Shown: positions 1 to 34,289 of the stretch, piece after piece
Numbering within the stretch: position 1 is the first letter of the stretch
How the letters are laid out: every line of letters begins with the position of its first letter
Assembly: GCA_937900945.1 (NCBI GenBank)
Contig: CALCGG010000191.1
Span: forward strand, 1 to 34,289
Length of the DNA: 34,289 nucleotides
Reading direction: 5' to 3'
From: an uncultured Sulfurimonas sp.
GTDB lineage: Bacteria; Campylobacterota; Campylobacteria; Campylobacterales; Sulfurimonadaceae
Position numbers and translations under genes: made by a program
The notes under the pieces: generated by a model
What the model was told of the DNA's origin: nothing
The model's database searches: none
What the model saw: only the letters and a program-made list of their open reading frames with translations

Positions 1-6
1 TGGAAA

Positions 7-924
7 TTAAAACTGTGGTTGTAAAAAAGGTATAATCTGTTTCTTACGGCTCAGAACTTTGTCTAGCCAAGCTTGATGATTTTCCAGTTTCACATTAAAT
101 GCATTTTCAAATTTGCTCTCATCGTCACTTACCACTAAAAGTTGTGAACCTTCTATCATGATGTCCGTTAAAAGAAGAGCAACGCTATGAAGATTGCCTT
201 CCTCTTTCATCTTTTTCATATCTTCAAAAAGCATCTCTTTTTTATCATCAAAAACTTTTAAATCTACTACTTCAAGCTGTCCGATACCCACATGCGTACC
301 ATTCATATCGAACTCTTTGTAGTCTCGTGTCAGCAAATCGCGAGCCGATGTACCTTCTAACGCTGACTTGACGATAAACATCTCCATGCCAAGAGCTTTA
401 TAGTCTTCAATTTCTGCAATTTTTGCCAATTCTTTAACAGCTTTTGTATCAACTTTTGTACATGTCGGTGATTTAAAGATTACAGTGTCACTCAAAATCG
501 CACACATCATCATGCCGGCTAAATCTTTTGGTATTTCGATTTTAAAACTGTCAAACATCTCTTTAACTATAGTGTTAGAACTGCCGACAGGTCTGATCCA
601 GCACTCTAACGGGGTGTCAGTTGTAAGATCACCCAGTTTATGGTGATCAACTATTCCTAGTATTGTCGCTTCTTTTATATCTACCGGACTTTGAGCAAGA
701 TCGCCAAAATCTACAAGATAAATATTTTCACCGGCAACAGAAGTTTTAAGTTCCGGCACGATTCCGCCAAATTTATTGAGAACAAATTCAGTCTCAGGAG
801 ATATTTTACCTTGACGGATAGCAATACAATCTTCACCCAGTTTATTTTTGAGATATGTAAGAGCAATACTTCCTACAATAGAATCTGTATCAGGGTTTGT
901 GTGACTTATGACATAAGTTGACAT
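7..924 (-). CDS. ppaC: Manganese-dependent (family II) inorganic pyrophosphatase
   Basis: This cytosolic enzyme hydrolyses pyrophosphate to two phosphates and so pulls biosynthetic reactions forward. The protein has 305 residues, the usual size for family II. It opens with the metal-binding HTNPDTDS motif (about residues 8-15) and has the DHHK motif near residue 93, both hallmarks of the DHH phosphoesterase fold. The C-terminal DHHA2 domain ends with the substrate-binding SRKKQ motif near residue 292. The ATG at 924 has an AAAGG ribosome site, and a TATAAT box lies 25 bases upstream, so the gene probably has its own promoter even though the preceding genes run the same way. Family II enzymes use Mn or Co rather than the Mg used by the unrelated family I enzyme. 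Recognition is strong. Confidence 0.95.
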   Translation of the reverse strand: MSTYVISHTNPDTDSIVGSIALTYLKNKLGEDCIAIRQGKISPETEFVLNKFGGIVPELKTSVAGENIYLVDFGDLAQSPVDIKEATILGIVDHHKLGDLTTDTPLECWIRPVGSSNTIVKEMFDSFKIEIPKDLAGMMMCAILSDTVIFKSPTCTKVDTKAVKELAKIAEIEDYKALGMEMFIVKSALEGTSARDLLTRDYKEFDMNGTHVGIGQLEVVDLKVFDDKKEMLFEDMKKMKEEGNLHSVALLLTDIMIEGSQLLVVSDDESKFENAFNVKLENHQAWLDKVLSRKKQIIPFLQPQF

Positions 925-948
925 TTTTCTAGCCTTTATTTTTTCGTA

Positions 949-954
949 ATTATA
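949..954 (-). promoter_or_regulatory. Predicted -10 box of ppaC
   Basis: On the minus strand the sequence reads TATAAT, 24 bases before the ppaC ATG, preceded by an A-rich stretch. No TTGACA-like -35 box is visible, which is common in Campylobacterota. The predicted leader is about 18 bases and holds the AAAGG ribosome site. Confidence 0.6.
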
Positions 955-993
955 CTAAAGTTTTTTTAGAACATTTATACATATGAAGGTTAT

Positions 994-1428
994 TTAATGA
1001 ATTCTATAAACACTATCAACTTTAGAACCATTTTTTACAATCTTGACACGATCACCCGTCATTATTTCATTGCCTTTGACAACAACTACGACGTTCTCCC
1101 CATTGTCTAACTCAACGGTAAGCTCTGTCCCGTTTGATTTTGCTATTTCACCTCCAGCATAAGCACCTGCAAGTCCGCCACCCAATACAGCCAATGTTTT
1201 TCCATAGCTGCGACCAACAGTAGAGCCAAGCACAGCACCAGTTATAGCGCCCAAAAATGTACCTGTGCCGGTATCACTAATAACAACAGGTCTTGCTTCT
1301 ATTACTACACCTGTTTCATATCGTTTGATCTGATTATAACTTCTACCATCATACGTTGGACCTTGATTTGTTGCACATCCGCCGAGTATTAACAAAGCGA
1401 CAAATGACACTGATATTAATGTTTTCAT
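994..1428 (-). CDS. Glycine-zipper outer-membrane lipoprotein (SlyB-like)
   Basis: A 144-residue predicted lipoprotein. The N-terminus is a short signal peptide with a lipobox, LGGC, giving Cys18 as the lipidated residue. Residues about 57-95 form a glycine zipper, rich in GxxxG spacing (GAITGAVLGSTVG and GGGLAGAYAGG), the pattern of the 2TM glycine-zipper family that includes SlyB and Pcp. The C-terminus is a short beta-rich domain that includes the stretch GDRVKIV. Such proteins sit in the outer membrane and help keep the envelope intact; the exact role here is inferred. AAAGGA followed by an A-tract precedes the ATG. It lies 15 bases after the nitroreductase gene and is probably co-transcribed with it. 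Confidence 0.8.
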   Translation of the reverse strand: MKTLISVSFVALLILGGCATNQGPTYDGRSYNQIKRYETGVVIEARPVVISDTGTGTFLGAITGAVLGSTVGRSYGKTLAVLGGGLAGAYAGGEIAKSNGTELTVELDNGENVVVVVKGNEIMTGDRVKIVKNGSKVDSVYRIH

Positions 1429-1443
1429 TTTTTTTCCTTTTAT

Positions 1444-2073
1444 TTATTTAATAAATTCAACTACTTCTTCATAGTTCAATCTTACCTGTTGAGGCTGCTC
1501 ATTCAGTCTATATCCAAACGGAAGCACCATTGAAAGTTGATATTTACTAGTATTAAGACCTAATATCTTCTCTACTGCTTCTTTATCAAACCCTTCAATT
1601 GGGCAGGAATCTATTCCTAACACTGCCGCAGCACTCATCATGTTAGCACATGCAATATAAGTCTGCTTTGAAGTCCAAGCGTAAATATTTTCATCAGAAC
1701 TGAGTGTAGCTTTTAAATGATCAGCATATAGCTTAAGATAAAAGTCAAGCTTCTCTTGTGTCATATCTCGTCTTTCAAATCTTTTTTTCGGAATGCCTGA
1801 TTCTGGTTTCACAGACTCGATTCCTGCTAAAGCTATAACGAGATGAGAACATGAAGTAACTTGAACTTGATTCCAGCAAGCTGGTCTAAGCTTCGCTTTC
1901 AGTTCCTCATTGGTTATCACTAAAAACTTCCAAGCTTCCATCCCAAAAGATGAAGGCGATTTCCGGGCAGCTTCTAAGATATACTTTATATCTTCATCAC
2001 TTATCTTTTTACTATCATCAAAAATTTTACAGGCATGTCTAAAATCCATAGCCTCTTCAAATGTTTTTTCCAA
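1444..2073 (-). CDS. Nitroreductase-family NAD(P)H-dependent FMN oxidoreductase
   Basis: A predicted flavoprotein of 209 residues, close to the size of NfsB-type nitroreductases, which transfer hydride from NAD(P)H to nitro compounds, quinones or other acceptors. The N-terminal FMN-phosphate region RHACKIFDD, the helix ARKSPSSFGMEAWKF and the later GIDSCPIEGFD segment are typical of the family. I place the start at a TTG at 2073, because an AAGGA ribosome site sits just upstream and the homologous region begins there. A longer reading frame to 2163 exists but would overlap the upstream radical SAM gene by about 70 bases and adds an atypical N-terminus. With the TTG start the gap to that gene is 19 bases, so the two are probably one transcript. 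The substrate cannot be told. Confidence 0.85.
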   Translation of the reverse strand: MEKTFEEAMDFRHACKIFDDSKKISDEDIKYILEAARKSPSSFGMEAWKFLVITNEELKAKLRPACWNQVQVTSCSHLVIALAGIESVKPESGIPKKRFERRDMTQEKLDFYLKLYADHLKATLSSDENIYAWTSKQTYIACANMMSAAAVLGIDSCPIEGFDKEAVEKILGLNTSKYQLSMVLPFGYRLNEQPQQVRLNYEEVVEFIK

Positions 2074-2092
2074 GATTCTTCCTTTTTTAAGT

Positions 2093-2965
2093 TTACTTAA
2101 ATTTTGTACGATAGGCACAATGCCTGCATAACTCTTCTGTAATATTACCAGATTTAAAACCATCTATTATAGCTTTAGATTGTGAATTATTTATGATGTC
2201 ATCTAAAGATTCATCTTTAACATTTCCAAGGTTTATAACCGCTTCATAATCAAAACAACATGGAACAACTTCCCCATTGCTTAAAATCGCCATTTGGGAA
2301 TTCAGCCCGTGACAATACCCTTTTTCACTGACAAAAGGAGCTTCCAGAGATGGCCAAGTAAAAAGAGCATCAAAGTTAAAAAGCACTTTTGATATTACCC
2401 GTAAGCTTTTTTTTGTATCAGCATTAACTTCTGACAATCTTGCACCTAATCTATCAAACATGATTGCGATTACTTTTTCATTGTACTCTTTTTGAGAATT
2501 GTTATCCTCTTCATTCCAGAGTCTGTAGTTGATAAAAGATTTTAAGTTTAGAGCGCGAAATGCTAAAGTAAAGTCAGCTATTTTTTCAAGATATTTTTCT
2601 AAAGAAATAGGCAGTTTATTACCACGATAACTATTGAGTGAAAAGTTTATCTGTTTTATCGCAGGATGATTCAAAACTTCCACATGCCAAGGCTTCAAGT
2701 AATATCCGGCAGTTGTGATGTGGACATTTAGACCAGCCTCATAGCTGATATCCAAATACTCTTTAATATTTTCAACTAAAAGCGGGTCACCGACAACATG
2801 GTAAGCTATATCATTTGTAAAAGCTTTTACTTCTTTATTTACCTTTTCAAATAGAGCTAAATCCATAGTGGAAAGAGTTCTGCTAGCCGAGGGGCAAAAA
2901 TCACAAGAGAGTCCACATTTTGAAGTTAGCTCTATGTAGATTTTTTGCATCTTTTTCTTTGACAT
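2093..2965 (-). CDS. Radical SAM protein with C-terminal SPASM-type cluster domain
   Basis: 290 residues. The radical SAM cluster motif CX3CX2C is at about residues 17-24 (C-GLS-C-DF-C) and would bind the 4Fe-4S cluster that cleaves S-adenosylmethionine. The C-terminal part has further cysteines: C at the CHGLNSQ segment, the pair in VVPCCFDYE, and the final CRHC. With the typical text around them (SNGEVVPCC, LGNVKDESL) these mark a SPASM or twitch domain holding extra iron-sulfur clusters. Relatives modify peptides, proteins or small molecules. The ATG at 2965 has an AGAGG ribosome site. It lies just upstream of a flavin nitroreductase. No short precursor peptide is visible next to it, so the substrate is unknown. 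Confidence 0.85.
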   Translation of the reverse strand: MSKKKMQKIYIELTSKCGLSCDFCPSASRTLSTMDLALFEKVNKEVKAFTNDIAYHVVGDPLLVENIKEYLDISYEAGLNVHITTAGYYLKPWHVEVLNHPAIKQINFSLNSYRGNKLPISLEKYLEKIADFTLAFRALNLKSFINYRLWNEEDNNSQKEYNEKVIAIMFDRLGARLSEVNADTKKSLRVISKVLFNFDALFTWPSLEAPFVSEKGYCHGLNSQMAILSNGEVVPCCFDYEAVINLGNVKDESLDDIINNSQSKAIIDGFKSGNITEELCRHCAYRTKFK

Positions 2966-3001
2966 TTATCCTCTTTTAACAGGTTTCATAATTTATATCA
3001 A

Positions 3002-3820
3002 CTAACCTAATAAATGATTTAATGATGATTCTATATTTTTGTGCTTAAATTCAAATCCAGCATTTATTAAAGCTGTTGGATATATCTCTTTTGACCCTGT
3101 CAATACCGTTGAACCTTCACCAAAAATTAATTTTAAGACAAACTCAGGCAATGGAAAAATAGTTGCTCTATTTAAAGCTGAACCAAGAGCTTTAGTGAAC
3201 ATGTAGTTGGTGACAGGGGTTGGTGAGACGGCATTGAATACTCCTGTCAGTTGTTTATCGATTAAAAATGTATAGATACTCATCAAGTCAGCTATATCTA
3301 TCCAGCTTGTCATCATCTTACCGTTACCGATGATACCGCCGAGCCCAATTCTAAAAGGTGGAAGCATCTTTGCAAGTGCACCACCCTCTTTTCCAAGAAT
3401 AACACCAAAACGAAGTATACTGGTTGGCTTGCTACATCTGTTTGCCTCAAGTTCCCACTCTTTTGTCAGTTGCCCTAAAAAATCATTTGCATATTCAGTG
3501 TAAGACTCATCAAAAATGCTATCATCAGGATATGCACCAATAGCAGATGTAGATATAAAATGTTTGACATTGCTTTTGTTTATTGCACTTACTAATTTTT
3601 TTGTACTTTCAACTCTGCTGTCTATTAAAACTTTTTTATATTTTTGAGTCCATTTTTTTACAATGGGGGCACCGGCAAGATTAATAACTACATCGATATC
3701 ATGAAGTTTAGTTAAAATATCATCCTCACTATCATGACGATTTATAATTACACAATTTTCAAAAGTGTTTTGCAGATTCAATCCAACAAAACCACTCGCT
3801 CCAGTTAATGCTACTTTCAT
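3002..3820 (-). CDS. TIGR01777-type NAD-dependent epimerase/dehydratase-family protein (YfcH-like)
   Basis: A 272-residue short-chain dehydrogenase/reductase-type protein. The nucleotide-binding loop GASGFVG lies at about residues 7-13 and VINLAGAPI near residue 47, the pattern of the TIGR01777 (YfcH, SDR39U1) group. The C-terminal part (NAVSPTPVTNYMF, PEFVLKLIFGEGS, then a PTALINAGFEFKH segment) matches the DUF1731 domain of the same family. The biochemical role is poorly known; family members bind NADP(H). I chose the ATG at 3820 because a full AAGGAGG ribosome site is six bases upstream; the TTG two codons earlier abuts that site and is unlikely. It sits between the ADP-ribosylglycohydrolase-like gene (31 bases upstream) and the radical SAM gene (36 bases downstream). 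Confidence 0.9.
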   Translation of the reverse strand: MKVALTGASGFVGLNLQNTFENCVIINRHDSEDDILTKLHDIDVVINLAGAPIVKKWTQKYKKVLIDSRVESTKKLVSAINKSNVKHFISTSAIGAYPDDSIFDESYTEYANDFLGQLTKEWELEANRCSKPTSILRFGVILGKEGGALAKMLPPFRIGLGGIIGNGKMMTSWIDIADLMSIYTFLIDKQLTGVFNAVSPTPVTNYMFTKALGSALNRATIFPLPEFVLKLIFGEGSTVLTGSKEIYPTALINAGFEFKHKNIESSLNHLLG

Positions 3821-3851
3821 AATCAACCTCCTTTTTATAAAATGAAATTTA

Positions 3852-4916
3852 TCAACTTTTTAATAATGGTAGCTTATTTAGTAGATTTTCACAATATTCC
3901 CATTGCTCAAGCGTATTTTTCCACTCACTTGGAATTGCATTTACACCTTTATGGGCACCAAGAACCATACCAACAGCTATAGAACGCGAAGCGTTATCCC
4001 CACCTACCATAGCATTTGCCTGAAGAGCTTTTTTTAGACCATCCTCTTTATCTGCATATTTGAGTATGAAATAAACTGCTCCGGGTAATGTTCCTTCAGT
4101 CGGGCTGGCTTTACCAACTTTTATAGGTTCACTTCTGCCGACATCCCAGAGTCTGGCCATGCTTGTAAGCGCTAAATCATCACTGAACTGTTCTTTGTGA
4201 AGCTCACGTGTTTCGTCGGCTTCTTCCTGAAACTTTGCAATAGCCTGAGCCGCTTTAGCCTCAATAAATCCACCCATTTGAACTGCCACATCTTCTATAG
4301 CATCACTCGGTGCAGCACCATTGATAACTCTATGTGTTACACGAGCAAAAAATTCACCGCCACTTAGAGCATCTACATTTTTATGTGTGAACATTGTTTT
4401 TCTGGCAACATCGACCAATTTATCTTCAGTATCATAGTAAGCATGTGCCGCTACATGTCGAATCGCCATAGCATTTGAGATGCCGCCAAGACGCTCAACC
4501 GGCACACCTTGCCTTACTTGTGCGTAAGTTTCTTTAGTCATAGTACAAATCCATGAACCCCAACCGTTTTCTAAGCGATTCATCCAATGTGGAATCATAT
4601 TTGCCACACTGAAAGGTCTTACTTCATCGCTCACTTTGGCCAGATACTCTAAAACTAAAATATTGTAATCCCCATAATCAGTCGTCCCGCCGGCACTTTT
4701 TCCGGGATGATAATTTCTCTGCCCCCAACCTATTCCATGCGTTTGTCCACCCATCATCTCGCCTGGTGACATAAACTTTTCTATAGGTTTTTGTCCATAT
4801 GCCTCATAAATCTTTTGAGCATCATACTCGTAGTGAGAGCCCAAACAAAGGGCATCTCCAACTATGGATGCAAAAAATGCGCCTTTAATTTTGTCTTGTT
4901 TTGTAGGAGTGTTCAT
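3852..4916 (-). CDS. ADP-ribosylglycohydrolase (DraG/ARH) superfamily protein, divergent metal site
   Basis: A 354-residue alpha-helical protein of the DraG/ARH superfamily. The opening KIKGAFFASIVGDALCLGSHYE, a central TTDYGD, and the C-terminal MVGGDNASRSIAVGMVLGAHKG are the expected landmarks. In hydrolytically active DraG-type enzymes the two metal-ligand motifs are usually TDD and GGDTDT. Here they read TTDYGD and GGDNAS, so part of the di-magnesium site differs. That resembles the J1-crystallin / selenoprotein J branch rather than classical DraG, and no nitrogenase genes are nearby. ADP-ribose removal is therefore uncertain; another ADP-ribosyl or nucleotide substrate is possible. ATG at 4916 with an AGGT site. 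The 89-base gap to uvrA probably holds its promoter, but I see no convincing -10 there. Confidence 0.82.
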   Translation of the reverse strand: MNTPTKQDKIKGAFFASIVGDALCLGSHYEYDAQKIYEAYGQKPIEKFMSPGEMMGGQTHGIGWGQRNYHPGKSAGGTTDYGDYNILVLEYLAKVSDEVRPFSVANMIPHWMNRLENGWGSWICTMTKETYAQVRQGVPVERLGGISNAMAIRHVAAHAYYDTEDKLVDVARKTMFTHKNVDALSGGEFFARVTHRVINGAAPSDAIEDVAVQMGGFIEAKAAQAIAKFQEEADETRELHKEQFSDDLALTSMARLWDVGRSEPIKVGKASPTEGTLPGAVYFILKYADKEDGLKKALQANAMVGGDNASRSIAVGMVLGAHKGVNAIPSEWKNTLEQWEYCENLLNKLPLLKS

Positions 4917-5005
4917 AATCTTTACCTAGTTTTTTATCTGATTTTAACTAAGTAAAATTCATATTAGCTATATATTTTAAAGATTGCATATGTATTTATA
5001 TATTT

Positions 5006-7834
5006 TTAATTATGTAAAGCTAACTCTTTTTTCAGATATTCACCTGTGTAACTTCCAGTTTTTTCATAAGACTCTGCCAGTTCTTCTGGTGAACCTTCTG
5101 CAATAATAAGTCCACCGCCGCTTCCGCCTTCAGGTCCCATGTCGATGATATAGTCAGCATTTTTTATCATATCCAGATTGTGCTCAATGATAAGCACACT
5201 ATTTCCTAGTTCTACAAATTGATGCAATACACCTGTGAGTCTGTCAACATCTGCAAAATGCAGACCTGTTGTTGGCTCATCTAAGATATAGAGAGTTTTT
5301 CCAGTATCTTTACGGCTTAACTCTTTACTAAGTTTGATTCTTTGCGCCTCACCACCTGAGAGTGTCACGGCATTTTGACCAAGCGTGATATATCCAAGTC
5401 CAACATCAACAATCGTTTTCATGATTTGATGAATCTTTGGAATTGGTTTAAAAAATTCGAAGGCTTCTTCAGCACTCATGTTTAAAACATCCGATATTGT
5501 TTTTCCTTTATACAGAACTTCTAAAGTCTGCTGATTGTATCTTGTTCCTCTGCATGTATCGCATTTAACCATGATGTCCGGTAAAAAGTGCATCTCTATC
5601 TTGATTTGCCCTTCCCCTTGACATTTCTCACACCTGCCCCCTTTAACATTGAAGCTGAATCTCGAAGTGGTATAACCTCTTATCTGTGCCTCTTTTGTTT
5701 GCGAAAATAGGTTTCTTATCTCGTCCATGACACCTGTATAGGTTGCCGGATTACTTCTTGGAGTTCGCCCAATTGGGCTTTGGTCGAGATAAATTACTTT
5801 GTCTACATGTTCGAGTCCGGTAATTTCAACGCCTGCAACTTTCTTTACTTTTCTTGCATGGTTTAAAAGTTCTCTTGCCGTTGGAAGCAGAGTCTGAAGC
5901 ATCAGTGAACTCTTTCCACTTCCACTCACACCGGTAATACAGACAAAATTGTTCAAAGGGATTTTCGCACTTAAATTATTGATATTATTTAATGTGACAT
6001 TTTTAATCTCTATATATTTCTCTTGTTTTCGTCTGTAAAAGTATTCGATTTGTTTTCTTCCATAAAGATAATCAGCAGTTAAAGTTTTAGCTTTTTTGAG
6101 CATATCCAATGTACCGCTAAAAACAACCTCTCCGCCGAATTTTCCGGCACTTGGACCGATGTCAACTATAAAGTCGGCATTCTCAATTGTCTCTTTATCA
6201 TGTTCCACAACTATCACGCTGTTGCCTTTTTCCTGCAAACTTCTAAGAGTACGAATGAGTTTTAGCGTATCCCTTTCATGAAGCCCGATACTCGGTTCAT
6301 CAAGAACGTATAAAACACCCGTTAAACCGCTGCCTATTTGTGAAGCTATGCGGATTCGTTGCGCTTCTCCGCCGCTGATAGTTCTGGCATCACGACCCAA
6401 AGTTATGTAGCCAAGCCCTACATCAAACAGAAAATAAAGTCTCTCTCTGATCTCATTTAAAATAGGCTGAGATACCTGTGTATTCTGGTCATTAAAATAG
6501 GTAAAATTATCCTCATTTTTAAACCATTCATAGGTTTTGTTGATTGGCATGTCTAAAAGTTCTGCTATCCCTTTTTGCCCTACTTTTACAGCCAAAGATT
6601 CACGTTTGAGTCTGTGGGAACCGCAAATATTGCAAACCTTTTCACTCATGTAATCAGCTAACTCTTTTTCATCTTTGAACATATCGTAAGCTATTTTGAT
6701 GATTCCCGGCCACATTCTTTTCACTTCATGGTTTTTCCACATAAAACTGACTTCATCTATACCGCCATGCAGAATCGCTTTTTTTTGATAATCCGGTAAA
6801 TCTGAGTATGGGATTTTTATGTCAATCTTGTTATGCGCACAAAAACCTTTTAAAAATGTAAAATAGTAACCTTTATTAAAACCGTAAACTATTTTAACAG
6901 CACCAGTTTCTACACTTAAATCCTGATCTATTATTTTATCCTGGTCAAGTGCGTAACGCAGACCCAAACCATCACATTCCGGACATGCACCTTTTGGCGA
7001 GTTAAACGAAAATGAAAGCGGCTCAAGCGGGTCGAAACTTATCTTGCAGTCAAAGCATGCATTATGCTCACTATAATGAATACTTGTTTTTTTTAAGCCT
7101 AGTTCTTCATGATTTAAGATATCTATCTCAAGCTCACCATAACTCTCTTTCAAAGCTTTTTCAACATCTGCCGCGATACGCTCTTTATTCTCAGCATTTA
7201 CAACAACCCTGTCTATAACAACTTTGATGGTATGTTTTTTAGTTTTACTAAGATCTATCTCTTCATCAAGTCGAACCATGACGCCGTCTATCATAGCTCT
7301 TACGTAACCTTTGTGTACAAGAGATTCAAGCACGTCAGCGTAAGCTCCTTTTTTCTCATTTACAATCGGAGCTAAGAGAACAAGTTTTGCACCCTCTGGA
7401 AGTTTTGCCACTTCCCCTATAATATCGGATGCGCTCATCTTTGAAATCACTTTGCCGCATTTATGGCAGTGCTGAACTCCGACACGAGCATACAAAAGTC
7501 TAAAATAATCGTATATTTCAGTTATAGTCCCAACAGTTGAGCGGGGATTTTTTGAAGTTGTTTTTTGGTCAATGGCAATAGCCGGAGTCAGTCCTTCTAT
7601 CTTATCAACATCTGGTTTTCCAACGCGGTCAAGAAATTGTCTTGCATAAGACGACAAGGATTCCATGTACCTTCTTTGCCCCTCAGCATAGAGCGTGTCA
7701 AACGCTAAAGTTGATTTTCCGCTTCCACTCAAGCCTGTAAAAACAACCAGTTCATTTTTTGGAATATTTAATGATATATTTTTTAAATTATTTTCTCTTG
7801 CGCCGGTAATCTTAATTAAATCTTTGTTCTTCAT
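5006..7834 (-). CDS. uvrA: Excinuclease ABC subunit A
   Basis: UvrA is the DNA-damage sensor of nucleotide excision repair. It forms a dimer with tandem ABC ATPase modules, loads UvrB on lesions and then leaves. At 942 residues it is full length. Module I has Walker A GLSGSGKS at residues 34-41. The second Walker A, GVSGSGKS, is near residue 637. The ABC signature (SGGEAQRI) occurs in both halves, and each is followed by a LDEP Walker B. Cysteine pairs mark the zinc modules: CHKC near 125, CFDC with CPEC near 260-285, CNIC near 397, and CEKC with CDTC near 730-755. The C-terminal zinc finger is the one needed for damage recognition in known UvrAs. A permease gene lies 12 bases upstream, probably on the same transcript. 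Confidence 0.98.
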   Translation of the reverse strand: MKNKDLIKITGARENNLKNISLNIPKNELVVFTGLSGSGKSTLAFDTLYAEGQRRYMESLSSYARQFLDRVGKPDVDKIEGLTPAIAIDQKTTSKNPRSTVGTITEIYDYFRLLYARVGVQHCHKCGKVISKMSASDIIGEVAKLPEGAKLVLLAPIVNEKKGAYADVLESLVHKGYVRAMIDGVMVRLDEEIDLSKTKKHTIKVVIDRVVVNAENKERIAADVEKALKESYGELEIDILNHEELGLKKTSIHYSEHNACFDCKISFDPLEPLSFSFNSPKGACPECDGLGLRYALDQDKIIDQDLSVETGAVKIVYGFNKGYYFTFLKGFCAHNKIDIKIPYSDLPDYQKKAILHGGIDEVSFMWKNHEVKRMWPGIIKIAYDMFKDEKELADYMSEKVCNICGSHRLKRESLAVKVGQKGIAELLDMPINKTYEWFKNEDNFTYFNDQNTQVSQPILNEIRERLYFLFDVGLGYITLGRDARTISGGEAQRIRIASQIGSGLTGVLYVLDEPSIGLHERDTLKLIRTLRSLQEKGNSVIVVEHDKETIENADFIVDIGPSAGKFGGEVVFSGTLDMLKKAKTLTADYLYGRKQIEYFYRRKQEKYIEIKNVTLNNINNLSAKIPLNNFVCITGVSGSGKSSLMLQTLLPTARELLNHARKVKKVAGVEITGLEHVDKVIYLDQSPIGRTPRSNPATYTGVMDEIRNLFSQTKEAQIRGYTTSRFSFNVKGGRCEKCQGEGQIKIEMHFLPDIMVKCDTCRGTRYNQQTLEVLYKGKTISDVLNMSAEEAFEFFKPIPKIHQIMKTIVDVGLGYITLGQNAVTLSGGEAQRIKLSKELSRKDTGKTLYILDEPTTGLHFADVDRLTGVLHQFVELGNSVLIIEHNLDMIKNADYIIDMGPEGGSGGGLIIAEGSPEELAESYEKTGSYTGEYLKKELALHN

Positions 7835-7846
7835 CTATAAAAACCT

Positions 7847-8578
7847 TTATAAAAATATTCTTTGTGCCAAATAAGCAACTACTAAAAAGTAAAATCCTGC
7901 GAGTAGATTTCTTTGTATATTTACGTTTATTTTATGTTTCAAATGGATACCTATATATACACCAATAAGAGATGCTAAACCTATGATTATGCCACTTTCA
8001 TAGTCTACATGTTCACTTAATGTATGTGAGATCAATCCGGAAACAGATGAAAACACTACAAAAAATAAACCAGCAGAAGTTGCCTGCTTGAGTGGAACAT
8101 GTAAAAATCCGACTAAAATAGGAACCAAAATCAAGCTTCCGCCAACACCAATTGTCATGCTGATTGCACCTAAAACTATACCTATGGCTAAAAGTACAAC
8201 TTTACTCACTTCTCTTTGTTCTTTATGTTCTTTTGTTTTAAAAAAAATTCTTAAAAGTGCGAAGGTGGCAAACAATAAAAATATAACTTCTAAAGTATTA
8301 TCGCTTACTCTTGAAGCAATGAAACCACTCAAAAGTGCACCTGCAAAACCACCAATTCCAATAGTTGCAACCATGGGAATATCTAAAGTGCCTTTTTTGT
8401 TGTTTAAGTAACTTCCGTATACAGAACTAAAAACCATTTGAACAACTGAAATACCTATAGCTATTTTAGTTTCATAGCCCAGAATAAGCAAAAGTGGAAC
8501 TAATATTGTTCCTCCGCCTATGCCAAAAAAACCTGATAATACACCAACACTCACACCGAGTAAAATCATTTCAATCAT
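7847..8578 (-). CDS. TauE/SafE-family membrane permease (sulfite/organosulfonate exporter type)
   Basis: A polytopic inner-membrane protein of 243 residues with about eight hydrophobic segments. It has the family repeat: GVLSGFFGIGGGTILVPLLL near the N-terminus and a matching AISMTIGVGGSLILVPIL in the second half, the two halves of a duplicated fold. Family members move sulfite, sulfoacetate or related anions outward, which would suit a sulfur-oxidising bacterium, but the substrate is not visible from sequence. I use the ATG at 8578. A longer frame starts at a TTG at 8611, but that codon has no ribosome site and lies upstream of the start predicted from a possible TACAAT -10 (8601-8606). The gene leads into uvrA and is divergent from cheX. 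Confidence 0.85.
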   Translation of the reverse strand: MIEMILLGVSVGVLSGFFGIGGGTILVPLLLILGYETKIAIGISVVQMVFSSVYGSYLNNKKGTLDIPMVATIGIGGFAGALLSGFIASRVSDNTLEVIFLLFATFALLRIFFKTKEHKEQREVSKVVLLAIGIVLGAISMTIGVGGSLILVPILVGFLHVPLKQATSAGLFFVVFSSVSGLISHTLSEHVDYESGIIIGLASLIGVYIGIHLKHKINVNIQRNLLAGFYFLVVAYLAQRIFL

Positions 8579-8681
8579 GGGCGCCTTATATTTTTTGCGA
8601 ATTGTACTCAAATATCACTTTATAGTTGTTTTATACATAGATTGATAAGAGTTTTTAATTTTACTTTGAGAATCTATAAAG

Positions 8682-8687
8682 TATAAT
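8682..8687 (+). promoter_or_regulatory. Predicted -10 box of the cheX-fliN-fliO operon
   Basis: TATAAT lies 24 bases before the ATG at 8712, followed by an AAAGGG ribosome site. No sigma-54 (TGGC-N-TTGC type) or sigma-28 element is visible in the 133-base divergent region, so a housekeeping sigma factor is the likely reader. Confidence 0.6.
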
Positions 8688-8711
8688 CAACTACTAATAA
8701 AGGGTAATTAA

Positions 8712-9140
8712 ATGTTAAATACTATTATCGAAGCTTCAGAAAACTTTTGTATTCACCAAATTGCCCAACCGCATGAGACAAATGATACAATCAGTAAAAA
8801 GAGAACACTTATTGCTTATATAGACATAGAAACAAAAATGGCTAAAAAACATCGGATTTATATAGCTTCTGAGTCAAACTTTATTCAAAGAATTGCCAAA
8901 CTTTTCTTAGAAGAAGATGAAAGTGATGAGGATACTTTAGTTGATATGTTGTTAGAAACGGTAAACCTCATTGTGGGAAGTGCTAAAGTTATTGCAGAAG
9001 AAAGTAATGGCAATCAATTTGTCATCAGCACTCCAAAATTTCTTAAATCAAGTATATTTGATTTAGAATACGACGAAGTAAAAACTATTAAAATAAAAGA
9101 TGATGAAATGATTATTGCAATCAAGGAGCTAAGAACTTAA
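8712..9140 (+). CDS. cheX: CheX/CheC-like CheY-P phosphatase
   Basis: A 142-residue cytosolic protein. The segment LLETVNLIVGSAK (about residues 80-92) matches the E-x-x-N-x-x-x-G active-site helix of the CheC/CheX/FliY family; Glu82 and Asn85 fit the pair that positions water on the phospho-aspartate of CheY. There is one such helix, as in CheX, rather than two as in CheC. The role, inferred from the family, is to switch off CheY-P and so reset flagellar rotation. It is the first gene of a three-gene operon, and its TAA stop is followed directly by the fliN ATG. The family call is good; the exact subfamily is less sure. Confidence 0.78.
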   Translation: MLNTIIEASENFCIHQIAQPHETNDTISKKRTLIAYIDIETKMAKKHRIYIASESNFIQRIAKLFLEEDESDEDTLVDMLLETVNLIVGSAKVIAEESNGNQFVISTPKFLKSSIFDLEYDEVKTIKIKDDEMIIAIKELRT

Positions 9141-9482
9141 ATGGCTAAGAAAAATAAATATCATTATGCTGAAACAGAAATTCCATTTGATATAAAAACT
9201 GAACTATCATGGATGAATTATTCAGGCTTATTGGATATGGAAGTTGAGTTTATAGCTGATTTAGGTGAAACAGAACTAACAATAGCTGAGATACTAAAGC
9301 TGGCCAAAGGCTCTATTATTGATCTCAAAAAACCAGCTGGTGAGAGCGTTGAGTCTTACGTAAATGGTCGTATACTGGGCAAAGGTGAGGTTATGGTTTA
9401 CGAAAAGAATCTTGCCATCCGTATCAATGAGATTTTAGATTCCAGCGCAGTTCTATACCACCTATCAAAAGAGAGATTATGA
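9141..9482 (+). CDS. fliN: Flagellar motor switch protein FliN
   Basis: FliN forms the lower part of the C-ring, binds CheY-P and helps dock the export ATPase complex. The 113-residue protein has a short charged N-terminus and one SpoA domain over about residues 35-110. Diagnostic text includes FIADLGETELTIAEIL, KPAGESVESYVNGR and LGKGEVMVYEKNLAIRI, which is strongly FliN-like. The gene abuts cheX upstream (TAAATG) and overlaps the following fliO by four bases, so all three are translationally coupled. Confidence 0.95.
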   Translation: MAKKNKYHYAETEIPFDIKTELSWMNYSGLLDMEVEFIADLGETELTIAEILKLAKGSIIDLKKPAGESVESYVNGRILGKGEVMVYEKNLAIRINEILDSSAVLYHLSKERL

Positions 9483-10381
9483 TTAAATATTTTCTTATTT
9501 TAGCATTAGCATTATCACTTAATGCTGCAAAAATCTTGAGTTATAACATCTATGACAGAACGGACAGAGTGGATGTAATGATTACGTTTGACACTCCATA
9601 CGATGGAATTATAAAGCAAAGTATCACCAAATCAAAAATCATTATAAAGCTTCAAGATGCTTCCATAGAATCAGAAAAAACAAAAGAATTAGCATCACCC
9701 TTCTTGAATGTACTTAGCATAACCCCTATGGCAGACTATACAATAGTAGCAGCCTCAGTTCCACTCGCAACAAAACTCAAAGCATCAAAAACATCCGATG
9801 GATATGGTTTACGATTAAGATTTACTAAAAACAATACGACAAAAACCAACAATCAATCTAAAACACAAGAGAATAACCCATTTGCAGCACTTCCAACAAA
9901 AAGAGACGCTGGAATGCAGAAAAACTATTACATAGTGGTCTCCATTCTGATAATTGGAATTCTAATATTGTTTTTTATCAAAAAAAAGGTGACTCCCGGG
10001 AAGAAAGAAAAGCAACAGAACTCATGGTTGTTTAAAGCCAATGCGAATGATGAAAGTGAAAAAAATGCAAATCACACATCGAGTTTTACTGAAAATGTAT
10101 CTATTAGATTTCAAAAAAATATCAATGAAGAAAATAGTGTTGTAATGCTTGATTTTGGTCAGCAAAGTTATTTAGTACTCATGGGTAAAAACAACATTTT
10201 ACTAGATAAGTTTACAGACAACAAACCTGAAACACAAGAAGACTTTGAAACAATTCTTCAAAATAGACATCAGGAACTTGATGATTTCATAAGAGTTGAG
10301 AGTACTACCACAAGGACTTCACCAAAAGAACCACTACAAGCATACAAAGAACGTGCTGCTTCTATTATTTACGAGTCTTAA
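9479..10381 (+). CDS. fliO: Long FliO-type flagellar export-gate protein with periplasmic AMIN-like domain
   Basis: 300 residues: a cleavable or anchoring N-terminal hydrophobic segment (1-17), a beta-rich periplasmic region (about 18-117), a linker, one membrane segment (about 149-168) and a cytoplasmic tail. In the tail, SVVMLDFGQQSYLVLMG followed by NNILLDKF (about 220-245) resembles the conserved FliO cytoplasmic motif. Helicobacter FliO proteins are likewise long, with a large periplasmic part, and are encoded beside fliN (from memory). FliO helps assemble the FliP/Q/R export gate. The periplasmic piece, with VDVMITFDTP and KSKIIIKLQDA, is reminiscent of AMIN domains that bind envelope components; that is my inference. 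It overlaps fliN by four bases and ends three bases from the convergent gene at 10385. Confidence 0.68.
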   Translation: MIKYFLILALALSLNAAKILSYNIYDRTDRVDVMITFDTPYDGIIKQSITKSKIIIKLQDASIESEKTKELASPFLNVLSITPMADYTIVAASVPLATKLKASKTSDGYGLRLRFTKNNTTKTNNQSKTQENNPFAALPTKRDAGMQKNYYIVVSILIIGILILFFIKKKVTPGKKEKQQNSWLFKANANDESEKNANHTSSFTENVSIRFQKNINEENSVVMLDFGQQSYLVLMGKNNILLDKFTDNKPETQEDFETILQNRHQELDDFIRVESTTTRTSPKEPLQAYKERAASIIYES

Positions 10382-10384
10382 AGC

Positions 10385-11524
10385 TTAGGAATATGTTTGA
10401 TTCTCAAAATTATCTTTAAGAAGTTTATTGATAGTTTTGATATGAGATGAATTTAGCTCGTATTTACTATCCATAATTTTATTGGAATGATAAACTTCAG
10501 TAACAGTAATCCCAAATGGATCTTTTTTCTCTTTACAAAGCACTCCATTATCATCAAAATAATATAAATATAATATTTTACGGGTTTTTTGCAGATAGTA
10601 AGTTAAAATAATTTCATCAGTATGCTTCTTTTCAATAGCCACAACAACTCTTTGATCAGCACTGTAGTCACCTTCCAAGTCAATAATTTGTCTTGCTTCT
10701 TCGATATTTAAAAATCCTATATAAAACTTATTATACAAGTCGTGATATCTTTGAATTTTAGTATTCATCAAAAAGGACATGTCTAATATGTGTTTTTGAT
10801 TACTTCTTAATGTTTTAGTTATCCAGGACATAGTGTTGTAATATCTAAAGGGATGAAGCTTTAATCTATGTGCTTCTATCATTTTTTTAGAATTTGTAAT
10901 AACTTTTGGTTTTAATGCTTTTGCATCTGTATTTTTTATATATTCAAGTACATTTTGTGCAGAAAATTCGTTTGTAAACCACACCTTGCAATAATCTGGA
11001 AATTGCTTTGTACCAGTTGCTCCGTCATTCAATATAATAAGTGCTTTAATTTCATAATTTGGAAAAATTATCTCCAAAAGAGCTTTCTTTTTTCTAAGCC
11101 TTTTTCTTAATTTTAAAACGGATTTTACCAATGTCATCTCAACAAAATAAAGTTCGTTTTTCACTAAAAACATAGCATCAAACTCACTGATTTCTTTACT
11201 CTTTGTTCTATATACAATTTGCTGCTTTTCACTAATGGACAGTGTGTTTGCGAAAGCTTTTTCTTTTGTTTGATGAAACCCTTTTAAAACGAATCTATCT
11301 ATTTCATTACTTTGTGCAGCATATTTTAAAAGCTTTTCATAAATAAAATTTTCAAAAACCTCACCTTCGAAAGAACGGTAAGAGCTAAGATAAGCAGGAT
11401 CATCTTCTTGAATCCCTTTTTTTATCAAAGATAAAAGATGTTTTGAGTTGTAGTCATAGTGATATATATTATCATATATATCACTATCATCAAGCGTTTT
11501 AATTGAATCGCTAATCTCCAACAT
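10385..11524 (-). CDS. Conserved protein of unknown function with PD-(D/E)xK nuclease-like motif
   Basis: A soluble protein of 379 residues that I do not recognise as a named family. Residues 52-65 (EGEVFENFIYEKLL) and 114-131 (EFDAMFL, then ELYFVEMT) have the layout of a PD-(D/E)xK nuclease core: a helix with Glu, a strand with Asp116, then a strand with Glu129-Met-Thr131. The usual Lys after the acidic residue is Thr here, with Lys135 nearby. A very basic helix follows (about 137-147, RKRLRKKK). CARF-associated nucleases such as Card1 have a similar core, but I see no clear CARF domain. The C-terminal third is beta-rich, with YYLQKTRKILYLYYFDDNG. It is last in the accD operon, and its ATG directly follows the dusB TAG. 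Nuclease activity is unproven. Confidence 0.6.
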   Translation of the reverse strand: MLEISDSIKTLDDSDIYDNIYHYDYNSKHLLSLIKKGIQEDDPAYLSSYRSFEGEVFENFIYEKLLKYAAQSNEIDRFVLKGFHQTKEKAFANTLSISEKQQIVYRTKSKEISEFDAMFLVKNELYFVEMTLVKSVLKLRKRLRKKKALLEIIFPNYEIKALIILNDGATGTKQFPDYCKVWFTNEFSAQNVLEYIKNTDAKALKPKVITNSKKMIEAHRLKLHPFRYYNTMSWITKTLRSNQKHILDMSFLMNTKIQRYHDLYNKFYIGFLNIEEARQIIDLEGDYSADQRVVVAIEKKHTDEIILTYYLQKTRKILYLYYFDDNGVLCKEKKDPFGITVTEVYHSNKIMDSKYELNSSHIKTINKLLKDNFENQTYS

Positions 11525-12475
11525 CTAAACCAACTCACCGGTTTTAAAAAATTGGTCTATAACATCTCTGCTCTGTGAAACATCATCTATGCGATTTACA
11601 TCATTTCTAAGTATGGATGCTCCTCTATAACCTTTTGAATAAGTATGCACATGTTTTCTAAACATGGCAACCCCATGATTTCCGTAAAACTCTATCATCT
11701 TGTCGAAATGCTCCATGATAATTTCATGCTTAAGTGCATTATCGATATCAAATTCTCCGGAGCGAAGTTGGTGAAAGATCCAAGGAGCACCAACAGCACC
11801 GCGACCTATCATCACTCCATCTGCTCCAGTATGTTCTAAAACCCACTTAGCCTTGCCAAAAGAGTCAATATCTCCATTAGCAATAACCGGAATGGATATA
11901 GCCTCCTTTATCTCTCTTATTGCATCATAGTCAACAGCGGCTTTAAACTTTCCTGCACGTGTTCTTCCATGAACTGCAATAAAATCAGCTCCGCTGTCTT
12001 CGACCATTTTTGCTATATCAATATGATTTTTTTCTTCAAACCCTAACCTGATTTTTACACTGGTAAGACTTTTGTTTGATGTATCTTTTATAGTTCGTAT
12101 AATTTCACCCATAAGAGGCAGGTTTAAAAGTAACGAACTTCCACTTCCATGACCAACAACTTTTGGAACCGGACAACCACAGTTTAAATCAATTATATCA
12201 ATACCGTCATAATCATTTAAAATTTCAACAGCTCTTTTTACAACATCTACCTCTGCTCCTGCAATTTGAACAGAGTATGGGTCTTCATTAGGGCTTTTTT
12301 TCAACATGTGGAAAGTTTTTTCAGATCCATGGACAAGGGCATTTGAACTAAGCATCTCGCTCACAGTAAGGTCTGCGCCAAATTTCTTAACAACACTTCT
12401 AAACGGAAGGTCTGTAAATCCAGCAAGAGGAGCTAAAACATATATTGGTTTTTCAAAAGAGAGGTTTTTTAACAA
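11525..12475 (-). CDS. dus: tRNA-dihydrouridine synthase (DusB/NifR3 family)
   Basis: An FMN enzyme that reduces uridine to dihydrouridine in tRNA using NADPH. The protein has 316 residues, normal for the family. The N-terminus VLAPLAGFTDLPFR is the FMN-binding strand and loop. DLNCGCPVPKVV holds the catalytic cysteine (Cys101, in GCP). AVHGRTRAGKFKAAVDY and PVIANGDIDS with DGVMIGRGAVGAPWIF are the other flavin and phosphate-binding segments. The text after the catalytic Cys (VVGHGSGSSLL instead of KKVN..AGSALL) is a variant I associate with epsilon sequences. It starts 30 bases after the LapA-like gene, and its stop touches the start of the next gene. Which uridine is modified cannot be read from sequence. 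Confidence 0.93.
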   Translation of the reverse strand: MLKNLSFEKPIYVLAPLAGFTDLPFRSVVKKFGADLTVSEMLSSNALVHGSEKTFHMLKKSPNEDPYSVQIAGAEVDVVKRAVEILNDYDGIDIIDLNCGCPVPKVVGHGSGSSLLLNLPLMGEIIRTIKDTSNKSLTSVKIRLGFEEKNHIDIAKMVEDSGADFIAVHGRTRAGKFKAAVDYDAIREIKEAISIPVIANGDIDSFGKAKWVLEHTGADGVMIGRGAVGAPWIFHQLRSGEFDIDNALKHEIIMEHFDKMIEFYGNHGVAMFRKHVHTYSKGYRGASILRNDVNRIDDVSQSRDVIDQFFKTGELV

Positions 12476-12505
12476 GCCAGCACCTCCGTTTGAGTGGTTA
12501 TTTTA

Positions 12506-13522
12506 TTAAACAAATAAATTAATGTTGAAATTTTTATTACACTCTTTAAGTGCTCTGTATGCTTTAAAATTCAAAAATTCATCAGGCTGTGAATTTTCCA
12601 AAATTTCATCTGCCGGTGATAATATTTCTAAATCAAATAATGTTAACAAGTATGAATCCATAGCTTTTTCATTGGCTTCACCAATTATCTCAAACAGTTT
12701 TATTCTTTGCTCAGGAACCATGCATTTTGATAGAATTGATGCTATTTTCAAGAAATCTTCTTTCTCTAATTTTAAAGAATTAAACAGCTCTATTAAAACA
12801 TCATTGATGATTTCGAGACCATCTTCTTTACGGTTCACCCTATTTAATATTTCAAAAAGTGCTGTTTTAGTTAGAAGTCTTTTATGCTTTTCAATCATAT
12901 TTAAAGATGCTGTTTTAACATACTCGGCATAGACTTCTTCGCATAATGAGGGAGCATACTTATTTGAGTGACCTAGTATATCTTCAGCACTAATATCACC
13001 TTTTTTGTATTTATTTCTTTCATTTTGAATCACTATCTCGTTATCCAAAGATAAAGAGTACTTTTTCAAATCAACTACATTTCCATTTTTTACATCATTG
13101 ACAAGACTTATAACACTGTTTATCTTTTCATTTGATGTATCACTCTTTAAAGCTTCTTTTGGAACTACACTTACATTATTTAACAGTGAATTTAAAAATG
13201 AATATCTCTCAGTCTTAAAAGAATGTTTTCTATTTTCTTTACCAAGAAAAGCATCAACTATAGAATCTATAAATTTTTCATAATCTTTTTCATATTTACG
13301 AAGTTTTAAATTACCTAACATAGAATAAAAAGAGATATGAACAACACTCGCAATATACAAAAGTACAAGAGGAACGCTCACCCACATAGCGATAGACAAA
13401 GATGGCAATTGTACACCAAAGAAGTTCAAACTTATAGTGTCTTGTGTGATATAGGCAAAAATATACCACCCTACTAAAATAATAAATATAAATGAAGCTA
13501 TCGTGTATCTTTTTATATGCAT
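12506..13522 (-). CDS. Two-helix membrane protein with LapA-like N-terminus and long helical cytoplasmic tail
   Basis: 338 residues. Two membrane segments lie at about 8-27 and 43-64, joined by a short loop with TQDTISLNFFGVQLP. That is the look of the LapA (DUF1049) domain found in envelope and LPS-assembly proteins. The remaining 270 residues are mostly charged helices and should face the cytoplasm. Two short repeat-like blocks, LIELFNSLKLEKEDFLKIA and LLTLFDLEILSPADEIL, hint at helical-repeat packing. C. jejuni has, from memory, an equivalent membrane protein between its dksA-like and dus genes, so the gene is conserved by position. No enzymatic motif is visible. The role is unknown; a link to envelope assembly is only a suggestion from the N-terminus. 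Confidence 0.6.
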   Translation of the reverse strand: MHIKRYTIASFIFIILVGWYIFAYITQDTISLNFFGVQLPSLSIAMWVSVPLVLLYIASVVHISFYSMLGNLKLRKYEKDYEKFIDSIVDAFLGKENRKHSFKTERYSFLNSLLNNVSVVPKEALKSDTSNEKINSVISLVNDVKNGNVVDLKKYSLSLDNEIVIQNERNKYKKGDISAEDILGHSNKYAPSLCEEVYAEYVKTASLNMIEKHKRLLTKTALFEILNRVNRKEDGLEIINDVLIELFNSLKLEKEDFLKIASILSKCMVPEQRIKLFEIIGEANEKAMDSYLLTLFDLEILSPADEILENSQPDEFLNFKAYRALKECNKNFNINLFV

Positions 13523-13537
13523 GTTGTTTTCCTTAAA

Positions 13538-13888
13538 TTATCTAGATTTTTCTACAATTTCTCTACAGTCTATACAATATATAGCATGTGGCTTTACTTT
13601 TAAGCGCTGAAATCCTATGAGATCTTCACACATCTCGCATACACCATAAGTACGATTTGCTATCTTGCCTAAGGTTACACCAATTTCCTGTAGTTCTTTT
13701 TCCTGCTGCTGTACGATAGCACTTTCAATCATTGAATTATTGTTAGCAGATGCATGGTCACCCTCATCGTTTAATTCTAATGAACTAAGTTGATTTAGTT
13801 CATTATGGACACCCATGATGTTTTTTATTATCTGCACTTTACGACTCTCTAAGATATCTTTAAAGTATTTCAATTCACTATCTTGCAC
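13538..13888 (-). CDS. dksA: DksA/TraR-family zinc-finger RNA polymerase regulator
   Basis: A 116-residue protein that would enter the RNA polymerase secondary channel and alter initiation at rRNA and stress genes. It has a coiled-coil N-terminal half, with the tip motif DEGDHA (Asp41, Asp44, Ala46) matching the DxxDxA motif needed for DksA activity. A four-cysteine zinc finger follows (C84, C87, C105, C108) and then a short C-terminal helix. It is shorter than E. coli DksA (151 residues), as is usual in Campylobacterota. Spacing is 15 bases to the gene on each side. Because the tip residues are kept, ppGpp-linked regulation is plausible, though the exact targets are unknown. Confidence 0.92.
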   Translation of the reverse strand: MQDSELKYFKDILESRKVQIIKNIMGVHNELNQLSSLELNDEGDHASANNNSMIESAIVQQQEKELQEIGVTLGKIANRTYGVCEMCEDLIGFQRLKVKPHAIYCIDCREIVEKSR

Positions 13889-13903
13889 TTAACGTCCCCT
13901 CTT

Positions 13904-14362
13904 TTATTTATGATATGGATGATTACTCAATATAGAAAAACCTCTATAAATCTGCTCAAGCAAAACTACTTTTGCTATTTTATGACTCATAGTTAAATTT
14001 CCTAAACTTATAACAGCATTAGTTTTTTTTAAAAAACTATCTTCAAAACCATAGGCTCCGCCTATGAAAAATTTAATCGACATTTTATCATTTAATAGCT
14101 TACTAAATTCAAAACTATCGATTAATTTTCCAGCAGGATGCAAACTGATGCAAAAACCATTAGCAAGATAGGGTTCTAGAGCCCTTGTATATGCCTGCTG
14201 TGAGGCTTCTGGTGAAATAGTGTGTGATTTTGCTACATCTTTTGGAAAAAGTTCATTTTCATCTACTTTTGCAAAGCGGGAAATCATTTTAGTCAACTCT
14301 TTATATAAAGGGTCATATATAGATCTTTCCTTTTTTGCTATTGAGATGATATCGATATTCAT
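13904..14362 (-). CDS. rlmH: 23S rRNA pseudouridine-1915 N3-methyltransferase RlmH
   Basis: A SPOUT-class methyltransferase that methylates pseudouridine 1915 in helix 69 of 23S rRNA on assembled ribosomes. 152 residues, normal length. The knot region is clear: [11 protein letters not shown] (about 98-108), [28 protein letters not shown] (about 118-145) and the invariant C-terminus HPYHK. The start overlaps the end of thiE by four bases (ATGA), so translation is coupled. Confidence 0.96.
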
Positions 14363-14922
14363 GATAAAAGTCCGCTTCCGATAACATGATAAGTTATATG
14401 ATTAAAAACATCGCTTTTTTTCACACCGCCAATTGCTGCTACAAAATGCTTAGATTTTGATGCTATTGAGTCCAGTTCATCACCTAAAACAGAAAGAACA
14501 TCTTTTTTTGTATTAGTATTTCTAAAGGCACCTAAGCCAATATAATTCAAATCAAGTTCATTTGCTTGCATTACTTCTGCTTCATTATGGGTAGATATTC
14601 CAATAATCTTATCTTTACCGATGGCACTTCTAATAATCCCCAGTGCTTTAAAAATATCAGAATCTATTTGCCTTAAATCTTCTTGACCTAGGTGAACTCC
14701 ATCACAAAATTCAATAAGCTCGTAAGCATCATTAACAATCAAAAAACCGTCAAATTGTTTTCTTATTTGTATGAGTTGTTGTTTGATAAAAGCAATATCA
14801 GAATTCTTATTTCTGTACTGAATTATCTCGGCAGAATTTTGTTTTGCAATTTCAACGAATTCTTCTAATGTAACATTATTTTCATCAAGAAGTTCCTGAT
14901 CGCAAAGTGCATATAATCGCAT
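14359..14922 (-). CDS. thiE: Thiamine phosphate synthase-family protein (ThiE/TenI)
   Basis: A TIM-barrel protein of 187 residues. ThiE joins hydroxymethylpyrimidine diphosphate to thiazole phosphate. Landmarks: IIQYRNK (QxRxK, residues about 34-40), the diphosphate/Mg-related [36 protein letters not shown] and AIGGV. It is some 20 residues shorter than typical ThiE, and the usual GP.F.T.TK loop reads GAFRNTNTK, with Ala in place of Pro. The C-terminal GVAVVSA helix is also degenerate. Substrate-binding residues are mostly kept, so activity is plausible, but a TenI-like role cannot be excluded. No other thiamine gene is in the window. It lies eight bases after accD and overlaps rlmH. Confidence 0.75.
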
Positions 14923-14930
14923 ATAATAAC

Positions 14931-15776
14931 TTAGCTTACTTTTAACAACGTTAACATATCTGAAAGTGTCTTTTTTAATTCGTTTCTATTCACGACCATG
15001 TCAATAGAACCTTTTTGCAGCAAAAACTCTGCCCGCTGAAAACCGTCCGGTAAATCAGAGCCTATTGTTTGTTTAATAACTCTCTGTCCGGCAAAGCCGA
15101 TAAGTGCACCTGGTTCAGCGATAATAATATCACCCAAAGTTGCAAAGGATGCGCTCACTCCGCCCATAGTCGGATCAGTTAAGACAGATATATACGGAAT
15201 ATTATGATTCGCCAACTTTGCCAATGCGGCAGAGGTTTTACTCATTTGCATAAGTGAATACGTGCTCTCCTGCATTCTTGCACCGCCACTTGCACTTATG
15301 ATAATCAGACCTTCTTTTTTCTCTATGGCACGGTTTACAGCGCGAACAATTTTTTCACCTTCAACTGAACCTAAGGAACCGCCCATAAAAGCAAAATCAA
15401 AAATAACAAGCTGAGCAGGCACGTCATGAATCTTACACTCACCACTCACAACAGAGGAACTTCTTCCAGTTTTATTTACACCCTCTTCTACTCTTTTTAC
15501 ATATGATTTTTTATCTACAAAGCTTAATGGGTCAACAGGTTTTAAGTTGTCATCAAATTCTACAAAAGTGCCTTCATCTACTAAAAGTTCCAATCTTTCT
15601 TTAACGCCTAAACGAAAATGGTAACCACATTTTGGGCATACATATTTTTGATTTTCTACTTCTTTGTAATACATCAAAGCTTGACATGACTGACATTTAA
15701 TCCAATGGGCCGGAGCTTCACTTTTCGTTGCTTGTTGTCTTGTATCTGTTTTGGTAAAAAGGTTTAAGAGGTTCAA
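14931..15776 (-). CDS. accD: Acetyl-CoA carboxylase carboxyltransferase subunit beta
   Basis: AccD with AccA transfers carboxyl from biotin-BCCP to acetyl-CoA, giving malonyl-CoA for fatty acid synthesis. The protein has 281 residues, normal. A four-cysteine zinc ribbon (C28, C31, C47, C50) opens the protein. The crotonase-like core carries GGSLGSVEGEKI, IIISASGGARMQES and YISVLTDPTMGGVSAS, which bind the carboxyl donor and CoA. GALIGFAGQRVIKQT is another family block. It is the first gene of a seven-gene operon, with a TATAAT box about 30 bases upstream of its ATG. Confidence 0.97.
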   Translation of the reverse strand: MNLLNLFTKTDTRQQATKSEAPAHWIKCQSCQALMYYKEVENQKYVCPKCGYHFRLGVKERLELLVDEGTFVEFDDNLKPVDPLSFVDKKSYVKRVEEGVNKTGRSSSVVSGECKIHDVPAQLVIFDFAFMGGSLGSVEGEKIVRAVNRAIEKKEGLIIISASGGARMQESTYSLMQMSKTSAALAKLANHNIPYISVLTDPTMGGVSASFATLGDIIIAEPGALIGFAGQRVIKQTIGSDLPDGFQRAEFLLQKGSIDMVVNRNELKKTLSDMLTLLKVS

Positions 15777-15806
15777 AAAAAATCCTTACATTTATAAATA
15801 ATTTTG

Positions 15807-15812
15807 ATTATA
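15807..15812 (-). promoter_or_regulatory. Predicted -10 box of the accD operon
   Basis: The minus strand reads TATAAT here, inside the 80-base gap between gspJ and accD. A good -35 is absent, and the upstream stretch is A/T-rich. It would start a transcript running accD through the gene at 10385. No strong terminator for the T2SS operon is visible in the same gap, so some read-through from gspJ is possible. Confidence 0.6.
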
Positions 15813-15856
15813 CAATATTTACACTTATTTTTAAAAGATTTAAAATATAAATAGGC

Positions 15857-16393
15857 CTAATTTTCTAATGTTTTTATTTTCAGTAATATTTCTTCATCGC
15901 TTTTTTTAAAATCAATATGAACTAAATATAATTCAGGTACCGAACTATTATGTATTGCAGTGGTATTATCCTCATTAGACTTGTAAATTCTAAAACTATT
16001 TACTTCACCAAGAAAATCAACACTAAAATCACTACCTGCATTCAAAGGATAGGTTAATTTTTTGAATGATTCCAGCCTGTATAATTTAGAGTTATTTACT
16101 ATATAGGCTATATATGGATTGTACATTTTATGCAGAGAGTTTGAACTCTGCATGAGCACCATATCCTCTTTTTTATCCTGATTTAAAATAGTTGTAGAAT
16201 GAGATAAAGCTAAAGAAAAATCCAGAAAAACAACCTTTTTTATTAGCTGTTCATCTTTTATTTGACTCAGTTCATTTTTATAAAATTTATTTGAGAGATT
16301 TAATGATGCGTAACTTTTGTATAAAAATAGCATCATGATAGATAAGATAGTTATAGAAATAAGTAATTCTATGAGTGTAAAAGCTTTTCTCAT
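15857..16393 (-). CDS. gspJ: T2SS minor pseudopilin, GspJ-like
   Basis: 178 residues with a class III prepilin leader: MRKA then FTLIELLISITILSIMMLFLYKSYA, with cleavage expected after Ala4 and Glu at position +5. The long hydrophobic helix is followed by a soluble C-terminal domain with no recognisable enzyme motif. Its length fits GspJ (about 195) better than GspI (about 125), and it is the last gene of the operon, right after the GspI-like gene, overlapping it by four bases (ATGA). GspJ helps cap the pseudopilus with GspI and GspK. The I/J assignment rests on size and order. Confidence 0.72.
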   Translation of the reverse strand: MRKAFTLIELLISITILSIMMLFLYKSYASLNLSNKFYKNELSQIKDEQLIKKVVFLDFSLALSHSTTILNQDKKEDMVLMQSSNSLHKMYNPYIAYIVNNSKLYRLESFKKLTYPLNAGSDFSVDFLGEVNSFRIYKSNEDNTTAIHNSSVPELYLVHIDFKKSDEEILLKIKTLEN

Positions 16394-16815
16394 TGTATTC
16401 TAATCCTAAGCAGTGCATTTGATGAGTTGTCCACTTTTAGAATCGTTTTTCCCAGTTCAAGAATCATATTTGAACTAGTGTCTGAACCTTCTTCAGTGGC
16501 ATCATCACTTTCACTCATATCTATCTGCTTAACAATTTGATATAACACTTCAACTCTCATATCTTTGAGATTTCTTCTGAGGTCATCTTCAACGGTAAAC
16601 TCACTGATTAAATTATCCAGATGAATACTTTTATTTTCTAAGCCATAAGCCTGATTTGAGATAAAAAATGAGGAGTATTGATTTGTTTTTGTTTTTTCTT
16701 TAAAAATTGAGAAGATATGATTACTGTTTGCATACATCTGAAGAAGTGCCATGATAACAACTGATATAATCATAACAGCCACCATGACTTCTATAAGAGT
16801 AAATCCTTTACGCAT
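16390..16815 (-). CDS. gspI: T2SS minor pseudopilin, GspI-like
   Basis: 141 residues. The prepilin leader is MRKG then FTLIEVMVAVMIISVVIMALL, with the classical Gly at -1 and Glu at +5, followed by a small soluble domain. It is the only pseudopilin in this operon that keeps Gly at -1. GspI normally starts the pseudopilus tip by pairing with GspJ. Its start overlaps the gspE stop by eight bases, and its end overlaps gspJ. A PilV-like name would also fit the leader, but the T2SS context decides for GspI. Confidence 0.72.
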   Translation of the reverse strand: MRKGFTLIEVMVAVMIISVVIMALLQMYANSNHIFSIFKEKTKTNQYSSFFISNQAYGLENKSIHLDNLISEFTVEDDLRRNLKDMRVEVLYQIVKQIDMSESDDATEEGSDTSSNMILELGKTILKVDNSSNALLRIRIQ

Positions 16816-18325
16816 GCCCTAAGCCAATACGGATAGCTTCTTCTAGGGATGTTTCACCATTTACAAGCATCAAGGAGAGCTGGTTGGATATAGTTTTTAA
16901 GCCATCACGCTCAAGTGCAACTTTGATAGTATGTTCATCTGTGGTGCTTTTTAGCATATCTCTCACCTTATCACTCATGACTAATAGCTCACCAATGGAG
17001 CGACGACCAGAATATCCGCTGTAATTACACTGCTTACATCCACATGCCTTGTAGATTTCCGTGCCCTCTTGTATGTTGTAATCAACTGCAAACTCTTCAG
17101 CTATCACATCTATCTCTTTGCAATGAGTGCACAGTACACGCACAAGTCTCTGAGCAAGAATACCTAAAAGTGAGGATGAAATCAAAAATGGCTCAATCCC
17201 CATGTCTGCAAGTCTGGAGATAGTTGCGGATGCAGAGTTTGTATGCAGGGTTGAGAAAACCAAGTGACCTGTCAGTGCTGCACGAACGGCAATGGCGGCT
17301 GTTTCTTCATCACGAATCTCACCTATCATGATAACATCCGGATCTTGTCTTAAAATAGAGCGAAGTGCAGCTGCGAAAGTAAGCCCTACTTTTTCATTTA
17401 CTTGAATCTGGGAAATATTGTCCGACTTGTATTCTACCGGGTCTTCAACTGTTATAAGGTTTTTCTCCGGCTCTTCAACTTCTCTTAAAAATGAATGCAG
17501 AGATGTCGTTTTACCGCTGCCGGTCGGACCTGTAACGAGGATGATTCCATGAGAGGAGCGAAGCAGTTTTTTTACATCGCCTATCAGCTCACTGTTAAAT
17601 CCAAGTTCAGTTATTTTTGGAATTTGAGAGCTTTGCATGAGAAGCCTCATAACAACTCTTTCTCCGTAAAAAGTTGGAAGTACCGAGACACGGACATCTA
17701 AACTCTCTCCAGCAATTTTTATCTGGGTTCGTCCATCTTGGGGTATTCTTTTTTCTGAAATATCAAGGTTGGAAATAACTTTTATACGGCTGATGATGAG
17801 ATTGACAACCTTCTTCTCCAAGTCCGCATTTTTAATGAGCATGCCGTCGATACGAAACCGGACTTCGCCCCGTTTTTCCTGCACCTCTATATGGATATCT
17901 GAAGCTCTTTTTTTTACAGCCTGATAAAAAAGTGCATTTACAAACTTGATAATTGGAGCCGATTCTTCACTTGTTAAAATATCTGATGAAGTTCTTAAAA
18001 AGTCTGTTAAAGAGATGTCTTCATCTCTGCCTTCTTCACTTGAATCTTCCTGCATGGTCTCCATAGTTTTATCTGTACGAAGTTCTAAAAAGCGGTTGTA
18101 AAGTCTGTCGTAAGAGTCCTCATCCAACATGTGAAGCTTGTATTTCTTTTCCAGTTTTGTATAGTAGTTGCTTGCATCAACAAGATATCTGTCACAGATA
18201 AATGCGCATATTTCTCCATCGAGTTCACTAAAAAGAAGATAGTTTTTTACACTTAAATCTGTGTTTAGCTCTTCTGGTTCATAAACTTCAAGATGCAGAT
18301 TATGAAGGGGTTCTAAGTTTAACAT
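16808..18325 (-). CDS. gspE: T2SS assembly ATPase GspE
   Basis: The cytoplasmic hexameric ATPase that powers pseudopilus growth. 505 residues. The N-terminal part (1-120) should bind GspL. It is followed by the N2E domain (SDIHIEVQEKRGEVRFRIDG), Walker A GPTGSGKT at 266-273, the Asp box ITVEDPVEY, Walker B QDPDVIMIGEIRD at 327-339, the His box TGHLVFSTLHTNSA at 352-365 and the zinc tetracysteine (C399, C402, C430, C433). All catalytic elements are intact. The four-cysteine module supports the GspE/PilB class and argues against a retraction ATPase. The ATG directly follows the gspD TAG (TAGATG junction), and the end overlaps gspI. Confidence 0.95.
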   Translation of the reverse strand: MLNLEPLHNLHLEVYEPEELNTDLSVKNYLLFSELDGEICAFICDRYLVDASNYYTKLEKKYKLHMLDEDSYDRLYNRFLELRTDKTMETMQEDSSEEGRDEDISLTDFLRTSSDILTSEESAPIIKFVNALFYQAVKKRASDIHIEVQEKRGEVRFRIDGMLIKNADLEKKVVNLIISRIKVISNLDISEKRIPQDGRTQIKIAGESLDVRVSVLPTFYGERVVMRLLMQSSQIPKITELGFNSELIGDVKKLLRSSHGIILVTGPTGSGKTTSLHSFLREVEEPEKNLITVEDPVEYKSDNISQIQVNEKVGLTFAAALRSILRQDPDVIMIGEIRDEETAAIAVRAALTGHLVFSTLHTNSASATISRLADMGIEPFLISSSLLGILAQRLVRVLCTHCKEIDVIAEEFAVDYNIQEGTEIYKACGCKQCNYSGYSGRRSIGELLVMSDKVRDMLKSTTDEHTIKVALERDGLKTISNQLSLMLVNGETSLEEAIRIGLGHA

Positions 18326-20230
18326 CTACATGGCTCCGGCAAATGGATCTTCTTCTTTTTCTATCATTTTATCGTTTGTTAGAGATTTTATGGTTTCTTT
18401 TTTCTCAACATTATTATTTTCTAATGTTTCACCGTTTTCAATTCTTTTAAAAATTTCTTTATTATATTCTCTTTGTATTCTAGTTATTTCTCCTAGATTT
18501 TCTTGAAGTTGTGATAACTTCTCACTATTGTCTATTACATAAGGAGTTAAAATGACTATGAGATTATCTTCTGTTTTTGACGTAGATGTAGATGAAAACA
18601 GATACTCTCCAATGAGAGGGATATCGCCTAACAATGGAATTTTTGTTTTGCTATTTTGCACATCTTCTTTTACAAGTCCGCCAATAATAATACTTTCTCC
18701 ATGTCGGAGAATCGCCTGTGTTTTTACTTCTTGTTTGGAAGTAATAGGTTGCCCTGTATTATTATTTGAACCGTCATCTAAAACATTTTCCAAGATTGTC
18801 TCAACATCCAAAGTCACTTTATCTTTTGAAGAAACTCTAGGTTTGATTTTAAGAGTCAGACCGACATCTTCTCTTTTGTATGAGATTGTCGGTAAACCTG
18901 TAGTACCCGTTGTTGAACCACTTGAAACAGATATTGTCTTTCCAACATATATGGATGATTCTTTATTGTTCACACAAAGAATAGATGGATTCGAGATGGC
19001 TTTTGAAGCTCCATTCGTTTCTAAAAAATCCAAGGTAGCTCCCAAAGCAAGTGTACTTTTTGTAGTACCTAATGTAAGATAATCCAAAACTTGTGTAGAT
19101 AAACTTTTGGTTAAATCTGATGAACCAAAATTTGCACTCATAGCATATAATCCAGAAGATGATACATCACCAGCCGCAAAACCGTATTTTATTCCAATGT
19201 TTTGCGCATCATTTTTATTAATCTCTATTATTCTTGCCTGAACATAAACCTGAAATTTTTCTTTGTCAAGCTCATCTATAATAAACTTTATTCCCTTTAT
19301 TACACTAGGATCACCAATTGCAATAACTGCATTTATCTCTTCGCTCATTGAAACATTTGGCTTGAGTGACGGGTCTGCATATGTCTGTTTAGAGATGATC
19401 TCAGTTAAACTCGCTAGAACTGATTTTGCATCAGAATTTTTAAGCGTAAATATTTTAACAGCATTGTCTACATTTGATTCAACGTCAAGTTTAACTATTA
19501 GCCCCTCTATTCTTGCAACATTTTCTTTGCTTCCGACAATAATCATGCCGTTAATATTTTCATCCAAAACTATCTTCACTTGCTCAGAGGAGATGTTTCC
19601 ATTGAAAATAGATTTAGCGATATCAACCAAACGCAGCTGTAATTTTTTAGCTTCTGTATGTTTAATATATACAATTTTTACTATAAAATCATTGTGTGTA
19701 TCTATCTCTTTTATAACTTTTTTTATTGTCTCTATATTTTTAGGATAATCCGTAATCAATAAAGTATTGCTCTCTTTCATAGTCATTAGCTTTGCAGTTT
19801 TTGAAATAAGGTAACGAATCTTCGCTGCTACAATATCTACATTTTCTCCCTGTATCACCATAGCTTGAGTCACCATGAGCGAGCCGTAAACATTTTTGCC
19901 TTGAGTGGCTACATGTACATTTTGCTGTGCAGCTTCAGTTGAGCGGACTATCTCATACAAAGAGCCGTCTTGAACAAGCGTATACCCTTTTGATTCCAAT
20001 ACAGCGACCAAGATTCCAACTAACTCATCATCATACACAGGAGTGCTGCTTACAAAATTGACAGTTCCGCTAATATTATTATTTATTAAAATATTTTTAT
20101 TTGTAATCTTTGACGTCAGCTTGATAAAATCATTTATTTCCAAATCTGAAAAGTTAATATTCACCTGTTCTCTCGCAGACAAAACAAACACTAAACTACT
20201 GACCAAAAATACTAATCTAATTAATCTCAT
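18326..20230 (-). CDS. gspD: T2SS outer-membrane secretin GspD
   Basis: The 15-fold outer-membrane channel. 634 residues: a signal peptide (1-19), the N0 domain (VNINFSDLEINDFIKLTSKIT onward), then N1-N3 ring domains with repeats such as VKIVYIKHTEAKKLQLRLVDIAKS and VKIFTLKNSDAKSVLASL. The secretin core follows, with GLTLKIKPRVS and ILRHGESIIIGGLVKED, and the signature VPLLGDIPLIGEYLFSS near 540. After the barrel is a 65-residue charged tail ending EEDPFAGAM; whether this acts as an S-domain for a pilotin is unclear, and no pilotin gene is visible. The start overlaps gspC by 14 bases. Confidence 0.95.
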   Translation of the reverse strand: MRLIRLVFLVSSLVFVLSAREQVNINFSDLEINDFIKLTSKITNKNILINNNISGTVNFVSSTPVYDDELVGILVAVLESKGYTLVQDGSLYEIVRSTEAAQQNVHVATQGKNVYGSLMVTQAMVIQGENVDIVAAKIRYLISKTAKLMTMKESNTLLITDYPKNIETIKKVIKEIDTHNDFIVKIVYIKHTEAKKLQLRLVDIAKSIFNGNISSEQVKIVLDENINGMIIVGSKENVARIEGLIVKLDVESNVDNAVKIFTLKNSDAKSVLASLTEIISKQTYADPSLKPNVSMSEEINAVIAIGDPSVIKGIKFIIDELDKEKFQVYVQARIIEINKNDAQNIGIKYGFAAGDVSSSGLYAMSANFGSSDLTKSLSTQVLDYLTLGTTKSTLALGATLDFLETNGASKAISNPSILCVNNKESSIYVGKTISVSSGSTTGTTGLPTISYKREDVGLTLKIKPRVSSKDKVTLDVETILENVLDDGSNNNTGQPITSKQEVKTQAILRHGESIIIGGLVKEDVQNSKTKIPLLGDIPLIGEYLFSSTSTSKTEDNLIVILTPYVIDNSEKLSQLQENLGEITRIQREYNKEIFKRIENGETLENNNVEKKETIKSLTNDKMIEKEEDPFAGAM

Positions 20231-21032
20231 ATGCTAACTCCAACTCTGTGTTATTTCTAAGTACTATAATTTGTACACTACTTAAATTATCTATCTCTTT
20301 ATATATATCCAAGGCATCTTTATAGGACTTGAGCCTTACATTGTTTACTTCAACAATTATATCACCCTCTTGCAGTCCAAGCTGAGAGATTTTAGATGTT
20401 TTATTAATTTTACTTACTTTAAAACCTTTTATTTCATCGCCATCTTTCACTTCATCTATAGCTATATCTTTCCATATCTGATTTGGATTTTTTGCATAAA
20501 ATTCTATGTCTATTTTAGATACAGCTTTTCTATCTTCTGCATTAGCCGGTGTATAAACTGGCTTCTGTGATATCGTACTTTTTTTTATATTGTCCATAAA
20601 CAATACGCTTTCCTTGCCCTCTTTGCTAAAGACTACACTGTCGCTAAAAATAGTCTTTAAAGTATAGCCGGAAAAATCCTCGCCGACAGAAACTATCGAT
20701 GTTTTTGCAGAAGAAGACCTGAGCGCGACTACTGCAAAGCCTTTTGAACCGCCTCCATACAAACCTTTTAAAATCATGTTTTTGATACTGGTAGCACTGG
20801 AAGCAGATTTCTGTTTGGCAGCAGATTTTTCTTTTTCACCGAAACTGCCCTCAAGCATATTTGCAAAATCAACTCTCTGATATTTTGGTTTGTAGCTGCT
20901 TGTAGTCTGAAGTTCAACTCCTTCACCAGGCAAAACCCACCACAAAGCCAAGGAGATACTTTTTGCAACTACCAACAGAATTAAAAGTTTTGTAATGACG
21001 CTCATTATGTAGGAGTTAGAAAGTTTGATCAT
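20217..21032 (-). CDS. gspC: T2SS inner-membrane protein GspC with HR and PDZ domains
   Basis: GspC links the inner platform to the GspD N0 domain. About 271 residues: a short cytoplasmic start, a membrane helix (about 10-30), a Ser/Lys-rich linker, a homology-region domain (IKNMILKGLYGGGSKGFAVVAL through DNIKKSTI) and a C-terminal PDZ domain (ISQLGLQEGDIIVEVNNVRLKSYKDALDIY). The presence of HR plus PDZ is the strongest sign that this operon is a T2SS and not a type IV pilus. Starts at 21047 (GTG), 21038 and 21032 (ATG) are in frame; I prefer 21032 because GGGGA lies eight bases upstream. It overlaps gspN at one end and gspD at the other. Confidence 0.88.
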   Translation of the reverse strand: MIKLSNSYIMSVITKLLILLVVAKSISLALWWVLPGEGVELQTTSSYKPKYQRVDFANMLEGSFGEKEKSAAKQKSASSATSIKNMILKGLYGGGSKGFAVVALRSSSAKTSIVSVGEDFSGYTLKTIFSDSVVFSKEGKESVLFMDNIKKSTISQKPVYTPANAEDRKAVSKIDIEFYAKNPNQIWKDIAIDEVKDGDEIKGFKVSKINKTSKISQLGLQEGDIIVEVNNVRLKSYKDALDIYKEIDNLSSVQIIVLRNNTELELAYEIN

Positions 21033-21549
21033 ATTCATATTCCCCACTTTCAGTTTTTACAAACTCGCGCAATGTAGTTTGATGGCTTTTCAACATTATC
21101 TCTGAGGGCACAAGCCTTACATGTACGCTTCTATCTAAAAGATTGGCTTTTACGTATGCTTCACCGAACTCGCCTTTAGAAATTGCGCTTACATGTAAAG
21201 GTGAAAAAACAGTGTAAGTAACTTCTGCCGTCTCCACATGCAAAGGAACAAAAGACTCTACAAGACTGGACAAAACAATATCTTTAAAATCTACTGTGTT
21301 ATAAAAAGCGAAAAGATTGACCTTTATCTCAGATATTGTTGCGCTTTGTATTTTTCCAAATGAAACATTTGCACCCGATATCTCAAGAGACAATCCTCTG
21401 TCTAACACCTCTTCACCCGAGATAATTACACCATAGGGTTTGAGCTCTTTTTCCAGAAAATAATAAACACTGCTTTTTGGTGTAAAGAACATGAGAGCCA
21501 ATATAAAAAATAGAAAGTATAAAAAAAACATTCCCAGTTTATTTACCAT
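21016..21549 (-). CDS. gspN: Short GspN-like T2SS protein
   Basis: 177 residues with one N-terminal membrane helix (about 6-24) and a beta-rich periplasmic part. The segments ATISEIKVNLFAFYNTVDFKDIVLSS and VEVTYT-like repeats with SPLHVSAISKGEFGEAY suggest the AsmA/GspN type of lipid-facing beta-sheet. It is clearly shorter than typical GspN (about 250), so the assignment rests on position between gspM and gspC plus the beta pattern. GspN is an accessory, non-essential part in many systems. The start overlaps gspM by seven bases. Confidence 0.6.
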   Translation of the reverse strand: MVNKLGMFFLYFLFFILALMFFTPKSSVYYFLEKELKPYGVIISGEEVLDRGLSLEISGANVSFGKIQSATISEIKVNLFAFYNTVDFKDIVLSSLVESFVPLHVETAEVTYTVFSPLHVSAISKGEFGEAYVKANLLDRSVHVRLVPSEIMLKSHQTTLREFVKTESGEYEYDQTF

Positions 21550-21950
21550 TTTATCTCCATGTAGAGGCTTGCATTCGTATTGCTCAGTTTTTTTATCTTC
21601 AATGCACCGATATTAAAAGAACCGTTGAGTATTTTACCCATCAAAGAGTTAAGCTCATTTTTATTTATACTTTCTGAACTGATGACAATACCGGAATTAC
21701 TGGATTTTTTCTCAATCTTTGCTGCACTTAAAGAAGAAAGCTCCAATATTCTTTGCAATGATTTTTTTATCCTCTCTTTGTTGGAATAAACTTCTTTGAG
21801 TCCGCTCAGGTCAGTCGAGAGTTTTAAAGTCTCTTTGTAAGAGCTAGAAGCCTCTTTTAGTTCACTTTTAACACTGCCTAATTTGATAGCTAAAAAAAGA
21901 AGTATTACCAACAATGTCACACCAATATAAAATGGATTTATACGATTCAT
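21543..21950 (-). CDS. gspM: T2SS platform protein GspM
   Basis: 135 residues: one N-terminal membrane helix (about 6-24), a coiled-coil segment (about 28-75) and a small alpha/beta periplasmic domain with GIVISSESINKNELNSLMGKI and ALKIKKLSNTNASLYMEIKW, the layout of the ferredoxin-like GspM domain. GspM pairs with GspL to anchor GspE. Overlaps: four bases with gspL and seven with gspN. Sequence identity within this family is always low, so order and topology carry much of the call. Confidence 0.75.
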   Translation of the reverse strand: MNRINPFYIGVTLLVILLFLAIKLGSVKSELKEASSSYKETLKLSTDLSGLKEVYSNKERIKKSLQRILELSSLSAAKIEKKSSNSGIVISSESINKNELNSLMGKILNGSFNIGALKIKKLSNTNASLYMEIKW

Positions 21951-22876
21951 AATGTTATTTCCACATGCCAGTTATCTTTTGACATTGATGATTTAAATTT
22001 CACTTTATTCAGTTGTAATTTTTCACTTATCTCTTTTTGAGTGGCTTCTGAGAGATCACTAAAATCAGCTTCTAAAATATTATTTTTCAAGCTAAGCAAA
22101 GACAGCTTTTCTGAACTTTTCAACTTTGACGATAAAAGTACCGAAATATATTCTCGAATCTTTGTCTGCCTCTCATGTGTAGCTACATAATTTTTGAGCA
22201 TTGCCTTGTTTTGGAACATTGTTGATTTGAGATTGTTTTTTGTAAAAATATCATCTATTTCATATCTTATACCTGCTATTTTTTGTGTTGTTATCATGTA
22301 TTGGGCAGATACTAACATAATTAAAACAAGCAATATTGCGCCAATATTATAAATACTTTTTTCATCAACGATATGACCAAATTGCTTCAAGGCTATAGAG
22401 TGATTTGAGAGTGTTATTTCCCTTACATTCAAGGTAGAACTCTCTTCAATCCAACAGCAAGGAACCAAAATAAGAATGTCATCCTTCATGTAAACACTTT
22501 GAGTCTCACTAATCTTAAGGGCACCATTGATGCTTGTTAATTCACTCTGGGCAAAATAAACATTTGCAATATTTGAAGCCGATATCCCTTTTTTGGAAAG
22601 TGTATCTAAGATTTTTTTGTCTTCATAAGCAAATGCAAAAAAATCATTACCGCTTTTATATACACTGTAGCTGTAGTTTCCATGAGGTAAAATATCTTCA
22701 AATACTGAGGGCAAAAGTTTTTTGGCATCTCTTTCATACTTGACTGGTAAAGAAAGTTTTTTGACCCAGTAAAGTGATGGAGATAAAATGACATTAACTT
22801 TATCGCTTACTTCAAACGACGGTGAGCTAGTGTCTAAAAATATCGTGTTAAACTTATTGTTAAATTTCGTAAACAA
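21947..22876 (-). CDS. gspL: T2SS platform protein GspL, short form
   Basis: GspL binds the GspE N-terminus in the cytosol and GspM in the membrane. The product has about 309 residues: a cytoplasmic actin-like portion (1-174), a membrane helix near 175-195 (IGAILLVLIMLVSAQYMI) and a periplasmic ferredoxin-like domain. Typical GspL is about 400 residues, so the cytoplasmic domain is compact. I place the start at a TTG at 22876, because AGGG lies eight bases upstream. A longer frame begins at another TTG at 22912 but has no ribosome site and would overlap gspK by 53 bases. A PCCWIEES cysteine pair is unusual but unexplained. Confidence 0.72.
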   Translation of the reverse strand: MFTKFNNKFNTIFLDTSSPSFEVSDKVNVILSPSLYWVKKLSLPVKYERDAKKLLPSVFEDILPHGNYSYSVYKSGNDFFAFAYEDKKILDTLSKKGISASNIANVYFAQSELTSINGALKISETQSVYMKDDILILVPCCWIEESSTLNVREITLSNHSIALKQFGHIVDEKSIYNIGAILLVLIMLVSAQYMITTQKIAGIRYEIDDIFTKNNLKSTMFQNKAMLKNYVATHERQTKIREYISVLLSSKLKSSEKLSLLSLKNNILEADFSDLSEATQKEISEKLQLNKVKFKSSMSKDNWHVEITL

Positions 22877-23771
22877 AATTAGAGCCCTTTTTCTTATTGA
22901 TATCGTATTCAAACATAATTTTACCGTTTTGAAAATTTTCTTCTATCTCTATTGTAACATTTATAAATTTCTCAAAAAAACTTGTACTAAAATGGGACAT
23001 ATTTAGCTTCTCATCATCACTCAGACCTAAGTCATTTAGGGAAGTGTAAGCACCTGTTCCCAAAGAAAGTTGTTGGGCTCTAGTTTTATCGCATCCAAGT
23101 ATTAACTCCCATGTTTGCGGAGTTGCGTAATTTAAGTCAATGAAACTGTTTTTGTCACTGCTAAAATAAAAAAGCTTTTCAAAATCAATATTTTTCAAAC
23201 TATTGTCATGATAAGTTTTCTCATAAAAACTATTAATCTCATTTAAATGCCTCAGTGATGCAATATAATCCCTGAATAAATATGGTTTTTCATTAAATAT
23301 TGCGCTATTGTAAGATAAATCTTCTTTTATTCCGCCCATATTATCCAGTAATATACCGACATATTCACTATTTACCATTTGCTTGTTTAGATAAACTTTC
23401 AAAGCTTCTACTTTGTTTTTGTCTGCAGTTGTGTTGCTATCCACCAATGCATTCACATTAAACTTTGACCTTGCACTGTTCAGCTCTATGTTTACCCGAA
23501 TGTCATTACTTTGTAAAGGAATAAATGATGTTTGAGATAAAAAAATGAAAAAATCTTCACTGGAATTTATATCGTTGAGTTGTTGTGAAGTTTTTAAAAT
23601 CTGCATGACATCTTCCAAAATCACACTTGTTTGAATCATAAAGTTTTCATTTTCAACATGATGTGACGCTTCTTTCACCTGTTTGAGCCCTATCCCTACA
23701 GCGACAGTAATCGCCATAACAAAGAGGACTGTTACCAGAAGCGCAATCGCATTTTTGCTGTATCTGTTCAT
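22860..23771 (-). CDS. gspK: T2SS minor pseudopilin GspK
   Basis: GspK caps the pseudopilus tip. 303 residues, with leader SKNA then IALLVTVLFVMAITVAVGI; the residue at +5 is not Glu, which is characteristic of GspK. The -1 residue is Ala. The large helical domain follows: NVNALVDSN, then LDNMGGIKEDLSYN, YLFRDYIASLRHLNEI and FIDLNYATPQTWELILGCDKTRAQQL, similar to the helix-hairpin-helix-like part of GspK. It begins two bases after gspF and overlaps gspL. Confidence 0.85.
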   Translation of the reverse strand: MNRYSKNAIALLVTVLFVMAITVAVGIGLKQVKEASHHVENENFMIQTSVILEDVMQILKTSQQLNDINSSEDFFIFLSQTSFIPLQSNDIRVNIELNSARSKFNVNALVDSNTTADKNKVEALKVYLNKQMVNSEYVGILLDNMGGIKEDLSYNSAIFNEKPYLFRDYIASLRHLNEINSFYEKTYHDNSLKNIDFEKLFYFSSDKNSFIDLNYATPQTWELILGCDKTRAQQLSLGTGAYTSLNDLGLSDDEKLNMSHFSTSFFEKFINVTIEIEENFQNGKIMFEYDINKKKGSNFVYEI

Positions 23772-23773
23772 GT

Positions 23774-24988
23774 CTAACTGATGCTCATTGAAAAAATCGG
23801 CAGCAACATAGCTGCTACGATAAAACCTATACTTCCGCCGACAAAAAGCATCAATGCCGGCTCAAGCAAGGTTAAAAGCATACTCACCTTGTCTCTGTTT
23901 TCTTCAAAGTAGAGTTCCGAGAGGTTACTCAAAACATTCTCGATTTGAGAAGTCTCTTCCCCCAAAGCTATAGACTGAATAAAAGCATAATCAATGTTTG
24001 TCTTAGAATCATTTAAAGCATTTGAGAGTAGTTTACCCTCTACCACTTTTTTTGCAGCACCGCTAAACAACTCTTTTAAGACTAAATTATTTAATATATT
24101 TGCACCAAGATTTATGGTTTGGACAAAGGGCACTCCTGAGCGGGTTAAGAGCGATGCTATATAGGAAAATCTTGCCAATTCACTCTTTTGCGCTATTTCC
24201 CCAAAAACAGGAGTTTTAAGTATGAGCTTGTGAACACTGTATGCAAAGTTATAACTTTTGTTCATCAACAGCATGAAGATTGCGGTTGAAGCAAAAATAA
24301 CGGCAAGTATCGTTGTAAAGTTATGATTAAAAAAATCACCCATAGCTATGACTACGATGGTCGGTGTTGGAAGTTTTTGGTGCATGCTCTCAAAAATACC
24401 GGTTATCTGAGGTACAACAAAGGCAAGCATGAAAGAGATCATTAAAAGTGAAATGACAATCATAAAAGTCGGATACGCAAATGCAGCTTTTATCTCTTTG
24501 GTGATTTTATCCTGCTCTTTTAAAAAGCGGGATAATTCCATGAGCACTTCATCAAGAATCCCTCCGCTTTCACTTACCCTAATGGATTGTTTATAAAAAT
24601 CCGGCAGAATCACAACTTTCTGAGTATCAAGTGCTGTATAGAAATCTTTTCCCTCATCAAGATGCGTACTTACTGTCGTCAAAAAGAGATTTAATTTTTT
24701 ATTTTTTTCATAGTGGGTCTGTATGATTTTTAGTGCTGAAACTATAGTTATCCCAGAACGGATGTACATGGCAAGTTCTCTTGAAAGTGAAGACAGTTCT
24801 TTCGCCCGTATTTTGTACTTTTTAGTAAAATTAAAATTAGCAAACAAAGATGCCGAATCTTCTGAAATACTCTGATATATAATATTTTTTGCTTTTAATT
24901 TACTCTTAGCTTCTGCTAAAGATACCGCTTCAATCTTATCACTGACTTTTTTTCCATAGCTATCAATACCTTTGAACTTAAAAATCAT
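23774..24988 (-). CDS. gspF: T2SS inner-membrane platform protein GspF
   Basis: The polytopic platform protein that touches GspE. 404 residues, normal. The first cytoplasmic domain (ELSSLSRELAMYIRSGITIVSAL) and the repeated second one (RFSYIASLLTRSGVPFVQTINL) show the duplicated T2SSF fold. Three membrane helices are visible at about 170-190, 222-240 and 375-400. GILDEVLMELSRFLKEQD and SIALGEETSQIENVL are the two conserved helical repeats. It overlaps gspH by four bases. Confidence 0.95.
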   Translation of the reverse strand: MIFKFKGIDSYGKKVSDKIEAVSLAEAKSKLKAKNIIYQSISEDSASLFANFNFTKKYKIRAKELSSLSRELAMYIRSGITIVSALKIIQTHYEKNKKLNLFLTTVSTHLDEGKDFYTALDTQKVVILPDFYKQSIRVSESGGILDEVLMELSRFLKEQDKITKEIKAAFAYPTFMIVISLLMISFMLAFVVPQITGIFESMHQKLPTPTIVVIAMGDFFNHNFTTILAVIFASTAIFMLLMNKSYNFAYSVHKLILKTPVFGEIAQKSELARFSYIASLLTRSGVPFVQTINLGANILNNLVLKELFSGAAKKVVEGKLLSNALNDSKTNIDYAFIQSIALGEETSQIENVLSNLSELYFEENRDKVSMLLTLLEPALMLFVGGSIGFIVAAMLLPIFSMSIS

Positions 24989-25500
24989 TTCATCACTTCT
25001 CTTAGCAAATTTTCTCTAGCTTGGACAGCATCCTGCATGGAAGCATACACCGCTGTCTTACCCAAATACGTTGAAAAGTCATAAAATTTATTTTTAAACT
25101 CAACTAAAACCTGATTACCAACACCACTTTTATCCACTTCATAAGAGAAACAAACATTTTCCTCAACATTTTCAGTGTTAAAATAAACCTCTTTCTCGGC
25201 TTCTATAAAACCGTAAGAGAGTTCATATCTATACGCTTTTACATTCTTATCCAAAAAATCCTCAATCGTTTTAGTTTTTTCTCCATCCACAAAAATATCA
25301 CAGCTCGAGCAGTCATCTAGGCATAAAAGCTTAACACTTTTTTTTTGTTTAAATGACTGCAATTTTTCTTTTAAATTTTCCAGCGTAATATTTGAAGATT
25401 CTTCCCCTATTTTTTGAAACTGCCCGATTGCGAGAGTATATACAACTCCGATAATCACGATGACAATCAGAAGTTCTATGAGAGAAAAGGCTTTTTTCAT
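24985..25500 (-). CDS. gspH: T2SS pseudopilin, GspH-like, with a cysteine cluster
   Basis: 171 residues. The prepilin leader is MKKA then FSLIELLIVIVIIGVVYTLA, with Ala at -1 and Glu at +5. The soluble part is beta-rich and has four cysteines: C60, C64 and C67 close together (LCLDDCSSCDIF) and C117. Such a set would be oxidised to disulfides in the periplasm. Name by position next to gspG; GspH-type proteins diverge strongly, so the identity beyond minor pseudopilin is tentative. It starts nine bases after gspG and overlaps gspF. Confidence 0.72.
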   Translation of the reverse strand: MKKAFSLIELLIVIVIIGVVYTLAIGQFQKIGEESSNITLENLKEKLQSFKQKKSVKLLCLDDCSSCDIFVDGEKTKTIEDFLDKNVKAYRYELSYGFIEAEKEVYFNTENVEENVCFSYEVDKSGVGNQVLVEFKNKFYDFSTYLGKTAVYASMQDAVQARENLLREVMK

Positions 25501-25509
25501 AAAGTCAGG

Positions 25510-25941
25510 CTACTTACACTCGCTCATCTTAATATCAGCGCCCTCGTCTTTTCCACCCTCTTTTTTATCCGCACCAAGAGAGATAAGTTCAATCGAACCT
25601 TCATCGTTTACATAAATAAACTTACCGCCCCAAGAATCCTTTGGCATTTTATTATCTTTAAAATAGCCGCTGGTTGAATAGTTTGCATATTTCTCTTCAT
25701 CAGGATTTTTAACAAGAGCTTCCAAGCCCTCTTCCGTAGACGGATAAACACTGTTGTTAATCTTGAACATGTCCAGTGCACCGTTGTAAATACTCTTCAT
25801 CTGAACACAGACCAAATTTTTCTTTGCCTCTTCACCTTTTCCTGTAAGACTTGGCATAACCATAGCCGCTAAAAGTCCTAAAATAACTATAACTATCATA
25901 AGTTCTATAAGTGAGAATGCTTTTCTTGATTTATTTTGCAT
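25510..25941 (-). CDS. gspG: T2SS major pseudopilin GspG
   Basis: The main subunit of the pseudopilus piston. 143 residues. Leader of eight residues ending SRKA, then FSLIELMIVIVILGLLAAMVMP, again with Ala at -1. The soluble domain has the GspG hallmarks YPSTEEGLEALV, then DSWGGKFIY, and the calcium-binding loop ISLGADKKEGGKDEGADI. Those loop residues are well kept, so calcium-dependent folding is expected. It is the first gene of the operon with a TATAAT box about 30 bases upstream and an AGAGG ribosome site. Confidence 0.95.
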   Translation of the reverse strand: MQNKSRKAFSLIELMIVIVILGLLAAMVMPSLTGKGEEAKKNLVCVQMKSIYNGALDMFKINNSVYPSTEEGLEALVKNPDEEKYANYSTSGYFKDNKMPKDSWGGKFIYVNDEGSIELISLGADKKEGGKDEGADIKMSECK

Positions 25942-25972
25942 GTAAACTAACCTCTGTTGTTTTTAGAAATAT

Positions 25973-25978
25973 ATTATA
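25973..25978 (-). promoter_or_regulatory. Predicted -10 box of the T2SS operon
   Basis: The minus strand reads TATAAT here, 31 bases before the gspG ATG, preceded by a T-run. No -35 is evident. Because every following gene through gspJ overlaps or is within nine bases of the next, one transcript of about 10 kb is likely. Confidence 0.58.
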
Positions 25979-26065
25979 GTAAAAAAACAGTACATATACT
26001 ATTTAAGCTATAAGAAAAAGGAATGATGTGAAAGTAAATAAAATATATTGAAGTTTTTTATATGA

Positions 26066-26093
26066 ATATTCCCGCGATGCAACACGGGAATAT
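26066..26093. terminator. Perfect 9-bp inverted repeat downstream of gltD
   Basis: ATATTCCCG and CGGGAATAT form a perfect 9-bp stem with a 10-base loop. It sits 15 bases beyond the gltD stop and upstream of the gspG promoter. Neither strand has a clean T-run straight after it, so it is a possible weak terminator, mRNA 3-prime stabiliser or protein site rather than a textbook terminator. Confidence 0.45.
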
Positions 26094-26107
26094 ATATGTT
26101 GAAGAAT

Positions 26108-27493
26108 TTATTTAAGCAAAGATTTGGATATGCTTCTCGCTGCTTCACGACCGTCAAAAGCTGCTGTAACTACTAAGTCAGCACCTCTAAAACAGTCTCC
26201 ACCAGCGTATATACCAGAGGTTGTTGTCTCATGAGTTTCTTTATTTATGATAATACCGCCCCAACTGTTTGTTTCTATTCCATTTTCATGTAAAAATGAT
26301 GGTATGGCAGGATCAAAACCTAAAGACATGATGATAATATCAGCTTTAACTCTAAACTCGCTTCCCTTAACCTCTTCCATTTTTTGACGACCACTTTCAT
26401 CTTTAGCACCAAGCGTAGTTTTTGCAACCTTAACACCGACTGCCAATCCATTTTCATTTAAAGCTATCTCTTTTGGAGATGCAAAGAAAATAAAATCTAC
26501 ACCCTCTTCCATCGCATTTTTATACTCTTTTTGACTTCCCGGCATATTGTGAGCATCTCTGCGATACAAACAGGTAACACTTCTTGCGCCTTCTCTTTTT
26601 GCAGTTCTTAGACAATCCATAGCGGTATCTCCACCACCGATTACAACAACATTCAGGTCTTTAAAATCAAACTTTTTATCATATGAAAGTTTAAAGTTTT
26701 TTCTTTGGATTGCTGTTAAATAATCCATAGCAGTATAAACATTACTAGCTGCTTCACCAGCTAAACCTGCTTTTTTACCCTTTGTTGCGCCGACGCCGAT
26801 AAACATTGCATCATGCTCATTCGCGATATCTTCAAAAGCAATGTCTTTTCCAACTTCACAATTGAGTATAAGTTTTAAACCGGCTTCTTCAAGTAGTTTT
26901 ACACGTCTTTGTACAATTTTTTTATCTAGTTTAAATCCTGGAATACCATAAGTTAAAAGCCCGCCTGCTCTATCACTTCTTTCATACATCGTAACAGCTA
27001 TACCTGAACGAAGAAGATATGTAGCTGCAGAAAGACCAGCTGGTCCACTTCCGATAACTGCTACTTTCTTATTTACTGTAATGCCAGGAAACTCAGGTTT
27101 ATAACCTGCTTTAAATCCAGCTTCTGTAATATGAGTCTCAATAGAGCCGATAGTAATAGCCCCGTGACCGTCATTTAAAGTACAATCACCTTCACAAAGT
27201 TTATCATGAGGACAAACTCTACCCATGATTTCAGGAAAAGGTGATGGCTCATTTGAGAGTTTAAAGGCAAATTCTAAATCTTTCTCAGCAATAGATTTCA
27301 ACCATTGAGGAATATAGTTATGAAGTGGACATTTATTTAAACAAAACGGATCTCCACATTGAATACATCTATCACTTTGAGAAGCTGCTTCATTTTTATC
27401 AAATACTTCATAGATTTCATCAAAATCCCTAGTTCTCTCTACTACCAATCTTTTCGTTGCATCTACTCTTTCAATTGTTAAATATTCTCTCAT
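26108..27493 (-). CDS. gltD: Glutamate synthase (NADPH) small subunit
   Basis: GltD takes electrons from NADPH through FAD to the 4Fe-4S clusters and on to GltB. About 461 residues. The N-terminal cysteines CIQCGDPFC, NKCPLHNYIP, then VCPHDKLCEGDC bind the clusters. AVIGSGPAGLSAA is the FAD-binding loop, followed by the NADPH-binding VVIGGGDTAMDC. The C-terminal GIYAGGDCFRGADLVVTAAFDGREAA closes the FAD site. I use the ATG at 27493, which has GGAG six bases upstream; a TTG four codons earlier is in frame but lies inside that site. The gltB stop is one base upstream, so the two are coupled. Confidence 0.96.
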   Translation of the reverse strand: MREYLTIERVDATKRLVVERTRDFDEIYEVFDKNEAASQSDRCIQCGDPFCLNKCPLHNYIPQWLKSIAEKDLEFAFKLSNEPSPFPEIMGRVCPHDKLCEGDCTLNDGHGAITIGSIETHITEAGFKAGYKPEFPGITVNKKVAVIGSGPAGLSAATYLLRSGIAVTMYERSDRAGGLLTYGIPGFKLDKKIVQRRVKLLEEAGLKLILNCEVGKDIAFEDIANEHDAMFIGVGATKGKKAGLAGEAASNVYTAMDYLTAIQRKNFKLSYDKKFDFKDLNVVVIGGGDTAMDCLRTAKREGARSVTCLYRRDAHNMPGSQKEYKNAMEEGVDFIFFASPKEIALNENGLAVGVKVAKTTLGAKDESGRQKMEEVKGSEFRVKADIIIMSLGFDPAIPSFLHENGIETNSWGGIIINKETHETTTSGIYAGGDCFRGADLVVTAAFDGREAARSISKSLLK

Positions 27494-27494
27494 A

Positions 27495-30400
27495 TTAATC
27501 TCCAATCTCTATATTTAGTGGTAGTTTTGTTAAGTTTTTAGGGCGGATAAGCCAGAAATTTCTTACTTCTACCCTAAAGTTATCAATCAACTCTTTTGCC
27601 TTTATACTATTAGTTTCCACTACATAATCTTTTAGTAATCTTTTGAGTAAATGCCTAGCATCTGCCCCTTCATCGGTATCAATACGAACAGCCTCGACAA
27701 GTTCACGATTTACATTTTCAACAAAGCTGTGATCAGCATCATACACAAAACTAACACCACCCGTCATACCTGCACCAAAGTTGATTCCTGTACGCCCAAG
27801 GATTACAACTATACCACCCGTCATGTATTCACAAGCGTTATCTCCTGAACCCTCTACTATCGCTAATGCACCCGAGTTACGAACAGCAAATCTCTCACCG
27901 ACTGAGCCAGAGATATAAAGCTTGCCGCCTGTTGCACCATAAAGACAAGTGTTACCGCCAGCACCAAATTCTTCACCCTCATTTTTAGAAGTAACTATTA
28001 TTTTACCGCCATGCATACCTTTACCAATATAATCATTTGCGACACCGTGAAGGTAAATAGATACACCAGGAATCAAGAAAGCACCTAAAGCTTGTCCGGC
28101 TATACCATTAAGAGTAATTTTAATAGTATCTGCTTTTAAACCTTTATCACCATAAAATTGGGCTATTTCACCACTGATTAATGCACCAAAACTTCTATTG
28201 ACGTTTGATATTTCTCTACTTATTCGTATGGGTTGCTCAGGGTGTTTGATGGCCGTCATAGCTTCCATTAAAACATCTTTTTCAAATGCATTGTCATCAA
28301 AAGGAGGATTAGATTTTTGTTGATGGGTATTTACACCATTTTCTTGATGCAAGATTGAAGAAAAATCAAATTTTTGTGCAAATTCATCGTTTACAACTTT
28401 AAGTAAATCAACACGGCCAACCATCTCTTCCATAGTTTTAAAGCCAAGTTCTGCCAAGATTGAGCGGATATCTTCAGCCATGAGAGTGAAATAATTTATT
28501 ATTTGATCAACATGCCCTTTAAAGAATTCTTGGCGAAGCTTTTCATTTTGAGTCGCAATTCCTACAGAACATTTATTTACATGACAAATACGAAGCATCT
28601 TACAACCAACGATAGTTAAAACACCTGTACCAAAAGCATAACTCTCAGCGCCCAAAAGTGCAGCTTTTACAACATCAAGACCTGTTTTTAAACCGCCATC
28701 GGTTTGAAGTTCAACAAGACCGCGAAGATTGTTAGCCTTAAGAGCATTGTGTGCTTCACTTAAACCAATCTCCCATGGATTACCGGCGAACTTAATAGAT
28801 GTTAGAGGAGCAGCACCCGTGCCGCCATCACCGCCGGAGATGATGATTTTATCAGCATAAGCTTTTGCAACGCCCGCTGCAATTGTGCCGACACCGATGG
28901 TAGAAACAAGCTTAACAGCTACTCTGGCTTTAGGATTTACCTGCTTCATGTCAAAAATAAGCTGAGCCAAATCTTCGATAGAGTAAATATCATGATGCGG
29001 TGGAGGTGAAATCAGTGTAACACCCGGGACTGTATGGCGAAGCTTTCCGATAAGTGCACTCACTTTATGACCAGGTAACTGACCACCCTCACCTGGCTTT
29101 GCACCTTGAGCAACTTTTATCTGAATCTCTTCAGCACTTCTAAGATAAGCAGGAGTTACACCAAATCTTCCAGATGCAACTTGTTTGATTTTTGAACGAC
29201 GTTCAGTACCAAAACGCTCAACATCTTCTCCACCCTCACCAGAATTTGATTGGGCACCCATTCTGTTCATAGCCATTGCAATTGTTTCATGCGCTTCAGG
29301 AGAGATAGAACCCAGACTCATTGCAGCAGATGCAAACCTCTTGAAGATTTCCTCTTTAGGCTCAACCTCAGAGATATCTATAGCTTTTCTATCAGACTTA
29401 AGCTCAAAGAAATCACGAATAAACTTCAATCCTCTTTTATTTACTAAATCTCTTAGTGTTTCATAATCTTTTTTCTCGCCACTACGCGCTACTGTGTGAA
29501 TAGCATGAATAACGTCCGGACCGAAATCATGATGCTCTTGTCCACTATAAAATTTATAATATCCACCAATATTTAATGGAAATATTTTATTGAAGCCATC
29601 TTCTCTGAATGCATCAGCATGGTACTTTTCAATTCTTTCTTGTATATCATTATAATCAAGTCCGCCAAGAGCAGAATGAGAAGTCTCAAAACAATCTTTA
29701 ACAACTGTTTTGCTTAAACCTAAAACATCAAACAATCCAGAATTACGGTATGAAGCTATTGTCGCTATACCCATCTTAGACATGATTTTCAAAAGTCCGT
29801 TGTTTAAAGAAGTATGCACGGCCTGAAGAGCTTCATGACATGTAAGCTTTATTACTTTTGAGTTCTCCAGCCTGTCTATAACTGTTGCAAAAAGTAAATT
29901 TGGATAGATAGCACTTGCACCATATCCGATAAGTACCGCTGCACTATGAGAATCTACAACTTCACCAGTAACCGCAATCATAGAAACAAGATGACGAATT
30001 TTAGCTTCCAAAAGTGCAATATTAAGACGGCCTACAATCATGACCATAGGAATAATTTTATTTAAACGACTAAATTCGCTATCGTTTAAAATAACTATTC
30101 TGGTTCCATCATTTTTTACAGAATCTATGACTTTGTTCACTAAAGTATCCAGTGCATCTTTAAGATTTCCGCTGTAAGCTGTTGAGAATGTTGTATTATG
30201 ATAAAAAGCTTGGTAGCGTGGAGAATTTTTATCTCCAAATGATTTTAACACATCAAGTTTTTCGCTTGTTATGATTGGTGATATTGATTTTAAGCGATGT
30301 GCATGACTTGGAATTTCATTAAGCATATTATGCACTTCCCCAAATCCTGTATTTAAACTCATAACAACTTTTTCACGAATCGGATCAATTGGCGGATTTG

Positions 30401-31934
30401 TAACCTGAGCAAATTTCTGTTTAAAAAAATCAGAAAAAGCTCTTTGCTTCTTTGAAAAAGCCGCTAAAGGAGTATCATCACCCATAGAACCAACGGCTTC
30501 TTTTGCTTCTATTATCATAGGTTCAATAACTTGTTCTACAATTTCTTGAGTTATATTAAAAAATCTCTGTCTCTCAACAAGATTTTCTTTATTAAATTCA
30601 CAATGAGAGGTGAACTGTTCTTCAACATGTTCTTGAAGATAAATCATATGTTCGTTCAACCATTTCATATAAGGATTTGAACTTTTTAAATAGTTATTTA
30701 TATCTTCATTTTTCAGAACTTTCCCAAACTTAAGATCAAGTCCCAACATTTCACCTGACTGAAGACGACCTCTTTCCAAAATATCTTCTTCTTTTATATC
30801 TACAACACCGTACTCACTGGCAATAAGCAGATTGTCGTCTTTTGTAATAATATATTTTGAAGGTCTAAGACCATTTCTGTCTAAAACACAACCGATATAA
30901 CGGCCATCTGTCACAGAAAATGCAGCCGGACCATCCCATGCTTCAAAAACAGTTGAGTGATACTCATAAAATGCACGAAGTTCAGGGTCCATGTGAGGTG
31001 CATTCTGCCAAGCTGATGGTATTACGGCGCGGGCAGCTTTAAAGAAATCCATACCATTCACTATAAGAAACTCAAAAAAGTTATCTGCGCTGGCACTGTC
31101 AGATGCATTTAGTTGTAAAATAGGAAGAATTCTTTGAATCTCTTCATCTGTAAAAACTTCACTTTTTATAGACTCTGATTTTATCTCAACATTTATACGA
31201 TTACCTTCAACCGAGTTAATCTCACCATTATGAGCGACAGCGCGAAAAGGCTGTGCAAGTCTCCATTCAGGAAGCGTATTTGTTGAAAATCTTTGGTGAA
31301 ATAGCGAAAAAGAGATTTTAAAGTTTTCATTTTGAAGGTCTTTATAAAATTCTTTAATATGCGTAGGCATAACAAGCCCTTTATATGAAAGAACTTTTGA
31401 ACTCATTGAAGCTATATAAAAACTTTTATCATCAATCAACTTATGCTCGCTTTCCTTACGAGAAAGATATAAAAGTGCATCAAATCTGTTTGTAGCCATA
31501 ATTGAATTTGGAGTTATAAACAATTGAATAATATTTGGTAAAGATTCTAAAGCCTGATCACCAAGAGCGGCAATATCAACCGGCACATCACGGCGGCAAA
31601 CAACTTTTAAGTCGTTGTTTTCACAAATCTTTTCCACTACGTCCAAATGAGCTCTGTTTTTTGTAAAAACTGATGCTACAGCAAATTGCTTGGGTAATTC
31701 AACTCCCATAGCAGATGCTTCCTTGCGAATAAACTCCTCAGGCATAGATAAAAGCAAACCGCTTCCATCACCAGTTTTTCCATCAGCTGCAACTGCACCA
31801 CGGTGCATCATTCGCTCCAACGCGGTAACTGCATCATCCAAAACTTTATGTGATGCTTTATTTTTAATGTTGGCAACGAGACCAAAACCACAGTTGTCCT
31901 TAAACGATCTCAATAAATCATGATGTTCAACCAT
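27495..31934 (-). CDS. gltB: Glutamate synthase large subunit
   Basis: The main nitrogen-assimilation partner of glutamine synthetase: it makes two glutamates from glutamine and 2-oxoglutarate. 1479 residues, full length. The Ntn-hydrolase nucleophile is Cys15 in DNCGFGLVA, exposed by removing a 14-residue propeptide. The central and FMN domains carry GEGGEDVERFG, ISGGDGGTGAAPLTSIKFAG and the 3Fe-4S motif CKMLRICHVNKCSVGIATQ. The GXGXG C-terminal beta-helix includes GGAG-type repeats (GATGGKLYISGSVGERF). The ATG is preceded by TTAGGAGT, a good ribosome site. The 190-base divergent gap upstream is shared with recO; I see no secure -10 for gltB there. Confidence 0.97.
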   Translation of the reverse strand: MVEHHDLLRSFKDNCGFGLVANIKNKASHKVLDDAVTALERMMHRGAVAADGKTGDGSGLLLSMPEEFIRKEASAMGVELPKQFAVASVFTKNRAHLDVVEKICENNDLKVVCRRDVPVDIAALGDQALESLPNIIQLFITPNSIMATNRFDALLYLSRKESEHKLIDDKSFYIASMSSKVLSYKGLVMPTHIKEFYKDLQNENFKISFSLFHQRFSTNTLPEWRLAQPFRAVAHNGEINSVEGNRINVEIKSESIKSEVFTDEEIQRILPILQLNASDSASADNFFEFLIVNGMDFFKAARAVIPSAWQNAPHMDPELRAFYEYHSTVFEAWDGPAAFSVTDGRYIGCVLDRNGLRPSKYIITKDDNLLIASEYGVVDIKEEDILERGRLQSGEMLGLDLKFGKVLKNEDINNYLKSSNPYMKWLNEHMIYLQEHVEEQFTSHCEFNKENLVERQRFFNITQEIVEQVIEPMIIEAKEAVGSMGDDTPLAAFSKKQRAFSDFFKQKFAQVTNPPIDPIREKVVMSLNTGFGEVHNMLNEIPSHAHRLKSISPIITSEKLDVLKSFGDKNSPRYQAFYHNTTFSTAYSGNLKDALDTLVNKVIDSVKNDGTRIVILNDSEFSRLNKIIPMVMIVGRLNIALLEAKIRHLVSMIAVTGEVVDSHSAAVLIGYGASAIYPNLLFATVIDRLENSKVIKLTCHEALQAVHTSLNNGLLKIMSKMGIATIASYRNSGLFDVLGLSKTVVKDCFETSHSALGGLDYNDIQERIEKYHADAFREDGFNKIFPLNIGGYYKFYSGQEHHDFGPDVIHAIHTVARSGEKKDYETLRDLVNKRGLKFIRDFFELKSDRKAIDISEVEPKEEIFKRFASAAMSLGSISPEAHETIAMAMNRMGAQSNSGEGGEDVERFGTERRSKIKQVASGRFGVTPAYLRSAEEIQIKVAQGAKPGEGGQLPGHKVSALIGKLRHTVPGVTLISPPPHHDIYSIEDLAQLIFDMKQVNPKARVAVKLVSTIGVGTIAAGVAKAYADKIIISGGDGGTGAAPLTSIKFAGNPWEIGLSEAHNALKANNLRGLVELQTDGGLKTGLDVVKAALLGAESYAFGTGVLTIVGCKMLRICHVNKCSVGIATQNEKLRQEFFKGHVDQIINYFTLMAEDIRSILAELGFKTMEEMVGRVDLLKVVNDEFAQKFDFSSILHQENGVNTHQQKSNPPFDDNAFEKDVLMEAMTAIKHPEQPIRISREISNVNRSFGALISGEIAQFYGDKGLKADTIKITLNGIAGQALGAFLIPGVSIYLHGVANDYIGKGMHGGKIIVTSKNEGEEFGAGGNTCLYGATGGKLYISGSVGERFAVRNSGALAIVEGSGDNACEYMTGGIVVILGRTGINFGAGMTGGVSFVYDADHSFVENVNRELVEAVRIDTDEGADARHLLKRLLKDYVVETNSIKAKELIDNFRVEVRNFWLIRPKNLTKLPLNIEIGD

Positions 31935-32064
31935 TTTTCACTCCTAAATTTTAGTAAATTGTGTAAATTTATGATTATTTATCACAAGTTTAATCTCTTT
32001 TTAAAGTAACTTAGTCTATTTAGAGATAAAGTTGTTTATTTTACTATTTAAAGGTTTAAAAAAG

Positions 32065-32070
32065 TATAAT
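32065..32070 (+). promoter_or_regulatory. Predicted -10 box of recO
   Basis: TATAAT lies 54 bases upstream of the recO ATG in the gltB-recO divergent region. It is flanked by A/T-rich DNA, and no -35 is visible. The rest of this gap (31935-32124) holds only the gltB ribosome site and A/T-rich sequence. Confidence 0.55.
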
Positions 32071-32124
32071 ACTACAAATAATTTGTTTATAAATTTTAAT
32101 TTTGTGTATAAAAGAAGCAGGTAG

Positions 32125-32742
32125 ATGCAGGGTTACATCATAAATCTTAATAAAGTTAAAGATGAAGATTTAATAGTTACAATAATATCAAGAGAGAGCT
32201 TAGATACTCTTTATAGATTTTATGGTGCTAGACATGGAACTATAAATATAGGGTTTAAAATAGACTATGAAAAGGAAGCATCCGGTAAATCAAATATATT
32301 AAGATTAAAAGATGTAATTCATATTGGCTATAAATGGATAAATGATTACAAACTGCTTAGACTTTGGCAAGATTTTTTGACACTCTTTCATAAACACCTA
32401 AAAGATGCTGAAGAATTAGATAAATTCTATTTTGACCTCATAGACAATGCATCAAACGAATGGAACAAACAAAATCCTAAAAGAGTAGCGGTAGAAGCTT
32501 ATGTAAAACTATTAGAACACGAAGGAAGGCTACACAAAGAGCTTAACTGTTTTTTATGTTCTCTACCTATAAAAGCTGATGTTTCACTAATACGAGCCTA
32601 CTTACCAACCCACAAAGAGTGTACTCATACACTAAGTCTAACACAAGATACACTTTATGAACTTTTTTCAAATAAATCAACTTTATTTATGAATGATAAA
32701 GAAGTAGATAGGCTTTGGCGTATTTTACTTGAAGGTTTATAA
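32125..32742 (+). CDS. recO: Epsilon-type recombination mediator RecO
   Basis: RecO, with RecR, loads RecA on gapped DNA in the RecFOR-type pathway. The 205-residue product looks like the short RecO of Campylobacterota. It has an OB-fold-like N-terminus (MQGYIINLNKVKDEDLIVTIIS, with GARHGTINIGFKIDYE) and a helical C-terminal domain with CFLCSLPI and HKEC, three cysteines in a RecO-like zinc position. The ATG has a modest ribosome site (GCAGGTAG). The call rests on recognition of the epsilon family, because RecO diverges strongly between phyla. Confidence 0.85.
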   Translation: MQGYIINLNKVKDEDLIVTIISRESLDTLYRFYGARHGTINIGFKIDYEKEASGKSNILRLKDVIHIGYKWINDYKLLRLWQDFLTLFHKHLKDAEELDKFYFDLIDNASNEWNKQNPKRVAVEAYVKLLEHEGRLHKELNCFLCSLPIKADVSLIRAYLPTHKECTHTLSLTQDTLYELFSNKSTLFMNDKEVDRLWRILLEGL

Positions 32743-32784
32743 ACATATTTATTTATTCGAAAGAAATATAAAGAATATTTATTC

Positions 32785-32790
32785 TATAAT
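32785..32790 (+). promoter_or_regulatory. TATAAT box just before the 32797 start codon
   Basis: The box ends only six bases before the ATG. If it is a real -10, transcription would begin at or next to the A of the ATG and the mRNA would be leaderless. No ribosome site lies within 20 bases upstream of the ATG, which fits. Confidence 0.4.
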
Positions 32791-32796
32791 CTCATT

Positions 32797-33828
32797 ATGA
32801 ACATTTACCATAAAACTATTTTACTATTTCTTTTTACAGCGTGCGGTGCTGTTGCCGAGACAAATGATGCGAGTATTCAGGAAGATACTTATATAGACAA
32901 GGTGCATAGCGCTATCTCGGATAAAGTCGTTGATTATTCTAATCGCATAGATATATGGCTTAATGACATGATTACCAGCTCCGATAAGAACGATATAGTT
33001 CAAGAAAACTCCGCAGATACTTTCTTTCGCAGTGATAAGTTTTATGAAGAAACAGATGAGACATTTGTATCTGTAAATCTCAATTCAAACTTTATTTCTG
33101 ATGGAACCAATAAGTTTAATGGATCCGTAAACGCACGCTTACCGCTAAGCCGCAGTACAAAAGAATTCAACCTGTTTATCAATGATCTTAATCAAGATAA
33201 TTTTAATGATATTGTAAAGAATAATTCTATAGACGAAAAATCCGGGACACAGATAGGAGTAAACTATTTTGCTCCCGTTTTTTATGAAATTAAACAAAAA
33301 TATTCCGTCGGTACAAATGGTATCAATCCTTTTGCGATTGCAAGATATACCATAAGCAAAGATTTTTACACTTGGAAGATAGAGCCGGCACAAATTTTCA
33401 AATATTCACTTAAAGATTATTTTGAGGAACAAACAAAGATATACTTTGATAAGCAGTTAAGCGAATCCAGGCTCTTCAGGATCAATCTTTACCGTGGCAG
33501 CCAAGTCGACAGTTCCGGGATGGATTATGGTCTTGCGTTACAACACTATTGGCTTCTTAAAGACAATGCGGGATTAAGTTTGTCTCAATCATTTTCAGGT
33601 AATACGGAATATGAATACAGTACAAATAACCCGCTTCTTCCAGAGGAAACAAAAAAAGACGGAGGAATTACCAACTACACAACATCAGTCAGCTATCGCA
33701 GAAGTGTGTGGCGTAAATGGTTTTTTTATGGAGTCACACCTAATGTAAACTTCAAAAAGCAAAACAACTATGAACCGGCTTATGGACTTAACTTTTTCCT
33801 TGATCTCTATTTTGGTAACATAAAATAG
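32797..33828 (+). CDS. Predicted outer-membrane beta-barrel protein of unknown function
   Basis: 343 residues. The N-terminal signal peptide (about 1-21) has a likely signal-peptidase cut after AVA. A helical acidic segment (about 25-75) follows, then alternating beta-strands (FVSVNLNSNFISDGTNKFNGSVNARL, AIARYTISKDFYTWKIEPAQIFKYS, FYGVTPNVNF) rich in Tyr, Phe and Trp to the C-terminus. It ends GLNFFLDLYFGNIK, a terminal aromatic strand of the outer-membrane kind, though the last residue is Lys and not Phe. I do not recognise the family. It follows recO by 54 bases and is convergent with a Wzz-type gene, which may hint at an envelope role. Confidence 0.6.
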   Translation: MNIYHKTILLFLFTACGAVAETNDASIQEDTYIDKVHSAISDKVVDYSNRIDIWLNDMITSSDKNDIVQENSADTFFRSDKFYEETDETFVSVNLNSNFISDGTNKFNGSVNARLPLSRSTKEFNLFINDLNQDNFNDIVKNNSIDEKSGTQIGVNYFAPVFYEIKQKYSVGTNGINPFAIARYTISKDFYTWKIEPAQIFKYSLKDYFEEQTKIYFDKQLSESRLFRINLYRGSQVDSSGMDYGLALQHYWLLKDNAGLSLSQSFSGNTEYEYSTNNPLLPEETKKDGGITNYTTSVSYRRSVWRKWFFYGVTPNVNFKKQNNYEPAYGLNFFLDLYFGNIK

Positions 33829-33859
33829 TTTATTCTTATTTATCAATTTTTAGAGACGA

Positions 33860-33881
33860 TAAATAGATGCTACTCTATTTA
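33860..33881. other. Weak A/T-rich inverted repeat between convergent genes
   Basis: TAAATAG pairs with CTATTTA over an 8-base loop, a 7-bp stem with one G-C pair. It lies between the two convergent stop codons and could end both transcripts weakly; no T-run follows the stem on the plus strand. Very uncertain. Confidence 0.25.
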
Positions 33882-33890
33882 AAAGCTTTA

Positions 33891-34289
33891 TTACGCATCC
33901 TCTTTATTTTTGGAAATGAATTCCATAAAGAAAACTAAAAATATAGAAAGAATTAAACCGGTGATAAATGCTACAACTACGATGAGTTTCTTTTTTGGTT
34001 TTATTGGATAATTCGAAATTGATATCTTACCGATAACTTTGGCATTATCTATATTGTTTTTAGTTTGATTATATATTAACGTTGCGATTTGATCTTTTAG
34101 ATTTGGGATATCAATAAATGTAATGTTTTCTTTTTGTTGTTCTAAATTTTTTATAGATACTTGGTTTATCTTTTCCTTATTTCGTTCCAAGTTAGGTATG
34201 TCTTCACTTAGTATCTTTTCCTTATTTCGTTCCAAGTTAGGTATGTCTTCATTTAGTATCTTATCTTTTTGCAGGTTTAAGTCAGTGAT
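33891..34289 (-). CDS. Wzz/Etk-type polysaccharide chain-length determinant, C-terminal fragment
   Basis: The window holds the last 132 residues; the N-terminus and first membrane helix lie beyond 34289. The visible part is a periplasmic repeat region (residues 1-70 of the fragment), then a short linker, SNYPIKPKKK, and one membrane helix of about 24 residues (LIVVVAFITGLILSIFLVFFMEF) with a basic or acidic tail. The proline-rich P.KPKKKL run before the final helix is the classic Wzz/polysaccharide co-polymerase signature. Such proteins set O-antigen or capsule chain length. No tyrosine kinase domain follows, so it is of the Wzz rather than Wzc type on the C-terminal side. The 15-residue repeats are described separately. 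Reading the frame upstream of an in-frame TTG at 34235 shows no stop, so the start is outside. Confidence 0.82.
   Translation of the reverse strand: MTDLNLQKDKILNEDIPNLERNKEKILSEDIPNLERNKEKINQVSIKNLEQQKENITFIDIPNLKDQIATLIYNQTKNNIDNAKVIGKISISNYPIKPKKKLIVVVAFITGLILSIFLVFFMEFISKNKEDA
34167..34262 (-). repeat. 45-bp tandem repeat in the Wzz-type gene
   Basis: Bases 34167-34217 match 34212-34262 at all but one of 51 positions, a 45-bp period. In protein terms it encodes 15-residue units of the form DIPNLERNKEKI plus three variable residues. More diverged units flank them on both sides (SIKNLEQQKENI and DIPNLKDQI downstream, xITDLNLQKDKI upstream), giving about four and a half units in view. The near-identity of two copies suggests recent duplication by slippage. 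Confidence 0.85.

Follow-up and report, generated by a model that had tools for sequence, protein, structure and literature searches.

Paired 15-residue units in the arms of predicted polysaccharide co-polymerases related to a Sulfurimonas gene fragment

The polysaccharide co-polymerase (PCP) subfamily represented by a truncated gene of an uncultured Sulfurimonas sp. has a periplasmic domain with four parts: base, ascending arm, conserved tip and descending arm. Both arms are built of 15-residue units with a preferred proline position and, across relatives, lengthen together, almost always by an equal number of units. We regard this arm anatomy with its paired steps, which is read from sequence, as very probable, and the finding exceeds a single repeat array, namely, two arrays are changing in step. 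The reading that we favor as a whole, with a probability of about 0.55, is that of a helical-hairpin PCP whose height is stepped by paired duplications and in turn limits the glycan. The DNA of the longer members shows 45- or 90-bp tandem arrays, in many of them separately in each arm; the oligomeric periplasmic barrel is predicted to rise by about 22 Å per paired step; and barrel height, hence inner volume, would limit the length of the glycan that is made or held before release.

A co-polymerase gene cut by the contig end

The window, that is, the whole stretch of 34,289 nucleotides analyzed here, is the entire contig C191, one of the 244 contigs of its genome. Its last 399 bases (33891-34289, minus strand) hold the 3' part of a PCP gene, 132 codons and a stop codon, whose 5' end is lost at the contig end, where the listed open reading frame of 132 amino acids remains open. 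The encoded protein matches the GNVR domain (PF13807) with an E-value of 2.2e-8, above the Pfam cut-off, in agreement with the Wzz-type protein proposed in an earlier note on this DNA, and it stops just past the second transmembrane segment (TM2), leaving it without a kinase domain. To judge by these features, the window encodes the C-terminal portion of a PCP that lacks a kinase. TM2 falls in a predicted helix, residues 101-131 (33897-33989, minus strand), placed by structure prediction and the GNVR match and preceded by a proline-rich NYPIKPKKK motif.

The in-frame units of this protein, NLQKDKILNEDIPNL / ERNKEKILSEDIPNL / ERNKEKINQVSIKNL / EQQKENITFIDIPNL / KDQIATLIYNQTKN, amount to four 15-residue units and 14 further residues, which bears out the previous count of at least four units in the periplasmic segment. 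Together, these 74 residues (34056-34277, minus strand) make up the putative descending arm, corresponding to 75 residues on the ladder of arm lengths described below. The arm was delimited, on one side, by the match of a C-end profile hidden Markov model, which begins at residue 79; and, on the other, by aligning ITDL (residues 1-4) by eye with the INDL that closes the tip motif in the relative L011, since the profile of the tip gave no significant match on the window fragment.

At the DNA level, Tandem Repeats Finder detected a 45-bp tandem repeat at 34167-34262 (minus strand), with 2.1 copies, 98% matches and a score of 185 at period 45, whereas no repeat scored above 64 when the window was shuffled 100 times with its dinucleotides preserved. 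When shifted by 45 bases, 50 of 51 positions are identical, precisely the single difference in 51 that had been reported between two DNA copies, and successive units share 38, 30, 25 and 22 of 45 bases. The earlier reading of an array is right in that the repeats are real, but the window array represents the descending arm alone, and the ascending arm of relatives has a second one. Since the contig end cuts the gene, the window cannot yield its unit count.

Arm lengths of the relatives form a ladder

Matches to the window fragment were found in 90 of 199 genomes, its own included. With a family profile at an E-value of 1e-10, matches were obtained in 60 of the 135 genomes from the genus and in 163 of the 398 from the order; at 1e-20, 63 of the 397 genomes of a phylum sample matched, with all of the matches listed there belonging to the same order. 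The relatives considered hereafter are 98 distinct full-length proteins of 192 to 529 residues, under a length limit of 640. For contrast, the open frames of 25 weakly matching Wzz-like genes of the genus span 302 to 339 residues, a count made by hand that leaves out kinases of 765-821 residues and two fragments (177 and 191 residues). Assignment of the family to the PCPs is firm, with PF02706 and PF13807 both present in 22 of 22 aligned members, and with profile matches in the PDB to Wzc (7e-25), WzzB (6rbg; 8e-6), WzzE (8e-4) and, at 0.027 only, FepE.

Arm lengths were measured between three anchors, namely, small profiles built from 22 members: one for a motif that precedes the ascending arm, one for the tip (48 positions) and one for a motif before TM2. 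At thresholds of 10, 15 and 10 bits, 64 of the 98 proteins passed, including 21 of the 22 used to build the profiles, and 34 did not. The ascending and descending arms of these 64 strict members, given in residues, follow a ladder of (70,15), (85,30), (100,45), (115,60), (130,75), (145,90), (160,105) and (175,120), within a total range from (62,8) to (190,120). Thus, the variable unit number that had been suspected is strong in both hairpin arms of the relatives, rather than copy number being fixed among them. The ascending arm exceeds the descending arm by exactly 55 residues in 53 of 64 members, and lies within 2 residues of this value in 60, against a mean of 13.6 and a maximum of 26 in 10,000 permutations; the remaining, off-ladder differences are 52, 51, 48 and 70, and L011 (190,120) is the sole strict member that is a whole unit off balance. 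Both lengths are correlated with a Pearson r of 0.998, and 15 is the strongest period in both arms when periods from 5 to 23 are scanned (resultants of 0.88 and 0.92). The N-terminal length of the same proteins is not stepped, with a resultant of 0.105 at 15.

The anchors were also applied, unchanged, to a second set of 20 members, drawn in part from a genus already sampled in the first. Nine members passed, seven with a difference of exactly 55 and two at (93,45), whose ascending arm is half a step short. The 11 members below threshold consist of four armless proteins, two without a sensible tip and five weakly placed ones, with readings of (111,60), (130,71), (125,75), (130,75) and (134,68). 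Loosening the anchors in the first set brings in 13 more members: (63,8) accounts for four of them, (70,15), (100,45) and (115,60) for one apiece, and six are poorer fits at (70,8), (73,15), (108,60), (109,79), (111,60) and (113,60); even then, 21 of the 98 are unmeasurable. As the (63,8) class lies half a step under (70,15), the smallest arm step may be of about seven residues.

To what extent the two arms change together can be followed on a tree of the 64 strict members, constructed from the base and TM2 regions with the arms left out. This tree calls for a minimum of 19 changes in joint class (19 for the ascending and 18 for the descending arm), related sequences being non-independent and one of the 19 changes possibly arising from rounding in the (62,8) member. 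Among nine sister pairs, chosen by eye and not all independent, seven show equal differences in the two arms, to within one residue. The two others are L072/L075, with 23 versus 30 residues, and L011/L012, with 75 versus 60. The latter are sisters on the tree, with N-terminal blocks 92% identical in protein and 84% in DNA, and are five units apart in the ascending arm and four in the descending arm; both arms have therefore been altered since their split.

The ladder also bears on the missing part of the window gene. A search of the source genome with the family model, at an E-value of 1e-10 or lower, gave two matches alone, one in the window (model positions 259-377) and one at the end of contig C201 (model positions 4-185). 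The latter contig carries, in this order, a gene that we take to be nspC-like, a methyltransferase gene and, broken off where the contig stops, the first 172 residues of a Wzz protein. The only match to PF02706 over the cut-off in this genome is on C201 as well (57.3 bits), two further places falling under the cut-off. We found no exact overlap of 15 or more bases shared between the ends of C201 and C191, and the five flanking proteins had no counterpart among open frames of at least 120 residues in the loci of relatives, whose flanks are short. It is nonetheless likely that both fragments are complementary halves of one gene. From its anchor at residue 95 the C201 fragment extends over 78 residues, and, should the ladder hold, a descending arm of 75 predicts an ascending arm of 130 and, as a prediction only, a gap of about 95 residues between C201 and C191.

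Units, DNA arrays and predicted structure

The two arms differ in the consensus of their units, which in L011 is KKIDDQINLLKTQDI for the ascending and QRQKEKILKETIPNL for the descending arm. The hydrophobic period is close to 15/4, or 3.75 (3.73 in 30 arms and 3.76 in 15 arms). Prolines have a preferred place, namely, position 13 of 15 for 99 of the 119 prolines of descending arms, and one single position for 39 of the 43 prolines of ascending arms. Tandem arrays with periods of 45, 90 or 135 bp are present in an arm of 10 of the 11 strict members with ascending arms of at least 145 residues, and in both arms of 7 of these 11; for instance, L021 and L017 have 90-bp arrays in both. Strict members with ascending arms of 100-144 residues have an array in 1 of 20 only, which suggests that most shorter members are older or eroded.

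Structures were predicted with AlphaFold2 from single sequences. For the window fragment alone, helices were obtained at residues 2-55, 64-87 and 101-131, with a mean pLDDT of 81.6 (by blocks of ten residues, 86-96 in the first five and 70 in the sixth). The first of them (34125-34286, minus strand) is predicted to run continuously across two Ile-Pro sites, with a break at residues 56-63 only, and so the previous suggestion that proline kinks or caps a helix at each unit does not agree with the model. For the short relative L120, of class (63,8), a turn at residues 186-190 was predicted between two helices, 132-185 and 191-221, with high local but low overall confidence (pLDDT 61.8, pTM 0.38). 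A fold search with this model gave nothing at an E-value of 0.001 or lower, with Wzc at 0.40 and the KpsE complex at 0.88. The predicted arrangement of the arms, based on these single-chain models of a short member and of the window fragment, is an antiparallel helical hairpin. A helix rises by 1.5 Å per residue, hence the height of the step given above for each paired 15-residue addition. On this scale, the additional height relative to class (70,15) would be about 160 Å for class (175,120) and about 90 Å for the class of the window protein, with its descending arm of 75.

Possible function and alternative explanations

How co-polymerases control the length of sugar chains is disputed, with ruler, timer and volume models presented in the accessible parts of two accounts (PMC7809406, PMC12004945). 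A paper of 2026, as far as its available text goes, proposes from FepE versus WzzB that inner (cavity) volume sets the length (PMC13161533). Following this volume model, glycan length would rise with unit number. Yet FepE and WzzB have, according to the same portion of text, unlike product lengths at a similar outer height, so that height would not be the sole route to volume (PMC13161533). A natural height series in equal steps, with eight rungs and with base and tip kept, would allow a dose-response test of the volume idea; and the subfamily offers a clean case of a gene whose two repeat arrays evolve jointly, presumably under the need for their products to pair.

We put a function in glycan length, inferred as it is, slightly below even odds. 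It is more tentative still that the paired units are a genetic dial, set during evolution by paired duplications, by which glycan length would be adjusted in steps, with graded natural rulers across the order and sometimes several per cell. The genes nearest to the fragments, both in the window and on C201, are non-glycan. A scan of the flanks of relatives (98 proteins scanned) gave 13 Polysacc_synt_2 and 10 Bac_transf proteins; glycan genes adjoin only some relatives, and the neighborhood is mixed as evidence for a pathway. In the source genome, which is 99.95% complete, no match to Wzy_C (PF04932) was found, while the control for this search matched in 9 of 14 genomes. A detectable polymerase partner is therefore missing, which, Wzy proteins being very diverse, is weak but real counter-evidence.

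The arms could instead serve reach, not volume, a proposal that we find unlikely. Here, the tip would touch an exporter in the outer membrane, of the Wza or KpsD type, and the arms would be matched in length to the distance of this partner, as in PCP-2a and PCP-3 proteins. Such a role would fit a recognizable tip motif kept between arms of widely unlike length, and the absence of a Wzy_C match leaves room for an ABC-transporter route. Moreover, KpsE, which belongs to class 3 of the PCPs, has a crown formed by a helical hairpin, and contact with KpsD is most probably made by an additional, predicted hairpin, according to the available part of a study of this protein (PMC11041684). However, unlike arm classes share one genome, hence one periplasm width, in G145, with (160,105) and (100,45), in G401, with (145,90) and (85,30), and in G419, with (160,105) and (85,30); G320 of the first set and G508 of the second likewise hold paralogues of unlike class. 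Reach could be rescued only if each paralogue had its own partner of different height, whereas, if barrel height limits the glycan, these paralogues would fit different products in one cell.

It is also improbable, in our estimate, that array length has no function, that is, that 45-bp repeats grow and shrink by replication slippage, with selection removing mismatched arms and total length being neutral. Very recent identical copies do occur, as in the 45-bp array of the descending arm of L011, with 6.5 copies at 100%; the 45-bp array of its ascending arm has 6.0 copies at 79%. An intermediate would be expected to show the imbalance of one unit that this same member has. Closely related species differ in length, and neutrality is compatible with the long-armed clades, where the DNA arrays sit. 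Against this, 22 members from three families are exactly (85,30), which is hardly expected of a freely slipping array.

Lastly, an artefact, in which repeat collapse produces wrong copy numbers and the ladder stems from anchor placement, is very improbable: although the window gene breaks at a contig end near its array, 7 of 12 partial family matches open at a locus end, and the anchor profiles come from members nearly all counted within the 64, long members are found in assemblies of one or two contigs (G136, G055, G145, G396), which makes an assembly effect unlikely, the anchors lie outside the arms, unit boundaries drawn by eye agree in 15 members, N-terminal lengths are unstepped, and the unchanged profiles put seven of nine new members on the ladder.

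Comparison with known systems and further observations

What this subfamily would add to known PCPs, on the basis of its sequences, is arms of paired, stepped 15-residue units. First, it shares with PCP-1 proteins (WzzB, FepE, WzzE) PF02706 at the base, a periplasmic helical part, a proline-rich segment before TM2, PF13807 and the absence of a kinase, but differs in arm units that vary over the eight rungs; the periplasmic domain of E. coli WzzB is about 100 Å high, according to the accessible text (PMC7809406). Second, the PCP-2a tyrosine autokinase Wzc is the best profile match in the PDB, as noted above, yet the window protein ends just after TM2. Third, the PCP-3 protein KpsE similarly has a hairpin crown above its base, its cage reaching about 80 Å into the periplasm, or about 120 Å with the modeled part, whereas a stepped series is not described for it in the portion of that report available (PMC11041684).

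Outside the PCPs, the 15-residue repeat and the hydrophobic period near 3.75 of the arms are those of 15/4 (pentadecad) coiled coils. The stalks of YadA are coiled coils of this kind, parallel and trimeric, in contrast to the antiparallel hairpin, with two unlike consensuses, that is predicted for the arms. The literature searched, which lacks coverage of most subscription journals, yielded no account of arms that vary in steps.

Several further observations were made along with this analysis. Adjoining the gene fragment in the window, at 32797-33828 (plus strand), is a protein of 343 residues whose start resembles a signal peptide by eye, with no Pfam match at E-values up to 1 and no NCBIfam match up to 0.01. 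Family genes may be close neighbors, as in L177:1684-6936 (genome G506), with two close genes of class (145,90), and in L124:1477-3527 (G508), where a (93,45) gene is immediately followed by an (85,30) gene. Armless relatives (L050-L055 and L138-L141), of about 190-206 residues, consist of base and TM2 without a measurable tip, and in some cases share their genome with an armed member (e.g. G032 and G080). L095 is a family copy split by a stop into frames of 232 and 121 residues. A search of a viral collection gave one match, the short member L120, which directly precedes a gene resembling, by eye, a sugar transferase (L120:4962-6556); its record may be a bacterial or provirus-flank contig. 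The off-ladder member L086:2458-3687 has a 66-bp (22-residue) tandem repeat of 2.2 copies (98%) at codons 286-335. Finally, a loop of the base domain, at about codons 58-98, contains 3- or 6-bp microsatellites in L032, L028, L042, L044, L105, L107 and others, encoding either Asn tracts or tracts in which Asn alternates with Ala, Ser or Thr (about 30 Asn in L032). They are present in 19 of the 98 members, namely, in 11 of the 33 strict members with ascending arms of up to 85 residues, in none of the 31 with 100 or more, and in 8 that were not strictly measured.
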